This document shows, one piece after another, positions 1-64,000 of a DNA stretch of 64,000 nt. The first letter of the stretch is position 1. Each line of letters begins with the position of its first letter. The notes under the pieces are model-generated. The model worked only from the letters and a program-made list of their open reading frames with translations. It did not search any database and was not told the origin of the DNA. Source of the DNA: Kofleriaceae bacterium (GTDB lineage Bacteria > Myxococcota_A > Polyangia > Haliangiales > Haliangiaceae); NCBI GenBank assembly GCA_018057825.1, contig JAGPCY010000022.1, positions 1-64,000 of the forward strand. Direction: 5' to 3'. The translations under genes were made by a program, and so were the position numbers.

Positions 1-1101
1 GAGATGATCAGCGAGCGCACCCGCGACAAGATCGCCGGCGCCCGTCGCAAGGGGAAGTGGACGGGCGGGCCCGTGCCCTACGGCTACTCGGTGAAGGACA
101 AGAAGCTCCTCGTCAACGAGCTCGAGGCGCGCGTCGTCCGCGAGGCCTTCGACCTGTTCCTGATGCACCGCCAGCAGGCGAAGGTGGCGCACCTGCTGAA
201 CGAGCGGATGCTCCTGCCGCGCGGCTCCAAGGTCACCAAGAAGCTCGCGTGGTCGAAGGAGGGCATCGGCCGCATCCTCAAGAGCCCGATCTACGCGGGC
301 TTCATGATGTACGGCGAGGAGCTGCATCCCGGCGAGCACCCGCCGCTCGTCGAGGAGTCCACCTACCGCGCCGCGCAGGCCATCCTCGCGGGCACGAGCC
401 GCGTGGTGCGTTGGACCGGCACGAACCCCGACTACGTCCTGCGGAGCCTCGTGCGCTGCGCGCTCTGCGGCGAGATGATGTGCCCGGGCTCGACGACGAA
501 GCCCTCCACCGGGAAGACGCACAGGTACTACCGGTGTTCGCGGCGCGAGAAGTACGGCAAGGACCAGTGTGCCGGACGGCCGCTGCCCGCCGCGGCGCTC
601 GAGGAGTTCGTCGTCGCGCGCATCTCGAGCGCGACCGCCGACGGCTCGCTGGCCGAGCGCGTCGCGAAGCACCTCGAGACACTCACCGCCGGCAAGGGCG
701 AGGACTTCGGCAAGCTGCGCGCGGAGCTGGCGACGAAGATCGCCGAGTCTTCGGCGACCGCCTCAAGGCTCACCGAGGAGCTGGTGCGCCTCGACGGGCG
801 TGCCCGCGAGCTCGTCGAGCAGAAGCTCGGAGTCGAGGCTGACCGCCTCGCCGCGTGCGAGCAGCAGCTCCGCGACCTCGAGCGCGACGCCGCCGAGCTG
901 GAGATCGCCAGGAAGGACCACGCCTGGTTCGTCGCCGCGCTCCGCGACTTCGCCAAGGTCTGGGTGAACATGTCGCCCGACAACCAGGGCCGCTTCCTGC
1001 GCGCGCTCATCGACAAGGTGGTGGTCGACGAGGACAAGGGCACGTGCCGGGTCGAGCTGATCGACTTCGGCGCCGCCGCGGGCACGAAGGAGGCAGCGTG
1101 A
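1..1101 (+). CDS. Large serine recombinase, C-terminal part (5' end outside window)
   Basis: The frame is open from base 1, so the gene starts before the window and the N-terminal resolvase catalytic domain with its serine nucleophile is not visible. What remains fits the rest of a large serine recombinase: the linker ending in KIAGARRKGKWTGG, the Recombinase domain (PVPYGYSV through GRILKSPIYAGF), a zinc-ribbon with CALCGEMM and a second Cys pair (CSRREKYGKDQC), then a long coiled coil (about residues 215-310 of the visible part). Such enzymes integrate and excise phages and genomic islands. Its place at the left edge of a BREX island suggests it mobilises, or once mobilised, that island. 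The next gene starts inside its stop codon, so the two are translationally coupled. Confidence 0.9.
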   Translation, partial: EMISERTRDKIAGARRKGKWTGGPVPYGYSVKDKKLLVNELEARVVREAFDLFLMHRQQAKVAHLLNERMLLPRGSKVTKKLAWSKEGIGRILKSPIYAGFMMYGEELHPGEHPPLVEESTYRAAQAILAGTSRVVRWTGTNPDYVLRSLVRCALCGEMMCPGSTTKPSTGKTHRYYRCSRREKYGKDQCAGRPLPAAALEEFVVARISSATADGSLAERVAKHLETLTAGKGEDFGKLRAELATKIAESSATASRLTEELVRLDGRARELVEQKLGVEADRLAACEQQLRDLERDAAELEIARKDHAWFVAALRDFAKVWVNMSPDNQGRFLRALIDKVVVDEDKGTCRVELIDFGAAAGTKEAA

Positions 1102-1547
1102 GCGACCGGCAGACCAGCGACGAGAGCGCGAGGAAGAACACGCCGAGCGACTACCGGGTGATCGAGGAGCCGATCTTCTGGCGCCGGAGCCGCAGCGTGG
1201 AGCTCACCCCGACGCCGCCGCCCGATAGGGCCGAGCCCGTGCGACGCCCCGCCAAGGTCGCCCGGCAGCTCGCGCTCGCGCACCACCTGCAGGCCGCCAT
1301 CGAGCGCGGGCTCGTGGCCGACCAGGCCGCCCTGGCGCGCAAGCTGGGGCTCACGCGCGCCCGGGTCACGCAGCTCTTCGACCTGCTCATGCTGGCCGCC
1401 GACCTCCAGGAGCAGGTGCTGGCCCTCGAGGCCGTGGACGGCGCCGAGCCGATGGCCGAGCGGACGCTCCGGGACGTGGCTCACGCCGGGACGTGGGCCG
1501 AGCAGCGGGCGGCGTGGGCGCGCATCGTTGGCTCTGAACGACTGTGA
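1098..1547 (+). CDS. Small HTH protein coupled to the recombinase
   Basis: A 149-aa protein starting at a GTG that overlaps the recombinase stop codon (GTGA). Its middle part, about residues 52-100, reads as a helix-turn-helix of the ParB/KorB sort (AALARKLGLTRARVTQLFDL), with a basic, proline-rich N-terminus. Coupled HTH partners are common next to serine recombinases and may control the direction of recombination or repress the operon; that role is inferred from position only. No enzymatic motif is visible. Confidence 0.75.
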   Translation: MSDRQTSDESARKNTPSDYRVIEEPIFWRRSRSVELTPTPPPDRAEPVRRPAKVARQLALAHHLQAAIERGLVADQAALARKLGLTRARVTQLFDLLMLAADLQEQVLALEAVDGAEPMAERTLRDVAHAGTWAEQRAAWARIVGSERL

Positions 1548-1556
1548 ACGACTCAC

Positions 1557-1593
1557 ATCGGATGTTGTCCGATCGCCTGGATCTTGATAGATT
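1557..1593 (+). promoter_or_regulatory. Predicted promoter with overlapping inverted repeat
   Basis: A perfect inverted repeat ATCGGA-N5-TCCGAT (1557-1573) overlaps a -35-like TTGTCC (1565-1570), which lies 17 nt before a -10-like TAGATT (1588-1593). The next start is ATG 1620. A palindrome across the -35 box, just upstream of an HTH gene, fits autoregulation. Promoter boxes are by eye. Confidence 0.45.
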
Positions 1594-1619
1594 CTGGGCG
1601 CATGCGAGCCGTGGCACCG

Positions 1620-1853
1620 ATGACGAGCGCTGAGCCTTGGGTGTCTGTCGACGCCGTGGCGGCTCACATCGGCGTCGCCAAGGACTCGGTGTACCGCTGG
1701 ATCGACGCGAAGGGGCTGCCTGCCCATCGGGTCGGGAAGCTCTGGAAGTTCAAGCTCTCGGAGGTTGACGACTGGGTGCGCGCCGGTGGAGCAAGCGAAG
1801 CGCGTACGCGGGCCAAGCCGGTGCGGCGAACGACGACGAGGAAGACGAAATGA
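1620..1853 (+). CDS. Excisionase-like (MerR/HTH_17) DNA-binding protein
   Basis: A 77-aa protein that is essentially one winged HTH of the excisionase family: VSVDAVAAHIGVAKDSVYRW, then the wing HRVGKLWKFKLSEVDDWV, and a basic tail. ATG 1620 is preferred over the in-frame ATG 1602 because 1602 lies only about 8 nt after the predicted -10 box. Its stop overlaps the start of the DUF488 gene (ATGA), so it heads a small operon. A close paralogue at 3800 heads the BREX operon in the same way. Likely role: transcriptional regulator of the downstream cassette, or a recombination directionality factor for the recombinase. Confidence 0.8.
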   Translation: MTSAEPWVSVDAVAAHIGVAKDSVYRWIDAKGLPAHRVGKLWKFKLSEVDDWVRAGGASEARTRAKPVRRTTTRKTK

Positions 1854-2782
1854 CCGCCACGACCGCCCGCACCTCCACGCGCACGACGCCGATGCTGTTC
1901 TCGCGGCAGCGCCAGCTACTGCAGCTCCTTGATGCGCTGGGCGGCACGTCAGGCATGCTCGACTTCCAGAAGCTGCTGTTCTTGTACTGCCAGGAGGCGT
2001 CCACAGGAGAGGCGCCCTACGACTTCGTCCCGTACAAGTTCGGCGCGTTCTCGTTCACGTCCTACGCAGATCGTCGGAAGCTCATCGAGCGTGGGCTCCT
2101 GGAGGATGAGGACGGCTGGCAGATCACCGCCGAGGGGCGGAAGATCATCGGGCGCACGATGGACATGCAGCTCGCGGCCTTCGCGAAGCGGCACCGTGGT
2201 CTGCACGGGGACGCGCTGGTTGCGGACACGTACCGGCGCTTCCCGTTCTTCGCGACCCGCAGCGAGATCGCCGAGCGGGTCCTCAAGGGCGACGACGCGG
2301 CGCTCGCGCGCATCAAGGCGGTCCGCGCCAAGTCGACCGGCGCTGCGCTGAGCACCATCGGCTACGAGGGCCACACGCTCGAGAGCTACCTGACCGTCCT
2401 GCTCAAGAGCGGCGTCACAATCCTCTGCGACGTGCGCCGGAACCCAATCAGCCGGAAGTACGGCTTCTCGAAGAACACGCTCGCTCGCGGGTGCGAGGGG
2501 GTCGGCATCCGCTACGAGCATCTGCCCGAGCTCGGAATCGCATCAGAGCAGCGGCAGTCTCTCGACACGCAGGCTGACTACGACGCGCTCTTTGCCGACT
2601 ACGAGCGCACGTGGCTCCCGAAACAGGGAGCGGCGCTGAAGAAGATCCAGGCCTGGATTGATGCAGGCGAGCGCGTGACGCTCACCTGCTACGAGCACCA
2701 GCCGAACCAGTGCCACCGCCACTGCGTCGCTGAAGCGCTCGAGGGCAAGAGCAGCAAGGAACTCACCGCCAAGCACTTGTGA
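1850..2782 (+). CDS. Winged-helix/DUF488 fusion protein
   Basis: A 310-aa protein with two parts. Residues ~10-110 resemble the helical/winged-helix segment of SocA/Panacea-like or DUF4065-type proteins (FSRQRQLLQLLDALGG, then YDFVPYKFGAFSF). Residues ~165-305 are a DUF488 domain: TIGYEGHTLESYL, CDVRRNPISRKYGFSK and the C-terminal LTCYEHQPNQCHRHCVAEAL, with the conserved Tyr, Glu, Cys and His set. DUF488 has no firmly established biochemistry but recurs near restriction and defence genes. The start overlaps the HTH stop and the next gene begins 15 nt downstream, so the three probably form one operon. A nuclease or toxin role is only a guess. Confidence 0.8.
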   Translation: MTATTARTSTRTTPMLFSRQRQLLQLLDALGGTSGMLDFQKLLFLYCQEASTGEAPYDFVPYKFGAFSFTSYADRRKLIERGLLEDEDGWQITAEGRKIIGRTMDMQLAAFAKRHRGLHGDALVADTYRRFPFFATRSEIAERVLKGDDAALARIKAVRAKSTGAALSTIGYEGHTLESYLTVLLKSGVTILCDVRRNPISRKYGFSKNTLARGCEGVGIRYEHLPELGIASEQRQSLDTQADYDALFADYERTWLPKQGAALKKIQAWIDAGERVTLTCYEHQPNQCHRHCVAEALEGKSSKELTAKHL

Positions 2783-2797
2783 GAATGTGGGGGCACG

Positions 2798-3619
2798 ATG
2801 GAGAAGCAGCGCGTTCTCATCACCGTCAAGACGTACCCCACGCTCTCTCGTAAGTACGGCGAGACGGTCTGCACGGCGGGCGTGCGCGAAGACGGAACGT
2901 GGGTGCGCATCTATCCCGTCCCGTTCCGACGTCTCGATGAGAAGCAGCAGTACAGCAAGTACGACTGGGTCGAGTGCCGCCTCCAACGCAACACCGTGGA
3001 CGTCCGCCCGGAGACTTTTCGCCCCGTGGATCAGCGCGAGCTCGTGCCCGTCGGCGAGATGAGCACGGACCACAACTGGCGTGAGCGTCGCGACATCCTG
3101 CTGAAGAAGGCCCGCGTCTACGACAACCTCGAGGAGCTGATCGCGGGCGCGAAGGCGAATCAGATCTCGCTCGCCGTATTCAAGCCCGCCCGCATCCTGG
3201 CGTTCGTCGTCGAAGAGGACGAGCGCGAGTGGGACATCAACAAGGTCAAGGAGATGCGCGAGGCCTCGCGACAGCATGAGCTGTTCGAGGACAACACTTG
3301 GCGAGAGACCTTCAGGGTGATCCCGAAGCTACCCTACAAGTTCTCGTACAGGTTCGAGGACGCCGCCGGGAAGAAGAGCGAGCAGCAGATCCTCGACTGG
3401 GAGATCGGCGCCCTCTACTGGAACTGCCTACGCTCGGTGGACGGCGACGAGTCGAAGGCCATCGCGAAGGTCCGTCAGAAGTACATGGACGAGTTCCTGA
3501 AGAAGGACCTGCACCTTTTCCTCGGCACCACCCAGCAATGGCACCAGGTGGCCGTGAACCCGTGGGTCATCATCGGCGTCCTCCCTATCCCCGAGGAGAA
3601 GCAGCTCGGGCTGTTCTGA
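2798..3619 (+). CDS. Uncharacterised protein paired with DUF488
   Basis: A 273-aa soluble protein with no signal peptide or membrane segment. The N-terminus reads KQRVLITVKTYPTLSRKYGE and is followed by CTAGVREDGTWVRIYPVPFR, which looks like a compact beta-rich domain. The middle is helical and charged, and the tail (WHQVAVNPWVIIGVLPIP) is hydrophobic. I do not recognise a named family. From memory, proteins of this shape occur beside DUF488 genes, which fits the 15-nt gap to the gene before it. It is probably the functional partner of that protein in a small accessory, possibly defensive, cassette. Confidence 0.65.
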   Translation: MEKQRVLITVKTYPTLSRKYGETVCTAGVREDGTWVRIYPVPFRRLDEKQQYSKYDWVECRLQRNTVDVRPETFRPVDQRELVPVGEMSTDHNWRERRDILLKKARVYDNLEELIAGAKANQISLAVFKPARILAFVVEEDEREWDINKVKEMREASRQHELFEDNTWRETFRVIPKLPYKFSYRFEDAAGKKSEQQILDWEIGALYWNCLRSVDGDESKAIAKVRQKYMDEFLKKDLHLFLGTTQQWHQVAVNPWVIIGVLPIPEEKQLGLF

Positions 3620-3733
3620 ACGCGGGGGGTGACGGGACTCCACGATGGCGGCGGCACCTCGCGGGTGGCGACGTGGGCGCATCGGCTCGTCCACGACCGC
3701 GCGGTGGCTCCGGCGAGACCCGACCAAACCCGA

Positions 3734-3762
3734 TTGAACCTGGCGTCGTCCTCTGATACCGT
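3734..3762 (+). promoter_or_regulatory. Weak candidate promoter of the BREX operon
   Basis: The 180-nt gap 3620-3799 precedes the HTH-brxA operon. TTGAAC (3734-3739) and TACCGT (3757-3762), spaced 17 nt, are the best sigma70-like pair by eye, 37 nt before ATG 3800. The -10 box is poor, so support is weak. No clear palindrome is seen here. Confidence 0.25.
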
Positions 3763-3799
3763 GCGCCACTCGACCGCCCGGCCTTGAACCAGGTGACGC

Positions 3800-4012
3800 A
3801 TGGATGACCGATGGCTCTCAGTCGACGAAATCTCGGAGTACTTGGGGGTCAGCAAGGACACGGTCTACACGTGGATCAGCGCGAAGGCCATGCCAGCCCA
3901 TCGGGTGGGTCGCCTCTGGAAGTTCAAGCGCGACGAGGTCGACGGCTGGGTGAAGTCCGGGGGGGCAGCAGATCGTCAGGACGTCGATCCTGGCGGCAAG
4001 GAGGGACGGTGA
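3800..4012 (+). CDS. Excisionase-like HTH protein heading the BREX operon
   Basis: A 70-aa winged HTH of the excisionase family (LSVDEISEYLGVSKDTVYTW, then HRVGRLWKFKRDEVDGWV). It is a clear paralogue of the protein at 1620-1853. Its stop overlaps the brxA GTG by 4 nt (GTGA), so it is the first gene of the BREX transcription unit. Many BREX loci are controlled by BrxR, a WYL-domain winged-helix protein. No WYL gene is present in this window, so this small HTH may take that place. DNA binding is supported by motif; the regulatory role is inferred from position. Confidence 0.8.
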   Translation: MDDRWLSVDEISEYLGVSKDTVYTWISAKAMPAHRVGRLWKFKRDEVDGWVKSGGAADRQDVDPGGKEGR

Positions 4013-4821
4013 CGGCGCGCCCCACACAGTCAAAGACCAACGGTACTCACCGGCCGGCAATCGTCGCGGGTCTGGATCCCGCTGCACCGTACTCGTCGAG
4101 GCTCTCGGCACGCTCGGCGCTGTTCACCGAGCTCCACCAGCTTCTCGACGGTGAAACCAAGGCGCTTTCGTCCGCCGAATACCGGCGCCGAGTGGTCGAC
4201 GAGAACCGCCTCGCGAAGCCGTCTAAGGCGGCTCGCGAGAAGCTCTGGAAGGAGCTGAAAGCACGGTACCGGCTCGACGCAGAGGACCCGCTCTTCGCTG
4301 CCTTTTGGACCGAGTGGACGCGCTGCACCTCGGAGCCCGAGCGCAGCCTCACGGCCTACGTGTTCTTCGCGCTCAACGATCGCCTCGTCACGGATCTCGG
4401 TGTTGATCTGCTCTATGCGCTTCTTCGTCGCGCGCCCGCAGAGCTGCGACTCGCTGACGTTCTCGCGTTCGTCGAGCGCGCTTACCGCGCCCATCCCGAG
4501 GCTCGCGCGTGGTCCGATGAGACGCGCACAGCCGTGGCTCAGAAGTACACGGCGAGCATCCGCGACTTCGGTCTCGCACGCGGCACGATTCGCAAGACCT
4601 CGCTCCGGCCCGCTCTCTACGGTGCGCCGGTACGCCTTCTCGTTCGGCTGCTGCGTCTTGCAGGTGTAGCGCCTCTCGACATCGTGCAATCGCCCGCCTT
4701 CAGGCTGCTCTGCCTCGACACGACCGAGGTCATCGATGCGCTGAGCGAGATGAACCGCGTGGGCGCGCTGCGCTTTCGCATGCAGGGAGACGTCGTCGAG
4801 CTCGACGTGCGTGGCACCTGA
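4009..4821 (+). CDS. brxA: BREX protein BrxA (DUF1819)
   Basis: A 270-aa protein of the DUF1819/BrxA family, a small DNA-binding component found at the head of type I BREX operons. Start GTG 4009 overlaps the upstream HTH stop; the protein begins with a short polar leader and enters the family-like region at SRLSARSALFTELHQLL. The C-terminal LRPALYGAPVRLLVRLLRLAG and the helical segment around DVLAFVERAYRAHPEAR fit the family. The gene runs directly into brxB (the stop ends at 4821, the first base of the brxB ATG). BrxA is required for defence in some BREX systems and dispensable in others. Confidence 0.9.
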   Translation: MTARPTQSKTNGTHRPAIVAGLDPAAPYSSRLSARSALFTELHQLLDGETKALSSAEYRRRVVDENRLAKPSKAAREKLWKELKARYRLDAEDPLFAAFWTEWTRCTSEPERSLTAYVFFALNDRLVTDLGVDLLYALLRRAPAELRLADVLAFVERAYRAHPEARAWSDETRTAVAQKYTASIRDFGLARGTIRKTSLRPALYGAPVRLLVRLLRLAGVAPLDIVQSPAFRLLCLDTTEVIDALSEMNRVGALRFRMQGDVVELDVRGT

Positions 4822-5396
4822 TGGACAGCATGTTCACCGCGCTCATTGACCTGCTCAAGACGCCGCTCCGGCACGACCGAGGCGTGAAGACCGACAGCTC
4901 CGTGCTGCTCATCTACCCGCCCGATCGCGAGCTCGACTTCCGGGAGCACCTGCTCGACACCTTCGTGCCCGAGCTGGACGCGAAGAACATCCCCCACCGG
5001 CTTCTCGACCTCTCTGGGTTCCTGTTCTCCGGCCTGAGCGACGAGCAGATCGAGTCGCTCCAGGAGGACGAATTCGAGGACTACCGCTGGATGAAGCAGG
5101 GCCTCTCCAAGCGGGCCGAGGCAGCTCTCCAAGCGCGTCTGACGGAGGAGGCCTCCAACGTCCCGGGCGGCAACGTCCTCGTGTACGCGACCGTCGCCTT
5201 GCATCCCGTCGTTCGCTACGGCGAGGTCCTCAAGGGCCTGCGCGACCTCGAAGCCCGCATTGTCCTCGGCTTCCCCGGTGAGGAACGTGGCGGGAAGCTT
5301 CACTTCATGAACCAGGCTGACGGCGCCAACTACCTGGCCGTCAAGCTGTTCGCGCGTTGGGGCAAGACGACGACGCCCGGGAGAGCCAGCACATGA
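4821..5396 (+). CDS. brxB: BREX protein BrxB (DUF1788)
   Basis: A 191-aa protein of the DUF1788/BrxB family. Diagnostic stretches are LIYPPDRELDFREHLLD, LDLSGFLFSGL and, near the C-terminus, KGLRDLEARIVLGFPGEERG followed by FMNQADGANYLAVKLF. The length is normal for the family. It overlaps brxA by one base and brxC by four (ATGA), so expression is translationally coupled. BrxB is an essential but biochemically obscure part of type I BREX and is thought to act with PglZ, PglX and BrxC. Confidence 0.92.
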   Translation: MDSMFTALIDLLKTPLRHDRGVKTDSSVLLIYPPDRELDFREHLLDTFVPELDAKNIPHRLLDLSGFLFSGLSDEQIESLQEDEFEDYRWMKQGLSKRAEAALQARLTEEASNVPGGNVLVYATVALHPVVRYGEVLKGLRDLEARIVLGFPGEERGGKLHFMNQADGANYLAVKLFARWGKTTTPGRAST

Positions 5397-8300
5397 CCAC
5401 CGTTCGAGAAGTCATCAAGCGCGACATCGGTGTGAAGGTCGAGGGCGTCGTCAAGGTGTTCGACCGCTCGGCGCTCGCGAACGAGGTTCGCGAGTACGTC
5501 GTCACCGACAAGATCGAGGACGAGCTGAAGCGCATCGTCGACACGTTCACCCAAGTCAGCGAGACGCTCCGACGTGGCGGTGCTTCGCGTGACGTGGTTG
5601 GCATGTGGGTGTCTGGCTTCTTCGGCTCCGGCAAGTCGCACTTCGCCAAGGTGCTCGGCTACCTGCTCCAGAACGACGAGCTGGGCACCGACGGAGAGCG
5701 CTGCATCGACGCCTTCGTGAAGCACCTCTCGGACAGCCAGCGCGGCAAGGACGTCCGCCTGCGGCTCGGTGAGATCAAGCTGAACACGCAGGTCCGCACC
5801 ATTGCGTTCGAGATCAAGAGCCGCCAGTCCCTGACGAACCCGAACTCCGTCGGCGAGATCCTCCTCTCCGAGTTCTATCGAGAAATCGGCTTCGGCGAGA
5901 ACTTCGTCGTCGCGCGCATCGAGCGTCGCCTGCACCAGCGGGGGCTTCTCGACAAGCTCGCGGAGACGTTCGAGTCGCTGCACGGCGTGCCGTGGCGCAG
6001 CGAGCAAGGCCGCGAAGACCTGATGACCGTTCGTCGTCGGCTGTCGAAGGTGCTGCCGAAGATCGATCCGAAGGAGTACCCGGACGAGGACTCGGCGAAG
6101 AAGGCGCTCGACGACGCCTTCCGCCACGAGAAGCTCACGGCGGAAGGCATCGCCGACGAACTCGTCGCGTGGGTCGACGCGCAGAAGCCGACCGGCAACA
6201 AGTCGCAGCACCTCGTGTTCGTCATCGACGAGATGGGCACCTTCATCGGTGACTCGAACGAGAAGATCGGCGAGCTGAATAGCCTCGCCGAGATGATCGG
6301 CAACAAGGGCAAGGGCAAGGTCTGGCTCGTGGTCACCAGCCAGCAGGACCTCGAGAAGGTCGTCGACCGCACGAACTTCCAGCCGACCCTCGTCGGCCGT
6401 CTCAACGCCCGCTTCGAGCTCAAGCCCCACCTCATCTCGGACGAGATCAACAAGGTCGTCTCGGAGCGCATCCTCAAGAAGCACCCGTCCGAGGAGAGCG
6501 GGCTCAAGGCGATCTACGCGACGCACGAAGGCCACATCGCCGACCTCGCGGACATCAAGGCGAGCCGCCGCCTCGCGAGCGTCACAGAGCGATCGTTCAT
6601 CGACGCCTATCCGTTCCTGCCTCACCAGGTTCGCCTGGCGCAGGACATCTTCGAGGCGCTCTCGGGCTTCCGAATCTCGGGCGGCGTTCGCTCGATGATC
6701 GCCGTGGTCATGGAGGCCCTCCAGGACCTCGCCGACAAGCCCCTCGGTGTCGTCGTCAGCTTCGACCAGGTCTTCGACGCCGTCGAGAACGACCTGCTCT
6801 CGCAGGAGTATCTCGGCGCATCGGGCGTGCGCTCGATCTACGAGTCGGACGAGCGTGTCCCCAACATGCCCGTCGAGTCGTCGCGCGTCCTCAAGGTGCT
6901 CTGGCTCCTCCAGCGCATCACGTGGGTGCCGCGTGTTCCCGAGACCCTCGCGAAGCTCCTGGTGCGCGACCTCACCACTGAGATCGCCCCGCTTCGCGGC
7001 CAGGTCGAAGCGACGCTCACCTCGCTTCAGGAGGCAGGCTACGTCGCCCGCGACGAGGCGACCGGCGAGTGGAAGTTCCTCAACGAGCGCGAGCGCACGA
7101 TCGAGCAGGCCATCCAGGAGATGGTTCGCCCCGGCGGCACAAAGAGCATCAGCATCGCGGCGGTGCGGCGCACCGCGCAGCAGCTCTGCAAGGACGAGGT
7201 CGTCACGCGAAAGAAGCTGGCGAACTTCGCCGTGACCCACGGCACCACGAAGGTCCCGTTCTCGTTCGGTGTGCATCTCGACGGCGAAGCGGTCGAGACC
7301 GGCCCCGAGTTGGAGGTCGTGTTCACGAGCCCGCTCGCACCGGGACGCAAGACCGACCTCGACGAGGTGCGCCGCCAGAACCAGGCCTCCGGCGCGAAGG
7401 GGAAGACGGTGTGGTGGGTGGCAGACGCGCCCGACAACCTCGAGTCCCGCTTCAAGCGCTACGAGGCGCTGGTCAAGGTCACTGGCGACAAGCGCTTCAC
7501 CGAGGACAGCTCCTCGGACACACAGGACGCGCTCTCCGAGAAGCGCAAGGAGCGCGACGAACTGCGGAGCGCGCTGGTGAAGGACCTCGAGCGCGCGTTC
7601 GTCACGGGCACGCTGTTCCACGGCGGCCAGGAGATCAGCCTCGAAGGCATCTCCGACCTGAAAGAGCCGATCAAGAGCGCGCTCTCGTCGGTCATCCCGA
7701 ACGTGTACCCGCGCTTCGCCATCGCGGATCGCTCCTTCGAGTTCGCCAAGAACCTCAAGGCGCTGCTCAGTCCGACGACGTCGGAGCTGCACAAGGTCGC
7801 GCCCGACCTGCAGCTCTTCGACACGCAGGGGAGCCTGCAGCGTGAATCGGCGCTCGTGGCGCAGGTGCTCGAAGTGCTGACCGACCTTCGCGACGAGGAC
7901 GCCGACGCCGAAGGCGCGCGCCTCCTCGATGCTAAGGACGACAAGGGCTTCAAGGGCTTCTCGCGCGCGCCGTTCGGCTGGCCCGACGAGCTGGTTCGTC
8001 TGCTCCTAGCGGCCTGCTTCCGCGCGGGCGCCGTCTACCTCGAGCAGCAGACCGCTTCGGGACCATCGGCGCTGTACGACTACAAGGGCGCCGACGAGGT
8101 TTTCTCGAAGATCACCTCGTTCAAGAAGGCCACGTTCCGCATCGCGGAGACGAGCCTCTCGGTCGACCAGATCAAAAAGGCGAGCAAGGCGCTCATCGCG
8201 ATGGGCGTGACCGGCACGCCGGAGTCCGGCAACGCCATCGCCGCTGCCGTGCGGACCCTCGGGCTCGCGCTCAAGTCCCGCATCGACGACGCGCGCATTC

Positions 8301-9133
8301 GGGCGCAGCAGGGCCTGCCCGTGCCCGAGACCATCCTCGGTGCGGCGAGCGCGCTCATCGAGCCCACCACGGCCAAGGACCCGACGGCCGTGGTCACCGC
8401 CTTCCTCGCGAAGGAAGACGTGTGGAAGACGCTCCACCAGTCCGTCGAGGCGCTGCGGCACTTCCTCGACGCGAACCGGCACAAGGACTTCGACCTGTCG
8501 CGTCGGCTGCTGGCGCTCGCGACCGACCACCCGCTGCCCGAAGCGCATCCGAAGCGCGCGCCGTTCGATCAGGCGGCGAAGGACCTCGCGGCCATCGTGG
8601 ACGACAAGGCGGTCGTCGCGCGCTGGTCGGACTACCGCTCCGCGTTCGACACGGCCTTTGCGGCGTACCGCGATGCGTTCGTGCAGAGCTACGACGAGGT
8701 CCGGCACGCGGCCGAGGCGGCCATCGCCGCCATCCACGCCGGCGATGCCTACAAGAACGCGCCCGCGGGCCAGCGCGAAGCCGTCGTCACCAAGGTGTTC
8801 GGCACGGGGCGGGTCTGTCACTATCCATCGCTCTCGCTTTCGTCCGTGGAGTCACTGCTCGACGCCGCCGGCAAGCGGAGCCTGACGACCCTGGAGCAGG
8901 CGCTCGTGGCGCTCCCTGTGTACCGCTCGCAGGTGGAGTCCGAGCTGGCCGCGCTGGTGCTTCCGCCGCCGCCTCCTCCTCCACCGGGCGAGAGAGTGTT
9001 CGAGTGGCGCCCGGCCTCCGTCCTCGTCGGCAAGCGCTTCGCGACCGAAACCGACGTCGACAACGCGCTCGATTCCATATCCAAAGAGCTCAAGGCCCGC
9101 GTGCGTGAGGGCTTTACGGTGGTGGTGAAGTGA
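5393..9133 (+). CDS. brxC: BREX ATPase BrxC
   Basis: A 1246-aa P-loop ATPase of the BrxC/PglY family. ATG 5393 is chosen because it overlaps the brxB stop and the protein then begins with VREVIKRDIG, typical of the family. Walker A is GFFGSGKS at residues 75-82; Walker B is VFVIDEMG at about 275-282. A long helical C-terminal region ends in a polyproline stretch (eight Pro near residue 1195) and a short basic tail. BrxC is a large motor-type ATPase needed for both host methylation and phage exclusion. It overlaps pglX by 4 nt (GTGA). No frame damage is seen. Confidence 0.94.
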   Translation: MTTVREVIKRDIGVKVEGVVKVFDRSALANEVREYVVTDKIEDELKRIVDTFTQVSETLRRGGASRDVVGMWVSGFFGSGKSHFAKVLGYLLQNDELGTDGERCIDAFVKHLSDSQRGKDVRLRLGEIKLNTQVRTIAFEIKSRQSLTNPNSVGEILLSEFYREIGFGENFVVARIERRLHQRGLLDKLAETFESLHGVPWRSEQGREDLMTVRRRLSKVLPKIDPKEYPDEDSAKKALDDAFRHEKLTAEGIADELVAWVDAQKPTGNKSQHLVFVIDEMGTFIGDSNEKIGELNSLAEMIGNKGKGKVWLVVTSQQDLEKVVDRTNFQPTLVGRLNARFELKPHLISDEINKVVSERILKKHPSEESGLKAIYATHEGHIADLADIKASRRLASVTERSFIDAYPFLPHQVRLAQDIFEALSGFRISGGVRSMIAVVMEALQDLADKPLGVVVSFDQVFDAVENDLLSQEYLGASGVRSIYESDERVPNMPVESSRVLKVLWLLQRITWVPRVPETLAKLLVRDLTTEIAPLRGQVEATLTSLQEAGYVARDEATGEWKFLNERERTIEQAIQEMVRPGGTKSISIAAVRRTAQQLCKDEVVTRKKLANFAVTHGTTKVPFSFGVHLDGEAVETGPELEVVFTSPLAPGRKTDLDEVRRQNQASGAKGKTVWWVADAPDNLESRFKRYEALVKVTGDKRFTEDSSSDTQDALSEKRKERDELRSALVKDLERAFVTGTLFHGGQEISLEGISDLKEPIKSALSSVIPNVYPRFAIADRSFEFAKNLKALLSPTTSELHKVAPDLQLFDTQGSLQRESALVAQVLEVLTDLRDEDADAEGARLLDAKDDKGFKGFSRAPFGWPDELVRLLLAACFRAGAVYLEQQTASGPSALYDYKGADEVFSKITSFKKATFRIAETSLSVDQIKKASKALIAMGVTGTPESGNAIAAAVRTLGLALKSRIDDARIRAQQGLPVPETILGAASALIEPTTAKDPTAVVTAFLAKEDVWKTLHQSVEALRHFLDANRHKDFDLSRRLLALATDHPLPEAHPKRAPFDQAAKDLAAIVDDKAVVARWSDYRSAFDTAFAAYRDAFVQSYDEVRHAAEAAIAAIHAGDAYKNAPAGQREAVVTKVFGTGRVCHYPSLSLSSVESLLDAAGKRSLTTLEQALVALPVYRSQVESELAALVLPPPPPPPPGERVFEWRPASVLVGKRFATETDVDNALDSISKELKARVREGFTVVVK

Positions 9134-11244
9134 CCCCGAGCGACCAGAACGAACCCGTCCCTGCATCGGCCCAGGCGCTCTCGGACCGCCTCAAAGAGGC
9201 GGTCAAGTCGTGGGTGCCCAAGGTCCGCAGGGCACTCGAGGACGAGTTCGGCGCGCAGCTCGAGCGGCTCGGCCTTCGCAGGAACGGCAAGCACGTCCCG
9301 CTCGACAAGATGAGCCTGCCCTCTGAATCCGTGGCCGTTCGCCATCGGGCCGAGGCGCTCGTCGCCCGCGAGTCGCTGTCCGAAGGGACACCCGAGCGCG
9401 GCTACGACAACGTCGTCCGCGAGCTGACCTACACGCTGCTCAACCGCCTCGTGGGCCTCAAGGCGATGGAGGCGCGCAAGCTGCTCTATTTGCCGCCGCC
9501 GGGCGACGCGAACGCCTCGCCCGAGGAGACGGAGGTCATCACGCCGGTGCCCGGCCAAGCGCGCTCGCGCTACCTCCGCGACTTCCGCGCGGCCGGGGGC
9601 AGCCGCTACAAGTACGAAGACGACGCCGAGGAAGCGCTTCTGCGCGAGGGGCTCACGTCGGCGTTTCGCCACATCACGAGCGAGATCCGCGTCCTCTTCG
9701 ATCCCGACCACGAGTACGCGAGCGTGTGGCCGACGCACGCCGCACTGACCGGCGTCCTCAAGATGATCAACGAGGACCTACCTGCGGACGCCTACCGCGC
9801 GCAGGACTTCCTCGGCTGGGTCTACCAGTTCTTCAACCGCGACGAGAAGAAGCGCGTTCGCGACGAGAACAAGGGCACGCCTCGCTCGTCGTATGAGCTG
9901 GCCGTCATCAACCAGTTCTACACGCCGTCGTGGGTGGTGAAGGCGCTCGTCGACAACACGCTCGGCCGCCTGTGGCTGCAGATGCACCCGGACTCGTCGT
10001 TGGCCGCGAAGGCGGCGCCGCCGCTGCCGGGGCAGCGCACAAGCGACGCGGCGGTCGCGGACTACCTCGTGCCGCGCACGGGCGAACGCATCCGCTACAC
10101 GCGGCTGACCGACGATGGCCAAGTCGAGGAGTGGAAGCGCGCCATTGACATCACGCTCATCGATCCCGCGTGCGGCACGATGCACTTCGGCCAGTACGCC
10201 TTAGGCCTCTTCCACCGCATGTACCTCGACGAGATCGACCACGCGGGCAAGCCGGGCTGGCCCGCCGAGCCCTCGGTGAAGGACCCGCGAGCGATCCCCG
10301 CGACGATTCTGGAGCGGAACCTGTTCGGCATCGACATCGACCCGCGCGCCATCCAGATCGCGTCGCTGTCGCTGATGTTGACCGCGAAGGAGGCTGCCCT
10401 TCAGCACGGCTTCTCGCCGCTCGATGTAAAGGTGCGGCGCAGCAACCTCGTGGTCGCAAACGCCGTCAACCTCGGCGCCGAGCGCCTCAAGCAGCTCGTC
10501 GACCACGTCGGCTCAAAGCTCGGCTCGCCTGAGCTGCGCGAGCGCCTGTTCAAGACGCTGTGGGACAACCTCCAGCACGTCGGTGAGCTGGGCAGCCTCG
10601 TGCAGGTGCGCGAGGGCGTCGGCCAGGTGCTCGACGATTGGGTCGATGCGCAGGCGAAGGACAAGGGGCTGACGAAGCTCATCAAGCGTAAGACGACCGC
10701 CCAATTGGAGCTTGGCACCGTCGTCACCGACGGCGATCGGGCGAAGGCCAGGCAGCTCGAGCTCGAACGCAAGGTGCTCGAGAACGAGGCTGCGCAGCTC
10801 CAGCAGGAGCTGCTCGTGGCCATCGAGGAAGCCGCAGCGCAGACGGCGACCGACCCCGCCGAGCGTCTCTTCGCCGAGGACACCGCCCGCGGCCTCAAGC
10901 TCCTCCAGATGCTCGGGCGCCACTACGACGTCGCCGTGATGAACCCGCCCTACGGCTCGTTCGTGCCGAAGGTGAAGGAGTTTGTGAAGGCCGCGTACCC
11001 GCTGACCTCAAACGACATCTACGCCGCGTTCATCGACCGTGGCACCCAGCTCACCGAGCCGGAGGGCTACGTCGGCGCGCTGGTGTCGGCGACGTTCGTG
11101 AACCTCACGACGTTCGAGAAGCTGCGCACGGAGATCCTGCTCAAACGCAACCCGCTGGTCATGATGCTCGACCTCGGGTTCGGCATCCTCGACGACGCCA
11201 CCGTCGAGGCGGCCGCCCTCGTCATTCACGGAGGCGTGCGATGA
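9130..11244 (+). CDS. pglX: BREX methyltransferase PglX/BrxX, N-terminal catalytic half
   Basis: A 704-aa protein that matches only the first part of PglX, which is normally one chain of about 1200 residues. It has the helical N-terminus, the segment INQFYTPSWVVKALVDNTLG, SAM-binding motif I as DPACGTMHFG from residue 345, and the catalytic N6-adenine motif NPPYGSF from residue 605. It ends cleanly with a TGA soon after LDLGFGILDDATVEAAALVI, where intact PglX would continue into the target-recognition region. The Fic gene starts within its stop (ATGA). The missing part is encoded at 12091-13995. The neat overlaps argue for a functional split rather than a random nonsense mutation. Confidence 0.92.
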   Translation: MTPSDQNEPVPASAQALSDRLKEAVKSWVPKVRRALEDEFGAQLERLGLRRNGKHVPLDKMSLPSESVAVRHRAEALVARESLSEGTPERGYDNVVRELTYTLLNRLVGLKAMEARKLLYLPPPGDANASPEETEVITPVPGQARSRYLRDFRAAGGSRYKYEDDAEEALLREGLTSAFRHITSEIRVLFDPDHEYASVWPTHAALTGVLKMINEDLPADAYRAQDFLGWVYQFFNRDEKKRVRDENKGTPRSSYELAVINQFYTPSWVVKALVDNTLGRLWLQMHPDSSLAAKAAPPLPGQRTSDAAVADYLVPRTGERIRYTRLTDDGQVEEWKRAIDITLIDPACGTMHFGQYALGLFHRMYLDEIDHAGKPGWPAEPSVKDPRAIPATILERNLFGIDIDPRAIQIASLSLMLTAKEAALQHGFSPLDVKVRRSNLVVANAVNLGAERLKQLVDHVGSKLGSPELRERLFKTLWDNLQHVGELGSLVQVREGVGQVLDDWVDAQAKDKGLTKLIKRKTTAQLELGTVVTDGDRAKARQLELERKVLENEAAQLQQELLVAIEEAAAQTATDPAERLFAEDTARGLKLLQMLGRHYDVAVMNPPYGSFVPKVKEFVKAAYPLTSNDIYAAFIDRGTQLTEPEGYVGALVSATFVNLTTFEKLRTEILLKRNPLVMMLDLGFGILDDATVEAAALVIHGGVR

Positions 11245-12101
11245 GCCGCGTGCACTGGCGATGGTCCGAGAAGGACTTCGGCTTCCGCTTCAAAAGCGGG
11301 GGCGGGAAGTCCAAGTCCGACTTCTACCAGGCGAGCGAGCCTGGTGCGTTCTACACGGTCCCGGCCAAGCATCGCAAGCTGACGAAAGAGCGCGTCGACG
11401 AGTTGGCGGCAGCCGCCCCGCCCACGTCCCCCCGCGTCGTCCCCATCCCTTGGCAAAACTACGAGCGCGAGTGGGACTGGATCGAGAGTGGTAACGGCAT
11501 CCTCCTGAACTTTGCCGGCTGCCTCGACCGCGAGGAGATTCACCGCCGCGAGGACGAAGGCGTCGCGCGCGCGATGGAGCTGGTGGCGTCGTACCTCGAT
11601 CGCTCCGAGCCGGTCGCGTTGACCACCACCGTCATCCAGCAGGTTCACGCCGAGCTGATGGGCGCCATTTACCCCTTCGCGGGTCAGTGGCGCACCGTAT
11701 CGCTGCACAAAGGTGACGGGCCGACGAAGTGGCCGCTGCCGCCTGGGGGCATCGAGCCGCAGATGGCCGTCATGGAGCGTGATATTTTCTCTCGCTCCCC
11801 CTTCGTCTCGGACGACGACGACAATGTCTTCGAGTTCGTCGCTCAGGTGATGGGCGAACTCATCGCATTGCATCCATTTCGCGAGGGAAATGGACGCACA
11901 GCGTTCATCATCGGGAACCTTCTGTTGATGCAGAACGACATGCTGCCGCTCGACGTCTACGACCGGCGGGCCGACGAGGCTCGGTACTACGCGGCGTGCG
12001 AGGACGTTCGCGTCCACAGGAACTACCAGTCGCTCGCGACGCTCATCGCCGAGTGGCAACAGGCCGCGCAAGCACGATGGGAGGCCCGCGATGGCCAGTA
12101 G
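11241..12101 (+). CDS. Fic-domain protein inserted between the two pglX halves
   Basis: A 286-aa Fic/Doc-family protein. The core includes IYPFAGQWRTVSLHKGDG (flap region) and the Fic motif HPFREGNGRT from residue 211 (catalytic His211). Fic enzymes usually transfer AMP or another phosphate-containing group from a nucleotide to protein side chains. The canonical motif ends GRxxR; here that last Arg is Phe222, a notable substitution that may change nucleotide use or regulation. No [S/T]xxxE[G/N] inhibitory motif is visible inside this protein, which suggests a class I Fic inhibited by a separate antitoxin; the next gene's leader carries that motif. It overlaps the upstream pglX half by 4 nt and the downstream half by 11 nt. 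Confidence 0.93.
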   Translation: MSRVHWRWSEKDFGFRFKSGGGKSKSDFYQASEPGAFYTVPAKHRKLTKERVDELAAAAPPTSPRVVPIPWQNYEREWDWIESGNGILLNFAGCLDREEIHRREDEGVARAMELVASYLDRSEPVALTTTVIQQVHAELMGAIYPFAGQWRTVSLHKGDGPTKWPLPPGGIEPQMAVMERDIFSRSPFVSDDDDNVFEFVAQVMGELIALHPFREGNGRTAFIIGNLLLMQNDMLPLDVYDRRADEARYYAACEDVRVHRNYQSLATLIAEWQQAAQARWEARDGQ

Positions 12102-13995
12102 GCGCATGAACGTGAAGGCCATCCTCGCGGATGCCGACCTTCGTCGAAAGCTGATGGTCTCGACGATCCAGGCCACACAGGCCCGCGAGGGCATCGAAAC
12201 CAGCCCGGCGCAGGCCGACCGAGCGTACTACGTGGTCACTGAGGCGGAGCAGGCTGCGTTCATCGGACTCAAGGAATTTCGGGCCCAAGCGGGGCGCCCC
12301 GAGGCTAGACACAAGGCGTTTGTAGAGGTGCTTCAGAGACGCAACCAGTCTGCTCGCATAGACATCCGGCGAGCCGACTTTTCCGCGCTAAGCGGGGCTT
12401 CTCTTGCGTACAAGTGGGTAGGCATTCTCGCCCCTCACTTTCGCCAGCATGCTGCTCTTGATCCGGCCTTCGCTGATGCCCGACAGGGCCTTATCTCGAC
12501 GGACTCCGATCGTTTCGTTCGTGTACGTTGGGAATGTGGATTCCCGTGCCAGCGAAACTGGGTGCCGTATGCAAAAGGAGGCGACTTCTCGCGCTTCTAC
12601 TCCGACATATATCTGCGCTTCGACTGGACCGACGAGGGCCGCGAGATTAAGAAGATTGCCGCCGAGAGGTACGGAAGCGCATCTCGCACCATAAAGTGCG
12701 AAGAATACTACTTTCGCCCTGGCATTACCTGGGTTGAGAAGACGGTCAAGGGGATGAACGCTCGCATTCTCCCCCCCGGCGCAATCTTCAACGTTGCCGG
12801 TCCATCTGCGTTCCCCAAGCGATCCGAAGATACAGACTTTCTTCTTGGGCTTCTAAACGCGGACCTTACCCAGGCGTTTCTCGACTGTTTCTCATCACGC
12901 TCATGGGGCGCAGAGTACGTCGGACGAGTTCCCGTGCCCGCGCCGAGCGAGGCGGCGCGCAACGAGATAGGCTCTCCTGCGCGCGAGATGCACAATCTGA
13001 AGGCGGAGTGGGATCAAGGAAACGAGATATCGTCCACTTTCAGGCGCCCTTGGCTTGCCAATGCGTCTGGAGCGACACTGGAAGAAAGACTATCTTCGCT
13101 CACTGAGAACGAGGGCGAGCTGGACACGAAGCTCCGCATCAGCTTCTCAGAGCTGAATGCCGCGGTGTTCCGCCTCTTTGACATTGGACCGACAAGCCGG
13201 GCGACTATTGAGGACCTGCTTGGTCAGCGCCCCACGGAAGCGATCTGGCCGCAGATGGAGGGGAAGACGTCCGAGCAGAAGCGGATGGAGCATGTCTGGC
13301 GCCTGCTCTCGTTCGCGGTGAAGCGCGTCATCGACGCGGACGACGACGGCATCGTGCCCTTCAACCGCTCCACTGGCGAGACGCCGCTCCCCGAGCGTGT
13401 CCGGCAGGAGCTGGCAACGATCTTCCCCGGGCGCGACGAGAGCCAGCTTGAGGTCGAGATCGTCAACGAGCTGAAGCGCAGCGTGAAGGGCTACCGCAAG
13501 TGCGGGAGCCTCGATGACTGGTTGGCCAACGCGTACTTCGAATACCACGCCGGGCTCTACAAGAACCGCCCTATCTACTGGCACATCGCTTCAGCGCAGG
13601 GGACCTCGCCCTTCGCGTTCGGCGCGCTCGTCCACTACCACCGCTTCGACAAGAACCGCATGCAGAAGCTCCGCGCGAGCTACGTGCGCGACACCATCGA
13701 GGAGTTGCGCCGCGACGCCGGCCTCGCCGACAAGGCCGGGCGCGCCGACGACCGCGTCGAGCTGCAAGCCAAGCTCGAAGAGGTGCAGGCGCTCGACAAG
13801 AAGCTGCAGCTCCTCCAGGAAGGCCACCACGAAGGCGCCGAGGGCGGCGACCGCGACTTCCGCATCCTAACGCCGTGGAAGGAGCCCGCGAAGCGCCCCA
13901 AGGGCTGGAACCCCGATCTAGACGACGGCGTGAAGGTCAACATCGCGCCGCTCGATCGGGCGGGAATCCTGCGCGTCTCGGGGGTTGCGGGATGA
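12091..13995 (+). CDS. pglX: BREX PglX C-terminal target-recognition half with antitoxin-like leader
   Basis: A 634-aa protein. From about residue 90 it matches the second half of PglX: DARQGLISTDSDRFVRVRWE, then NWVPYAKGGDFSRFYSDIYL, WVEKTVKGMNARILPPGAIF, FLLGLLNADLTQAFLDCF and a helical C-terminal region. This half holds the DNA target-recognition function. The first ~50 residues do not resemble PglX and contain TQAREG at 29-34 (12175-12192), matching the [S/T]xxxE[G/N] motif of Fic-inhibiting antitoxins. The segment 12241-13150 has clearly lower G+C than its surroundings, as expected for an exchanged recognition region. The start overlaps the Fic stop; the stop overlaps pglZ (ATGA). The protein carries no methyltransferase motifs of its own. 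Confidence 0.9.
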   Translation: MASRRMNVKAILADADLRRKLMVSTIQATQAREGIETSPAQADRAYYVVTEAEQAAFIGLKEFRAQAGRPEARHKAFVEVLQRRNQSARIDIRRADFSALSGASLAYKWVGILAPHFRQHAALDPAFADARQGLISTDSDRFVRVRWECGFPCQRNWVPYAKGGDFSRFYSDIYLRFDWTDEGREIKKIAAERYGSASRTIKCEEYYFRPGITWVEKTVKGMNARILPPGAIFNVAGPSAFPKRSEDTDFLLGLLNADLTQAFLDCFSSRSWGAEYVGRVPVPAPSEAARNEIGSPAREMHNLKAEWDQGNEISSTFRRPWLANASGATLEERLSSLTENEGELDTKLRISFSELNAAVFRLFDIGPTSRATIEDLLGQRPTEAIWPQMEGKTSEQKRMEHVWRLLSFAVKRVIDADDDGIVPFNRSTGETPLPERVRQELATIFPGRDESQLEVEIVNELKRSVKGYRKCGSLDDWLANAYFEYHAGLYKNRPIYWHIASAQGTSPFAFGALVHYHRFDKNRMQKLRASYVRDTIEELRRDAGLADKAGRADDRVELQAKLEEVQALDKKLQLLQEGHHEGAEGGDRDFRILTPWKEPAKRPKGWNPDLDDGVKVNIAPLDRAGILRVSGVAG

Positions 13996-16574
13996 TCCTC
14001 GAAGCTCTGGTCAGCCAGCTCGAACAGCGCTTCCAGCACGAGAAGCGAGCCCGCGTGTGCATGTGGTTCGACGAGCGCAGCGAGTTCGGAAGGCTCTTGC
14101 CCCTGCTCGAAGCGCACGTCGCCTCGCGCACCAAGCCGCCCTTCGTGCTGCTGGCCTACGACAAGGCGCAGCGCCATGGGCAGATCTGGCTCAAGCACCA
14201 GGTGCATCAGCGGCTCGAAGCAGCGAGCCCGGGCGAGCGGGCGAAGCTGCGCTTCGTCGTCTACGTCCCGCTGCCCGAGGAGCGCCTCGACGCCACGGAC
14301 CGCGACGACGACGTGTGCCTCGACCTACTCGACGAGTTCCGCGCCGTTGGAGTCTTTTTCCGCATCGGCGGCAAGAAGCCGACGCTCTTCAGCTTCCTGA
14401 AACAAGCGGGCGTCGTGCTGCCCGACGGCCTCTCGGACCAGCGACGCCTCTACGAGGGCGGGCGCGATTCGCTGCTCGCGAAGTACAGCGCCAAGTTCGT
14501 CGACCGTCCGCCCGTGTTCTGGGAGACGACGCTCACGCCCGACGTCGCGCAGTCGCGCCTCATCGGCGACGTCGACCAGAGCCTCTTCGAGCTGGCCGCC
14601 GACCCCGACGCCGCTTGGGCGACGCTCCACGAGAAGGGGCTCGACCTGGAGCTCGTGGCGATGGTGAAGGAGCGGTACGGCTTCGAGGCACCCGGCCGCG
14701 CGCCATCCGATTGGGCCCGCGACTTCGTCACGACCGTGGCGCTCACCGAGACCTTCCTTGGCTACGGCGAGCCCGCCGACTTCCCGCTCAAGGGCAAGCT
14801 CCCGCCGCTAGCCCTGCGCCAACACCACGTCGCGCTCGTGCATCGCTGGCTGCGTGACGCCGAGTACCGCCCCGCGTGGGACCGCCGCGTCGAGGAGGCC
14901 GAGCAGGACGTCGACCTCACGGCGTGGGCTGAGAGCCATCCTGCGGGACGGTCCGTCGCGTTCCCGCACCTCGTCTGGCAGCGCTGGCGCCGTACCTGGA
15001 AGGAGTTCGAGGCCGCGTCAGCGAAGGACTCGACCACCGAGACGTTCTTCACGAACACCCGCACCGTGCTCGCCGAGCAGGCCGAGTTCCTCAAGGCGCG
15101 CGACCAGGAGATCGGCCACTGGCAGCTCCTACGTGATCTCGACGTGCTGGTCACCGCCTGCGCGAACGCGCGCAAGGACGTGGGCGCAGCGAGCGAAGCA
15201 CGCGCGCACGTCGCCCTCTTCGTGAAGCACGCGCGAGAGATCGACGGCGCCCACTTGGAGATCCGCTACGCCGCCGAGGAGGCGGGGCTGCCCGCCGTCG
15301 CGAAGGTCGCGGACCGCGCCTACGCTGCATACACCAACACGCTGAACGAGGCGTTCTTCAAGCAGGTCGCAGAGACGAAGAGCCTCGACGATCTCGGGCT
15401 TCCCGGCGTCACGCAGCAGCTCGAGAAGTCGGTATGGAAGGCGCACGGGCGGCGCGCCGTGGTCATCGTCGATGCGCTTCGCTACGACTGTGCTGTCGCG
15501 ATCGGCGAGCGCCTCCGCGGGCAGAACGTCGAGGCCACGCCGATGCTCGCGGTGCTCCCAACGGTGACGCCGGTCGGCATGACGGCGATGCTGCCGCTCT
15601 CGGGCACGACGGTGGACGTCGAGCTGAAGCAGAACTCGCTGCACCCGAAGGTCGGCGGGAAGGACTTCGCAGCACGCGCGGCGCGCTTGGCGTTTCTGAC
15701 CGAGTTCGGCGCCGACTGCCGTGACATCTCCGAGGTCGAGTCGTCATCGTCGCCCCCCGACGCGGGTGACTTGCTGGTCGTCTACGGGCACGAGGAGGTC
15801 GACAGCATCGGCCACGGCCAGGCAGAAGCGCTCATTCGCCACGTCCACCTCGAGATCGAGCGGCTCGCGCGGCTCGTGCGCAAGCTGCATCGCTGGGGCT
15901 ACACCGGGGTGCACATCATCACCGACCACGGGTTCATTCTGCTGGACGAGCAGAAGCTCCCGGCCGAGGTCAACTGCGACAAGTCGTGGTGCCACGTCCT
16001 GAAGGAACGCTACGCCCTCGTGCCCGCGAGCGCCGACCTCCCGCTCGTGACGTTGCCCTTCGCGTGGTCGTCAGAGTACCGCGTCGCGGTGCCGCCGGGG
16101 CTCGCCTTCTTCAAGGCCGAGAAGTCGTTCTCCCACGGCGGCGCAGCGCTTCAGGAGCTGATCATCCCGCACCTCGTCTCGCGAGGCCACGCGCCGCAAG
16201 GCAAACGTGTCGCGATCGAGATCGTGCTGCCGACGTTTGAGCTGCAGCGCCCGGCGGTGAAGGTCACCGTGCGTGTCGCTGCGTCACCCGCGCAGAAGGA
16301 TGCACAGTTGCCGATCTTCTCGGAATCGGGCCGGACGCTTTCACTTGAGGTGCTTCGCCGGGCTGCGGATGGTACCGCGACGACCGTGCTGGCCAGCAAA
16401 GCGAAGGAGATCCGTATCGAGCCGAAGGACAAGGAGCAGAGCGTGACGCTCTTCTTCCACACGGCACAGAGCTTTCAGAAGGGGGAGCTGCTCGAGCTCG
16501 ACATCCGCGACGTCGAGACCACCGAACAGTTCCCGCCGGGCGGCATCAAGCTGACCGTCGGAAGAGACATGTGA
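13992..16574 (+). CDS. pglZ: BREX protein PglZ (alkaline phosphatase superfamily)
   Basis: An 860-aa PglZ-domain protein. ATG 13992 overlaps the preceding stop, and the protein starts with LEALVSQLEQRF as the family does. The phosphatase-like fold is marked by VVIVDALRYD (metal ligand Asp494), TPVGMTAMLPL, DSIGHGQAEALIRH (His608) and HIITDHGFIL (Asp645, His646). The N-terminal helical part (WFDERSEF, FVLLAYDKAQRHGQIW) is also typical. PglZ is a hallmark of all BREX types and is a metal-dependent nuclease/phosphodiesterase-type component acting with PglX. The length is normal. brxL follows 6 nt downstream. Confidence 0.94.
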   Translation: MILEALVSQLEQRFQHEKRARVCMWFDERSEFGRLLPLLEAHVASRTKPPFVLLAYDKAQRHGQIWLKHQVHQRLEAASPGERAKLRFVVYVPLPEERLDATDRDDDVCLDLLDEFRAVGVFFRIGGKKPTLFSFLKQAGVVLPDGLSDQRRLYEGGRDSLLAKYSAKFVDRPPVFWETTLTPDVAQSRLIGDVDQSLFELAADPDAAWATLHEKGLDLELVAMVKERYGFEAPGRAPSDWARDFVTTVALTETFLGYGEPADFPLKGKLPPLALRQHHVALVHRWLRDAEYRPAWDRRVEEAEQDVDLTAWAESHPAGRSVAFPHLVWQRWRRTWKEFEAASAKDSTTETFFTNTRTVLAEQAEFLKARDQEIGHWQLLRDLDVLVTACANARKDVGAASEARAHVALFVKHAREIDGAHLEIRYAAEEAGLPAVAKVADRAYAAYTNTLNEAFFKQVAETKSLDDLGLPGVTQQLEKSVWKAHGRRAVVIVDALRYDCAVAIGERLRGQNVEATPMLAVLPTVTPVGMTAMLPLSGTTVDVELKQNSLHPKVGGKDFAARAARLAFLTEFGADCRDISEVESSSSPPDAGDLLVVYGHEEVDSIGHGQAEALIRHVHLEIERLARLVRKLHRWGYTGVHIITDHGFILLDEQKLPAEVNCDKSWCHVLKERYALVPASADLPLVTLPFAWSSEYRVAVPPGLAFFKAEKSFSHGGAALQELIIPHLVSRGHAPQGKRVAIEIVLPTFELQRPAVKVTVRVAASPAQKDAQLPIFSESGRTLSLEVLRRAADGTATTVLASKAKEIRIEPKDKEQSVTLFFHTAQSFQKGELLELDIRDVETTEQFPPGGIKLTVGRDM

Positions 16575-16580
16575 GGCCTC

Positions 16581-18632
16581 ATGAGCAACGGAATTGAACT
16601 CGACGACTTGGACCGACTGGCGAACGAAGCGTTCCCGGGCCTGGTCGTGCGCAAGGACCTGCTTCGCCGCATGCGGAGCGCGTTCGGCGTACCCGCGTTC
16701 GTGATCGAATTCCTGCTCGGGAAGTATTGCGCCTCGACCGACGAGGAGGCCATCCGCGAGGGCCTCGAGTTCGTGCGCGAGACCCTGAGCAGCAAGTACG
16801 TGAAGCCCGACGAGCGGGAGGCGGTGAAGTCGGCGATCAAGCAGCACAACACCTACGAGATCATCGACAAGATCTCGGTTCGACTCGTCGAGACCCACGA
16901 CAAGTACTGGGCGCGCCTCTCGAACCTCGACCTCGACTTCATCAACGTCGAAGAGAGCCAGGTGCGCGAGCACGACCGCTTGCTGATGGGCGGTGTGTGG
17001 GCCGAGATCAAGCTGCGCTACGACGACGCCTACGTTTTCAAGGGACAGAACCGCCCCTTCTTCGTGGAGAGCATCCGCCCCATCCAACTCTCGACGCGCA
17101 ACATCGAGCGCTTCATCGAGGGGCGAAAGCGATTCACGCGCGATCAGTGGCTCGACCTGCTGATGCGGTCGATGGGCTACGAGCCGAACCACCCGTACTA
17201 CACAAAGCGTCGGAAGCTTCACTACCTCCAACGGCTCGTTCCGCTCGTCGAGCGCAACTACAACTCGGTCGAGCTCGGGCCACGAGGCACGGGCAAGAGC
17301 TTCGTCTACCAGCAGCTCAGTCCGTACTGCCACCTCGTCTCGGGCGGGCAGACCACGACGGCGCAGATGTTCGTGAACCTGAGCTCGGGGCAGCGCGGGC
17401 TCGTAGCGCTCTGGGACGTTGTCGCGTTCGACGAAGCGGCTGGCATCAAGTTCACGGACAAGAACGGCCTGAACATCATGAAGGGCTACATGGAGGATGG
17501 CGCCTTCAGCCGAGGCAGCGACGTCATCACGGCCGAGGGCTCGGTGGTCTTCGTCGGCAACATCGACGGCGACATCGAGACCATCATCCGCACGTCGAAC
17601 CTCTTCTATCCGATGCCCAAGGAGATGGACACGGCGTTCTACGACCGCATCCACGCGTACATTCCGGGCTGGGAGTTTCAGAAGACGTCGGACGCCGCGT
17701 ACACCAACCACTTCGGACTCGTGACCGACTACCTCGCGGAGGTCTTCCGCGAGGTGCGCAAGCGCAGCTACGGTGACGTCGCCGAGCGCTACTTCCGCTT
17801 CGGGCAGCACCTCGGAGGCCGCGATCAGAAGGCCGTTCGCAAAACGGTCTCGGGACTCATCAAGCTGCTGCATCCCGATGGCGAGGTTACCAAGGCCGAG
17901 GTCGAGGAGTACCTCGCCTACGCGATGGAGGGGCGTCGCCGGGTCAAGGAGCAGCTCAAGAAGATGGGCGGCCTCGAGTACTGGGACACCACGTTCTCGT
18001 ATATCGATCTCCAGAGCGGCCAGGAGACGTTCGTCCCCGTCGCGGAGATGGGGAGCGGCAGCATCATCGCCGAGGGCGGGCTGCCTCCGGGGAGCGTCTA
18101 CACGATCGGCACCGACGCGGCGGACAACCGCCTCGCGATGTTCTTGCTGCAGACGCAGATGAACCGAGGCTCGGGGCGCATCGTCCCGCTCGGGAACTTG
18201 TCGAGCAAGATGAAGGAGGCGATCAAGACGGCCGACGCCTACCTCAAGGCGAATCTGAAGAACCTCGGCATCGACCAGGACTTGAAGGCCTACGACTTCA
18301 CTGTGCAGGCCATCAACCTGAACCAGGCCAAGGAGGGATCGGAGACGGCCGTCGCCTTCTTCCTGTCGATGGTGTCCGCGCTGCTCGGCAAGCCGATCCT
18401 CGACCGCACCGTGGTGCTCGGCGAGATGAGCGTGCAGGGCATGTTGCTCAAGGTCTCCGCGTTGCCCGAGCGAATGCAGGCGGCGGTGGAAGCCGGCGCC
18501 AAGCGCATCCTCATCCCGAGCGAGAACAAGCGCGACCTCGCCGAGGTACCCGACGCGATTCTCACGGCGATCCAGTGGCAGTTCTACGACTCACCGACGC
18601 GCGCAGCGATCCTCGCAATGGGCATGGGCTGA
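16581..18632 (+). CDS. brxL: BREX Lon-like AAA+ protein BrxL
   Basis: A 683-aa BrxL. The N-terminal domain (LDRLANEAFPGLVVRKDL) is followed by an AAA+ core with Walker A GPRGTGKS (residues 233-240) and the acidic stretch WDVVAFDEAAGIKF. The C-terminal third has the fold of Lon proteases (AKEGSETAVAFFLSMVSALL, LGEMSVQGMLLKVSALPERM, AAVEAGAKRILIPSENKRDL). BrxL forms DNA-binding AAA+ rings and defines type I BREX as the last core gene. It lies 6 nt after pglZ, and the McrB-N gene starts 4 nt after its stop. Confidence 0.94.
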   Translation: MSNGIELDDLDRLANEAFPGLVVRKDLLRRMRSAFGVPAFVIEFLLGKYCASTDEEAIREGLEFVRETLSSKYVKPDEREAVKSAIKQHNTYEIIDKISVRLVETHDKYWARLSNLDLDFINVEESQVREHDRLLMGGVWAEIKLRYDDAYVFKGQNRPFFVESIRPIQLSTRNIERFIEGRKRFTRDQWLDLLMRSMGYEPNHPYYTKRRKLHYLQRLVPLVERNYNSVELGPRGTGKSFVYQQLSPYCHLVSGGQTTTAQMFVNLSSGQRGLVALWDVVAFDEAAGIKFTDKNGLNIMKGYMEDGAFSRGSDVITAEGSVVFVGNIDGDIETIIRTSNLFYPMPKEMDTAFYDRIHAYIPGWEFQKTSDAAYTNHFGLVTDYLAEVFREVRKRSYGDVAERYFRFGQHLGGRDQKAVRKTVSGLIKLLHPDGEVTKAEVEEYLAYAMEGRRRVKEQLKKMGGLEYWDTTFSYIDLQSGQETFVPVAEMGSGSIIAEGGLPPGSVYTIGTDAADNRLAMFLLQTQMNRGSGRIVPLGNLSSKMKEAIKTADAYLKANLKNLGIDQDLKAYDFTVQAINLNQAKEGSETAVAFFLSMVSALLGKPILDRTVVLGEMSVQGMLLKVSALPERMQAAVEAGAKRILIPSENKRDLAEVPDAILTAIQWQFYDSPTRAAILAMGMG

Positions 18633-18636
18633 CGCG

Positions 18637-19278
18637 ATGGCGGCCTCGACGATGAGCGCGCCCCACGGCGACTGGTTCCGCGCGGGCCTCGACGGAATTC
18701 TGGACCGCTACCGGCGCGCGCGAACCGAGGAACGCCTGGACTCGAGCCATCCGCTCTGGGCGCACGCGAAGCGCCTTCGCGCTGACCTCGAGGCAACGCC
18801 CATCGTTCGCGAGCGGCCCAATGTGAACGTGCGGTGGTCGTTCGGCCAGGGCGCGTGGGCCCGCATCCCGTGGCTGGCGCTGCTCGACGACCGCGTCGCC
18901 AAAGCCACGAGCGATGGCGTCTACGTTATCTACCTCTTCCGGGAGGACATGTCGGGCGTCTACGCGACGCTCAACCAGGGTATCACGCGGACGAAGGAGC
19001 GGCTCGGTGCGGAAGCCGGGCGATCCACTATCCGCCAGCGCTCGGAGGAGCTTCGTCGCTACGCGACCGAGCTTGGAGAGGCCGGGTTCACGCTCACGAA
19101 CGAGATCGACCTTCACACGGAACATGCTCTCGGGAAGGACTACCAACACGGCACCGTCGCGCACCGGCTCTACGAGGCCGGAAGCGTCCCGCCGACGAGC
19201 GACCTTGTCAGTGACTTGAAGCTCCTCCTCGAAGCCTACGACCGGGCGGTGAAGGCCCAGTTGGCCAGGCGGACGTGA
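18637..19278 (+). CDS. Solo MrcB/McrB N-terminal domain protein (DUF3578)
   Basis: A 213-aa protein whose middle matches the DUF3578 domain, the DNA-recognition part found at the N-terminus of McrB-like restriction proteins: WARIPWLALLDDRVAKATSD, then GVYVIYLFREDMSGVYATLN. In most relatives it is fused to an AAA+ GTPase or an HNH nuclease; neither is present here. It starts 4 nt after brxL and is probably cotranscribed. Its stop overlaps the GTG of the transposase gene, so its 3' end may have been cut by that element. It could be a stand-alone modified-DNA sensor or a remnant of a type IV enzyme. ATG 18652 is an alternative start. Confidence 0.75.
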   Translation: MAASTMSAPHGDWFRAGLDGILDRYRRARTEERLDSSHPLWAHAKRLRADLEATPIVRERPNVNVRWSFGQGAWARIPWLALLDDRVAKATSDGVYVIYLFREDMSGVYATLNQGITRTKERLGAEAGRSTIRQRSEELRRYATELGEAGFTLTNEIDLHTEHALGKDYQHGTVAHRLYEAGSVPPTSDLVSDLKLLLEAYDRAVKAQLARRT

Positions 19279-20468
19279 CCAGCATGAGCATCCTCGACCG
19301 CATCACGCGCGCCGCAGCGCTCACGCTCCGCGCCGTCGAGTTCAGCTACTACCACGTGCTCCTCTCGACGGTGGACCGCGTCTCGCGCCTCCCGCGCAAT
19401 ACGACGGTGCCCGAGGCGATGCGTCTCTACCGCGAGAACATCGCGCTCAAGGCGCAGCTCGACGCCCTCGAAGCCGAGCTGGCCCAGCGCACCAAGCCCG
19501 CGCCGACGCCGATGGCCACGCGCGCCGCGCAGGTGTTCGCGTACTTCCTCACGCGCGGCGACGAGCCATTCCAGCGCTACTTCCTTTCGGCGTCGCTGCG
19601 CACCATCAAGCGCTGGGCGACGGCCTTCCGCCATCGCCGACGCCACAACGAGGGCGGGCGCCCACCGCTCGAGGCGAAGGTCGTCGAGCTGATCGTCACG
19701 TTGAAGCGCGAGAACCCGGCGTGGGGCTGCCGGCGCATTCGCGAGGAACTGCGGCGCATGGGCATCCGCGTGAGCGAGCCCACCGTCTCACGGATCCTCA
19801 AGGAGAACGGGTTCTCCCCCCGGCCGGGGAGGAAGCTCGACTTCGAGCGCGTGACATCGGCGGCGAAGGACGCGCTCTGGGCGCTCGACTACTTCGCGGT
19901 GCAGACGGCCAAGGGCGTGTGGCTGCAGGCGCTCCTCATCATCGACGTTCACACGCGCGAGCTGATCGACCTGCGCGTCCACGACGGCTGGGACGTCGAC
20001 TCGGTGTGGACCATCCGCATGTTCAACGAGGCCTGCGCTCGCGAGAAGCGCACGCCGAAGGCCGTGGTCCATGACCATGGTGCGCACTTCATGGGGCAGT
20101 TCGAGCGCCAGATGCGCGTGCTGGAGATCGAGAACGAGCTCACGCCGGTCGGGCTGCCCTCGATGAACTGCTACGCCGAGCGCGCCATCGGCTCCATCCG
20201 CCGCGAGATGCTCCGGCACATCCGCGTGGCCGACGCGAAGGAGCTGCAGTTCTTCCTCGACGAGTACCGGCGCTACGCAAACACCGAGCGCCCACACCAG
20301 GGCATCGGCGGGCGCACGCCGGAGGAGCACTCGAAGGACGCGCCGCTCGCCGAGGTCATCGACCTCGACACGGTCCGACGGCGGAAGCTTCAGCGCCGCG
20401 AGTACGCCCACGGACTGCTCCGGGGCTACGCGCTCACCGACGACGCCCCGCCGGCCAAGGCAGCCTGA
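19275..20468 (+). CDS. Integrase-core (rve) transposase
   Basis: A 397-aa DDE transposase. The N-terminal half has an HTH region (RYFLSASLRTIKRWATAF, then WGCRRIREELRRMGIRVSEP). The catalytic core has the first Asp in WALDYFAVQTAKGVWLQALL, the second in VVHDHGAHFMGQF and the Glu in MNCYAERAIGSIRREML. A C-terminal YANTERPHQGIGGRTPEEH is the usual end of IS3/IS481-like enzymes. Start GTG 19275 overlaps the preceding stop; ATG 19284 is an alternative. I could not define terminal inverted repeats, so element borders are not given. Confidence 0.85.
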   Translation: MTSMSILDRITRAAALTLRAVEFSYYHVLLSTVDRVSRLPRNTTVPEAMRLYRENIALKAQLDALEAELAQRTKPAPTPMATRAAQVFAYFLTRGDEPFQRYFLSASLRTIKRWATAFRHRRRHNEGGRPPLEAKVVELIVTLKRENPAWGCRRIREELRRMGIRVSEPTVSRILKENGFSPRPGRKLDFERVTSAAKDALWALDYFAVQTAKGVWLQALLIIDVHTRELIDLRVHDGWDVDSVWTIRMFNEACAREKRTPKAVVHDHGAHFMGQFERQMRVLEIENELTPVGLPSMNCYAERAIGSIRREMLRHIRVADAKELQFFLDEYRRYANTERPHQGIGGRTPEEHSKDAPLAEVIDLDTVRRRKLQRREYAHGLLRGYALTDDAPPAKAA

Positions 20469-20974
20469 CCATGGACGCCGCCCACCCTCGCGCCCCAGCT
20501 TCGCGGACGGCGCGAACGGGCGCCCTTTGTCCCGAGCCCGCCGCCAAGGCCCGAGGCGGCCCGAACGGCGCGCCACGCGCGAACCTGGGCGCCCTGGTGG
20601 CGCTTGGCGGCGGCGTCCGAGAAGCCCGTGACGCGGCCGGGGAGGTTTCTTGGGATCTGGCTGAGGGTCCTGGTGGCCGTGGTGGACCCGACCCGGGCAC
20701 GCTACGGGCGGCCCCCGCAGTCGTGGCGGGACGCTGCGAATCTGCGAAGCCGTCCCAGACCGCCGCGCTCAACCTGCTGGGTTCGCACTGCGAACGGTTT
20801 TCTGGGACGGTGCGAATCAGCGAATCTGTCCCGGCTGCTCACCCGGAGAGCGTTCGCACGGGGCTCGGCTTGCGGAGCCCTTCTCCCTCCTCGCGCACCG
20901 GTCTCGGGGCTCGAGCGCGGTGACCTCCCTCGGGTCAACCCGAACAACACGACGACGCAGTTGGGGGTGGCACC
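20469..20974. other. Intergenic region with short palindromes
   Basis: About 500 nt with no convincing gene. It contains the two palindromic repeats listed separately and a GC-rich stretch of unclear meaning. It may hold the right flank of the transposase element. Confidence 0.5.
20728..20832. repeat. Two copies of a 29-bp palindrome-bounded repeat
   Basis: Copies lie at 20728-20756 and 20804-20832. Each starts with GGGACG, carries TGCGAATC and GCGAA in the middle, and ends with GTCCC, so the ends can pair (GGGAC/GTCCC). Both are 29 bp. They may be transposon-end or REP-like elements; function unknown. Confidence 0.6.
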
Positions 20975-21487
20975 GTGAAGAAGACCCAGCGCAAGCAGGC
21001 CGGCGCGGTGACGAGGTCCACCGACCCGAGCCACGAGGACGCGCTCTTCGCCCGGGTCGTCGACCTCATCGAGGCGGCGCGCGGCCACGTCGCGCGCTCG
21101 GTCACCTACCCCGAAGGCTCCGCGCTACCGACCGAGCTGGGTGGGCCGGCGAAACGGACAGCAGCGCTGTCCAAATCAAAGCCCGAGAAGATTCGGGCAG
21201 CCGCGCTGCCTAGCGTTTCGGCGGCGTCGAAGATTCGCTCGGCAGCGCCTAGCGAATCGCGCAGAGCTTCACCGACGACCAAATCGGCCGCCGGCCCAGC
21301 GCCCTTTCCTCCGCACCTCGGCTGGACGCACGACCTGCTCCTCATGCGGGTCGCGAACCCGACGGCGCGCGCGTTCTACGAGCTCGAGGCCGCGCGCGAG
21401 AGCTGGTCGACCCGGGAGCTGGAGCAGCAGATCGCGTCGCTCCTGTTCGCGCCGCGAAGCTCCGGGCCAAGCTCGACCGAGCGTTGA
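20975..21487 (+). CDS. Remnant of a DUF1016 (YhcG/PDDEXK) family protein, N-terminal domain only
   Basis: A 170-aa product starting at GTG 20975. Residues ~25-45 (VVDLIEAARGHVARSV) match the first helix of the DUF1016 N-terminal domain, and residues ~115-160 (LGWTHDLLLMRVANPTARAF, then WSTRELEQQIASLLF) match the end of that domain. The central conserved part is replaced by about 60 residues of low-complexity Ser/Ala/Lys sequence, encoded by a string of stem-loops (21156-21258). The C-terminal nuclease domain is absent. Best read as a decayed or remodelled gene; a small DNA-binding product is possible. The frame is still open. Confidence 0.6.
   Translation: MKKTQRKQAGAVTRSTDPSHEDALFARVVDLIEAARGHVARSVTYPEGSALPTELGGPAKRTAALSKSKPEKIRAAALPSVSAASKIRSAAPSESRRASPTTKSAAGPAPFPPHLGWTHDLLLMRVANPTARAFYELEAARESWSTRELEQQIASLLFAPRSSGPSSTER
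21156..21258. repeat. Cluster of four stem-loops inside the DUF1016 remnant
   Basis: Four consecutive inverted repeats: GGACAGC-N3-GCTGTCC (21156-21172), GCCCGA-N6-TCGGGC (21181-21198), GGCAGC-N3-GCTGCC (21196-21210) and GATTCGCT-N11-AGCGAATC (21232-21258). All arms are perfect, and the reading frame of the host gene is kept through them. They look like inserted palindromic elements. Confidence 0.7.
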
Positions 21488-21494
21488 GGGAGCC

Positions 21495-22724
21495 ATGACC
21501 GCGAAGCGCAAAGAGCCCGGTGCCGAGCCCCACACGTGGGAGTTCAAGGCGCGCTTTCGCCGCCACGCGTTTGGCCGGAAATCGCAGCCCGCCATCACGC
21601 GCATCAGACAGGCGGTCGCCGAGATCAAGAAGGTCGCGAAGAAGGACCCGGTCCTCGCCGCCGAGGGGGCCATCGCCTTCCTCGAGCGGGTGTCGCCCGC
21701 GCTCGAACAGGTGGACAGCTCGTCGGGGTCGATCGGCACCGCGGTTGGCAACGCCATCGCCGAGCTGGTGCCGCTCATCGCCGGCGCATCCGTGGACGCG
21801 ACGACGCGCGACGCCTGGCTCGAGCGGCTGTTCGAGGCCCAGCGGGACGATCAGATCCCGTACCTCGAGGGGCTCGCCGACCACTGGGGCGAGCTGTGTG
21901 CGTCGAAAGAGGTCGCGTCTGCCTGGGCGGACCAGCTCGTCGGCCGCACCCGCACGGCGCTCCGCCCGGACAAGCTCCCGCGCGTTCACTTCCACGGGAC
22001 CTCGGCGTGCCTGAGCGCGCTCTACCGCGCCGAGCGCTTCGACGAGCTCGTCGACCTCCTGAGCGTCGACGTGATCTGGCCGTACAAGCAGTGGGCCGCG
22101 CGCGCGCTGGCGGCGAGCGGCAAGCTGGCCGAGGCCCTTCGCTACGCCGAGGCCTGCCGACGCCCATGGGCGAGCGACCATGAGATCGACGCGGTGTGCG
22201 AGGAACTCCTCCTGGCCGCGGGCCTGGTGGACGAGGCCTACGCCCGCTACGCCATGCGCGCGAACCAGCGCGGTACCTACCTCGCGACCTTCCGCGCCGT
22301 CGCGAAGAAGTACCCGCGCAAACCCGCGAGCGAGATCCTCGCCGACCTCGCGACGACCACGCCGGGCGACGAGGGCAAGTGGTTCGCGGCGGCCAAGGAC
22401 GCCGGCCTCTACGACGAGGCGCTCGCCCTCGCGCGCCGCACGCCGTGCGACCCGAAGACCCTCGCGCGGGCCGCGCGCGACTTCGGTGAATCGGAGCCGG
22501 CCTTCGCGATCGGCGCCGGCCTGCTCTCCCTCTACTGGCTCATCGAGGGCTACGGCTACGACCTCACCGGCGCCGACGTGCTCGGCGCCTACCGCGCGAC
22601 CCTGGCCGCGACCGAGCGTCACGGCCGCACCGCCGAGGTCAAAGAGCTCATTCGCCAGATGGTCGCCTCCGAGCGGCCCGGCGGCTTCGTCGCGACGATC
22701 CTCGGCCGGGCGCTCCGGCTGTGA
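21495..22724 (+). CDS. Alpha-helical repeat protein of unknown function
   Basis: A 409-aa protein, ATG 21495, beginning with a polar, basic leader (TWEFKARFRRHAFGRKSQPA). The rest is almost wholly helical with TPR/HEAT-like alternation (AEGAIAFLERVSPALEQV, LVDEAYARYAMRANQRGTYL, AKDAGLYDEALALARRTP, GAYRATLAATERHGRTAEV). There is no signal peptide, membrane segment or catalytic motif. It starts 7 nt after the DUF1016 remnant and is likely cotranscribed. Probably a protein-interaction scaffold. Confidence 0.65.
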   Translation: MTAKRKEPGAEPHTWEFKARFRRHAFGRKSQPAITRIRQAVAEIKKVAKKDPVLAAEGAIAFLERVSPALEQVDSSSGSIGTAVGNAIAELVPLIAGASVDATTRDAWLERLFEAQRDDQIPYLEGLADHWGELCASKEVASAWADQLVGRTRTALRPDKLPRVHFHGTSACLSALYRAERFDELVDLLSVDVIWPYKQWAARALAASGKLAEALRYAEACRRPWASDHEIDAVCEELLLAAGLVDEAYARYAMRANQRGTYLATFRAVAKKYPRKPASEILADLATTTPGDEGKWFAAAKDAGLYDEALALARRTPCDPKTLARAARDFGESEPAFAIGAGLLSLYWLIEGYGYDLTGADVLGAYRATLAATERHGRTAEVKELIRQMVASERPGGFVATILGRALRL

Positions 22725-22882
22725 CCCGTGCTCGCCACCGACGCCGCTTCGCCCCGCCGACGGACGAGCAGGTCCGGGAGCGGCTTCTGCCGGACAGCTT
22801 CCTCCGCAGCCGTGGCGCGCCCCCCCTCACGCCGCGGCTCGTCCGCCGCGCACCGTGCCGCGACGCCTGCACAAGGTGGTGA
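22721..22882 (+). CDS. Possible 53-aa small protein
   Basis: A GTG overlapping the previous stop (GTGA) opens a 53-codon frame, Arg- and Pro-rich (PTDEQVRERLLPDSFLRSRG). The coupled start favours translation, but composition is as expected for non-coding high-GC DNA and no family is recognised. It may be the truncated head of a gene lost near the IS66 element. Confidence 0.25.
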   Translation: MTRARHRRRFAPPTDEQVRERLLPDSFLRSRGAPPLTPRLVRRAPCRDACTRW

Positions 22883-23237
22883 GCGACAGCGTGCTCGCCC
22901 AGCGCGGCGCCCGGAAGAACGCAGTCAACAGGCCGGCCGGGTGGGACGCCGGTGAGAACCTCGAGCAGGGCGAGCTGGCGGTGCCAGGCCACTTTGTGCA
23001 AGCTAACTTGCACGAAGACAGGGCCAGGCCAGGCCGCCGCGAACGCGCGCATCCTCTTGGTTTGGTGGGTGACCACCGCGGTGCTCGGGCTGCGGTCAGA
23101 ACTGCGCCGGGTACGACGCGCTCAAGGGGCGCCAATTTGCGGCACCTCGAGATGGCGGGCATGAAGCGGTACCTGCAGTACGACCCGCGCCGGGTCGACA
23201 GCCCACGGTGCGGGGCCGTCACTTGCGATGGTGCTTC
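22883..23237. other. Non-coding flank of the IS66 element
   Basis: About 350 nt without a convincing gene on either strand. It contains one clear inverted repeat, GTGCAAG-N4-CTTGCAC (22996-23013). I looked here for the rest of the reverse-transcriptase gene cut by IS66 and did not find it. Confidence 0.5.
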
Positions 23238-23264
23238 GTAAGTCCTCGCGCTACCCCGTGTTGA
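23238..23264 (+). repeat. IS66 terminal inverted repeat (tnpC end)
   Basis: Starts GTAAGTCCTCGCGCTACCCC and pairs with 25604-25630 with 4 mismatches in 27 bp. Confidence 0.9.
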
Positions 23265-23304
23265 GGCGCGCGAGGGGCGGTGGTACTCGTCCGCGCCTTT
23301 CGGG

Positions 23305-24813
23305 TCAGGGCTGCGTGGCCGCGGGCGCCGCCGGGGCGGCGCTCTCGGCGGTGGCCGCGGTGGTCGCGGCGGCGAAGTCCCAGGGCAGCAGCGTCTCGCC
23401 GCGGTCAGCAGCGATCACGGCGGCAGCGAGGTACTGGGCCGGATCGAGGCGATGCAGCTTGGCGGTCTCGAGGATCGTGTAGAGCGCTGCCGCGACCTGC
23501 GTGCCGAGCCGCGACTTCGAGCCGTAGTGGTTCTTGCGCCCGACGACGGGGCCGCGAATGGCGCGCTCGGTGGCGTTGTTGTCGAGCGGGATGCGTGCGT
23601 CGTCGACGAAGCGCGTGAGGCGCGGCCAGTTTGCGACGGCGTAGGCGGCGGCCTTGCCGATCGAGAGGGTCTTGAGCGTGGCCTGGTGCCAGAGCCAGTT
23701 CTTGAACGCGTCGAGGATCGCCGGCGCCTCGGCGCGCTGCAGCTCGGCGACGCGCGCGAGGTCGCCGTCGGCGCGGCGATCGATCTCGTAGAGCGCACCG
23801 ATCCACTGGAGTGCCGGTTCGGCCTCGGGATGATCGGGCAGCGCCTCCTCGAACTTGCGGTAGACGTGCGCCCAGCAGCCGGCGAGCGTGATGCCCGGGC
23901 CCTCGCGCGCGCCGGCAGCGTGTGTGGCGAGCGCGTCGCAGACGATCGTCCCCCGGTACGTGCCGACGAGCGCGCCGAACGTCGCGGCGCTCTTGTCGTC
24001 GCGGATGCGGTGCACGACGACGCCCGGCGTCGTCAGGCACCACATCTGCCACGGCTTCTTGGCGTCGTGCTCGAGCCGCGGCCAGCCGGTCTGATCGAGG
24101 CCCATCACCGGCTGCGCGAGCGTGTGGTCGTAGAGCGCAGCGTCGACGCGCGCGAGGCGCTTGGCGATCGCACAGACCATGTCCCACAGGGTCTGCGACG
24201 TGACCACGAGGTGGTGGCGCGCGAGGATGCGCACCTGCCGTTCGAGCGGGATGTGGTCGAGGTACTTGTCGATGACGGCCTTGATCGCGAACGCCAGCGA
24301 GTAGCGACTGCCAGGCAGCGCGCGCGCGGGGCCCGGCGCGGTCTCGACGCAGCCGCCGCAGGCGCAGACGTACTTCGGCTGGCGCACGTCGACGATGCGG
24401 TAGCTGACCTCGACGACGTCGATCATCTCCGAGGTCTCGGCCTGGTCGCCCATCGGCTTCAGCGCGCCGCCACAGCTCGGGCACTGCCGGTCGGCGTCGT
24501 CGAGCGCGCACGTGAGCGGGACGTGCGGCAGGTCCGGCTGCGGCGTCGTCCCGCTCTTGCCGCGTGGCTTCGGCGCCGCCTTCGGGCGCGGGTGCTTCGC
24601 GGCCTCCTCGGCGGCCTTGGCCTGGCCGGTCAGCTGCTCGATCAGCGCCAGCGTCTGCTGCAGCTCTTCCTTGTTGCCGGTGTAGAACGCCAACTGGTTG
24701 CACTTGCGCTGCAGCTGGCGGATCGTGTGCTGCAGCTGCGCGTGCAACGCCATCGCCACCCGCCGCAGCTCCTCGATGTCCGACTCGCGTTCGAGTAGAT
24801 CGTCGAGGCCCAC
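23305..24813 (-). CDS. tnpC: IS66 transposase TnpC
   Basis: A DDE transposase of about 502 aa. N-terminal leucine-rich helix (HAQLQHTIRQLQRKCNQLAF), zinc-binding segment (CPSCGGALKPMGDQ and KYVCACGGC), then the IS66 core with VMGLDQTGWPRLEHDAKKPW (first Asp), IVCDALATHAAGA (second Asp), GCWAHVYRKFEEAL and the C-terminal IPLDNNATERAIRGPVVGRK containing the Glu. GTG 24813 fits the protein start (VGLDDLLERE); an upstream TTG at 24849 would extend it by 12 codons and overlap tnpB. The Ala/Thr/Pro-rich C-terminus is unusual but in frame. Confidence 0.92.
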   Translation of the reverse strand: MGLDDLLERESDIEELRRVAMALHAQLQHTIRQLQRKCNQLAFYTGNKEELQQTLALIEQLTGQAKAAEEAAKHPRPKAAPKPRGKSGTTPQPDLPHVPLTCALDDADRQCPSCGGALKPMGDQAETSEMIDVVEVSYRIVDVRQPKYVCACGGCVETAPGPARALPGSRYSLAFAIKAVIDKYLDHIPLERQVRILARHHLVVTSQTLWDMVCAIAKRLARVDAALYDHTLAQPVMGLDQTGWPRLEHDAKKPWQMWCLTTPGVVVHRIRDDKSAATFGALVGTYRGTIVCDALATHAAGAREGPGITLAGCWAHVYRKFEEALPDHPEAEPALQWIGALYEIDRRADGDLARVAELQRAEAPAILDAFKNWLWHQATLKTLSIGKAAAYAVANWPRLTRFVDDARIPLDNNATERAIRGPVVGRKNHYGSKSRLGTQVAAALYTILETAKLHRLDPAQYLAAAVIAADRGETLLPWDFAAATTAATAESAAPAAPAATQP

Positions 24814-24826
24814 CTCTTCTCTATGA

Positions 24827-25207
24827 TCAAATCGCCGCGCGCTCCGCAAGAGGGCGCGGCACGATTTCGTCGGGCGAGAGCGTCTGCATGCCGATCAGCG
24901 TGCAGCCCTCGATGAATAGCCCGAGCTCGCTCGCCGTCAGCCGCACCGTCTGCGCGTCGTCGCGCCAGAGCGCGGCGAACCGCCCGCGCTCGAGCCGCTT
25001 CTGGAAGATGCACAGCCCGGTCCCGTCCCACACCAGCACCTTGCACGTGTCGCGGCGCCGGTTCACGAACAGGAACAGGTCGCCCGACAGCACGTCGCCG
25101 CCCATCGTCGTCGTCACGAGCCCGTAGAGCCCGTCGTACCCCTTCCGCAGATCCGCCGGCCGCGGGAACGCGAACACCCGCACCCGGCGACTCGTCGCCA
25201 GGATCAC
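24827..25207 (-). CDS. tnpB: IS66 accessory protein TnpB (Orf2)
   Basis: A 126-aa IS66 Orf2 protein, recognised by VFAFPRPADLRKGYDGLYGL, GDLFLFVNRRRDTCKVLVWD and GLCIFQKRLERGRF. The GTG start at 25207 overlaps the tnpA stop (GTGA). The protein is required with TnpA and TnpC for IS66 transposition; its exact activity is unknown. Confidence 0.92.
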   Translation of the reverse strand: MILATSRRVRVFAFPRPADLRKGYDGLYGLVTTTMGGDVLSGDLFLFVNRRRDTCKVLVWDGTGLCIFQKRLERGRFAALWRDDAQTVRLTASELGLFIEGCTLIGMQTLSPDEIVPRPLAERAAI

Positions 25208-25572
25208 CGCAGCCTCGTCAGCGCCCGCAGCGCGTCCTCGAGCGTCAGGCCTTCGACCCGGTAGCCGCTCGGCGACACCAACACCACCTGCGTGGCCTTC
25301 GTCGGCGGCACGCGGTCCGGCACCACGACGACCTCCACTGGCACCAGCGCAGCCGACTTCGCGGGAGTCGCGCTCGCGCTCAACCACGCCGCGAGCGTCG
25401 TCGCGTGCAGTGCGACCTCGCGCGCCACCGCGTTCACGCTGTCGCCGCTCGCCAGCCGGCGGCGCGCCCAGCTCGTGATCCGTGCCCGCAGCGCCGGCGG
25501 GTAGTGCCGCCCGCGGCCGCGCTCGATCGTCGTCAGTTCTCGTCGGAGGTCTCGCAGCTCTTGGTCTTGCAT
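25204..25572 (-). CDS. tnpA: IS66 protein TnpA
   Basis: A 122-aa protein with an HTH of transposase type (HYPPALRARITSWARRRLAS, then AVAREVALHATTLAAWLS). The C-terminal VVLVSPSGYRVEGLTLEDAL is typical of IS66 TnpA. ATG 25572 is preferred; an upstream in-frame start at 25596 lies within 10 nt of the terminal repeat. Confidence 0.88.
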   Translation of the reverse strand: MQDQELRDLRRELTTIERGRGRHYPPALRARITSWARRRLASGDSVNAVAREVALHATTLAAWLSASATPAKSAALVPVEVVVVPDRVPPTKATQVVLVSPSGYRVEGLTLEDALRALTRLR

Positions 25573-25592
25573 CGCTCGACGCGAGCACGCGC

Positions 25593-25832
25593 TCACGCCG
25601 CCGTCAGGACGGGGTAGCGCGAGGTGTTACGGTAGACGCGCTCCGGTTGGCGTGGGGTGAACGAGCCGCCCTCGAGGCGTTTCCGCAGGTCGGCGAGGTT
25701 CGCGTCGAGGGCGACCTCGTAGGCCACGTACAGCGGGCGGAAGTAGCGCTTGTACTGATGGTTGCCGCCGGTGGTGATGCGCCGCCACGCCAGCTCCAAA
25801 TTCGACTGCGTGGCGAGCTGCTTCAGCTTCAT
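25593..25832 (-). pseudogene. Reverse transcriptase, N-terminal fragment truncated by IS66
   Basis: The 79-codon frame begins KLKQLATQSNLELAWRRITT and continues QYKRYFRPLYVAYEVALDAN and LRKRLEGGSFTPRQPERVYR. This matches the N-terminus of bacterial reverse transcriptases of the Abi/DRT ('unknown group') kind, just before the usual PKPSG segment. From codon ~68 the sequence is the IS66 inverted repeat, so the last 12 residues are IS-encoded. The catalytic YxDD region is absent and was not found beyond the element. The ATG overlaps the DUF262 stop (ATGA), so the RT was the last gene of the leftward operon. Such RTs often act in phage defence. The exact RT subgroup cannot be told from this fragment. 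Confidence 0.75.
25604..25630 (-). repeat. IS66 terminal inverted repeat (tnpA end)
   Basis: Reads GTAACACCTCGCGCTACCCC on the minus strand and pairs with 23238-23264. It interrupts the reverse-transcriptase frame. Confidence 0.9.
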
Positions 25833-27751
25833 GGAGTCGGCGGCGGACGAGGCCAGATGCGCTTGGCGTGCTCCAGCAGCTTGTCGCCCCGCTTCGCGAT
25901 CTCGGCCTCGTCCCAGGTGGTCGCGTCCTGGAAGTAGGTGTTCAGCCGAAGGACGCTCTGCTTGGCGATCTCGGGGCGCTTGGCCGTGAACGGGCCGTTG
26001 CTCACCGACGAGTTCAGCTCCTGCGTGAGGAGCGTGAGGTTGCCGAGTGAGTGCAGCAGGCGCCCCCGGCGCTCTATGGCGGTCTCGTCGTCGTTACCAG
26101 CATCGGCGGGCGGCTCAGGCCACGCCGGCGGTGCCCACTGTTGGGGAAGCACGTGTTCTACCGTGAGCCTGCCGTTGATGGTCACCGTCTCCTGCTTCGA
26201 GGTCCGCATCGCGCGGTCGACCGCTTCGAGGATCATCGAGCAGCGCATCGGCTTCAGCGTCTCGTACAGGGGCCTTTCTAGCCATGCCTTGGCGAACTTC
26301 TTGTCGTCGGGCCACTCGCCCGCCGAGCCGTCCGGCGCGAGCAGCATCTGCTGAATTGTCGTGCGCGAGATGGGGTCCGTCGAGCCGCGTAGCTTCTGGA
26401 GCATCGAGAGGAAGAAGCGGTTGTAGTTCTTCGTGCCGAGGTCGCAGACCATGCGACGGACCAGGTACGACTCGAGGTCGGTCACGATGCCGTCGAGGTC
26501 ACCAGCGACCACGCGATCCTTGCCGCCGACGAGGAGCAGGAGCAGCACCGGGTACACCGTGCTCGTGTCGAGAGCCTGCAACCGCTTCGCGAAGAGCGCG
26601 GTACGGCCATCACCGTCCGGCACGAGCACGTTCGCGAAGACGTCGCTGTGCCGCCGCAGCTCTTTCAGCTCGCCTGCGACGTTGCGATTGTCGGCCGACT
26701 CCCACCAGGAGCGGAAGGCCTGAAACAGGTGCCCGATCGACAGGTCCTGCGCTGAGCGGTACTGCACGTAGTGGTGCATGAAGAGATCGAGGCGCGTTCG
26801 CTTCACACGGCCCTGGCGCTCCATCTGCTTCCAGAAGCGTTCGTTCTTGCCGGCATCGGCTTCGGCGGGCCGCTCATCGTATTCCTTCCAGAGCGTACTG
26901 TAGAGCTCCTCGGCGTTCTCACCCTGCTGCGTGGCGCGTAGGAAGACGAAGTTGCGTATGAGATCCGATGGCAACAAAGGTACGCCGCGCGCGTTGAGCG
27001 TCTCGAAGATGACCTGCGGGTCGTCGTCGTCTTCGAGCTCGATGACGACGAGCTGGATGTGACGCTTGAGCGCCTCGAAAAGCGCGTAGGCCCGGTCCGC
27101 CGAGAACGTCGCCTGCGCGGGCGTCTCGTCGTCATCCAGCACTCCCTCGGGTAGCACCGAGCAGAACTCGTGAATCCGACGGGCGAAGAAGAGGTAGGTC
27201 TCGACCAGGCGCGGACGCGGATCGTACTTGCGGGCGTACTTTCGACGCTGGAGCGGGTACTTGCCTTCGAGGTCTTGAACCGAGCCCGCCACTAGGGCCG
27301 CCTCGAAGTCGGTCCGGTCGGCGTTCGTCGGCCACACCTTGAAGCGCTCGATCTCCGAATCGCGCACACCGCCGTTCTCGGTGAGGCGGATGAGGTCGTC
27401 GTGAAGGCGCGTCTCCTGCGTGCCTTTCACGATGTCGCGGAACGCGGCGAGCAGGAGCTGCAGCGTTGTCAGGCGCTGCTGCCCGTCGATGACCTCAACG
27501 GTGTCGACCTGACGCCCATAGACCTTGATCTGGTTGAGGACCACCGCGCCGAGGAAGTGGTTCTCGATGCGGTCGCTTCGTGAGCCACGCGCATCGCGAT
27601 CGAGGATGGCCTCGGCACGCCCGGTGATGTCTTGCCAGAGCGGCTCCCACTGCTCGTCCTGCTCCCACACGTAGGGACGCTGGAAAAGCGGCACGACGTA
27701 CCGCCGCTGCTTCTCGAACATCTCGACGAGGGAGAGCTTGCTCGGCTTCAT
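25829..27751 (-). CDS. GmrSD/BrxU-like DUF262-DUF1524 nuclease
   Basis: A 640-aa protein. The N-terminal DUF262 domain carries YVVPLFQRPYVWE (residues 18-30) and the nucleotide-binding signature VIDGQQRLTTLQLL (DGQQR at 89-93). The C-terminal DUF1524 domain has a His-Me-finger motif VEHVLPQQW (His533), followed by LHSLGNLTLLTQELNSSVSN. This architecture is that of GmrSD and BrxU, type IV enzymes that cut modified phage DNA and are often found beside BREX. It lies 4 nt downstream of the Res gene and overlaps the RT fragment, so it belongs to that operon. It could serve as a type IV enzyme or as an effector of the operon. Confidence 0.87.
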   Translation of the reverse strand: MKPSKLSLVEMFEKQRRYVVPLFQRPYVWEQDEQWEPLWQDITGRAEAILDRDARGSRSDRIENHFLGAVVLNQIKVYGRQVDTVEVIDGQQRLTTLQLLLAAFRDIVKGTQETRLHDDLIRLTENGGVRDSEIERFKVWPTNADRTDFEAALVAGSVQDLEGKYPLQRRKYARKYDPRPRLVETYLFFARRIHEFCSVLPEGVLDDDETPAQATFSADRAYALFEALKRHIQLVVIELEDDDDPQVIFETLNARGVPLLPSDLIRNFVFLRATQQGENAEELYSTLWKEYDERPAEADAGKNERFWKQMERQGRVKRTRLDLFMHHYVQYRSAQDLSIGHLFQAFRSWWESADNRNVAGELKELRRHSDVFANVLVPDGDGRTALFAKRLQALDTSTVYPVLLLLLVGGKDRVVAGDLDGIVTDLESYLVRRMVCDLGTKNYNRFFLSMLQKLRGSTDPISRTTIQQMLLAPDGSAGEWPDDKKFAKAWLERPLYETLKPMRCSMILEAVDRAMRTSKQETVTINGRLTVEHVLPQQWAPPAWPEPPADAGNDDETAIERRGRLLHSLGNLTLLTQELNSSVSNGPFTAKRPEIAKQSVLRLNTYFQDATTWDEAEIAKRGDKLLEHAKRIWPRPPPTP

Positions 27752-27755
27752 GCGG

Positions 27756-30518
27756 CTACTTCCCCTCCTCGGGCGCGACGAACGTGAACTGCTTGGCCAG
27801 CCCGTCGAGGGTCATGTTGTCGGCGATGGCATCGTGCGGGATGAGAAGGTAGCGCCACGCCTTGCCTTGGTTCGCCTTCTCGTGCTCCGTCGCGTGCTCG
27901 CACCAGGTGGCCGCCGCCCGCGCCTTGGCGAGGACGACCGGGTCCTGCATGCGGTCGGCGCCCTTGGGCTCGCAGATCAGCTTCTCGGTCTCGGTCTCGA
28001 CGACGAAGTCGGGCTCGTAGTCGGCGTCGTTCGAGTAGCGGATCTGGAAGACTCCCTTGCCGGGCTTGAACCACTTGATGACGGCCTTGTCCTTCTCGAT
28101 GACGACGGTGAAGCGGCGCTCTGTGTCCGAGTCGAACTTCTGCGTCGGGTAGAGGCACTTCTTGAAGCCCCCGAAGAGCATCTTGCGGATGTCGATCTTG
28201 TTGTCGATCGGCGTGTCGTACTGGCGCACGATCTCGCCCGCAGGCGCAGCGAAGGCTTGCGCGCGCACGTCCGAGAAGCCCTGGCTCACCACAGCCTCGT
28301 ACGACGACGCCTCTTCCCACGCGTGCGGCTGCATCTGGGTGTGGACGAGGTCGGCGATCCGCCTCGCGTGGAAGATGAGGACGTTGCGGACCTCGTCGTC
28401 GTCCTTGAGGTACGACCGCAGGTGCGCGATGACATCGCCCGCGAGCTTGTAGAGCAGGTCGGCCTGCTCGTCGTAGCTCACGTCGTCGAAGTCGATGAGG
28501 CTGCGCACGACGAAGTTCTCAAGGCGCTCTTCGTCCACGCCGCCGGCGAGTGCCCCGATGACGTGCTCGCTGCCGCTCTCCAGGTGCCGGATCAAGATCT
28601 CGTGCGACACCGGCTGGAGCCGGAACGACGAAAGATTCAGAGTGAAGTCTCGGAAGCCCGCCCGGACCACGCCCTTGGGCAGCACGATGACGCGCGGGAT
28701 GGCGATGGTAAGCGCGTTGTACACGGCGGTCGCCTCGCGCACGACCAGCACGAGCTGGGCGTCGGTCAGCTTGCCGATGTCCGGGTACATCGTGAGCTGG
28801 CCGCCCGAGAGTTTGTCCTTCACGAACTCGACGAGCTTCTTCTGCACCTCGTCGCTCTGCAGCGCGTTGGGCGTCGGCGCGAGCTGCGGATCGCGCACCA
28901 CCTTCGCGATGGCCTCGATGGTGGCCTTCGCCGCTGCGACCTCCTCGGGCTTCGTGAACTTCGGCGGCGTCGCGGGAGTCGGTGCTGCGGGTTTCACGCC
29001 GGGGCTTGGCGCAGTAGGGCCCGGCGTCGGTTCGGGAGCCGGCTGAGTGATGCCCAGGGCGGTCTCGAACGAGGGAGCGACCACGACGGTCTGCTTCGGC
29101 GTCTCGTCGACGTCGGTGCCGATGTTCACCGTGCTGAACGAGTAGCCGCCCTTCTTGGCTTCATCGACGATGTCCTGGAAGCGGTCATGCGCGACGATGG
29201 TCAGGCGGTCGACGGCGGCAACGCCAGTGCGCTTGCCGTACGGGAGGCGCAGACCGCGGCCGATCGACTGCTCGACCAGCGTGCGCGAGTCGGCCGTGCG
29301 AAGAGGGACGATGGTGTAGAGGTTGGTGACGTCCCAGCCCTCCTTGAGCATGTTGACGTGGACGACGATCTCCGTCTCCGAGTCCGTGCGCTCGACCGAG
29401 AGCAACTTCTCGACGTTCTCATCCTTTTCCGCACCTCTCTGGCCGGAGTGGACCTGGATGACTCGCCCCTTGTAGCGACCTTCGAAGAACGACTCGCCTT
29501 CGATGAGCTTCACGAGCTCGCTCGCGTGGTCGGTGTTCTCCGCGATGACCAGCATGAACGGCTTGACCTTCCGTACACCGCTCTGCTGCGCGTAGACGTC
29601 GAGGTCCACCTTCGCCGACTCGTGAACGCGTACGCCGTCTTCGAGCTTGAGCAGCTCGAGCGCGTCCTTGCTCATGGACTTCGGGTTGAAGTTCGCGCGC
29701 GTCGCGACAGCGGGCTCCTTCACGTAGCCGTCCTGCATCGCTTTCGCGAGCGGGTAGTCGTAGATCACGTTCTTGAAGCGCGTCGACTTGCTAGCCGACT
29801 CGATTTGCGGCGTCGCCGTGAGCTCAAGTCCGAGCACGGGCTTCAGCTCCTCGATCGACTTCGCGCTCGTGTCGGCGCGGTAGCGATGTGCCTCGTCCAT
29901 GATGAGAACGAGGTCATCGAGGCCGGCGAGGTAGTCGAAGTACGACTGGCCAAGGAACTCCGAAAGCCGCCGCACCTTCAGCGTCTTCTTGCCTTCCTCG
30001 TCGGTGCCCTTCGCCTTCTCGTTGAACTTTGAGATGTTGAATATGTTGACCACGACGTCGTCGCGCTCGAACAGGTCGAGGACCTGCGGCTTCTGTTCGA
30101 AGTTCTCGCCCGTCACCAGCGTGGGTGCCTTCACCGCGAACTCAGCGATCCCCTGGAATACGTACTTCGGGGTGTTCGGCGTGAAGTCGGCGAGGAGCTT
30201 GTTGTAGATGGTCAGGTTCGGCGCCAGCACGAAGAAGTGCCGGATGCCGTACTCGAGATGCAGGTATGTGATGAACGCGCCCATGAGCCGCGTCTTGCCG
30301 ACGCCGGTAGCGAGGGCGAAGCACAGGCTCGCGAACTCGTGCTCGAAGTCCTCCACCGACGGGAACTCGGAGCGGATAATGTCGAGCGCGGCCTTGAGAT
30401 CACCGCTCTTGTGGGGGCGCGCGATCTCCATGACGCGGTCGAGGATCTCGAGAGACCTGCGCTGCGGGGAACGAAGAGAGAGACGTCCGGTGATGCTGTT
30501 GACGTGGCGGCTGGTCAT
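27756..30518 (-). CDS. Type III-like restriction subunit Res (helicase-nuclease)
   Basis: A 920-aa SF2 helicase of the Res type. Walker A is TGVGKTR (71-77), the DEAH box is MDEAHRYRAD (208-211), and later helicase motifs include VHVNMLKEGWDVTNLYTIVP and LVEQSIGRGLRLPYGKRTGV. A Pro/Ala-rich linker near residues 490-520 separates the motor from the C-terminal half. That half ends with a PD-(D/E)xK-type site: PD at 836-837 and ExK at 850-852 (ICEPKG). The start overlaps the methylase stop (ATGA). Together with the upstream Mod gene this forms a type III restriction pair. Confidence 0.88.
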   Translation of the reverse strand: MTSRHVNSITGRLSLRSPQRRSLEILDRVMEIARPHKSGDLKAALDIIRSEFPSVEDFEHEFASLCFALATGVGKTRLMGAFITYLHLEYGIRHFFVLAPNLTIYNKLLADFTPNTPKYVFQGIAEFAVKAPTLVTGENFEQKPQVLDLFERDDVVVNIFNISKFNEKAKGTDEEGKKTLKVRRLSEFLGQSYFDYLAGLDDLVLIMDEAHRYRADTSAKSIEELKPVLGLELTATPQIESASKSTRFKNVIYDYPLAKAMQDGYVKEPAVATRANFNPKSMSKDALELLKLEDGVRVHESAKVDLDVYAQQSGVRKVKPFMLVIAENTDHASELVKLIEGESFFEGRYKGRVIQVHSGQRGAEKDENVEKLLSVERTDSETEIVVHVNMLKEGWDVTNLYTIVPLRTADSRTLVEQSIGRGLRLPYGKRTGVAAVDRLTIVAHDRFQDIVDEAKKGGYSFSTVNIGTDVDETPKQTVVVAPSFETALGITQPAPEPTPGPTAPSPGVKPAAPTPATPPKFTKPEEVAAAKATIEAIAKVVRDPQLAPTPNALQSDEVQKKLVEFVKDKLSGGQLTMYPDIGKLTDAQLVLVVREATAVYNALTIAIPRVIVLPKGVVRAGFRDFTLNLSSFRLQPVSHEILIRHLESGSEHVIGALAGGVDEERLENFVVRSLIDFDDVSYDEQADLLYKLAGDVIAHLRSYLKDDDEVRNVLIFHARRIADLVHTQMQPHAWEEASSYEAVVSQGFSDVRAQAFAAPAGEIVRQYDTPIDNKIDIRKMLFGGFKKCLYPTQKFDSDTERRFTVVIEKDKAVIKWFKPGKGVFQIRYSNDADYEPDFVVETETEKLICEPKGADRMQDPVVLAKARAAATWCEHATEHEKANQGKAWRYLLIPHDAIADNMTLDGLAKQFTFVAPEEGK

Positions 30519-32248
30519 CGCTTGCTCCCGCCCGGCTTGTTGGTGGGCTCGGTGATCCCGGCGAACAGCGGGAGTGCTTGCACCGGCGTGGCCTTCTTGC
30601 GGCGCCCGCCGGCCTTGGCCTTCGTGCCATTGCCGGACGACGCCTCGGCCTTCGCCTCTTCGACGGCGACGACCGGCGCCTGCTCGCTGACGTTGAGGCT
30701 GTAGTCGTCACGGCCCCACTCGCAGTGCGCTAGCACGGCCTGCGGGATCTTCTTCACCGTGAGGTTCGGGAAGTTTGGCTTGCCCCGGAAAGCACCGCAG
30801 CAGATGAGGAGCGTGCGCTCGGGCCCGACCTGTTCGCTGATGAAGCGGAGCTGGTCAGGGCTCAGGTTCTGCGTGGTGACGTAGATGAAGTCACGCTCGG
30901 TCGAGTGCCCGTGGTTCCAGAAGACCTCGCGGTCCGGCGCGTAACGGAAGCCTTCAAGCTTGCACATCGCTTCGGCGAGCATCTCGGGCTTGTACTGCTT
31001 GCTGACGATCCAGTTGCCCCACTTGTCCTTCTCGAGAAGCGAAGGCGCGAGCTTGTAGAAGCGGAAGCCGCCACCGCCCTTCCAATCGACGGCCTCGGTG
31101 ATGCCTCCGGGATCGCTTCCCTCGATGACCTTCCTCATGCGCGTGGCGCACAGCGTGTTGGCGTGCTCACCGAGTTCAACGCCGATCCAGCGCCGCCCCA
31201 TCTTGTGAGCGACGGCAGCCGTCGTGCCGGAACCCAAGAACGAGTCGAGGACGAGGTCACCCGGGTTCGTTGCGATCGTCAGGATGCGCTCGATGAGCCG
31301 TTCTGGCTTCGGGGTGTCGAAGGCATCGGTCTTCCCGAACAGCGCATGAATCTCTTTCTTCGACTCGTCGGTGTGCCCCACTTCTTCGTGGGGCCACCAG
31401 GTCCACGGCACGTAGCCTTCGACCTCGCTGAGGTAGCGAATGACGTTGGGCTGCGAGTCACCGTTCTTGCCGAAGTAGATGCGCCCCTCGGCGCGAAGCT
31501 TCTCAAACGTCGCCTTGGCGAGCCCCCAGCAACGCCCCTTGGGGGGCGTGAACACCGCGCCGGACGGGGAGACGATCTCGTAGAACTGCTCCTTCGTCGC
31601 ATGCCCCTCCTGCGCGGTCATCGGGATCGGTCGCCACGGCCCGCGAGGGTCCTTGTTCGGGTTGCGATAGACCTTCGTCTGCTCGGGAGTCGGGGGGACC
31701 TTGTTCCTGATCGCCTTGAACCGCTGAGGATTCATTGCGTACGTGAGGATGTACTCGTGGACGTCGCCGATCGCCTCACGGTTCTCGCGTGAGTAGCGCT
31801 TCTGCCAAACGTTCGACGCGATGAACGAAGTCCGACCGAACACTTCATCCAAGAGAACGCGGAGGTACGGAGCTTCAGAGTCGTCGATCGAAACCCACAG
31901 AGAACCGTCCGTCGGGTGAAGGAGGCTCCGCAGCAGTTCAAGTCGATCACGCATCAGCGAGAGCCAGATCGAGTGCTCAAGGCCGTCATCGTAGTGCTCG
32001 AACGCGTTCTCCGTGTTGTACGGCGGGTCGATGTAGATGCACTTCACCCTGCCGGTGAACTCCTGCTCCAGCGCCTTGAGCGCGAGCAGGTTGTCGCCAT
32101 GGATGAGGCGGTTGTCGAAGATGTCCTCGCTCGACACGCGCTTCGCGAAGGACAGCTCTTCGTCTTCGAGGAGGATGCGCGGCTCCAGACGGGGCCGGTC
32201 CTCCTTGCCGATCCAGGTCAGCTCCAGTCGTTTCAGTCGGTTCGTCAT
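30515..32248 (-). CDS. Type III-like modification methyltransferase Mod
   Basis: A 577-aa beta-class DNA methyltransferase: the catalytic motif DPPYNT (74-79) precedes SAM motif I DSFLGSGTTAAVAHKMGRRW (from residue 335), the order typical of type III Mod. The region between them holds the presumed target-recognition segment. The C-terminus is long (about 200 residues) and ends in a basic Lys/Arg tail. It starts 19 nt after the SNF2 gene and overlaps Res. Expected activity is N6-adenine methylation of an asymmetric site; the site cannot be read from sequence. Confidence 0.9.
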   Translation of the reverse strand: MTNRLKRLELTWIGKEDRPRLEPRILLEDEELSFAKRVSSEDIFDNRLIHGDNLLALKALEQEFTGRVKCIYIDPPYNTENAFEHYDDGLEHSIWLSLMRDRLELLRSLLHPTDGSLWVSIDDSEAPYLRVLLDEVFGRTSFIASNVWQKRYSRENREAIGDVHEYILTYAMNPQRFKAIRNKVPPTPEQTKVYRNPNKDPRGPWRPIPMTAQEGHATKEQFYEIVSPSGAVFTPPKGRCWGLAKATFEKLRAEGRIYFGKNGDSQPNVIRYLSEVEGYVPWTWWPHEEVGHTDESKKEIHALFGKTDAFDTPKPERLIERILTIATNPGDLVLDSFLGSGTTAAVAHKMGRRWIGVELGEHANTLCATRMRKVIEGSDPGGITEAVDWKGGGGFRFYKLAPSLLEKDKWGNWIVSKQYKPEMLAEAMCKLEGFRYAPDREVFWNHGHSTERDFIYVTTQNLSPDQLRFISEQVGPERTLLICCGAFRGKPNFPNLTVKKIPQAVLAHCEWGRDDYSLNVSEQAPVVAVEEAKAEASSGNGTKAKAGGRRKKATPVQALPLFAGITEPTNKPGGSKR

Positions 32249-32267
32249 TGCTTCTTCCCTGGCATCG

Positions 32268-35132
32268 TCATGCGGTCGTCCCGGCGCGGTCGCTCAGCGT
32301 CCAGCGCAGCGTGAAGACCGGCTCGATGCTGGTCTTCGTCTGGAGCTGGCGCTCGATCTCCTCGATCAGCTCCGCGCGCTTCTTGTCGACGTCGTCCTGC
32401 GCGTCGAAGAGCTGGCGGCGCTTGGTGTTCCGCTTGGCCTCCAGCGTCTTGATCTGCTTCTGCGCTTCGAGCTTCTCGGCGAGGGCGACCGCCGACTTCG
32501 ACGTCTTCTTTGCCGACTTGATGAGCGTGTCGAGTTCCCGCAGCTCGCGCTCGAGCCCGAATTTCACGTCCTCGGCCCAGCGATCGAGCTTTTCCTCCTC
32601 CTCGCGGAAGAACTCCTCGTTGCGCGACTGGAGGTCTTCGAGGCGGAAACCGCGCAGCTCGTCGCGGATCTCGCTCAGGACCGTCGGCGCCGAGCCCGAG
32701 GCCCCGCCCGTAACGCGCCCGCTCAGCGAAAAGAACTTGGTCGCGACGTCGGGCGTGATGTGCTTGCCCTCGGCGTCGCAAGCCGCGACGAGCAGGAACT
32801 CTTCGGCGCGCCCCACCGCCTCGGCGGTGAGCTTGCTGACCTCGAGCCAACCCGACGTGCCCAGGTACCGCTCCAGCGCGCTCGCGTGGGGCTCGTAGTC
32901 GAACACCACCTCGGCGGCGTCGGTCGCCGTCTTCGCGGCCTTCTCGATCAGGTCCTGTGCGAGCGAGTGGTCGAGGCGGAAGAACGCGTCGCCCAGCGCC
33001 TCGGCGCGCTGCCATTCCAGATGGAAGCGCTGCGCGTCACCCGCACCCTCGGGCTTCACTTGAAAACGCGGTTCGCTCTCGTCGAAGGTGGCGCGGCCGC
33101 CGAGGCCAAACTTCGCGAGGTCGAGGAGCATGCGCTGCTGCTGGTCGAGAGCGACCTTCGCCTGGTCCTTGTGGACGCGCAGACGGTCGTGGACCTCGGC
33201 GTCAAAGTTCTCGAGGAAGGCGCGGCGCGCGGTGTCGAGGCCCGCCTTGATCTTGTCGTCGAGCTCGAGCTGGAGGGCATCGAAGGCCTCCTTGATCTGC
33301 TGCTGCGTTCGGCAGCTCTGGTAGATAGACGCGATCCGCATCTCCAAGTCGACGCCGCTCTCGACCGCGCCGAGCACGTCGTCGCTCGCACCGAAGACGC
33401 CCTTGAACAGGTTGAACTTCTGGTCAAGCAGCTCGAACACGCGCTTGTCGGCCTCGTTCTTCCGGTTGAGGAAGTTCACGACGAGGACGTCGGTCTTCTG
33501 CCCGTAGCGGTGGCACCGGCCGATGCGCTGCTCGATGCGCTGCGGGTTCCAAGGCAGGTCGTAGTTGATGACGATGGAGCAGAACTGGAGGTTCACGCCC
33601 TCGGCGGCCGACTCGGTGGCCAGCAGCAGCGTGCCGCGCTCACGGAACTCATCGACGATGGCCGCCTTCATGTCGGCGCTCTTCGAGCCCGACGACACGT
33701 CTTCCCAGCGGTGCGCGTTGCGCGCCTTCCACTCGGCGTAGATGCGCTTGGAAGTCTCGTCGTTGTTCGAGCCGTTCATCAGCACGATCTGGCCGGCGTA
33801 GCCGCTGTCTGAGAGCAGCTTGAAGAGGTGCTCCTGCGTCTTCACCGACTCGGTGAAGAGGACGGCTTTCTTCGCGGCACCCTTCTCCTGCGCGAGCCTG
33901 AACGCGGTCGGCAGCACCTCGACGAGCTTCGTCGCCTTCGAGTCGCGCTCGACCGATTGCGCGAGCTGCACGAACCGCTGGAGGTCGGCGAGCTCGCCCT
34001 TCGCCTCCGGGCTCACCTCGGGAGCGGCAGGCTCGGGTGTCGCGGCGCTCTCGTCGCCGGTCCACTCCTCATCGATCTCGGCCAACGACTCGAAGTCCTG
34101 CGCGAGCGACTCCTCAACGGGTAGCGGGAGTTTCTGCTGGTCCGAGAGCCGCTCGACGAATTTCGCGAGCGTCGCGCCAATGGCGGCGGACGACGACGCG
34201 AGCAGCTTGCGCATGATGAGCGTAATCAGCTTGCGGCGAGCGTTTGGGAGGGCGACGAGCACCTCGCGCTGCAGGTAGGCCGAGACCTCTTCGTAGAGCT
34301 GCTCCTCTGCCTTCGACGGGATGAAGTCGGCGGTGTGTGTGAAGCGGTTGGTGAAGGGGATGTACTCGAGTACCTGCCTGCGCAGCGTGCGCTTGCAGAC
34401 GTGCAGGAGCCGCTCGCGGAGATCGGCATCGCGCTTCTCGATGTTCTCGGTCGCGAGAAACTGCGCCTGAAACGCCTCCTGGCTGCCGAACAGCTCCGTG
34501 TCGAGGATGCCCACGAGGCCGTAGAGCTCGAGCAGAGAGTTCTGGAGCGGCGTTGCGGTGAGCAGCATCTTCCGCGCGGGCCGGATCGCGTCGACGATGC
34601 CCACGGCGGTCTTGGTGTCCTTGTAGATGCTGCGGAGGCGGTGCGCCTCGTCGACGACCACGAGGTCCCAGTTCACTCGGCGGACGAGATCACGCTTGGC
34701 GAAGACGAACTGGTACGAGGCGATGACGATCTTGTCGTCGACCTCGAACGGGTTGGTGATGCCCTTCTTGGCGAGGGCGTTCGCCGCGCGCGCTTCGAGG
34801 ATGAGCGAGGGCAGGAAGAACTTGTCCTCGAGCTCGACCTGCCACTGCTTGCGCAAGGTCGCAGGAACGATGAGCAGGATGCGGCGTCGGCGCTCAGCCC
34901 ACTTCTGCGCGAGGATCAGCGAGGCCTCGATGGTCTTGCCGAGGCCGACCTCGTCCGCGAGCAGCACTCCCTTCGAGTAGGGCGAGCGCAGGGCGAACAG
35001 CGCGGCGTCTACCTGGTGCGGGTTGAGGTCCACGCGCGCGTTGCCGATCGATCGCGAGATGGCGTCCACGCCGTCGTGGCGCGCGAGGCGAAGGCTGTGC
35101 GCCCAGTACTTGGCGTGGAAAAGGGTCGTCAC
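32268..35132 (-). CDS. SNF2/RapA-type helicase heading the type III-like operon
   Basis: A 954-aa SWI2/SNF2 ATPase. It starts LFHAKYWAHSLRLARHDGVD; motif I is DEVGLGKT (60-67), the DEAH box is at 161-164, and the C-terminal lobe has FCSIVINYDLPWNPQRIEQR and IGRCHRYGQKTDVLVVNFLN. A long charged coiled coil covers the last ~150 residues. Helicases of this kind join phage-defence operons (DISARM DrmD is SNF2-like), but no DUF1998 or phospholipase-D partner is present, so this is not canonical DISARM. It is the first gene of a five-gene leftward unit, SNF2-Mod-Res-DUF262-RT, with gaps of 19 nt or less. Confidence 0.88.
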   Translation of the reverse strand: MTTLFHAKYWAHSLRLARHDGVDAISRSIGNARVDLNPHQVDAALFALRSPYSKGVLLADEVGLGKTIEASLILAQKWAERRRRILLIVPATLRKQWQVELEDKFFLPSLILEARAANALAKKGITNPFEVDDKIVIASYQFVFAKRDLVRRVNWDLVVVDEAHRLRSIYKDTKTAVGIVDAIRPARKMLLTATPLQNSLLELYGLVGILDTELFGSQEAFQAQFLATENIEKRDADLRERLLHVCKRTLRRQVLEYIPFTNRFTHTADFIPSKAEEQLYEEVSAYLQREVLVALPNARRKLITLIMRKLLASSSAAIGATLAKFVERLSDQQKLPLPVEESLAQDFESLAEIDEEWTGDESAATPEPAAPEVSPEAKGELADLQRFVQLAQSVERDSKATKLVEVLPTAFRLAQEKGAAKKAVLFTESVKTQEHLFKLLSDSGYAGQIVLMNGSNNDETSKRIYAEWKARNAHRWEDVSSGSKSADMKAAIVDEFRERGTLLLATESAAEGVNLQFCSIVINYDLPWNPQRIEQRIGRCHRYGQKTDVLVVNFLNRKNEADKRVFELLDQKFNLFKGVFGASDDVLGAVESGVDLEMRIASIYQSCRTQQQIKEAFDALQLELDDKIKAGLDTARRAFLENFDAEVHDRLRVHKDQAKVALDQQQRMLLDLAKFGLGGRATFDESEPRFQVKPEGAGDAQRFHLEWQRAEALGDAFFRLDHSLAQDLIEKAAKTATDAAEVVFDYEPHASALERYLGTSGWLEVSKLTAEAVGRAEEFLLVAACDAEGKHITPDVATKFFSLSGRVTGGASGSAPTVLSEIRDELRGFRLEDLQSRNEEFFREEEEKLDRWAEDVKFGLERELRELDTLIKSAKKTSKSAVALAEKLEAQKQIKTLEAKRNTKRRQLFDAQDDVDKKRAELIEEIERQLQTKTSIEPVFTLRWTLSDRAGTTA

Positions 35133-35529
35133 GGTCGATTCGGTTGGTGCACGTCGGTGGGCGGCGGATGCCGACCAGGGCTCGGCAAGCGGCTGAGCTT
35201 ACACTCGGTCCGCCGGCATGCCGGCTCTCCTCGCGACCGTGATCTGTCGGTGCGTGCCGATGATTGGTCCAACCATGAACGAAGGGGAGGGGCAGCCCCG
35301 CTGGCCGCGACGCTACTGCGCGTCGCTGGTCATCTCAGGAACAGTCTCCTTGGTGGTCCGCGGGGATGGTCAGCGGCACGTCGCGCAGGAGGTCCGAGGC
35401 TCGCCGACGCGAACTCCGCCCACGACGGCGGCGCTCGCCGTTGCGCCGGGGGCGAGCAAGGATCGCGGCCGGCCGCTCGCGGGCAGGGACCTCGGTCTGT
35501 TCGCAGGAGAGGCCTGGCCTCTTCGGTCC
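35133..35529. other. Intergenic region upstream of the SNF2 operon
   Basis: About 400 nt without a convincing gene. It must hold the promoter of the leftward operon, but no strong sigma70-like pair stands out. It marks the right edge of the defence island. Confidence 0.5.
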
Positions 35530-36054
35530 TCACGAGCGGGGTTGGTTGGTGGCGAACAGGTAGCGGTGGATACGCCACGCGCCGTCCTCGCGGCGAAACA
35601 CGAACAGCTCGTTGTTGCCCTCGGTGACCTCGAGGTCGGCGGCGAGGATGCGGGTGCGGCCGGCGGAGCTGGTGCGCGCCCAGGCCCAGTCGCCGGCCTG
35701 GGTGAGGTCGTGGAGCTCGAAGCGAAGGTCGAGCTTGATGGTCGCGAAGACGGCCTGGTAGCCGGCGCGGACGGCGTCGCGGCCGACGAGGGCGGGCGCG
35801 TGCTGGGGCATGAACACCGGCTCGCGACCGTAGAGGCCGAGGATGGCCTCCAGGTCGTTGGCGTTGAGGGCGGCCTCATACGCCTGGATCACGGCGCGGA
35901 GGGCGGCGGCGGCTTGCGGGTCGGGCTGGGGGCCGGTGTCGGCGTTGGCGGTGGTCGAGGCGGGTTGGGGGCGGGCGCCGCACCCCGAGGTGAGGAGCCA
36001 CCCGCCGAGCCAGGCGGCCGCGAGGGTGGCGCGAAGGGCCGGGCGAGCGTTCAT
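35530..36054 (-). CDS. SnoaL/DUF4440-like lipoprotein
   Basis: A 174-aa protein with a lipoprotein leader (NARPALRATLAAAWLGGWLL, then TSGC as a near-lipobox) and a SnoaL-like (NTF2-fold) domain: AYEAALNANDLEAILGLYGR, PVFMPQHAPALVGRDAVRAG and the C-terminal NELFVFRREDGAWRIHRYLF. ATG 36054 is chosen because the signal peptide begins there. The next gene (36063-36440) is a very close copy without the leader, so the pair arose by recent tandem duplication or gene conversion. The function is unknown; the fold often binds small ligands or isomerises substrates. Probably anchored in the cell envelope. Confidence 0.8.
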   Translation of the reverse strand: MNARPALRATLAAAWLGGWLLTSGCGARPQPASTTANADTGPQPDPQAAAALRAVIQAYEAALNANDLEAILGLYGREPVFMPQHAPALVGRDAVRAGYQAVFATIKLDLRFELHDLTQAGDWAWARTSSAGRTRILAADLEVTEGNNELFVFRREDGAWRIHRYLFATNQPRS

Positions 36055-36062
36055 GTGGAGGC

Positions 36063-36440
36063 TCACGGGCGGGGTTGATTGGTGGCGAACAGGTAGCGGT
36101 GGATGCGCCACTCGCCGCCCTCGCGGCGAAACACGAACAGCTCGTTGTTGCCCTCGGTGACCTCGAGGTCGGCGGCGAGGATGCGGGTGCGGCCGGCGGA
36201 GCTGGTGCGCGCCCAGGCCCAGTCGCCGGTCTCGACGAGCTCGTGGATGGTGAACGCGATGTGCAGCTTGAGGGTGTCGAACACCTGCTGATACCCGGCG
36301 CGCACGGCGTCACGGCCGACGAGGGCGGGCGCGTGCTGGGGCATGAAGACCGGCTCGCTGCCGTACAGGGCGAGGATGGCCTCGAGGTGGTTCGCGTTGA
36401 GCGCGGTCTCGTAGCTCTTGATCAGGTCGGGGATGGTCAT
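36063..36440 (-). CDS. SnoaL/DUF4440-like protein, cytoplasmic copy
   Basis: A 125-aa single-domain protein (MTIPDLIKSYETALNANHLE at the start, RIHRYLFATNQPRP at the end). Long runs are identical to the gene just downstream, including RTSSAGRTRILAADLEVTEG. ATG 36440 has the domain boundary expected for the family. It is divergent from the LysR gene at 36556 with 115 nt between them, so it is a likely target of that regulator. Confidence 0.82.
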   Translation of the reverse strand: MTIPDLIKSYETALNANHLEAILALYGSEPVFMPQHAPALVGRDAVRAGYQQVFDTLKLHIAFTIHELVETGDWAWARTSSAGRTRILAADLEVTEGNNELFVFRREGGEWRIHRYLFATNQPRP

Positions 36441-36531
36441 GGCGCTGCTCCTTGGGCCGGCGGCGGGGCCGCGGGTGCGCCAACAGTGAGCCTTCCGCAG
36501 ATGGCGTGGCAGAGCGCGATGTGGCAAGATG

Positions 36532-36549
36532 CCTTCCAGAAATGGAAGG
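36532..36549. promoter_or_regulatory. Perfect hairpin in the lysR divergent region
   Basis: CCTTCCA-GAAA-TGGAAGG, a 7-bp perfect inverted repeat immediately before the LysR start at 36556, whose GGAAGGAG ribosome-binding sequence overlaps the right arm. It could be an operator, or could mask the ribosome-binding site. Confidence 0.4.
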
Positions 36550-36555
36550 AGCCTC

Positions 36556-37437
36556 GTGGACCTGAGGGCGGCCCAGCTCTTCGTGGCGGTGGTCCGAGCG
36601 GGGAGCCTCTCGGCCGCGGCGGCCAAGACGCGGGTCCCGCTCGCGACCCTGAGCCGCAACGTGCGTCAGCTCGAAGAGGCGCTCGGCGTGCAGCTCCTCG
36701 AGCGCAGCGCGCGCGGCACGAAGCTCACCGATGCTGGCATGCAACTGTACGAGCACGCGGGCCGCGGCATCGACGCCCTGCAGGAGGGCGAGCTGGCGGT
36801 GACGAGCCATCGCCACGTGCTCAAGGGGCGGCTCCGGTTGTCGCTGCCGCCGTCCTTCGAGCCGTGGTGGGAGCTGGTCGCCGCCTTTCAGCGCGAGCAC
36901 CCCGACATCCAGGTGGTGGTCCACACCACCGAGCGCGCCGTCGACCTGAGCCTGGAGGGCATCGACGTCGCGCTTCGGGTCGGGCCGGTGGTGCACGAGA
37001 GCCTGGTGGCCAAGCGGCTCTTGCGGTACCGCCACGTCCTGGTCGCGAGCCCGGCGCTGATCGAGCGCTTCGGCCTGCCCACCAGCCCCGACGCGCTGCT
37101 GCGGCTACCGGCCGGCATCTGGGTGCGCGACGCCAGCGCGCATCGCCTGTGGCGCCTCGGCGAGCGAACGATCGAACCGCGGCCGGTCCTGGCGGTGAAC
37201 GACTACCTGCACCTGCGCTGGCGGGCGCTCCACGGCGACCTCGTCACCGAGCTGCCGCCGTTCCTCGCGGCCGAGGCGCTGCGCGACGGGCGCCTGGTGG
37301 CGCTCTTGCCGGACCACCCGTTTCCCGAGCAGCAGGTGAGCTTGCTCTATCAGCGGCAGCCGCAGTCGTCGCGCGTTGTTCGTGCGTATCTCGACTACTG
37401 CCATCGAGTGGTCGGGCGCTACCTCGGGGAGGAGTGA
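36556..37437 (+). CDS. LysR-family transcriptional regulator
   Basis: A 293-aa regulator from GTG 36556, preceded by GGAAGGAG; ATG 36529 is an alternative. The N-terminal winged HTH reads FVAVVRAGSLSAAAAKTRVP then LATLSRNVRQLEEALGVQLL and ERSARGTKLTDAG. The rest is the effector-binding domain (GRLRLSLPPSFEPWWELVAA; VDLSLEGIDVALRVGPVVHE). The regulator is divergent from the SnoaL genes, the usual geometry for a LysR protein and its target. The last 113 bp of the gene are repeated at 38314-38426, beyond the Doc module. Confidence 0.9.
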   Translation: MDLRAAQLFVAVVRAGSLSAAAAKTRVPLATLSRNVRQLEEALGVQLLERSARGTKLTDAGMQLYEHAGRGIDALQEGELAVTSHRHVLKGRLRLSLPPSFEPWWELVAAFQREHPDIQVVVHTTERAVDLSLEGIDVALRVGPVVHESLVAKRLLRYRHVLVASPALIERFGLPTSPDALLRLPAGIWVRDASAHRLWRLGERTIEPRPVLAVNDYLHLRWRALHGDLVTELPPFLAAEALRDGRLVALLPDHPFPEQQVSLLYQRQPQSSRVVRAYLDYCHRVVGRYLGEE

Positions 37438-37439
37438 GG
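37327..37439 (+). repeat. 113-bp direct repeat, copy 1 (lysR 3' end)
   Basis: Covers the last codons and stop of the LysR gene. The second copy is at 38314-38426, the same length with 8 mismatches by hand count. The hexamer tract and the AbrB-Doc module lie between the copies. Confidence 0.9.
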
Positions 37440-37456
37440 GCGCGGAGGCGTGTGCG

Positions 37457-37606
37457 GCGAGGCGAGACCGAGACCGAGGCCGAGACCGAGGCCGAGGCGA
37501 GACCGAGACCGAGACCGAGGCCGAGGCCGAGGCCGAGGCCGAGATGGAGACCGAGACCGAGACCGAGAGCGAGGCCGAGACCGAGACCGAGAGCGAGGCC
37601 GAGACC
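37457..37606. repeat. Hexanucleotide tract 1 (GAGACC/GAGGCC)
   Basis: About 150 bp of near-perfect 6-bp units, mainly GAGACC and GAGGCC with some GAGAGC, GAGATG and GAGGCG variants. It lies between lysR and the AbrB gene. The same unit type recurs at 43668-43835 and 58391-58600. Confidence 0.9.
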
Positions 37607-37612
37607 GCGCGC

Positions 37613-37641
37613 TGGCCATGCGGAGCCGCGGGCGATATACG
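37613..37641 (+). promoter_or_regulatory. Candidate promoter of the AbrB-Doc module
   Basis: TGGCCA (37613-37618), 17-nt spacer, TATACG (37636-37641), 32 nt before ATG 37674. Four of six bases match in each box. It lies right after the hexamer tract. Confidence 0.45.
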
Positions 37642-37673
37642 TAACTGGCTCCGCGCGTGCGGACGAGGTGCCC

Positions 37674-37904
37674 ATGACGGTCAAGAAGCTCACTCGGGTC
37701 GGCGAGGGTGTGGGTATCGAGCTCGAGCGCTCTACGCTCGAGCGCCTCGGTATCACCGAGGACACGCCGCTCGAGGTCACGACGGATGGGGAGTCGCTGA
37801 TCGTGCGACCGATGACGCGCGCGCCGCTCATGGACCGCGCCCTGGCGGCGGCCGACCGGCTGATGGACGCGCACGCGGAGACCTACCGGAAGCTGGCGCA
37901 ATGA
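37674..37904 (+). CDS. AbrB/MazE-like antitoxin
   Basis: A 76-aa protein with a swapped-hairpin AbrB-type N-terminus (VKKLTRVGEGVGIELERSTL, then GITEDTPLEVTTDGESLIVR) and a helical tail (DRALAAADRLMDAHAETYRK) that would bind the toxin. It overlaps the doc-like toxin gene by 4 nt (ATGA), the standard antitoxin-first arrangement. It probably represses its own promoter. Confidence 0.85.
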   Translation: MTVKKLTRVGEGVGIELERSTLERLGITEDTPLEVTTDGESLIVRPMTRAPLMDRALAAADRLMDAHAETYRKLAQ

Positions 37905-38314
37905 GCCAGATGCCCGCCGAGATCGAGTTCCTCACGGTGGATGTCGTGCTCGCGCTGCACCAGCGCCAGCTCGAGCGCTTTGGTGGTGGCGACGGGCTGC
38001 GCGACCGCGGCTTGCTGGAGTCCGCGGTGGCCCAGCCGGAGGCGTCGTTCGGCGGCACGTACGCGAACGACGGTCTGTTCGCGATGGCGGCCGCGTACCT
38101 GTTCTACCTGGTGTCGAACCATCCCTTCGTCGATGGCAACAAGCGGGCCGGGTTGCTGTCGGGGCAGGTCTTCCTCGCGGTGAACGGCGTGACGCTCGAG
38201 CACGACTCCGACGCCTTCTACGCGCTGACGATGGGCGTCGCGGAGGGGCGCCTCGACAAGCTGGCGGTCGCGGCCGAGCTCGAGCGCATCGCGACGTCCC
38301 GGCGGAACCCGTAG
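37901..38314 (+). CDS. Doc-family toxin (death on curing)
   Basis: A 137-aa Doc-type Fic protein. It begins EIEFLTVDVVLALHQRQLER, has GLRDRGLLESAVAQPEASFG in the middle and the Doc motif HPFVDGNKRAG from His74 to Arg82 (GNKR rather than GNGR). Doc toxins phosphorylate elongation factor Tu and stop translation; the antitoxin is the preceding gene. The module lies between two copies of the lysR 3' end, which suggests insertion by recombination. Confidence 0.9.
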   Translation: MSQMPAEIEFLTVDVVLALHQRQLERFGGGDGLRDRGLLESAVAQPEASFGGTYANDGLFAMAAAYLFYLVSNHPFVDGNKRAGLLSGQVFLAVNGVTLEHDSDAFYALTMGVAEGRLDKLAVAAELERIATSRRNP

Positions 38315-38426
38315 AGCAACAGGTGAGCTTGCTCTACCAGCGGCAGCCGCAGTCGTCGCGCGTCGTTCGTGCCTATCTCGACGACTGCCATCGAGTGATC
38401 GGTCGATACCTCGGGGAGGAGTGAGG
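38314..38426 (+). repeat. 113-bp direct repeat, copy 2 (orphan lysR 3' end)
   Basis: A degenerate copy of 37327-37439 starting at the last base of the doc stop codon. It encodes the same C-terminal LysR segment but has no gene body attached. Confidence 0.9.
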
Positions 38427-38431
38427 TCGCC

Positions 38432-39262
38432 GTGGCGAGCGAAGATCTGTTGCTGGTCGAGGACGCGGTGTGGGTGCTGGCCATGCCGACGGGCAAGGCG
38501 GTCTACGACTTCCCCTTCGATCGTCTGCTCGCCTGTCGTCGACCGTTTCAGCCCCCCGCGAGCCTGACCGCGGTCGCGCGAGTGGGGGCGATCCCGGACT
38601 ACGATGAGTACTACCGGCGCTGGGCCGAGCAGGGGGTTCGGCTCATCCACACCCCCGACGAGCACCGCCGAGCCTCGGAGCTGCCGCGCTGGTATCCGTG
38701 CCTGGAAGGGCTGACGCCCAAGAGCCTCTGGTTCTCGCAGCCGCCCAGCGCCGCGCTGATCGAGCGGGAGCTCGGGTGGCCGATCTTCATGAAGGGCGGC
38801 CGTCAGACGAGTCGCCACAAGAAGAGCCTGGCCATCATCGACGGGGCCGAGGCGTACGCGCGCGCGCTCGAGGCGTACGCACGCGACCCGATCCTGTGCT
38901 GGCAGGACCTCGTGTGCCGTCGTTTCGTGCCGCTGCGGCCAGTCGAGGAGGCCGCGGTCGCCGATCGGATTCCCAGCTCGTTCGAGTTCAGGACCTTCTG
39001 GTGGCACGGCGAGCTGGTCGGGTTTGGGCGGTACTGGTGGGAGGGCAGGGCCTACGAAGCGACCAGTGCCGAGCGACAGGCCGCGCTCGCGCTGGCCGCC
39101 GAGGCGGCGCGTCGGGTGAACGTTCCGTTTCTGGTGGTCGACCTCGCTCAGGACGTCACCGGCACCTGGCTCGTCGTCGAGTGCAACGACGGTCAGGAGA
39201 GCGGCTACGCCGGCGTCTCGGCCATCGGCCTCTGGCAGGCGATCGTCGAGCTCTCGAAGTGA
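38432..39262 (+). CDS. ATP-grasp domain protein
   Basis: A 276-aa protein from GTG 38432. The middle and C-terminal parts look like an ATP-grasp ligase: LGWPIFMKGGRQTSRHKKSL (Lys and Gly-rich loop), then FEFRTFWWHGELVGFGRYWW, and VPFLVVDLAQDVTGTWLVVE followed by CNDGQESGY with acidic metal ligands. The family resembles DUF4343-type ATP-grasp proteins. These ligate a carboxylate to an amine or thiol, but the substrate cannot be told here. It stands alone in its transcription direction context, 5 nt after the orphan lysR repeat. Confidence 0.75.
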   Translation: MASEDLLLVEDAVWVLAMPTGKAVYDFPFDRLLACRRPFQPPASLTAVARVGAIPDYDEYYRRWAEQGVRLIHTPDEHRRASELPRWYPCLEGLTPKSLWFSQPPSAALIERELGWPIFMKGGRQTSRHKKSLAIIDGAEAYARALEAYARDPILCWQDLVCRRFVPLRPVEEAAVADRIPSSFEFRTFWWHGELVGFGRYWWEGRAYEATSAERQAALALAAEAARRVNVPFLVVDLAQDVTGTWLVVECNDGQESGYAGVSAIGLWQAIVELSK

Positions 39263-39386
39263 CGCGCGGCCAGCCCGGTGGAAGGTGATCACCAGGGCTC
39301 GTTGACGCGTTGCTCGGGGCAGGGCTCAACACCCGGGCGGTGAAGAGGGACGACCCTGGTCTTGCGCCCGTGCTCGGAGGATAGTG

Positions 39387-40088
39387 GTGGCGATGAGCGC
39401 GACGGAGGCCGCATACCAGGAGCAGCCAGGGCGCCACGCCGCGATCGCGGCCGTGTGGGCCAGCGCGGCCGCGGCCCCGGGGGCCACGCTCGTCGCGGCC
39501 GATGGTTGCTTCGACCTCATCGTGCGAGCGAGGCGCTGCGGACCGACGACGGCGTTCGTGTACACGCCGGCGGCCCGGGCTCACCACGCGCTGGTGGAGG
39601 TCGGTGACCGTCACGTCGGCGTGCGTCTCCGGCCCGGATTTGGCGCGGCCCTGGTGGAACGTCCCGACCTCGTGCGAGCTGCCGAGCGACTCTCGGTGGA
39701 GTCTCCCCAGGACCTCGAGGAGCTGGTGGCCAATGCCGTCGAGGCCCACCCGAGGCAGCCGGGCGTCGTCGCGGACTTCGTCCTAGAGGCGCGCGCCTCG
39801 ACGGGCGCGATGCGGCTGACGGGAATATCGGCCGCGCGCGAACGGGAGCTCCAGCGGGCGTGCCGCCGGTGGCTCGGCCTCAGCCCGAAGGCGTTTCTCC
39901 GGATCGAGCGGGTGTGGGCTGCGCGCGAGGCGATTCGCGGGGGAGGACCGCTGGCCATGATCGCGGCCGAGCTCGGCTACGCCGACCAGGCCCACCTGGC
40001 GCGGGAAGTTCGGGAGCTGCTCGGCGTGACGCCTCGAGCGCTGCGCCCGGTCGGAATTCTTCAAGACCTGACCGCGCCTAGCCGGTAG
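39387..40088 (+). CDS. AraC-family regulator
   Basis: A 233-aa regulator. GTG 39387 lies 6 nt after GGAGG (39376-39380); GTG 39384 and ATG 39393 are alternatives. The N-terminal half is a small sensor domain (ATLVAADGCFDLIVRARRCG). The C-terminal half is an AraC HTH pair (ERELQRACRRWLGLSPKAFL; GPLAMIAAELGYADQAHLAR). It precedes a VOC gene in the same direction across a strong stem-loop, so it may regulate it. Confidence 0.85.
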   Translation: MAMSATEAAYQEQPGRHAAIAAVWASAAAAPGATLVAADGCFDLIVRARRCGPTTAFVYTPAARAHHALVEVGDRHVGVRLRPGFGAALVERPDLVRAAERLSVESPQDLEELVANAVEAHPRQPGVVADFVLEARASTGAMRLTGISAARERELQRACRRWLGLSPKAFLRIERVWAAREAIRGGGPLAMIAAELGYADQAHLAREVRELLGVTPRALRPVGILQDLTAPSR

Positions 40089-40089
40089 T

Positions 40090-40115
40090 CCATCGGGACG
40101 CGAGCTTCCCGATGG
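40090..40115. promoter_or_regulatory. Perfect 9-bp stem-loop between AraC and VOC genes
   Basis: CCATCGGGA-N8-TCCCGATGG directly after the AraC stop. It has no T-run, so it is more likely an operator or mRNA hairpin than a classical terminator. It contains ATG 40112, which makes ATG 40124 the better VOC start. Confidence 0.5.
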
Positions 40116-40123
40116 AGTCCCCC

Positions 40124-40537
40124 ATGAACGCGACGAACACGAAGCAGTCCCCGACGCTTGGATACGTGATCATCTACGTCCCTGACGTCCCCCGCGCGAT
40201 GGCCTTCTACGAGCGCGCCTTCGGCCTCGCGCAACGCTTCCTCCACGAGTCCGGCACGTACGGCGAGATGGAGACCGGCGCGACCGCGCTGGCGTTCGCG
40301 GACGAGGTAGCGACGACGAGCCAAGGCTGGTTCGAGCCGAACCGGGGTGCTTCGAAGGCGGCGGGCGCGGAGGTGGCGTTCGTCGTCGACGACGTGCAGG
40401 CGGCCTTCGCGCAGGCGATCGCGAATGGTGCGACAGCGGTGCTCGCGCCGGTCGGCAAGCCCTGGGGACAGACGATCTCCTACGTGCGGGACCTCAACGG
40501 GTTCCTCGTCGAGATCTGCTCGGCGGTAGAGCACTGA
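40124..40537 (+). CDS. VOC-family (glyoxalase/bleomycin-resistance fold) protein
   Basis: A 137-aa protein with two beta-alpha-beta-beta-beta units: LGYVIIYVPDVPRAMAFYER then AFGLAQRF, and AEVAFVVDDVQAAFAQAIAN then GQTISYVRDLNGFLVEICSA (final Glu metal ligand). ATG 40124 has GGAG 6 nt upstream; ATG 40112 is within the stem-loop. The VOC fold covers glyoxalases, dioxygenases and drug-binding proteins; no specific substrate can be named. Confidence 0.85.
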   Translation: MNATNTKQSPTLGYVIIYVPDVPRAMAFYERAFGLAQRFLHESGTYGEMETGATALAFADEVATTSQGWFEPNRGASKAAGAEVAFVVDDVQAAFAQAIANGATAVLAPVGKPWGQTISYVRDLNGFLVEICSAVEH

Positions 40538-40586
40538 CCGCGGCGTGGACCGGAACCCGTCGCTCCCGGGAGCGCTCCGCCCGGCG

Positions 40587-41189
40587 TCATCGCCGCGGGG
40601 CCGGGCGGCGTCGGCGCGGGAGCGCGAAGGGCGTCGGGTGCGAGGGGAACATCAGGCGCAGCGTGGCGGCGAGTTGCGCCAGGACGTAGTCGGCGAGGGT
40701 GCCGCGCGGCTCGGTGGTCCACTGGGTGGCGGCGCCGGCGATGACGGCGTGGAGGAGCGGGGCGGCGCCGGCGGGGGCGTCGCCGGGCAGGCGTCGATCG
40801 AGCTCGGCGATAACGGCGCGGGTCCGCTGGCGGGCGAGAGCGCGGAGCTCGGGCACCTGGAGCTCGTACCAGGTGATGAGGAAGTTCACCGAGAAGTCGT
40901 ACCGGGTGTTCATGCTCCGGAGGAGCGACTGCAGGAAGGTCCATAGGCCCTGCGGTCCCGGGCCGATGGGGATGGCGTCGAGATGGACCCGCGCCTGCGC
41001 GATGCTGCGCCTCATCATCCGCACGAGGAGGGTGTCGCGGTTGGTGAAGCGCTGGATCAGCGCCGCGCGCGACAGGCCCACGGCGGCCGCGACGTCGCTG
41101 AGGGTGAAGGCCAGAGGGCCGCGATCCCGCAGCACGGCGACAGCAGCGTCGAGGATCTCGTCGTCGGAGCGGAGCTTGGGGCGGGGCAT
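40587..41189 (-). CDS. mphR: MphR-like TetR-family repressor
   Basis: A 200-aa TetR regulator that closely follows MphR(A) as I recall it: the start MPRPKLRSDDEILDAA, the HTH VGLSRAALIQRFTNRDTLLV, then IPIGPGPQGLWTFLQ, NFLITWYELQVPELRALARQ and the C-terminal ADYVLAQLAATLRLMF. MphR(A) represses the macrolide-resistance operon and is released by erythromycin-type macrolides. The gene is 60 nt downstream of the mph gene in the same direction. In the known mph(A) operon the mrx gene lies between the two; it is absent here. A matching palindrome lies upstream of mph. Confidence 0.93.
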   Translation of the reverse strand: MPRPKLRSDDEILDAAVAVLRDRGPLAFTLSDVAAAVGLSRAALIQRFTNRDTLLVRMMRRSIAQARVHLDAIPIGPGPQGLWTFLQSLLRSMNTRYDFSVNFLITWYELQVPELRALARQRTRAVIAELDRRLPGDAPAGAAPLLHAVIAGAATQWTTEPRGTLADYVLAQLAATLRLMFPSHPTPFALPRRRRPAPRR

Positions 41190-41249
41190 TGGCGGTCGGC
41201 TTCGGTGGGGCGGTGTGGGCCGCGGCCCGCGTTCACCCGCGTCGGCGGT

Positions 41250-42152
41250 TCACGCTGGGGTCGCGAGCTGCGCCTGGGCGGCGGCGAGGTGGGTCGCGTC
41301 CCCCGACTCGAGGCCGAAGAGCGCATAGGTCACCGGCCACGCGGCCAGGCGCTCGGCGGTGTGGTCGGCGATCCGCGGCCAGCGCCGGCCGCCCGCGGCC
41401 GCGTAGGCATCGAGGAGCTTGGTCAGCCCGACCTCGCCGAAGACCATGAGGTGGGAGGTCAGATCGATCGAAGGATCGTCCACGCGGGCCTCGCTCCAGT
41501 CGATCATGCCGGTGACGCGCTCGGCGCGATCGACGAGCACGTGGCCGACGTACAGATCGCCGTGGACGACCGCGCAGAAGTCCGGCCACGACGCGTCGTC
41601 GTCGAGCCAGCGCTGCCACCGGGCGAGGCGCTGCTCGTGCACGGCGAGCTCGCGGCGGACCCGGTCGAGGTCGTCTGCCACCTGCTGGCGAGCCTGCGCG
41701 GGTGTGCGGACCCGCATGCCGGCGTCGATCGCCGCGTCGACCGGCACGGTGTGGAGGGCGGCGATCGCGGCGGCCAGACTGTCCGCGAAGATCGCCGAGT
41801 CCTGCGGCACCGCCCACTCCGGCGTCGTGGTGCCCGGCTGGACCGAGATCGCGGTCGGGTCCTCGAGCATGGGATAGGCGATCAGCTCGGGGCTGGCGAT
41901 GCGCCAGTCCGGCACGGCGAAGGGCAGGCGCGACCGCAGCATGGCGAGCGCCCGCGCCTCGCGCTCGATCTTGGCGCTGACGTCGGCGCGCCGCGGGATG
42001 CGCAGCACCCAGCGGGGCCCATCGTCGACCGCGGCGATCACGATCCGGTAGTCGAGGCCGAGCTCGTTGATGGACAACGGGCCGGTGAGCCGGAGCCCGT
42101 GGCGGGCGGCGAGGGCGTGGAGGTCGGCGGCGTCGGCGTCGGTGGGGACCAT
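41250..42152 (-). CDS. mphA: Macrolide 2'-phosphotransferase, Mph(A)-like
   Basis: A 300-aa kinase of the macrolide phosphotransferase family, which inactivates erythromycin-like drugs by phosphorylating the desosamine 2'-OH. Very similar to Mph(A): LHALAARHGLRLTGPLSINE, LGLDYRIVIAAVDDGPRWVL, RLPFAVPDWRIASPELIAYP and RWQRWLDDDASWPDF. The catalytic loop is VVHGDLYVGHVL (Asp199) and the metal-binding Asp is in MIDWSEARVDDP (Asp218). ATG 42152 gives almost the same length and start as Mph(A); a TTG upstream would add 8 codons. It forms an operon with mphR and has a palindromic operator 30 nt upstream. Confidence 0.94.
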   Translation of the reverse strand: MVPTDADAADLHALAARHGLRLTGPLSINELGLDYRIVIAAVDDGPRWVLRIPRRADVSAKIEREARALAMLRSRLPFAVPDWRIASPELIAYPMLEDPTAISVQPGTTTPEWAVPQDSAIFADSLAAAIAALHTVPVDAAIDAGMRVRTPAQARQQVADDLDRVRRELAVHEQRLARWQRWLDDDASWPDFCAVVHGDLYVGHVLVDRAERVTGMIDWSEARVDDPSIDLTSHLMVFGEVGLTKLLDAYAAAGGRRWPRIADHTAERLAAWPVTYALFGLESGDATHLAAAQAQLATPA

Positions 42153-42181
42153 AGGGGCCTCGCGGTCGTGGCTCAACGAAA

Positions 42182-42201
42182 ATAACCGACGCGTGGGTTA
42201 T
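42182..42201. promoter_or_regulatory. Likely MphR operator upstream of mph
   Basis: ATAACC-N8-GGTTAT, palindromic at 18 of 20 positions, 30 nt before ATG 42152. The ATAACCGACG half matches the MphR(A) operator as I remember it. Supports macrolide-inducible control of the mph-mphR unit. Confidence 0.75.
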
Positions 42202-42277
42202 AAACAAGAGGGACCGGAGGGGCGGGGCGCGGCGGCGAGGGCGCCGCTCGACGGCGAGGTCGTGGGCGATCGGGGAG

Positions 42278-43465
42278 CTACGCGCCACCGAGCTCGGTGC
42301 CGACCCGGAGTCGATCGAGGTAGCCCCGGTACACGAAGGAGCGGTCGCGCTTCTTGCCGGTGGTCTCGACGAGAACGCCGGCCGCGACGAGCAGCTCGAT
42401 CGCCCGGCCCGCGGTGGGCTTGGTGGTCGCCACGAGCTTCATCACCGACGCGACGGTGACGATCGGCTGGCGCGGCAAGAACTCGAAGAGCCGCAGCGCG
42501 ACGACCGACATCCCCGCGTGGGCGAGCACCCGCGTGCGATCTGCGGCGACCAGCGCGAACAGCTCTCGCGCGGAGGCGACCGCCTCGTCGGCGATCGTCG
42601 CGACGCCGTCGAGGAAGAAGTCGAGCCAGCCCTCCCAGTCGCCGTCGCTGCGGACGGCGTTGAGCCGGCGGTAGTAGTCCTCACGATGCCGCTTGAAGAA
42701 CAGGCTCAGGTAGAGGAGCGGCTTGGTCAAGAGCTTCCAGTGCTCGAGGAATAGCGTCACGAGCAAGCGGCCGATGCGACCGTTGCCGTCGAGGTAAGGG
42801 TGGATGGTCTCGAACTGCACGTGCAGGAGCGCCGCACGCACGAGCGGTGGTAGGGCGTCGTCTGCGTGGAGGTACTTCTCGAACGCGCCGAGCACCTCGC
42901 CGAGCGCGTGCGGAGGTGGTGGCACGTACGCGGCGTTGCCGGGGCGACTCCCGCCGATCCAGTTCAGGCTGCGACGCACCTCGCTGGGAAGCTTCTCGGC
43001 GCCACGCACGCCGCGCATCAGTCGGGCGTGGGTCTCGTTCAGGAGTCGCATCGACAGGGGCAAGCCCCGCGGATCCGCGAGCTGCGCACGCGCGTGGGCG
43101 AGCGCGTCGAGGTAGTTGCACACCTCCTCGACGTCGGCGCTGGGCGCAGCCCGCGGCTCGGCACTGTCCTGGGCCTCGAACGTGAGCAGGTCGACGAGGG
43201 TCGCCTGCGTGCCCTCGATCTGCGACGACACCACGGCCTCCTTGCGCACGAACGCGTAGATGAACCAGTCGAGCGACGGCACCATCTCCCCGGCCAGCTC
43301 GAGGCGAACCAGGGCTTGCTCAGCGGTACGGAGGCGGGCGGTGACGGCGGTGTCGACGACGAGCGGCGGCGGCGCCGCCGGCGGCAGGGCGTGCGGGAGG
43401 AAGGCCGCGACCTGCTCCCCGCCCACGGTGGTCCGCTCGTATCGTCCGGTGGTTCGCTTCGGCAT
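42278..43465 (-). CDS. Fic-family protein, class II with C-terminal winged helix
   Basis: A 395-aa Fic protein. The self-inhibitory motif [S/T]xxxE[G/N] is SSQIEG (Ser80, Glu84, Gly85), before the Fic core as in class II. The catalytic motif is the complete HPYLDGNGRIGR. The C-terminal ~90 residues (VVALRLFEFLPRQPIVTVAS, then LLVAAGVLVETTGKKRDRSF) form a winged helix. This is the common chromosomal self-regulated AMPylase architecture. Repeats just upstream (43554-43592) may be its operator. It is unlike the BREX-embedded Fic, which lacks its own inhibitory motif. Confidence 0.92.
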   Translation of the reverse strand: MPKRTTGRYERTTVGGEQVAAFLPHALPPAAPPPLVVDTAVTARLRTAEQALVRLELAGEMVPSLDWFIYAFVRKEAVVSSQIEGTQATLVDLLTFEAQDSAEPRAAPSADVEEVCNYLDALAHARAQLADPRGLPLSMRLLNETHARLMRGVRGAEKLPSEVRRSLNWIGGSRPGNAAYVPPPPHALGEVLGAFEKYLHADDALPPLVRAALLHVQFETIHPYLDGNGRIGRLLVTLFLEHWKLLTKPLLYLSLFFKRHREDYYRRLNAVRSDGDWEGWLDFFLDGVATIADEAVASARELFALVAADRTRVLAHAGMSVVALRLFEFLPRQPIVTVASVMKLVATTKPTAGRAIELLVAAGVLVETTGKKRDRSFVYRGYLDRLRVGTELGGA

Positions 43466-43553
43466 CGTCCGGGTAGGGGGGAACGCCCGCTTGACCGGGT
43501 CCGAGGGCTGGTAAGGCCGACGTTACGAGGGTGGCGAGCTAGGAACGAGTGCT

Positions 43554-43592
43554 TTACTAGCTGGGGGCGCTAGTCAAGGCACCGTTACTAGC
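43554..43592. promoter_or_regulatory. TTACTAGC repeats upstream of the class II fic gene
   Basis: Two direct copies of TTACTAGC (43554-43561, 43585-43592) with an inverted GCTAGT between them (43569-43574), 88-127 nt before the fic start. On the minus strand TTGACT lies in the same stretch and could be a -35 box. Candidate autoregulatory operator. Confidence 0.4.
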
Positions 43593-43667
43593 GAGCGCAG
43601 GGCCGGGGGCAGCCGGCAGCATCGACGGAGCAAGGTCAGTTGGTTACACGGCCGGACGGCCACTGCC

Positions 43668-43835
43668 CGAGACCGAGACCGAGGCGGAGACCGAGACCGA
43701 GGCCGAGACCGAGACCGAGACCGAGGCGGAGGCCGGAGACCGAGACCGAGACCGAGGCCGAGACCGAGACCGAGACCGAGACGGAGACCGAGGCCGAGAC
43801 GGAGACCGAGACCGAGGCGGAGGCCGAGGCCGAGC
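43668..43835. repeat. Hexanucleotide tract 2 (GAGACC/GAGGCC/GAGGCG)
   Basis: About 168 bp of 6-bp units, ending two bases before the stop codon of the GlxA gene (minus strand). Same unit family and plus-strand orientation as tracts 1 and 3. Confidence 0.9.
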
Positions 43836-43836
43836 G

Positions 43837-44850
43837 CTAGTCCAGGTTGGGGTGGCGCCCCGGGTGGTCGTGGCGGCGGTGGGCGCCGGGGGCGGTGCCG
43901 ACGTGGCGGTGGAAGGCGCGACGAAACGCGGCCGGATCGGCGTAGCCGACGCGGGCGGCGATCTCGTCGATGGACAGCCGCGTGGTCTCGAGCAGGTGGG
44001 CGGCGTGGGCGACGCGGAGGCGCTGAACGAAGCGCTGCGGCGTGAGGCCGAGGCCGAGCTCGACCCGGCGCGCGAGGGTGCGCGGCGACACGCCCACCGC
44101 CCGGCCCAGGTCGGCGAGGGTAACCTGGCGCGTGAGGTTGGCGGTGATGAAGGCCTCGAGAGCGCCGAGCAAGGGGTCGAGGCTCTGCAGGTGGGCGAGG
44201 ACCATGTACTGCGACTGCGATGGTCGCGCGTCGAGGACGAGGTAGCGCGCGACCAGGTCGGCCAGCGCGGGGCCAGCGACCCGGGCCACGACCGCGAGCA
44301 TCAGGTCGGCGTGGGCGAAGGCCGAGCCGGCGGTGAGGACGCCGCCGCCGTCGACGACCATGCGGTCGGCGCGCAGGGTCACGGCGGGATGACGGCGGGC
44401 GAAGGACGGCAGGAGCCACCAGGTGGTGGTCGCGGTCCGGCGCTCGAGGAGCCCGGCGGCCGCGACCAGAAAGGTCGCCGAGCACGAGGCCGCGACCACC
44501 GCGCCGCGGCCGGCCGCACGCGGCAGCGCGGCGACGACGCGGCGGACCTCGGGGCGCGCGAGCAGGCGCTCGATGGCTTCATCGCGGGTCGCGAAGATGC
44601 CGGGCAGCACCAGCACGTCGTTGCGCTTGAGGGTGCGCAGGTCGAAGGCGCCCTCGACCGCGATGGCCCGGCCCTGGACCGACCGCACCGGTCGACCGTC
44701 GGGGGATACCACGCGCTGGGTCAGGGTCCGCGCACCAAGCCCGCGGCCGGCCCGGCCGGCGCGCGCCAGACGGGCCGCGGTGTCGATGACGTCGAGGCCG
44801 AGCCCCAGGGCGCCCTCCATCACGCCGTCGACGACGAGGTGGACGATCAT
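43837..44850 (-). CDS. GlxA-type regulator (DJ-1/PfpI domain + AraC HTH)
   Basis: A 337-aa regulator. The N-terminal domain is a DJ-1/PfpI-type amidotransferase fold without evident enzymatic role (RNDVLVLPGIFATRDEAIER; GAVVAASCSATFLVAAAGLL, Cys at the nucleophile elbow). The C-terminal AraC HTH pair reads LADLGRAVGVSPRTLARRVE and DEIAARVGYADPAAFRRAFH. The His-rich tail ends next to hexamer tract 2. Its leader sequence is repeated at 46970-47015 ahead of a truncated copy. Confidence 0.88.
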   Translation of the reverse strand: MIVHLVVDGVMEGALGLGLDVIDTAARLARAGRAGRGLGARTLTQRVVSPDGRPVRSVQGRAIAVEGAFDLRTLKRNDVLVLPGIFATRDEAIERLLARPEVRRVVAALPRAAGRGAVVAASCSATFLVAAAGLLERRTATTTWWLLPSFARRHPAVTLRADRMVVDGGGVLTAGSAFAHADLMLAVVARVAGPALADLVARYLVLDARPSQSQYMVLAHLQSLDPLLGALEAFITANLTRQVTLADLGRAVGVSPRTLARRVELGLGLTPQRFVQRLRVAHAAHLLETTRLSIDEIAARVGYADPAAFRRAFHRHVGTAPGAHRRHDHPGRHPNLD

Positions 44851-45073
44851 GCTGGCAAGCGTAGACCGAAACGTGTCGGTACTGCCAATCGAGGCTGGCC
44901 GGTGTCCGGCACGGTGGGCCGGGCGGCGGCGTGGGTGCGCGAAGGAGGCGGGAGGCCCGAACCGTCGCCGGGGCGTCCGCGCAGGCCTCGCTCCGGTCGA
45001 TCATGCCCGGGACGCGCTCGGCGCGATCGGCTGACTCGCAGCATCGGCCACGCGAGGTGGCGTCGACACTCGT
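44851..45073. other. Intergenic region between GlxA and ABM genes
   Basis: Contains the glxA leader (CGGTCTACGCTTGCCA on the minus strand) and a 56-bp fragment related to mph. No gene is supported. Confidence 0.5.
44974..45029 (-). pseudogene. 56-bp fragment of an mph-like gene
   Basis: Matches 41477-41532 inside the intact mph gene with 5 mismatches in 56 bp. It covers the codons around the catalytic MIDWSEA; here it reads MIDRSEA on the minus strand. Only this fragment is present. It points to past duplication or recombination around mph. Confidence 0.7.
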
Positions 45074-45658
45074 TCAGGTGGTCTGCCTGCCAGGGTAGAT
45101 CCATCGCGCCAGCCAGCGCGTGAGGCGTGGCATGATCAGGTACGTCAAGAGCACGACCTCGAGGACGATCGTGAGCAGCAGGCGCACGGGCTGCGGGGCG
45201 GCGGCGAGGGTCAGGCCGACGAGCTGGCCGATCGAGAGCACGAGGGCGTAGACGACCGCGATCATCACGAGGGCCATGCGCCACCGCGACGGCTGGGGAA
45301 CCACGGTTCCGGCCGGGGGCGTGAACCACAGCTCGAGGCCGGTCAGGCGGCTCCACACCGCGTCGGCCTCGACCAGGTCGGTTACGTCCACGAGGGCGCG
45401 GCGGCGGAGGTCACTGGCCTCGAAGGCTCGCAGATGCTCGACGCTGTCGAAGCGGAAGACGCTCGTGTAGACCGGGGGCTCCTCGGCGGGCCCGCGCTGC
45501 ACCCGGGCGCCGAGAAACCCGGGGAGGTGCCTCGCGCCGTCGATGAGGCGCTCGAGCCAGGCCTCGTACGCCTGCTCCGAGCCGGGTCGCACACGTCGTG
45601 ACACGACGACGGTGACGGGGTCTGGAGCCGGAACGGGGGGCGGGGGAGCGGTCGTCAT
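45074..45658 (-). CDS. ABM-domain protein with two membrane helices
   Basis: A 194-aa protein. The N-terminal half is an antibiotic-biosynthesis-monooxygenase-like domain: VTVVVSRRVRPGSEQAYEAW, FLGARVQRGPAEEPPVYTSV and FRFDSVEHLRAFEASDLRRR. The C-terminal half has two hydrophobic helices (MALVMIAVVYALVLSIGQLV; PVRLLLTIVLEVVLLTYLIM), so it is membrane-anchored with the ABM domain in the cytoplasm. ATG 45658 is chosen because the Pro-rich leader and domain begin there. Substrate unknown. It is divergent from the esterase gene at 45810. Confidence 0.82.
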   Translation of the reverse strand: MTTAPPPPVPAPDPVTVVVSRRVRPGSEQAYEAWLERLIDGARHLPGFLGARVQRGPAEEPPVYTSVFRFDSVEHLRAFEASDLRRRALVDVTDLVEADAVWSRLTGLELWFTPPAGTVVPQPSRWRMALVMIAVVYALVLSIGQLVGLTLAAAPQPVRLLLTIVLEVVLLTYLIMPRLTRWLARWIYPGRQTT

Positions 45659-45751
45659 GGCGTCACCAGTCGGTCGGGCGCGTGGGTCCGCGCGCCCAGC
45701 ACCATTGCGTCGATCGAGCAGGCAGACAACGCGATCGAAGTGAAGGAACCG

Positions 45752-45766
45752 TTGCACGCGCTGCAA
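45752..45766. promoter_or_regulatory. TTGCA-N5-TGCAA palindrome (LysR-type box)
   Basis: Perfect 5-bp arms in the divergent gap between the ABM and esterase genes. Contains a T-N11-A signature of LysR-type sites. Two similar sites occur at 57366 and 57628. Confidence 0.4.
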
Positions 45767-45809
45767 GCCTGAGATCGCCCTCGGCGCGGGTTCCCACTAC
45801 ACTTAGGGG

Positions 45810-46859
45810 ATGACGCCTCCAGGTTGGTCAGGCTGCGCTCGCCGAGGCCGGCGCTGGTGGCTCGCCGCGGTCGTCGCGGTGCTCGTGGGCTGCGATGGCG
45901 CCGAGGTCCCGGCCGGCGACGACGCCGGCCCATCCGATGCGGACGCCGCCGGAGCGGTGCCGGTGGTCCGCCGCACCGCGACCTACCCGGTGCTGTCCTC
46001 GACCCACGTTTACGGTCAGGGGATGCGGCACAGCGCGTGGGGCGGCGGCACGACCAGCCCGATCGATCTACAGCTCGACCTGTTCGAGCCCCAAGGCGCG
46101 CCGGCCGGACGACCGGCGCTCGTCATCATCCACGGCGGAGGCTTCTCGGGCGGCTCGCGCACGCAAGCCGAGCTGCGCTCCTTCGCGGAGTACTTCACCG
46201 CGCGCGGCTGGGTGTGTATCTCGATCGACTACCGGCTGACGGGGGACCGCGGCACGCTCCCGGCCCGGTGGGTGCAGTATCTCGAGGATCAGGTGCCCCC
46301 GTCGAGCCAGGGGCAGGCCGCCGCGCTCTACCCCGCGGCGCGGGACGCCAAGGCCGCGGTGCGCTGGCTCTACGCCAACGCGTCGACCTACCAGCTCAAC
46401 ACCGACTACGTGACGGCGATGGGCGGCTCGGCCGGTTCCTACCTGGCGATCGTCCTCGGCGTGACCGATCCGCAGGACTTTCGCGATGAGGTGTCGGCGA
46501 GCGAAGACCCGACCCTGGCCAGCACCCACCTCGATCAACCCGCGCGGGTGCGGACGGTCATCGATCACTGGGGCGGTCTCGAGCACCTGCGGATCCTCGA
46601 GGCCCTGGATGGTCGGTCGCGCTTCGACGATGGCGACGCCCCGGTGAGCATCGTGCACGGCACCGCCGACGCGACGGTGCCTTTCACCGAGGCCGAGGCG
46701 CTGCGGGCGGCGTATGTCGCGACCGGCGTCGCCTACGCCTTCCATCCGCTGGAGGGCGTCGGCCACGGCGCGTGGACTGCCACGGTCGGAGGCGCGACGC
46801 TCGAGGAGCTGGCGATCGCCTTCGTGATCGAGCAGCAGGCTCTGCTGGTCTCCGAATAG
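45810..46859 (+). CDS. Secreted alpha/beta-hydrolase (esterase/lipase) lipoprotein
   Basis: A 349-aa protein with a lipoprotein leader (RRWWLAAVVAVLVGC), then an acidic Asp/Ala linker and an alpha/beta-hydrolase fold. Motifs are VIIHGGGFSGGSR (oxyanion hole), AMGGSAGSYLAIVLGV (nucleophile Ser in GGSAGS), VSIVHGTADATVPF (acid) and GVGHGAW (His). It belongs to the HGG-type esterase group. Likely tethered to the outer membrane and acting on small esters; substrate unknown. Confidence 0.88.
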   Translation: MTPPGWSGCARRGRRWWLAAVVAVLVGCDGAEVPAGDDAGPSDADAAGAVPVVRRTATYPVLSSTHVYGQGMRHSAWGGGTTSPIDLQLDLFEPQGAPAGRPALVIIHGGGFSGGSRTQAELRSFAEYFTARGWVCISIDYRLTGDRGTLPARWVQYLEDQVPPSSQGQAAALYPAARDAKAAVRWLYANASTYQLNTDYVTAMGGSAGSYLAIVLGVTDPQDFRDEVSASEDPTLASTHLDQPARVRTVIDHWGGLEHLRILEALDGRSRFDDGDAPVSIVHGTADATVPFTEAEALRAAYVATGVAYAFHPLEGVGHGAWTATVGGATLEELAIAFVIEQQALLVSE

Positions 46860-46861
46860 GC

Positions 46862-46992
46862 GAGCTCGGGGGCGGGACGTCGACCGGGATCGTGGGGGGG
46901 CGGGCCGAGGTCACGGGGGCGCCGTCGCCGGAGACCACGCGCACCGCGCGGCGCGCGCGCCGAGGGGGGGCGACGGCGAGGTGGAAGATCAC
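46862..46992 (-). pseudogene. 5' remnant of a second glxA-like gene
   Basis: On the minus strand a GTG at 46992 opens VIFHLAVAPPRRARRAVRVV then SGDGAPVTSARPPTIPVDV, which matches the start and the VVSPDG segment of the GlxA regulator with the part between deleted. The upstream leader is also shared: CGTTTCGGTCTA followed by CTTGCCA. The gene is cut after about 44 codons. Confidence 0.6.
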
Positions 46993-47065
46993 GATGGCAA
47001 GATTAGACCGAAACGTGGCAAGGCGGCCACTCGCGGCGATCGCTCGCCTCGGCCATCGTCGCGCC

Positions 47066-47872
47066 ATGCCCGACGAGCTGGACGACTTCACCCGCCGCGC
47101 GATCGCCATCGACGGCGTCGAGCGCGCGGTCTACGTCGCGGGCGATGGGCCCGCGGTGATCGTCATGGCCGAGATGCCGGGCATCAGTCCGGACCTCCTG
47201 CGCTTCGCCCGCTGGGTGCGCGCCGCCGGCTTCACGGTCTTCCTGCCGTCCTTGTTCGGGCGCGATGGCGCCTATCCCGAGGCCGCCTCGGGCCTGGCGG
47301 TGCTGCGGCGCGCCTGCGTGGCCCAGGAGTTTCGAGCCCTCGGCGGCGGTCAGTCGAGCCCGGTGACGAGCTGGCTGCGCGGGCTCGCGCGGGTCGCCCA
47401 CCGCGAGTGTGGCGGGCCCGGGGTCGGGGCGATCGGCATGTGCTTCACGGGCAACTTCGCGCTCAGCATGATGCTCGAGCCGGCGGTGCGCGCGCCGGTC
47501 CTGTGCCAGCCGTCGCTGCCGATGGACGATCCGGCGGGGCTCGAGATCGCGCCCGACGAGCTAGCGCAGGTGCGCGCGCGGCTCGAGGGCGAGGACCTGA
47601 CGGTGCGCGCCTACCGCTTCGCCGGCGACCGCTTCTGCACGGCGCGACGCTTCGCGGCCTACGCCGAGGCCCTCGGGCCGCGCTTCGTAGCGACGGTCGT
47701 GCCAGACGCCGCCGCGCACCCGGCGCCGCCGCCATTCTTCGCGCAGGTGGTGGGCTGTCCCCACAGCGTCGTGACCGCGCACCTGATCGATCAGGCCGGG
47801 CAGCCGACGCTCGCGGCCCGCGACGAGATCCTCGCGTTCTTCGCGGCGCGGCTGCAGGCGGCGGCGTCGTGA
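47066..47872 (+). CDS. Dienelactone hydrolase family protein
   Basis: A 268-aa cytoplasmic alpha/beta-hydrolase. It begins DELDDFTRRAIAIDGVERAV, has VIVMAEMPGISPDLLRFARW, the nucleophile segment GVGAIGMCFTGNFALSMMLE (Cys in the GxCxxG elbow, as in dienelactone hydrolase), and a C-terminal CPHSVVTAHLID with the catalytic His. ATG 47066 is the first good start. The glxA leader duplicated just upstream suggests it was placed beside a GlxA-type promoter by rearrangement. Substrate unknown. Confidence 0.85.
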   Translation: MPDELDDFTRRAIAIDGVERAVYVAGDGPAVIVMAEMPGISPDLLRFARWVRAAGFTVFLPSLFGRDGAYPEAASGLAVLRRACVAQEFRALGGGQSSPVTSWLRGLARVAHRECGGPGVGAIGMCFTGNFALSMMLEPAVRAPVLCQPSLPMDDPAGLEIAPDELAQVRARLEGEDLTVRAYRFAGDRFCTARRFAAYAEALGPRFVATVVPDAAAHPAPPPFFAQVVGCPHSVVTAHLIDQAGQPTLAARDEILAFFAARLQAAAS

Positions 47873-48080
47873 GCGCGGGCGGCGCGGCGGCGGGCGGTGC
47901 GCGACTTCGCCGCGACGATGGCGACCCGGCCGTCCGCGCGCACGACCCGGTTCGCCTTCGATCGGGCAGAGCCCGGGCCGGCGCCCGACGAGCGGTTAGC
48001 GGTGAGCGAGAAGCGAACACTTGACGAACGGGGACGGCAAGGCCTAGAGTGGTATCGGAATAACCGATACCGCGAAGCCC
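47873..48080. other. Intergenic region holding a strong promoter
   Basis: No gene supported; the last 60 nt hold the promoter/palindrome listed next. Confidence 0.5.
48021..48071 (+). promoter_or_regulatory. Promoter with perfect palindromic operator
   Basis: TTGACG (48021-48026), 18-nt spacer, TAGAGT (48045-48050), directly followed by a perfect inverted repeat GGTATCGG-N5-CCGATACC (48051-48071). ATG 48081 is 9 nt further. An 8-bp perfect palindrome at the transcription start is what an autoregulated gene pair, such as a toxin-antitoxin operon, would have. Confidence 0.7.
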
Positions 48081-48621
48081 ATGCTGCCTCGACCCACCAT
48101 CGAAGCCTTCGATCGCCATCTCGTGGGCCTTGGCCTGCGCTTCAAGGGCGTCGTCATCGGCGGCTCGGCGCTCGGGCTCATGGGGGTCATCCAGCGGCCG
48201 ACGCGTGACTTCGACATCCTCGTGCCAGAGCTGCCGCCGGCCATCGCCTCTGCTGCGCGTGACTTCGCGAAGGCTCAGCGGGACGCCGGAGTCGACCTGC
48301 TCGACGACGGGTTGAACAACGGTCCGTCACAGCTCGGTGACGTCCTACCCGCCGGATGGCGCGAGCGGGTGGAGCGCATCTTTTTTGGGACAAGTCCTCC
48401 AGCTCAGCACGCTCGGCAGGCCCGACCTCCTGAAGAGCAAGCTGTTCGCGCTCTGCGACCGCGGCACCGATCTGCCGGACTGCATCGCGCTCGCGCCGAC
48501 TGCGGCGGAGCTGGTCGAGTGCATCCCGTGGCTTGTGTTGCAAGACGGCAACGAGCAGTGGCCTGGTCATGTGCGCGCGACGGTCTCTGACCTCGCGCGG
48601 AGGCTCGGCCATGGCGTTTAG
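48081..48621 (+). pseudogene. AbiEii/DUF6036-like nucleotidyltransferase, frameshifted at a T6 run
   Basis: The first 100 codons encode a nucleotidyltransferase-type fold: RFKGVVIGGSALGLMGVIQR and PTRDFDILVPELPPAIASAA (GGS and the DFD metal pair). At 48381-48386 a run of six T breaks the frame. Removing one T joins ERIF to LGQVLQLSTLGRPDLLKSKL and FALCDRGTDLPDCIALAPTA, giving a 179-aa protein of normal appearance that overlaps the next start. As written, translation continues out of frame to 48590. This may be a true mutation, a phase-variable run or a sequencing error. The relation to AbiE-type toxins is by domain and gene-pair arrangement. Confidence 0.75.
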
Positions 48622-49321
48622 GCGCGCAAACTCTCCGGAGCTGACGCCCACGGCCGACGCGCTGACGGCGCGCATGGTGGGTATCGGGATGAACTTCGCC
48701 GCGCAGGGCGAAGCCGACGCCGACATCGAGAGCACCCTCGTGCACGCCTCGGTCGTCGGCATGGACGACGCGGACCTCCGCGTGCTCGCCGTTTTGACCA
48801 CGTGGCTCGGCGTGCATCATGCGCACGTGAATGTGGACCGGCTGGTGCGCCTCGTCGCGGTCCAGCCGTCCGAGCGCGTCCGCGCGTACTGGGCGGCGGT
48901 CGCGAGGTGGCTCCACAGGGATCGTCGTCTCGCCCGGCTCCGCGGGGCCTATCGAGGACCGCCGATCGAGTTGCTGCCGACGGGAACCGCGTTCCAGATC
49001 CAGCGGCGCGGTGAGGATGAGCGCTTCGCCGGGTCGAACCTGCGCGTGCCACGAGGCACCCTCCGCGATCGCCGGGAGGATGTGCTTGCGCCGGAGGTGC
49101 TGGTGCGACGACACCTCGGGTACCGGAACCGCGTGCTCATGGGCCCGTCGTTTCGGGCCGATGTGTGGACCGCGCTGGAGCGCGCGCCCGACCTCTCCAT
49201 CGCCGCCGTCGCGCGGAAGGCGTCGTGCTCGTTCGCCACGGCGTGGCAGACGGCGCAGGACTACCGTCTCCTCCACGTGGGCGAGGCGCAGGGAGCGCGG
49301 GGGCAAGCCGCCGAAGGTTGA
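48611..49321 (+). CDS. Uncharacterised partner of the nucleotidyltransferase gene
   Basis: A 236-aa protein, ATG 48611, overlapping the end of the previous (repaired) frame by 11 nt. Mostly helical: ADALTARMVGIGMNFAAQGE, DLRVLAVLTTWLGVHHAHVN and DRLVRLVAVQPSERVRAYWA. The C-terminal part (SIAAVARKASCSFATAWQTA) looks like an HTH. It shares the palindromic promoter of the pair. Its role as the antitoxin/regulator half of a two-gene toxin-antitoxin-like system is an inference from layout. Confidence 0.7.
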   Translation: MAFRRANSPELTPTADALTARMVGIGMNFAAQGEADADIESTLVHASVVGMDDADLRVLAVLTTWLGVHHAHVNVDRLVRLVAVQPSERVRAYWAAVARWLHRDRRLARLRGAYRGPPIELLPTGTAFQIQRRGEDERFAGSNLRVPRGTLRDRREDVLAPEVLVRRHLGYRNRVLMGPSFRADVWTALERAPDLSIAAVARKASCSFATAWQTAQDYRLLHVGEAQGARGQAAEG

Positions 49322-49387
49322 GCGGCGGTCCCGCCCGGCGGCGCTGGGTAGGCGGCGCGGTCGGCCGGGTTGGTCCTTCGCGGACGG

Positions 49388-50508
<1,121 letters not shown>

Positions 50509-50512
<4 letters not shown>

Positions 50513-53500
50513 GGGCGCACCTCGCCGCGGACGCGCGCCGAGCGGGGCTTCGCGCGCGGTCTCACCGGTGGGGATACGCGTTCGTCGTCGTCCTCCTCCC
50601 CGTCCGCCACGGCGCCCTCGGACAGCGCGAAGAGGGCGCGCAGCTCGCCGCCGTCGAGCTCGGTGATCCACTGCTCGCCGGCGCCGACGACCTTCGCGGC
50701 GAGGTCGCGCTTCTGGTCGAGCAGGCGGTCGATCTTCTCCTCGACGGTGCCGGCGCAGACCAGCTTGTGGACCTGGACCGCGCGCCGCTGGCCGATGCGG
50801 TACGCGCGGTCGGTGGCCTGGTCTTCGACGGCGGGGTTCCACCAGCGGTCGAAGTGGAAGACGTGGTTGGCCGCCGTGAGATTGAGGCCCGTGCCGCCGG
50901 CCTTGATGGACAGCACGAAGATGCGTGGGCCGCGCGGCTCGTCCTGGAAGCGTCGGACCATCTCGTCGCGCGCCTTCTTTGGCGTGCCACCGTGAAGGAA
51001 CACGACCTCACAGCCGAGGTTGGCGCGGAGGTGGTCGACGAGCTTGTCGCCCATCTCGCGGAACTGGGTGAACACCAGCGCCTTGTCACCCGCGGCCACG
51101 GCCTCCTCGAGCATCTCGGTCGTGCGCGCGAGCTTGCCCGACCGCCTGGGGAGCGGGCCTGTCTCACCGAGGTACTGCGCCGGATGATTGCAGATCTGCT
51201 TGGTGAACGTGAGCAGCGCGAGGACGCGCCCGCGGCGCTCGATGCCGTCCGCGGACTCGATGCGCCGCAGCTCTTCGTTGACGACCGCCTGGTAGAGGGT
51301 CGCCTGCTCGCGGGTGAGCGTGCACACGACCTTCATCTCGTGCTTCGGGGGCAGGTCCGCGATGATGGTCGGGTCGCTCTTCGTGCGGCGCAGGATGAAC
51401 GGCCCGACGATCCGGCGGAGGCGCGCCGCGGCGGCGTCGTCGCCGTAGCGCTCGATGGGAAGCGCGAAGTCGCGGCGAAACGCCTCGAGGGGGCCGAGCA
51501 GGCCCGGGTTCGCGAACTCGAGGATCGACCACAGCTCGGCGAGGCGGTTCTCGACCGGCGTGCCGGTCAGCGCGAAGCGATGGGGCGCGCGCAAGGCGCG
51601 GGCGGCGCGGGCGGTCGCCGAGGACGCGTTCTTGATGTTCTGGGCTTCGTCGAGGGCGGCGACGGCCCAGTCGACTCCGGCCAACAGCTCGGCGTCGCGG
51701 CGGAGGAGGCCGTAGGTCGTGACGACCAGCGTGCCGGGCCGGTTCGGGAGGTCGGTCGCAGACCTGGCCCGCGCGGCGCCGTAGTGACGGATCACGTCGA
51801 GGGACGGCGCGAAGCGCGCGGCCTCGCGTTCCCAGTTGCCGACCACCGAGGTCGGAGCGACGAGCAACGCCGGTCGCGCGTCGCGCGGGGCCTCTTCTTG
51901 GCGCCGCAGGAGGAACGCGAGGAACTGCATCGTCTTGCCGAGGCCCATGTCGTCGGCGAGGCACGCGCCGAGACCCAGCGCGCCCATGGTGACGAGCCAG
52001 TTGAGCCCGCGCTCCTGATAGGGGCGAAGCGTCGCCAGGAGGGAACGAGGTGCGGCGAGCTCCTTGGCGCCTCCGGTTCGCAGGCGCTCCACCAGCTCGG
52101 CCACGACGCCCGAGGCGGTGACGGCGATCGCCAGCCCGTCCTGCCGCACCTCGCCCGCGAGCACGGCCTGGAGGGCCTCGCGCGCCGTCAGCTTCGACGA
52201 CCCAGCGGCCAGGCGGTACTGGATGTCGCCCAGGTCGCGCGGATCGATCGCGACCCACGCGCCGCGAAACTGGACGAGCGGCGCCTTGTGCTTGGCGAGG
52301 GCGGCAAGTTCGATGGGCGTCAGGGGCTCGTCGCCGATGATCGCCTCCCAGTCGACGGCGAGGAGGTCGCCGAGCGAGAGCCCGGCCGCGCCGGTGACCA
52401 CTCCGGCGACCTTGGTGCTGGGGCCACCGACCCGCATGCGGAGCCGGAGCCGCCGCTGGCCGGCGGCCGTGAGCTCGCCGGGCACGATGACGCCGAAGCC
52501 GGCCTCGGCCAGCGCGGCCGCGCCGTCGCCGAGGAACCTCCACGCCGCGGCCGGATCGAGCTCGACCGCCTCGGGGCGGGCTTCCTCGAGGGAGCCGGCC
52601 AGCGCGGGGAAGAGCCGCGCGGCCCGCCCGAGCGCCTCGATCAGAGACTCCTGCGGATCGCGAAACGCGCGCCCGAGCTTCTCGAGGCTGCGTCCCTGCG
52701 TCTTCCAGACGTCGGCGGCCGGGACCAGCAGGCTGGGATCGTCGGGGGATTGCAGGAGGAAGCGCAGCACGAACGGCGCGCCGTCGTCGGCGGGCAGCTC
52801 GAGACGAAAGCACGCGCGGAGGCGGTCCCGGGCGCCGAGGGCGGGCTCGCTCCAGCGCGCCAGCTCGTCGACGACGGAGCGCTCCGCGAACCCGTCGGTC
52901 TCGAAGCTGCGCTGATCGCCGCCGAGCGCCGAGCGCCAGCGCGTCGCCCAGGGATCGGCGTGCGCCGCGCGCGCCGCCCGCGGTCGTGGGGCGCGGCCTG
53001 GGCCAGGCGAGCCGCCCGGCGATGGTCCGCCCGCGGCGGTCCGCACCAGCGCGTCGACGACGGCGTCGAGGTACGCGCGCACGAGCGCGTCTGGCGCCCA
53101 CACCGCGCCCGAGCGATCGCCGGCGGCGGGGACCGCGTGGGCCGCCGGGGGCATACTGGCGGCGATCGCCGCGACCTTCGCCGCGTCCTCGCTCCCGGCG
53201 AGAGCTGCGGCCCAGCGCGCCTCGATGCGTCCGCCACGTCGCGAGATCGTCGGCACCACGCGCTCGCGAGCGACCAGCTCCATCGCGAGCTTGCTGGCCA
53301 GGACCCACGTCGCCACCGACGGCGGCAGGCTCTCGACGTCGGCGGCCGGCACGATCGCGAGCGTGGCCATGGTCTCGAGCAGCGGGAGCTTGACGCCGGT
53401 CGTATCGCGGACACCGTCGGCGGAGACGAGGGTCGCAGACCAGGGCTCGCCGGCCTGGCCGAGCGTCGGTACGGCGCGCGGCGCCGGTTCGCTGCCCCAG

Positions 53501-53541
53501 AGGAAGAGCGACTCGACGTCGGGTAGGTACACGAGCGGCAT
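50509..53541 (-). CDS. SNF2-family helicase paired with SWIM protein
   Basis: A 1010-aa SWI2/SNF2 ATPase. The first ~500 residues are an accessory region typical of bacterial SNF2 proteins partnered with SWIM proteins. The motor starts at LRPYQERGLNWLVTMGALGL, with motif I DDMGLGKT (530-537), DEAQ box 631-634, ALTGTPVENRLAELWSILEF and FILRRTKSDPTIIADLPPKH. The second lobe has VFLHGGTPKKARDEMVRRFQ, SIKAGGTGLNLTAANHVFHF and DRAYRIGQRRAVQVHKLVC. Probably remodels protein-DNA complexes; a role in DNA repair or transcription is possible. Confidence 0.9.
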
Positions 53542-53819
53542 CGACGGTCGTTACATGCCACAAGCCGTGAGGTCGAAGTGGCGGACAGGCGCGGTCCAGG
53601 TCACGAGATCACCCTCGATCCCGGTGGTCCCGGTGGTACGTCCCGCGACCGCGGGCCTAAAGGGCCCGCGAAAGAACAACTCAGCCGATCTCGCGGCCGA
53701 TCCATCCCGGCTGGCGGCGTTGCTCGTCGGTTTCACACCGAGAGTGTGCGCCGCTCCTCGCGCCTTGCCATCCGGGCGCCTCGACCGCGATCTTCGACCG
53801 ACTTGTTCATTCGTGGGCC
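53542..53819. other. Intergenic region, nothing recognised
   Basis: About 280 nt upstream of the SNF2 gene. Holds its promoter presumably, but no clear boxes or gene are seen. Confidence 0.4.
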
Positions 53820-53942
53820 CTAGGCGACGGCGCTGCCGAGCTGGGCGTTCGGTGCGCGGGCCGCGACCCGCGGGGCCTGGTCGCGCAGCGTCTTGGTCCA
53901 GAGCTGTTCCCAGAAGGCCTGATCGTAGGTCGGGTGGGTCAT
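53820..53942 (-). pseudogene. N-terminal fragment of a class I SAM-dependent methyltransferase
   Basis: A 40-codon frame beginning THPTYDQAFWEQLWTKTLRD and containing VAARAPNAQL. This is the usual start of small class I SAM-dependent methyltransferases just before the AGCGHG motif, which is missing. The frame ends at a stop. Probably a truncated gene. Confidence 0.55.
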
Positions 53943-54005
53943 GGCGCGAGGCTCGGAGGGCCAGGCGGTGAGCATGCCGCGATCTAGGATGCGTTCAAGC
54001 CTGGC

Positions 54006-54653
54006 CTACGGCGACATGATCGCGAAGGCGCCGCCCTGGTCGTCCTCGCAGGCGGTGGCCCGACGGCCGTCGGGCAGGGTCGTGATGTCCAGCACCGCGC
54101 CACCGCGGGCGCGGATGCGCGCGACCGTGTGGTCGAGGTCGGTCGCGCGAAAATAGAACAGCCATTGCGGGTGGAGGTGGGGGCGGCCGGTGGTGTCGCC
54201 GATCGAGCCGACCGGCGGGCCGTCGGCCCAGGCGAACGTGGTGAACACGCCGTGAGGCGGGAGCTCGCGCTGGCCGTGGAGCGTCATCGCCGAGAGCGCG
54301 CCGTAGTCGGCCTGGGCCCGCGCGGGATCGGGGGTGAAGAGCTGCTGCCAGACGACGTCGCGGCGCGACGGCGGGCGCGGGGGCGTGAGCGCCAGGATCG
54401 CGCCACCGGGGTCGCGCAGGAGGGCGCCACCGCCGAGCGGGATCGCGCCGCGGGCGACGAAGGCGGCGGTCGTGGTCGCGACGTCGGCGGTGGCCAGGTG
54501 TCCGAGCCAGTGGGGGCGGGCGCCGCGGGCGTGGGCGGCGGCTGGCAAGACCGCCACGTCGGGGACCCCGTCGTCGAGGAGATCGCCGTAGAATCCTCGC
54601 GCGCGGTCGAGGTCGAGGGTCCGCAAGGTCCAGTGGACGAAGCCGTGGGTCAT
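54006..54653 (-). CDS. Two-domain VOC-family protein
   Basis: A 215-aa protein with two VOC units: HGFVHWTLRTLDLDRARGFY with LLRDPGGAILALTPPRPP, then DVVWQQLFTPDPARAQADYG with WLFYFRATDLDHTVARIRAR and ATACEDDQGGAFAIMSP. ATG 54653 starts exactly at the first beta strand. Related to glyoxalase/hydroxylase-like proteins; substrate unknown. It is divergent from the AraC gene at 54714, which may regulate it. Confidence 0.87.
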   Translation of the reverse strand: MTHGFVHWTLRTLDLDRARGFYGDLLDDGVPDVAVLPAAAHARGARPHWLGHLATADVATTTAAFVARGAIPLGGGALLRDPGGAILALTPPRPPSRRDVVWQQLFTPDPARAQADYGALSAMTLHGQRELPPHGVFTTFAWADGPPVGSIGDTTGRPHLHPQWLFYFRATDLDHTVARIRARGGAVLDITTLPDGRRATACEDDQGGAFAIMSP

Positions 54654-54713
54654 GACGCCGACGGTAGCGCTCGGCGCCTGGTGCGACTCGACCGGAATTG
54701 CTATCACCGGCGG

Positions 54714-55547
54714 GTGTCTGGTCTGGTGCGCGCCCTGGCGTTCATCGAGGATCACCTCGAGGACGACCTCGATGGGGCGACCCTCTCCGCGGTCGCGGGG
54801 CTGTCGCGCTTCCACTTCCACCGCGCGTTCGCCCAGGCCTTCGGGCTCGGGGTCCGCGCCTACGTCGAGCTGGTCCGCCTCCAGCGGGCGGCGTTTCGCC
54901 TGGCGTTCCAACCCGACGAGCCGATCGTCGCCATCGCCCTGGCCAGCGGCTTCGCCAGCCACGAGGCGTTCGGGCGGGCGTGGAAGCGCCTGGTCGGGCA
55001 GACCCCCTCGGCGTTCCGGCGCGCCCCTGACTGGCGGACCTGGACCGAGCGCGTCCGCCCCCTCGCCGAGGTGCGCCACCGCCACCTCCCGCCGCGGCTC
55101 GGGCCGGCCGACGTCGAGGTGGTCCACCGGCCGGCGCTCCGGGTGATCGGCCTGCATCATTGCCCCGAGCGCGGCCCGTGGTTGGCCGCGGCCCAGCGGT
55201 TCATCGCGTGGCGTCGGCGCGAGCGGCTCTCGCCGCGAACCAGCCCGACCTACAACGTCGTGCACCGGGGGCGTCCTGGCCTGTCGTTCTGCGTCGGCAC
55301 CGACCGCGCCGTCGCCCTCGAGCCCGGCATGTTCGTCGGACGGCTCCCGGGGGGACGCTGCGCGGTCCTGCGCCACCGCGGCCTCGACGAGGGGCTGCAG
55401 GCGCGGGCGCGCTGGCTCATCCTCGACTGGTTGCCAGCCGCGGGGTTTGTGGTGCGCGGCGACGACCTGGTGCTCCAGCGGATCGCGCTGTTTCCCGAGG
55501 TCGCCGCGCGCGACGCGGTCACCGATCTGATCGTCCCGCTGGCGTGA
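54714..55547 (+). CDS. AraC-family regulator with GyrI-like effector domain
   Basis: A 277-aa regulator from GTG 54714, which begins exactly at the HTH unit (SGLVRALAFIEDHLEDDLDG). The N-terminal AraC HTH pair continues ATLSAVAGLSRFHFHRAFAQ and VAIALASGFASHEAFGRAWK. The C-terminal part (VEVVHRPALRVIGLHHCPER) is a GyrI-like small-molecule-binding domain, as in Rob/SoxS-linked regulators. It is divergent from the VOC gene with a 60-nt gap that must hold both promoters. Confidence 0.87.
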   Translation: MSGLVRALAFIEDHLEDDLDGATLSAVAGLSRFHFHRAFAQAFGLGVRAYVELVRLQRAAFRLAFQPDEPIVAIALASGFASHEAFGRAWKRLVGQTPSAFRRAPDWRTWTERVRPLAEVRHRHLPPRLGPADVEVVHRPALRVIGLHHCPERGPWLAAAQRFIAWRRRERLSPRTSPTYNVVHRGRPGLSFCVGTDRAVALEPGMFVGRLPGGRCAVLRHRGLDEGLQARARWLILDWLPAAGFVVRGDDLVLQRIALFPEVAARDAVTDLIVPLA

Positions 55548-55571
55548 GCGTGGGCGCGGTCCGGCCGCGCG

Positions 55572-56447
55572 TCACCAGTACGCCGGCCGCTCGGGGAGCG
55601 GCGCCGCGCACGAGCCGCAGGTCCGGTGGTCATCGGTCACGTCCTCGAGCGAGCCGCAGGCGGGACAGCGCACCCACAGGCGGTTCAGCCGCGTCGGGGT
55701 CCACACGCTGGTCCACACCGACGCGACGAAGCGCTCGGTGAAGAGCTCGCGCATCGCCGTCGCGTGGTGCTTGCCGAGCGCGCGCTTCATCGCGGCCTCG
55801 TCCTCCCAAGCGGTGACGGTGAAGCCGCGCAGGCCGGTGAAGCCGGTGACGATCGAGATGAAGCCGGGCTCGGCGACGAAGTCCTCGACGTTTTGCCGCG
55901 AGTGGGCGCGGATGCGCTCGCGCTCGGTCGGGTCCGCGGCCGTGATCCAGGTCAGCGCGATCACGCCGGGCGGGTGGCGGTTGCCCGATGCGGCGCGCAG
56001 CGCGTAGCCGTACTGGGCGGCCTCGGTGGCGATCGGCTCGGCCAGCGCCAGCTCGACGAACTCGGCGGCGCCCAGCGGTCCGACCCGCGGCGCCTCGACC
56101 CAGGCCGGCTTGTGCTCGCGCCATAGGTGCTTCACGGCCGGGCGGGGCAGCGTCAGATCGAACAGGCCCGCCGACACCATGATCCGTGTCCCCGCCACCG
56201 GGCGCTTCGCCAGCCGGCTCCCGCAGTGCCCACAGAAGCTGCGCTGGTTGGCCGGCGACGAGTGGTACCAGCGGATGTGCTCTTCGCCATCCCAGCGCAC
56301 GTCGGTCCGCTCGGCGGCGAACAGCGCGAAGGAGTTGCCGTGCAGCTTCTGGCAGTCGGCGCAGTGACAGACCACGACGCCGGCGCTGGCCGCCGGCATG
56401 GCCACGCGCACGCGGCCGCAGTGGCAGGTGCCGGTGAGGTCGGTCAT
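55572..56447 (-). CDS. GFA-domain protein fused to an ABM domain and a zinc ribbon
   Basis: A 291-aa three-part protein. Residues 1-120 are a GFA (glutathione-dependent formaldehyde-activating-like) zinc domain: LTGTCHCGRVRVAMPA, VVCHCADCQKLHGNSFALFA and FCGHCGSRLAKRP. The middle is an ABM-like domain (GVIALTWITAADPTERERIR, then FISIVTGFTGLRGFTVTAWE). The C-terminus is a zinc ribbon (RCPACGSLEDV with CGSCAAPL). ATG 56447 starts at the domain edge. GFA proteins bind zinc and may act on thiol adducts; this fusion is uncommon to my knowledge. Confidence 0.85.
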   Translation of the reverse strand: MTDLTGTCHCGRVRVAMPAASAGVVVCHCADCQKLHGNSFALFAAERTDVRWDGEEHIRWYHSSPANQRSFCGHCGSRLAKRPVAGTRIMVSAGLFDLTLPRPAVKHLWREHKPAWVEAPRVGPLGAAEFVELALAEPIATEAAQYGYALRAASGNRHPPGVIALTWITAADPTERERIRAHSRQNVEDFVAEPGFISIVTGFTGLRGFTVTAWEDEAAMKRALGKHHATAMRELFTERFVASVWTSVWTPTRLNRLWVRCPACGSLEDVTDDHRTCGSCAAPLPERPAYW

Positions 56448-56502
56448 CGTGGCCCCCGGGTCCGAGGGGAGGTTGGTCGCGGTCATCGGCGGACGTCCTG
56501 GT

Positions 56503-57273
56503 TCAGCGGCCCAGGGCCTCGATGACGAGCTGCGCCGTCTCGGTCCCGGAGAAGTTTTGTTGCCCGGTGATCAGGTTGCCGTCGCGCACCGCGTAGCCGC
56601 GCCACCGCCCGGCCTGGACGTAGTTCGCGCCCAGCCGCTTGAGCTCGTCCTCGATGCGCCAGGGCATGAGGTGCCGGTCGCGGGGCAGGGCGCCCATGGC
56701 CCAGACCGCCTCGTCGGCGAAGTCCTCCTCGACGTTGGCGAAGCCGGTGACGGTCTTGCCCTTGGCGAGGGGCTCGCCGCTCGATAGCGTGGCGTAGCGG
56801 AGGACGGCGACGCCGTGGCACAGCGCCGCCGCGATCTTGCCGGCCTCGTAGAACGCGGTGAAGGTCCGCTGCAGGTCGTGGGCCTGGGCGAACGAGAACA
56901 TCGGCGCCTGACCGCCAGCGACGACGATGGCGTCGAAGCGCGCGACGTCGATCTCGGCGACCGGCCGGGTCTGCTCGACCAGCGCGGCCAGCGCCGGCGT
57001 GTGGATGAAGCCCATGCTGATGAGATCCGAGGCCGAGTAGCCGCTGGCGTCGCGCGGGTCGGACATCCCGTCGGCCTCGCAGCGCCCGCCGGCCGGGCTG
57101 AAGATCTCGACCTCGTAGCCGGCCTCGTGGAAGGCGTAGTAGGGGTGGGTCAGCTCGGACCACCAGAACCCGACCGGCCAGCCGGTGGTGGTCGAGGTGG
57201 TCGGGTTCGCGATCACGATCGCGACGCGCTTCGGGGACTTCTGGTCGGTGACGTTCGGGTCTCGGAGGCTCAT
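56503..57273 (-). CDS. DJ-1/PfpI (type 1 glutamine amidotransferase-like) protein
   Basis: A 256-aa Hsp31/PfpI-like protein. Motifs: KRVAIVIANPTTSTTTGWPV, GFWWSELTHPYYAFHEAGYE, FDAIVVAGGQAPMFSFAQAH and the nucleophile elbow IAAALCHGVAVLRYA (catalytic Cys). The C-terminus (NLITGQQNFSGTETAQLVIE) is typical of chaperone/glyoxalase III-like members. Cytoplasmic; possible deglycase/glyoxalase or stress role. It is divergent from the NAD(P)-binding gene at 57744, and the 470-nt gap carries two palindromes. Confidence 0.88.
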   Translation of the reverse strand: MSLRDPNVTDQKSPKRVAIVIANPTTSTTTGWPVGFWWSELTHPYYAFHEAGYEVEIFSPAGGRCEADGMSDPRDASGYSASDLISMGFIHTPALAALVEQTRPVAEIDVARFDAIVVAGGQAPMFSFAQAHDLQRTFTAFYEAGKIAAALCHGVAVLRYATLSSGEPLAKGKTVTGFANVEEDFADEAVWAMGALPRDRHLMPWRIEDELKRLGANYVQAGRWRGYAVRDGNLITGQQNFSGTETAQLVIEALGR

Positions 57274-57365
57274 GGCGCTCGCTCCTCAAGGTGGCGGTGT
57301 GGTGAACGAGGGCCAAGGTGGCGCCGTTGCGAGATGCAGGCAATGCAATGGAAGGCAAGTGTCGA

Positions 57366-57380
57366 TTGCACGGCGTGCAA
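57366..57380. promoter_or_regulatory. Palindrome TTGCACGGCGTGCAA
   Basis: 7-bp perfect arms around one base; T-N11-A signature of LysR-type sites. About 93 nt upstream of the DJ-1 gene start. Confidence 0.5.
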
Positions 57381-57627
57381 GGGCGGGCGAGGGCGCCGAC
57401 GGGCGTTCTTCGCGGCGGCGAGCGCCGTGGTGCGTTGCGGCTCCAGGCGCTTCAGCAAGACCGCGCTGCCGCGCTGAGGGCGCGAAACGACGGGGGCTGG
57501 CGACCTGACGGCGCGACAGCGTACGGCGTGATGGAGAGCGTGATCGAGGGCGTCGATGGCTGGTGGTCGGCGTCGGCGCCGAGCGGGCCCTGACGGCGGC
57601 GGCCGGGGCGGCACGCCGCGGCGAGGG

Positions 57628-57642
57628 TTGCACGCCGTGCAA
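57628..57642. promoter_or_regulatory. Palindrome TTGCACGCCGTGCAA
   Basis: Same arms as 57366-57380 with the central base changed, about 102 nt upstream of the reductase start. The pair sits symmetrically within the divergent region. Confidence 0.5.
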
Positions 57643-57743
57643 GGTCGAGTTGCACCCGGCGGGGATGCTGCGGGTCGTCGGAGGGCGTAGGTTCGATCCA
57701 TCGCCGCCGGCATGACGCCGATGGCCCACGACCCGAGGACAAC

Positions 57744-58373
57744 ATGAAGCTCGCGTTCATCGGACATGGCAACGTCGGCGGTGCCCTGGCGGCGGCCCTC
57801 GCGCGACGCGGCCACGAGGTCACCCTGGCGGTCCGCGACCCCGACGCCGAGCCGCCGCGGCTGCCCGGCGATCCGACGGTCGCGGTGGCGTCGACCACCG
57901 ACGCGGTGGCCGGCGCGGAGCTGGTCGTGCTCGCGACGCCGTTCGCCGCGGTCGCCCAGGTCGTGCCACCGCTGGCGGCGGCCCTGGCTGGCAAGGTGGT
58001 GATCGATTGCACCAACCCGGTCGGGCCTGGGCTGTCCCATGGGCTCGGCAGTCAGCAGTCCGGCTCAGCGATGATCCAGGGCCTGGCGCCCGCGGCGCGC
58101 GTGGTCAAGGCCTTCAGCATCTACGGCTACGAGAACCTGGCCGAGCCGTCGTTCCCGGGGGCCGGCGCGGCGCCGGCGATGATGTTCTGCGGCGACGACG
58201 CCGCGGCCAAGGCCACGGTGGCCGCGCTGATCGCGGCGCTGGGCTGGGAGCCGGTGGACGTCGGGGGGCTGTCTCAGGCGCTCCACCTCGAGCACCTCAC
58301 GCTCCTGTGGATCCGCATGGTGCGCGCCGGCGGGGCGTCGCCGCACACGGTGTGGGCTCGGCTGAGGCGTTGA
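57744..58373 (+). CDS. NADPH-dependent F420 reductase-like NAD(P)-binding protein
   Basis: A 209-aa Rossmann protein. It begins [20 protein letters not shown] (GxGxxG nucleotide loop) and continues [20 protein letters not shown] and [40 protein letters not shown] and the C-terminal [18 protein letters not shown] fit the NADPH-dependent F420 reductase / YqeC-like NAD-binding family. Cofactor-linked redox role; the partner is unknown. It is divergent from the DJ-1 gene and followed by hexamer tract 3. Confidence 0.87.
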
Positions 58374-58390
58374 AGGCTTCGGGGCGTAGG

Positions 58391-58600
58391 CGTAGGCGGA
58401 GGCCGAGGCGGAGGCGGTGGCGGAGCGGAGCGGAGACCGGGGCGGAGGCGGAGACCGAGGCGGAGACCGAGACCGAGGCGGAGGCCGAGACCGAGACCGA
58501 GGCCGAGACCGAGACCGAGGCGGAGACCGAGGCAGAGGCGGAGGCGGGGGCCGAGACCGAGGCCGAGACCGAGGCGGAGACCGAGACCGAGGCCGAGCCG
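58391..58600. repeat. Hexanucleotide tract 3 (GAGGCG/GAGACC/GAGGCC)
   Basis: About 210 bp of 6-bp units just after the reductase stop. More GAGGCG than in the other tracts. Same orientation as tracts 1 and 2. Confidence 0.9.
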
Positions 58601-58668
58601 GGTGCGGGCCCAGGGCCACGGCGCGGGGTTGGTGTCGGGGACGCGAACGGCCTGGTAGCGTGGCGGCA

Positions 58669-59637
58669 ATGCCGAGCGCGCGCCCCGACCCGAGTCCTCG
58701 AATCTTCTCGACCGCGTTTGCTGCGGTCTATCCGCTGTACGTGCAGAAGGCGGAGCGCAAGGGGCGCACCCAGGCCGAGGTCGATGCGATCATTGAGTGG
58801 CTGACTGGGTACCGCGGCGCGGCGTTGCGCCAGGCGCTCGACCGCAAGGTGGACTTCGCGACCTTCTTCGCGAAGGCGCCGCGGATGAATCCCCAGGTCG
58901 GGCTCATCACCGGCGTGGTGTGTGGGGTTCGCGTCGAGGAGGTCGCGGACCCGCTGATGCGCAACATCCGCTACCTCGACAAGCTGATCGATGAGCTCGC
59001 CAAGGGCCGGGCCATGACCCGGATCTTGCGCGGCAGTGAGGAGCCGAAACCGGCCGCGGCGAAGGTGTCGTCGGCGAAGGTGTCGGCGGCGAAGGCGCCG
59101 GCGGCGAAGGTGTCGGCGGCGAAGGTGTCGGCGGCGAAGGTGTCGGCGGCGAAGGCGCCGGCGGCGAAGGTGTCGGCGGCGAAGGTGTCGGCGGCGAAGG
59201 TGTCGGCGGCAAAGGTGTCGGCGGCGAAGGCGGCCGCGGCTCCGCCGATCCCGGCTGACATCGCCGCGTACCATCGCGGGTTGGCGCCCGCCGACCGCGC
59301 GCTATGCGAGGTCCTGGCCACCGAGATCGCGGCTGCGCTTCCGGACGCTACGGGCAAGGTCTGGCACCGCCATCCGGTGTGGTTCCTCGATGGCAACCCC
59401 GTGGTCGGCTACGTCCGGCTGAAGGGCTGGCTGCGGCTCCTGTTCTGGAGCGGCCAGTCCTTTGAAGAACCGGCGCTCGTGCCCGAGGGCTCGTTCCGCG
59501 CGGCCGAGGCGCGGCTCACCGCGATGGGCGACCTCGATCGGGTCGCGCTCCGGCGCTGGCTCGGCAAGTGCCGCACGATCCAGTGGGACTACCAGAACCT
59601 GGCCAAGCGCAAGGGGCGCCTCGAGCGGCTGCGGTAG
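58669..59637 (+). CDS. DUF2200-DUF1801 fusion with a KVSAA repeat linker
   Basis: A 322-aa protein. Residues ~10-115 are DUF2200 ([40 protein letters not shown], then [20 protein letters not shown]). Residues ~130-190 are a repeat linker with units AAKVS and AAKAP. Residues ~195-322 are DUF1801 ([57 protein letters not shown]). The two domains are usually separate small proteins. The basic Lys/Ala linker resembles histone-tail-like DNA-binding segments. Cytoplasmic, function unknown. Confidence 0.87.
59056..59235 (+). repeat. 15-bp coding minisatellite, 12 units
   Basis: Units of GCGGCGAAGGTGTCG, with GCGGCGAAGGCGCCG variants that form a higher-order 60-bp period (59101-59160, 59161-59220). 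In frame with the host gene, encoding [10 protein letters not shown]. Copy number is probably variable between strains. Confidence 0.9.
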
Positions 59638-59764
59638 CGGCGCCGGTCGCTCGAGGTCCCACCCGAGCGGGCCCCCACGGGACCTCGAGATCCCGGGATG
59701 CGGCCCAAAACGGCGCTCGTGGCCGTCCGTCTGCGGCACAGCCCGTGCTCCAGGGTGGGCTCCT

Positions 59765-62557
59765 ATGAAACGCATCGCGCCATGGTTCTTGCTGGTCGCG
59801 GCCTGCGGGGCCGAGCCCAGTGTCACCGAATCCGATCACGCGCTGGTGTTCGCACCGGTGCCGGAGGTGCCCGCGGTCACCCGCGACGTCCACCTGATGG
59901 AGGGCAACGCCTTCGTCTACCCGGCCATCCCGCCGTACCGGACCAGCGTCGACGGGCGGGTCGCGCTCAGCCTGAAGAAGGTCGGCGGCGCGGTGAAGTT
60001 CGGGCTGTACGCTCCCGAGACCCTGGCCACGCCGTGGAACGAGGCGGCGCCCGGCGTTCGCGGGCTCCTCGCGAGCAGCGCCTCGCTCGCCAACGCCAGC
60101 TTCTACGCCGGCGCGTACGCACCCAACGGCACCGGCCCCCTCGACACCACCGACCACCGCACGATCTGCGATGCGTGGCCGGTGGCCGATCCGGTCGAGA
60201 ACCCGTACCCGTGCGCCGATGACGCCAGCGCCGACTGCTACGACCTGACGGTGGTGTCGACCTACCGGCAGGCGCCGGGCTTCGTGCAGCTCCACGGCAA
60301 GCCGATCCGCGTGAAGGTGACCTCGCCCAAGACCCTGGCCGCGGCGATCACCGTCGACCTGAACCCGCCCGGCGCGCCGGCGGTCGCGGCCGGGCCGCCG
60401 CTCGTCGGTGACTTCGGCCTCGAGCCGATGGTGACCGCCGACGGTCGCCTCCTGGTGATGCGCCTGGGCGACGTGGTGACCACCAACCCGGTGACCGGCG
60501 TCCCGAACACGATCTACGATCTGGTCTACCTGGTGTCGGACCCCGAGGCGCCGCCGTGCGATGTCGCGGCCTGGGACCAGTGGCATCCGGTGTCCCACGC
60601 CCACCACGACGTGGCCAACGCGATGCCCGACCGCTACGGCTTCGCGGTCTATCCGCTGCGCGACGCCACCGGCGCCACCTACGCCGACGGCGAGGACCTC
60701 GGCGGTTCGTACCCGTGGATCGATCGCGACGGCGACAACCTGTTCTTCACGCTGATCTCGTCGCAGCTCTGGTACGAGGACCCGTACAACCCCGGCGTGG
60801 TCGATCGTCGCTACCCGACCGGGTGCGTGGTGGCCGGCTGCACCGATCCGCCGACCGTCGGCGACCTGGCCGACTTCGAGAACGCCGAGCAGTTCCGGGG
60901 CTTCGCCTTCGCCGGGCTGTGGAGCCGCGGCAAGACCGTCATGCTCGACAGCCTGGTCAACAACACCGACTATGGACTCGGGCGGACCGACGGCGAGCAA
61001 CGGATGCTTGAGCTGTACACCGGGGGCGGCGCTCCGGTGTCGTGGCGGGTCGGGATGGGGCGCGCCAACGGCGGCGCGGTGCCGGCCGGCGCGGTCGACA
61101 ACTCGCAGATCCTCGACTCGCTGGAGAACCTGTTCAATCACGACCAGGACGCGCGGCCGGCGACGGTGCGCGACGTGGTGTGGACGATCAACACCGGCAA
61201 GGCCACCGCCGAGCTGGCCTTCGATGACTACCTCGACGCCGACGCGATCGTGATCTCGACCGGCAACGCCGCGACCCGCAAGCAGCCGGCGTGGACCGGG
61301 CCGACCCCGGCGTCGTCGACCAACCAGCCGACCTACTACGACGGCTTCACGCAGACCGCGATGCGCGAGGCCTACTTCACCACCGAGGCCGAGCTCGAGA
61401 ACGCCGCCACGCCGATCGCGTCGCGGTGGGCGACGCCGCCGACTGGCGTGATCGGCGGCAACCTGCGCATCGAGCCGATCGCGATGGGCGGGTTGGTCGG
61501 TAAGGGGCTGTGGCTGGCCGGCAATGGCTCGGTGCTCACGTACGCGATGCCAACCCAGGTGGCCGGGCCGTCCGAGCGGACGGTGTCGATCCTGCTCGAC
61601 CCGCGCTTCGAAAACGACGGCGCGACCCGGGCGCTGTTCACGCTGCCCGATGGGACGGCGGTCGATCTGATCGGGCTCGACAAGGTGCGCTACAAGCGCA
61701 ACGGCTTCGCGGTGACGGTGTCGATGGCCGGGCATCCGCTGGTCGCCGGCGCGTGGAATCACCTGGCCTGGGTGATCACGGCCGACGGCAATGCCATCGA
61801 CCTGTACCGCGACGGCTACAAGTACCGCTCGACGATCCTGGCCAACAACCGGCAGATGTGGGACGCCGTGCCGGCGACCGCCGGCCTGTTCCACATCGGC
61901 GGCGAGCTGGGCCCGGCGGGGCTGCGGGCGTGTCCGGCCACCGAGACCTGTGAGGAGCTGGTGGCGTGGATCGACGACGTCAAGGTGTTCGCGCGGGCGC
62001 TGACGCCGGAGCACCTGTGCAACCTCGGCCACGGGACGCTGGTGCAGCTCACCGCGGGCGCCGACCCGACGTGGGACGCGATCGCGGGGAAGTACACGAC
62101 CCACGGCGCGTTGCGCACGCTCCTGGGCGCGCCCGCCGGCACCAAGTTCGCTTGCTTTCACGACTACCAGAACCCCGAGCGCGCGCTGCTTCGCCACCTG
62201 CCCGCCGGCGCGACCTCGATCCGCGACGAGGTCAACTTCCCCGAGGGGCCGCTGGCCGCGGGCAGCCCGCGCCCGGACTCGAGCACCAACGCCTTCTGCC
62301 TGAGCTGCCACGTCGACGATGGGCTCGCGCCGCCGTCGCTCAGCCCCGCGGCCCTCGCCCTCGACACCGGTGGCGTCGGTGGGGTCGCGCGCCCGGCGGT
62401 CGACGATCCGCGGCGGCAGCCGATGCAGCCGCCGCCGCTCATCCGCGGCAACGTGCCGGCCGACTTCTTCGTGACCGCCGACCCCGACTCGCTCGGCAAC
62501 GCCGCGTTCACCGCGCCGGCCGCGGGCACGCCGGTCGATCCCTACGTCATCCCCTGA
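59765..62557 (+). CDS. Large LamG-domain lipoprotein with one CXXCH motif
   Basis: A 930-aa protein with a lipoprotein leader (KRIAPWFLLVAACGAEPSVT, lipobox VAAC). The long middle part is rich in Asp, Gly and Thr, without recognised enzyme motifs. Residues ~590-760 look like a LamG/concanavalin-type fold (RTVSILLDPRFENDGATRAL, WNHLAWVITADGNAIDLYRD, LVAWIDDVKVFARALTPEHL). Near the C-terminus, FCLSCHVDDG is a single CXXCH heme-type motif within a cytochrome-like context. Extracellular surface protein, possibly with a redox site. The exact role is unknown. Confidence 0.78.
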   Translation: MKRIAPWFLLVAACGAEPSVTESDHALVFAPVPEVPAVTRDVHLMEGNAFVYPAIPPYRTSVDGRVALSLKKVGGAVKFGLYAPETLATPWNEAAPGVRGLLASSASLANASFYAGAYAPNGTGPLDTTDHRTICDAWPVADPVENPYPCADDASADCYDLTVVSTYRQAPGFVQLHGKPIRVKVTSPKTLAAAITVDLNPPGAPAVAAGPPLVGDFGLEPMVTADGRLLVMRLGDVVTTNPVTGVPNTIYDLVYLVSDPEAPPCDVAAWDQWHPVSHAHHDVANAMPDRYGFAVYPLRDATGATYADGEDLGGSYPWIDRDGDNLFFTLISSQLWYEDPYNPGVVDRRYPTGCVVAGCTDPPTVGDLADFENAEQFRGFAFAGLWSRGKTVMLDSLVNNTDYGLGRTDGEQRMLELYTGGGAPVSWRVGMGRANGGAVPAGAVDNSQILDSLENLFNHDQDARPATVRDVVWTINTGKATAELAFDDYLDADAIVISTGNAATRKQPAWTGPTPASSTNQPTYYDGFTQTAMREAYFTTEAELENAATPIASRWATPPTGVIGGNLRIEPIAMGGLVGKGLWLAGNGSVLTYAMPTQVAGPSERTVSILLDPRFENDGATRALFTLPDGTAVDLIGLDKVRYKRNGFAVTVSMAGHPLVAGAWNHLAWVITADGNAIDLYRDGYKYRSTILANNRQMWDAVPATAGLFHIGGELGPAGLRACPATETCEELVAWIDDVKVFARALTPEHLCNLGHGTLVQLTAGADPTWDAIAGKYTTHGALRTLLGAPAGTKFACFHDYQNPERALLRHLPAGATSIRDEVNFPEGPLAAGSPRPDSSTNAFCLSCHVDDGLAPPSLSPAALALDTGGVGGVARPAVDDPRRQPMQPPPLIRGNVPADFFVTADPDSLGNAAFTAPAAGTPVDPYVIP

Positions 62558-62661
62558 GGGAGCTGCGCGCGCTGGTGCGCGATCGGTCGGGCCAGGTGCG
62601 GGGGCAGACGAAGTCACGGCGACCGGGGCGATCGGCGGGGGCGGCTCGCTAGCATCGTCGG

Positions 62662-64000
62662 ATGTCGCGCCGTCGCTGGATCGCACCGCTCCTGGTCCTG
62701 GCCCTGGTGATCGCCGCGCTGGCGTGGTGGCGGGGGGAACGGTCAGGGCCGCGCCGTGCGGGCGCGCCGGTCGATGCGGTCGACGAGCGACTGCCGCCCG
62801 GAGGCGATCCGCGCGCGGCGCCGACCGCGGGCCTGGCGGGACAGGTGCGGGATCGCGCGGGCGCTCCGGTGGTCGGCGCGACCGTGTGCGTGACCGCCGA
62901 CGGGCCGGGCCTCGACGAGGTGACGCGGCGGGCCGTGCGGTGCGTGGACACGGCGACCGGCGGTCGGTACCAGCTCGATGCGCTGGTGCCGGGGACGTAT
63001 GCCGTGCACGCGTCGGCGCCCGGCCTGGCTCCGGTGCGGTGGCGCGGGCCCGACGGTGAGGTCGCCCTGGCGCTGGCATCGGGCGCGCGGCGCGACGGCG
63101 TCGATCTGATCCTGGCGCGACCGGCGGCGCTGATCTCGGGCCGGGTGCTCGACGTCGGCGGTGGGCCGGTGGTCGGCGCGGCGGTCGCCGCGACCCGCCG
63201 CGACCGCGGGCGGGGCGGCCGCTTCCACCTGCGCACCACCGGTGGGTTCGCGGTCACCGATGGCGATGGGCGCTTCACCCTGGCGGCGGCGCCTGGCGAG
63301 GTCGTGGTCCGGGCCCGCGCCGACGGCTACGCCGACGGCAGCCTCGACACGGTGGCGCCGACGAGCGAGCTGGTGGTGACCTTGACGCCGGCGTCGGCGA
63401 TCGAGGGCCTGGTGGTCGACCGCGAGCAGCGGCCGGTGGTGGGCGCGCTGGTCGACCTGAGCGAGCTCGGCGGCGATGGTCCGCAGGCGCACAGCGACGG
63501 CGCGGGCCGGTTTCGATTGGCGCCGGTCGCGCCCGGGCGCTACCGCCCGCGTGCGGTGAGCGCCGACGGCCTCGGGCTCGCCAGCCACGACGTGGTCCTC
63601 GCCTTCGGTCACACGGTCGACGACGTCCACATCACGCTCGTGCCGACCGGCGCGGTGGTCGGCCAGGTGATGATCGAGGGGGCGACGCCGACGCCATGCC
63701 CGGCGGCCGAGGTCTCGCTCACCGGTCCCCTCGACGCGATCGTCCGCAACGCAGTGGCCGATGGCGAAGGCCGGGTCGAGCTGTTCGGCGTGCCGGCGGG
63801 GGCGTACACGGTCGGCGTCGCTTGCCGCACCGGGCGAGCGATCGAGCAGCCGATCGTGGTGGTGGTCGGTCGCGAGACCGTGACGGCGCGCTGGACGGTC
63901 GCGCCGGGCGCCACGATCCGCGGGCGCGTGACGGCCAGCGATGGCAGCGCGGTGTCCGACGCGACGGTCTCGGTCGAGCCCGGGATGCGGCCGCCGCGCG
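62662..64000 (+). CDS. Membrane-anchored carboxypeptidase-regulatory-like repeat protein (3' end outside window)
   Basis: The frame is open from ATG 62662 to the window end (446 codons visible). It begins with a signal anchor (SRRRWIAPLLVLALVIAALA, WW) and a Pro/Gly spacer. At least four carboxypeptidase regulatory-like (CarboxypepD_reg) repeats follow, each with a GxVxDxxGxPVxGAxV pattern: LAGQVRDRAGAPVVGATVCV, ISGRVLDVGGGPVVGAAVAA, IEGLVVDREQRPVVGALVDL and IRGRVTASDGSAVSDATV at the end. Such beta-sandwich repeats occur in extracytoplasmic proteins of Myxococcota. Adhesive or scaffold role likely. Confidence 0.82.
   Translation, partial: MSRRRWIAPLLVLALVIAALAWWRGERSGPRRAGAPVDAVDERLPPGGDPRAAPTAGLAGQVRDRAGAPVVGATVCVTADGPGLDEVTRRAVRCVDTATGGRYQLDALVPGTYAVHASAPGLAPVRWRGPDGEVALALASGARRDGVDLILARPAALISGRVLDVGGGPVVGAAVAATRRDRGRGGRFHLRTTGGFAVTDGDGRFTLAAAPGEVVVRARADGYADGSLDTVAPTSELVVTLTPASAIEGLVVDREQRPVVGALVDLSELGGDGPQAHSDGAGRFRLAPVAPGRYRPRAVSADGLGLASHDVVLAFGHTVDDVHITLVPTGAVVGQVMIEGATPTPCPAAEVSLTGPLDAIVRNAVADGEGRVELFGVPAGAYTVGVACRTGRAIEQPIVVVVGRETVTARWTVAPGATIRGRVTASDGSAVSDATVSVEPGMRPPR

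Follow-up and report, generated by a model that had tools for sequence, protein, structure and literature searches.

The locus

The window is the whole stretch of 64,000 nucleotides that was analysed. It contains a gene for a predicted macrolide phosphotransferase, a gene for a TetR repressor and a predicted operator, which lie between two flanking genes as follows.

40112..40537, plus strand: glyoxalase/bleomycin-resistance superfamily protein gene, a flank thought to lie outside the operon
40587..41189, minus strand: mphR, predicted TetR repressor resembling MphR(A), 200 aa, lying after mph and co-directional with it
41190..41249, minus strand: mph-mphR spacer of 60 nt, the position of mrx in the clinical operon
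41250..42152, minus strand: mph, predicted Mph(A)-like macrolide 2'-phosphotransferase, ATG start, 300 aa
42182..42201, no strand assigned: predicted MphR-type operator, ATAACCGACGCGTGGGTTAT, an exact ATAACC-N8-GGTTAT with 9/10 dyad pairs
42278..43465, minus strand: Fic domain protein gene, a flank thought to lie outside the operon

The locus sits on a 149.6-kb contig of an 8.9-Mb genome that is 99.7% complete. The host is a Polyangia-class myxobacterium, since its genome shares a GTDB family with G012, a Nannocystineae MAG. The strand and order of mph and mphR are those of the clinical operon. The neighbours examined are glyoxalase, AraC, Fic, DJ-1/AraC, LysR and esterase genes, and none of them is an insertion element. 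Neither IS26 nor IS6100 was seen among the ORFs adjoining the pair. The pair and its adjoining ORFs thus show neither the insertion sequences nor the near-identity to clinical copies that mark the mobile IS26/IS6100 mph(A) unit.

Other features of the surroundings can be listed briefly. A Doc-like toxin gene (37877-38314) and the Fic_N/Fic gene (42278-43465) are near the operon. There are tandem arrays of 6-, 9-, 15- and 18-nt units at 37463-37607, 43667-43834, 49454-49539, 58383-58601 and 59056-59230. Two similar CGAGAC hexamer arrays flank the operon at distances of about 3 kb and 1.5 kb. The overlapping adjacent ORFs at 35530-36111 and 36063-36659 encode near-identical protein (EAILxLYGxEPVFMPQHAPALVGRDAVRAGYQ), suggestive of a tandem duplication.

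The kinase and the repressor

Along its full length the window Mph shares 72% identity with plasmid Mph(A). Its first structure match is PDB Mph(A) 5igh (phmmer, E=1e-145, residues 2-298). PF01636 is found at E 3e-31, and the motifs HGDLY and IDWSEA occur at residues 197 and 217. This is full-length similarity to the APH fold with the HGD and IDW motifs kept, as in an Mph(A)-type kinase. All of the best NCBIfam models describe macrolide phosphotransferases. The Mph(A) model NF000254 scores highest, and its 494 bits are under the 550-bit cut-off. By convention one mph gene class is 80% identity (used in PMC8914350), and 72% to Mph(A) is below that as well. Therefore the window kinase is a new mph class beside mph(A) and not mph(A) itself. 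Judging from the sequence it should work like Mph(A) even though it is a separate class. The window's own genome was searched for a second Mph and has none.

One can imagine that this kinase acts on some other natural product, a non-macrolide of prey or host that MphR senses. Substrate range varies among Mph enzymes (PMC5760710), and the Mph(A) score is below its cut-off. However, the close relatives of known activity are macrolide kinases, the motifs are conserved with Mph(A) at 72% identity, and the top NCBIfam models point to macrolides without exception. We consider another substrate quite improbable.

The window MphR is 67% identical to MphR(A). Its first structure match is PDB MphR(A) 3frq (E=5e-80). 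It has a TetR_N domain (PF00440) and full-length similarity to MphR(A), which is what the sequence of such a repressor should look like.

Relatives of the operon

Relatives were searched for in 318 genomes of the class and 379 of the phylum, and a further scan covered 84,980 species genomes. There is a gap in identity, with one clade at 70% or more and everything else at 49% or less. The members of this clade are the window, six other loci and the clinical copies. Outside the clinical copies the clade is almost wholly Myxococcota, the remainder being one Verrucomicrobia MAG.

L030 is on the 22,106-base contig C384 (SLNH01000232.1) of G012. It has mph, an mrx stump and mphR, and it is the only other close pair within the window's family. 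L022 is on a 7.8-kb contig of the Verrucomicrobia MAG and has mph-mrx-mphR at 77/73/79% (4116-7272). It is possible that its assignment to Verrucomicrobia reflects mis-binning. This operon adjoins an integrase fragment. Its mphR, cut short at 157 aa, contains an internal repeat, LSRAALIQLSRAALIQ. In L028 (Polyangiaceae) and L029 (Myxococcales) only the kinase is present. L023, from the Myxococcota MAG RA.bin121, is a complete mph-mrx-mphR that is 92/88/89% identical to the clinical operon.

The viral-contig scan found a 12.9-kb metagenome contig, L069 (IMGVR_UViG_3300048587_001062), that is 99.6% identical to L023. Its complete mph-mrx-mphR is also 92/88/89% identical to the clinical operon, and it lies between tail-region genes, directly after a tail gene. 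The phage-type genes here are baseplate TIGR02243, tail TIGR02242 and an amidase. No capsid gene was identified on the 12.9 kb, so this piece could be a phage-tail-like element.

Beyond the gap there is L036 in G157, which belongs to another family. It is an mph-mphR pair (minus strand, 928-2370) that is 47-49% identical and has no mrx. It has ATAACAGACGCGAAAGTTAT just before the start codon, and the tail gene occurs twice in the same genome. Within Myxococcota the operon is patchily distributed, which makes it likely that transfer between myxobacteria has also taken place.

Operator and promoter

The preliminary description had placed ATAACC-N8-GGTTAT 30 nt upstream of the kinase. The exact site is there, and it ends 29 nt before the mph ATG. 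About 0.09 operator-type sites are expected in the window at up to 2 mismatches. The 8.9-Mb genome has exactly one at up to 1 mismatch, and the reversed control pattern has no sites in it. The window thus has a putative cognate operator upstream of mph, as an MphR(A)-type repressor should. The clinical operator, ATAACCGACGTGACTGTTAC, is 40 nt before mph(A) and, with 6/10 dyad pairs, is less symmetric than the window operator. The one in L022 is a perfect 20-nt palindrome.

The pattern ATAAC-N10-GTTA[T/C] is upstream of mph in every lineage that has mphR (the window, L030, L022, L069, the clinical copies and L036). It was found at none of the scanned mph loci that have no mphR, including L028 and L029, which have at least 70% identity. 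Across the lineages the first 17 nt of the operator are in the spacer position between -35-like and -10-like hexamers. In the window these hexamers are TTGTTT-17-TATTTT (minus strand), which is weakly sigma70-like. They are TTGATT/TATAAA in L069 and TTGAAT/TACATT in the clinical copies, and L036 has no recognisable -35. An automatic scan of the window locus for promoters and terminators called nothing. From position and conservation we infer a promoter around the window operator. It is a comparative reading, since neither hexamer is strong enough to be called by that scan.

Phylogeny and residence

The clade at 70% or more has a support of 100/100. The clinical copies group with L023 and L069 at 100/99, and the window falls outside. 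Placing the window beside the clinical copy or the L023 copy is rejected with the concatenated Mph and MphR (AU 6e-5 to 7e-5). The best place for the window is the earliest branch (trees 1 and 2, RELL 0.55+0.21, about 0.76), and other placements survive. The forks inside the clade are weak, and they stay unresolved in mph-only codon trees and codon-position-1+2 trees.

For Mph the dN is 0.15-0.19 and the dS is 0.75-0.87, which gives a dN/dS of about 0.2. For MphR the dN is 0.26-0.27 and the dS is 0.76-1.18. This divergence is mainly silent, which implies that purifying selection has maintained both window genes. GC3 is 0.95 in mph and 0.93 in mphR and ranges from 0.84 to 0.94 in the neighbouring genes. 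The pair is at the level of its neighbours, so it must have been resident for a long time.

The agreement in order, direction and operator could also be expected if the clinical operon had been acquired recently and mrx then deleted. The preliminary description named a position inside the clinical clade as the sign of this. The window is outside that clade (AU p about 6e-5), and the tree test refutes such an acquisition. The 28% protein divergence, the dS of about 0.84, the GC3 and the adjoining ORFs in which neither IS26 nor IS6100 was seen also speak against it. The tree rejection, the silent divergence and the GC3 together exclude a recent acquisition, and we see next to no chance that it occurred.

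The other claims of the preliminary description can be judged here. It had both proteins following Mph(A) and MphR(A) over their full length. At 72% and 67% identity they do, and the low identity that it named as contrary evidence was not seen. The order and direction that it gave agree with the clinical operon. It offered the pair as an environmental ancestor or side branch of the mobile operon, and only the second half of this stands. Our trees support the window as a side branch of the lineage behind the clinical operon. They do not support it as the direct ancestor, since L023 and L069 are much closer (92% in Mph, with a complete operon).

The absence of mrx

The preliminary description was right that mrx is missing between the genes. 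In the 60-nt spacer any trace of mrx scores within the range of shuffled sequence, and the window's own 8.9-Mb genome has no Mrx homologue. The window therefore does not have the gene arrangement of the mph(A)-mrx-mphR(A) operon. This absence may be ancestral or a loss.

It could be that the window pair once had mrx and then lost it. This is what seems to have happened in L030, which is in the same family. Its mrx consists of the first codons joined to about the last 57 residues, and the stump is fused to its start (about 8884-9060, between mph and mphR). As its sequence reads, this stump is a secondary loss of the transporter. Loss of mrx therefore does happen, because L030 still keeps the 57-aa stump, and most trees that nest the window among the mrx-bearing loci survive testing. 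On the other hand, the earliest branch is the best-supported place of the window, its spacer has no mrx trace, and the more distant L036 also has adjacent mph and mphR without mrx. We read the absence as ancestral because the window is favoured as the first branch and L036 has the same arrangement. Loss in the window is a real contender that we rate somewhat below even. The ancestral state is mildly favoured.

A tail-gene scar upstream of the clinical operon

Some clinical mph(A) copies have not been cut by IS26. These are Yanghanlia L031, Marinobacter L027 and 40 plasmid records (including Alcaligenes, Shewanella, Vibrio, Pseudomonas and Escherichia), and they have extra upstream sequence. 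In this sequence 73 nt (L031:7821-7893, L027:7271-7343), present in all 40 plasmid records, align with the 3' end of the L069 tail gene through its stop codon, with one frameshifting base. The best score of this scar against the tail gene is 82, and the maximum in 500 shuffles is 33. Of the 16 best scar alignments, 15 run precisely to the stop codon of the tail gene. A blind DNA search of 318 Polyangia genomes with the 73 nt gave 7 matches, and 6 of these are on the 3' ends of tail genes.

The tail 3' end (NHWELGLSDLGETTDLH and then the stop) occurs in many Polyangia genomes and IMG/VR contigs that have no mph. It is found in tail genes without mph, so this 3' end belongs to the tail gene and not to the operon. 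The tail gene is present in 27 of the 318 Polyangia genomes. It was found in 0 of 274 Gammaproteobacteria, 0 of 50,697 phage records and 0 of 72,556 plasmid records. Nor was it found in genomes with the clinical mph(A). A longer stretch of phage-derived sequence was looked for in the plasmids, and upstream of the 73 nt nothing matches the tail loci. Downstream of plasmid mphR only 56 nt match them. The plasmid unit adjoins a Tn3-family transposase and resolvase, and the common clinical form lacks the tail stub, which IS26 has removed. As a separate observation, the phage record MH445380.1 (Escherichia phage P1) has a clinical-type mph(A), a second phage route for mph(A).

This scar is polarized. 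The stub is truncated in plasmids and the tail gene is full in the phage-like element, so the direction is from the element to the plasmid. The sequence evidence suggests that the clinical operon left Myxococcota via a phage-like element. This is against the Enterobacteriaceae origin derived for mph(A) in a large 2022 survey (PMC8914350).

The opposite route must be considered, in which Proteobacteria passed the clinical operon on to Myxococcota and their phages. Many hosts do indeed have identical clinical copies. An import has been proposed for an identical activated-sludge mphA (PMC11208604), and the Enterobacteriaceae origin (PMC8914350) fits this direction too. However, the non-mobile diversity of the clade is in Myxococcota and the one Verrucomicrobia MAG, with 21-30% between lineages. 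The clinical stub of 73 nt belongs to a tail gene that is full-length in Polyangia elements that have no mph, and none of the 274 Gammaproteobacteria has that gene. We regard the reverse direction as unlikely. We argue that the mph operon most widespread in enteric pathogens probably has its origin in Myxococcota and that a phage-like element carried it out, a fragment of whose tail gene is still joined to mph(A) in plasmids of Proteobacteria. The window would then be an older mrx-free form under chromosomal regulation.

Proposed mechanism

We propose that the window locus is a native chromosomal macrolide-sensing operon of two genes. Without drug, a dimer of MphR would sit on the 20-bp operator between -35 and -10 and block transcription of mph and mphR. 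MphR(A) releases DNA on macrolide binding, and on this basis a macrolide that binds the window MphR would make the repressor leave its operator. Mph would then inactivate the drug by phosphorylating the 2'-OH of the macrolide amino sugar with GTP. New MphR from the common transcript would reset the switch. MphR would limit its own synthesis, since mphR is downstream of mph and co-directional with it.

In one mrx-bearing branch, the operon would have come to lie just downstream of the tail gene in a Myxococcota phage-like element. The operon and 73 nt of the tail gene would have been captured next to a Tn3-family transposon, and trimming and spread by IS26 would follow. The sequence identities, the operator and its co-occurrence with mphR, the tree position and the scar are direct observations, and from them we infer the repression, the induction, the substrate and the capture event. 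As a joint explanation we hold it to be very probable that the window is a native macrolide-sensing pair, that it branches off to the side of the Myxococcota lineage that was the source of the clinical operon, and that this operon made a phage-like exit.

Comparison with known systems

A 2021 review of origins has a known source taxon for no mobile macrolide-resistance gene (PMC7782503). For mph(A), the evidence from the window and its relatives points to a source in Myxococcota, and most of the interest lies in the proposed phage-like exit. The tail-gene stub would be a physical relic of that route, and it can be checked in closed plasmids. The diverged pairs of MphR and operator are a family for studying how macrolide sensing evolves. 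No published proposal of a Myxococcota origin was found, most subscription papers and preprints lying outside the search.

The clinical mph(A)-mrx(A)-mphR(A) operon of plasmids (e.g. NZ_CP071072) is like the window in order, direction and an operator in the promoter spacer. It differs in having mrx, IS26/IS6100 and the tail-gene scar. The window is chromosomal and myxobacterial and has the more symmetric operator. L069 and L023 share the gene families, the operator and the Myxococcota with the window, but they have mrx and an operon between tail genes. Mph UGF100 of Myxococcus and Corallococcus (PMC8914350) is a functional macrolide phosphotransferase from myxobacteria, but it is near Mph(O) (48-50%) and not Mph(A). 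In the 2024 case of an activated-sludge myxophage (PMC11208604), a phage of Myxococcota carries mphA together with tetR and MFS genes, like the loci described here. The mphA in that phage is reported to be identical with that of Proteobacteria, and it was interpreted as imported. The loci described here recast that case, since they are diverged and point the opposite way.
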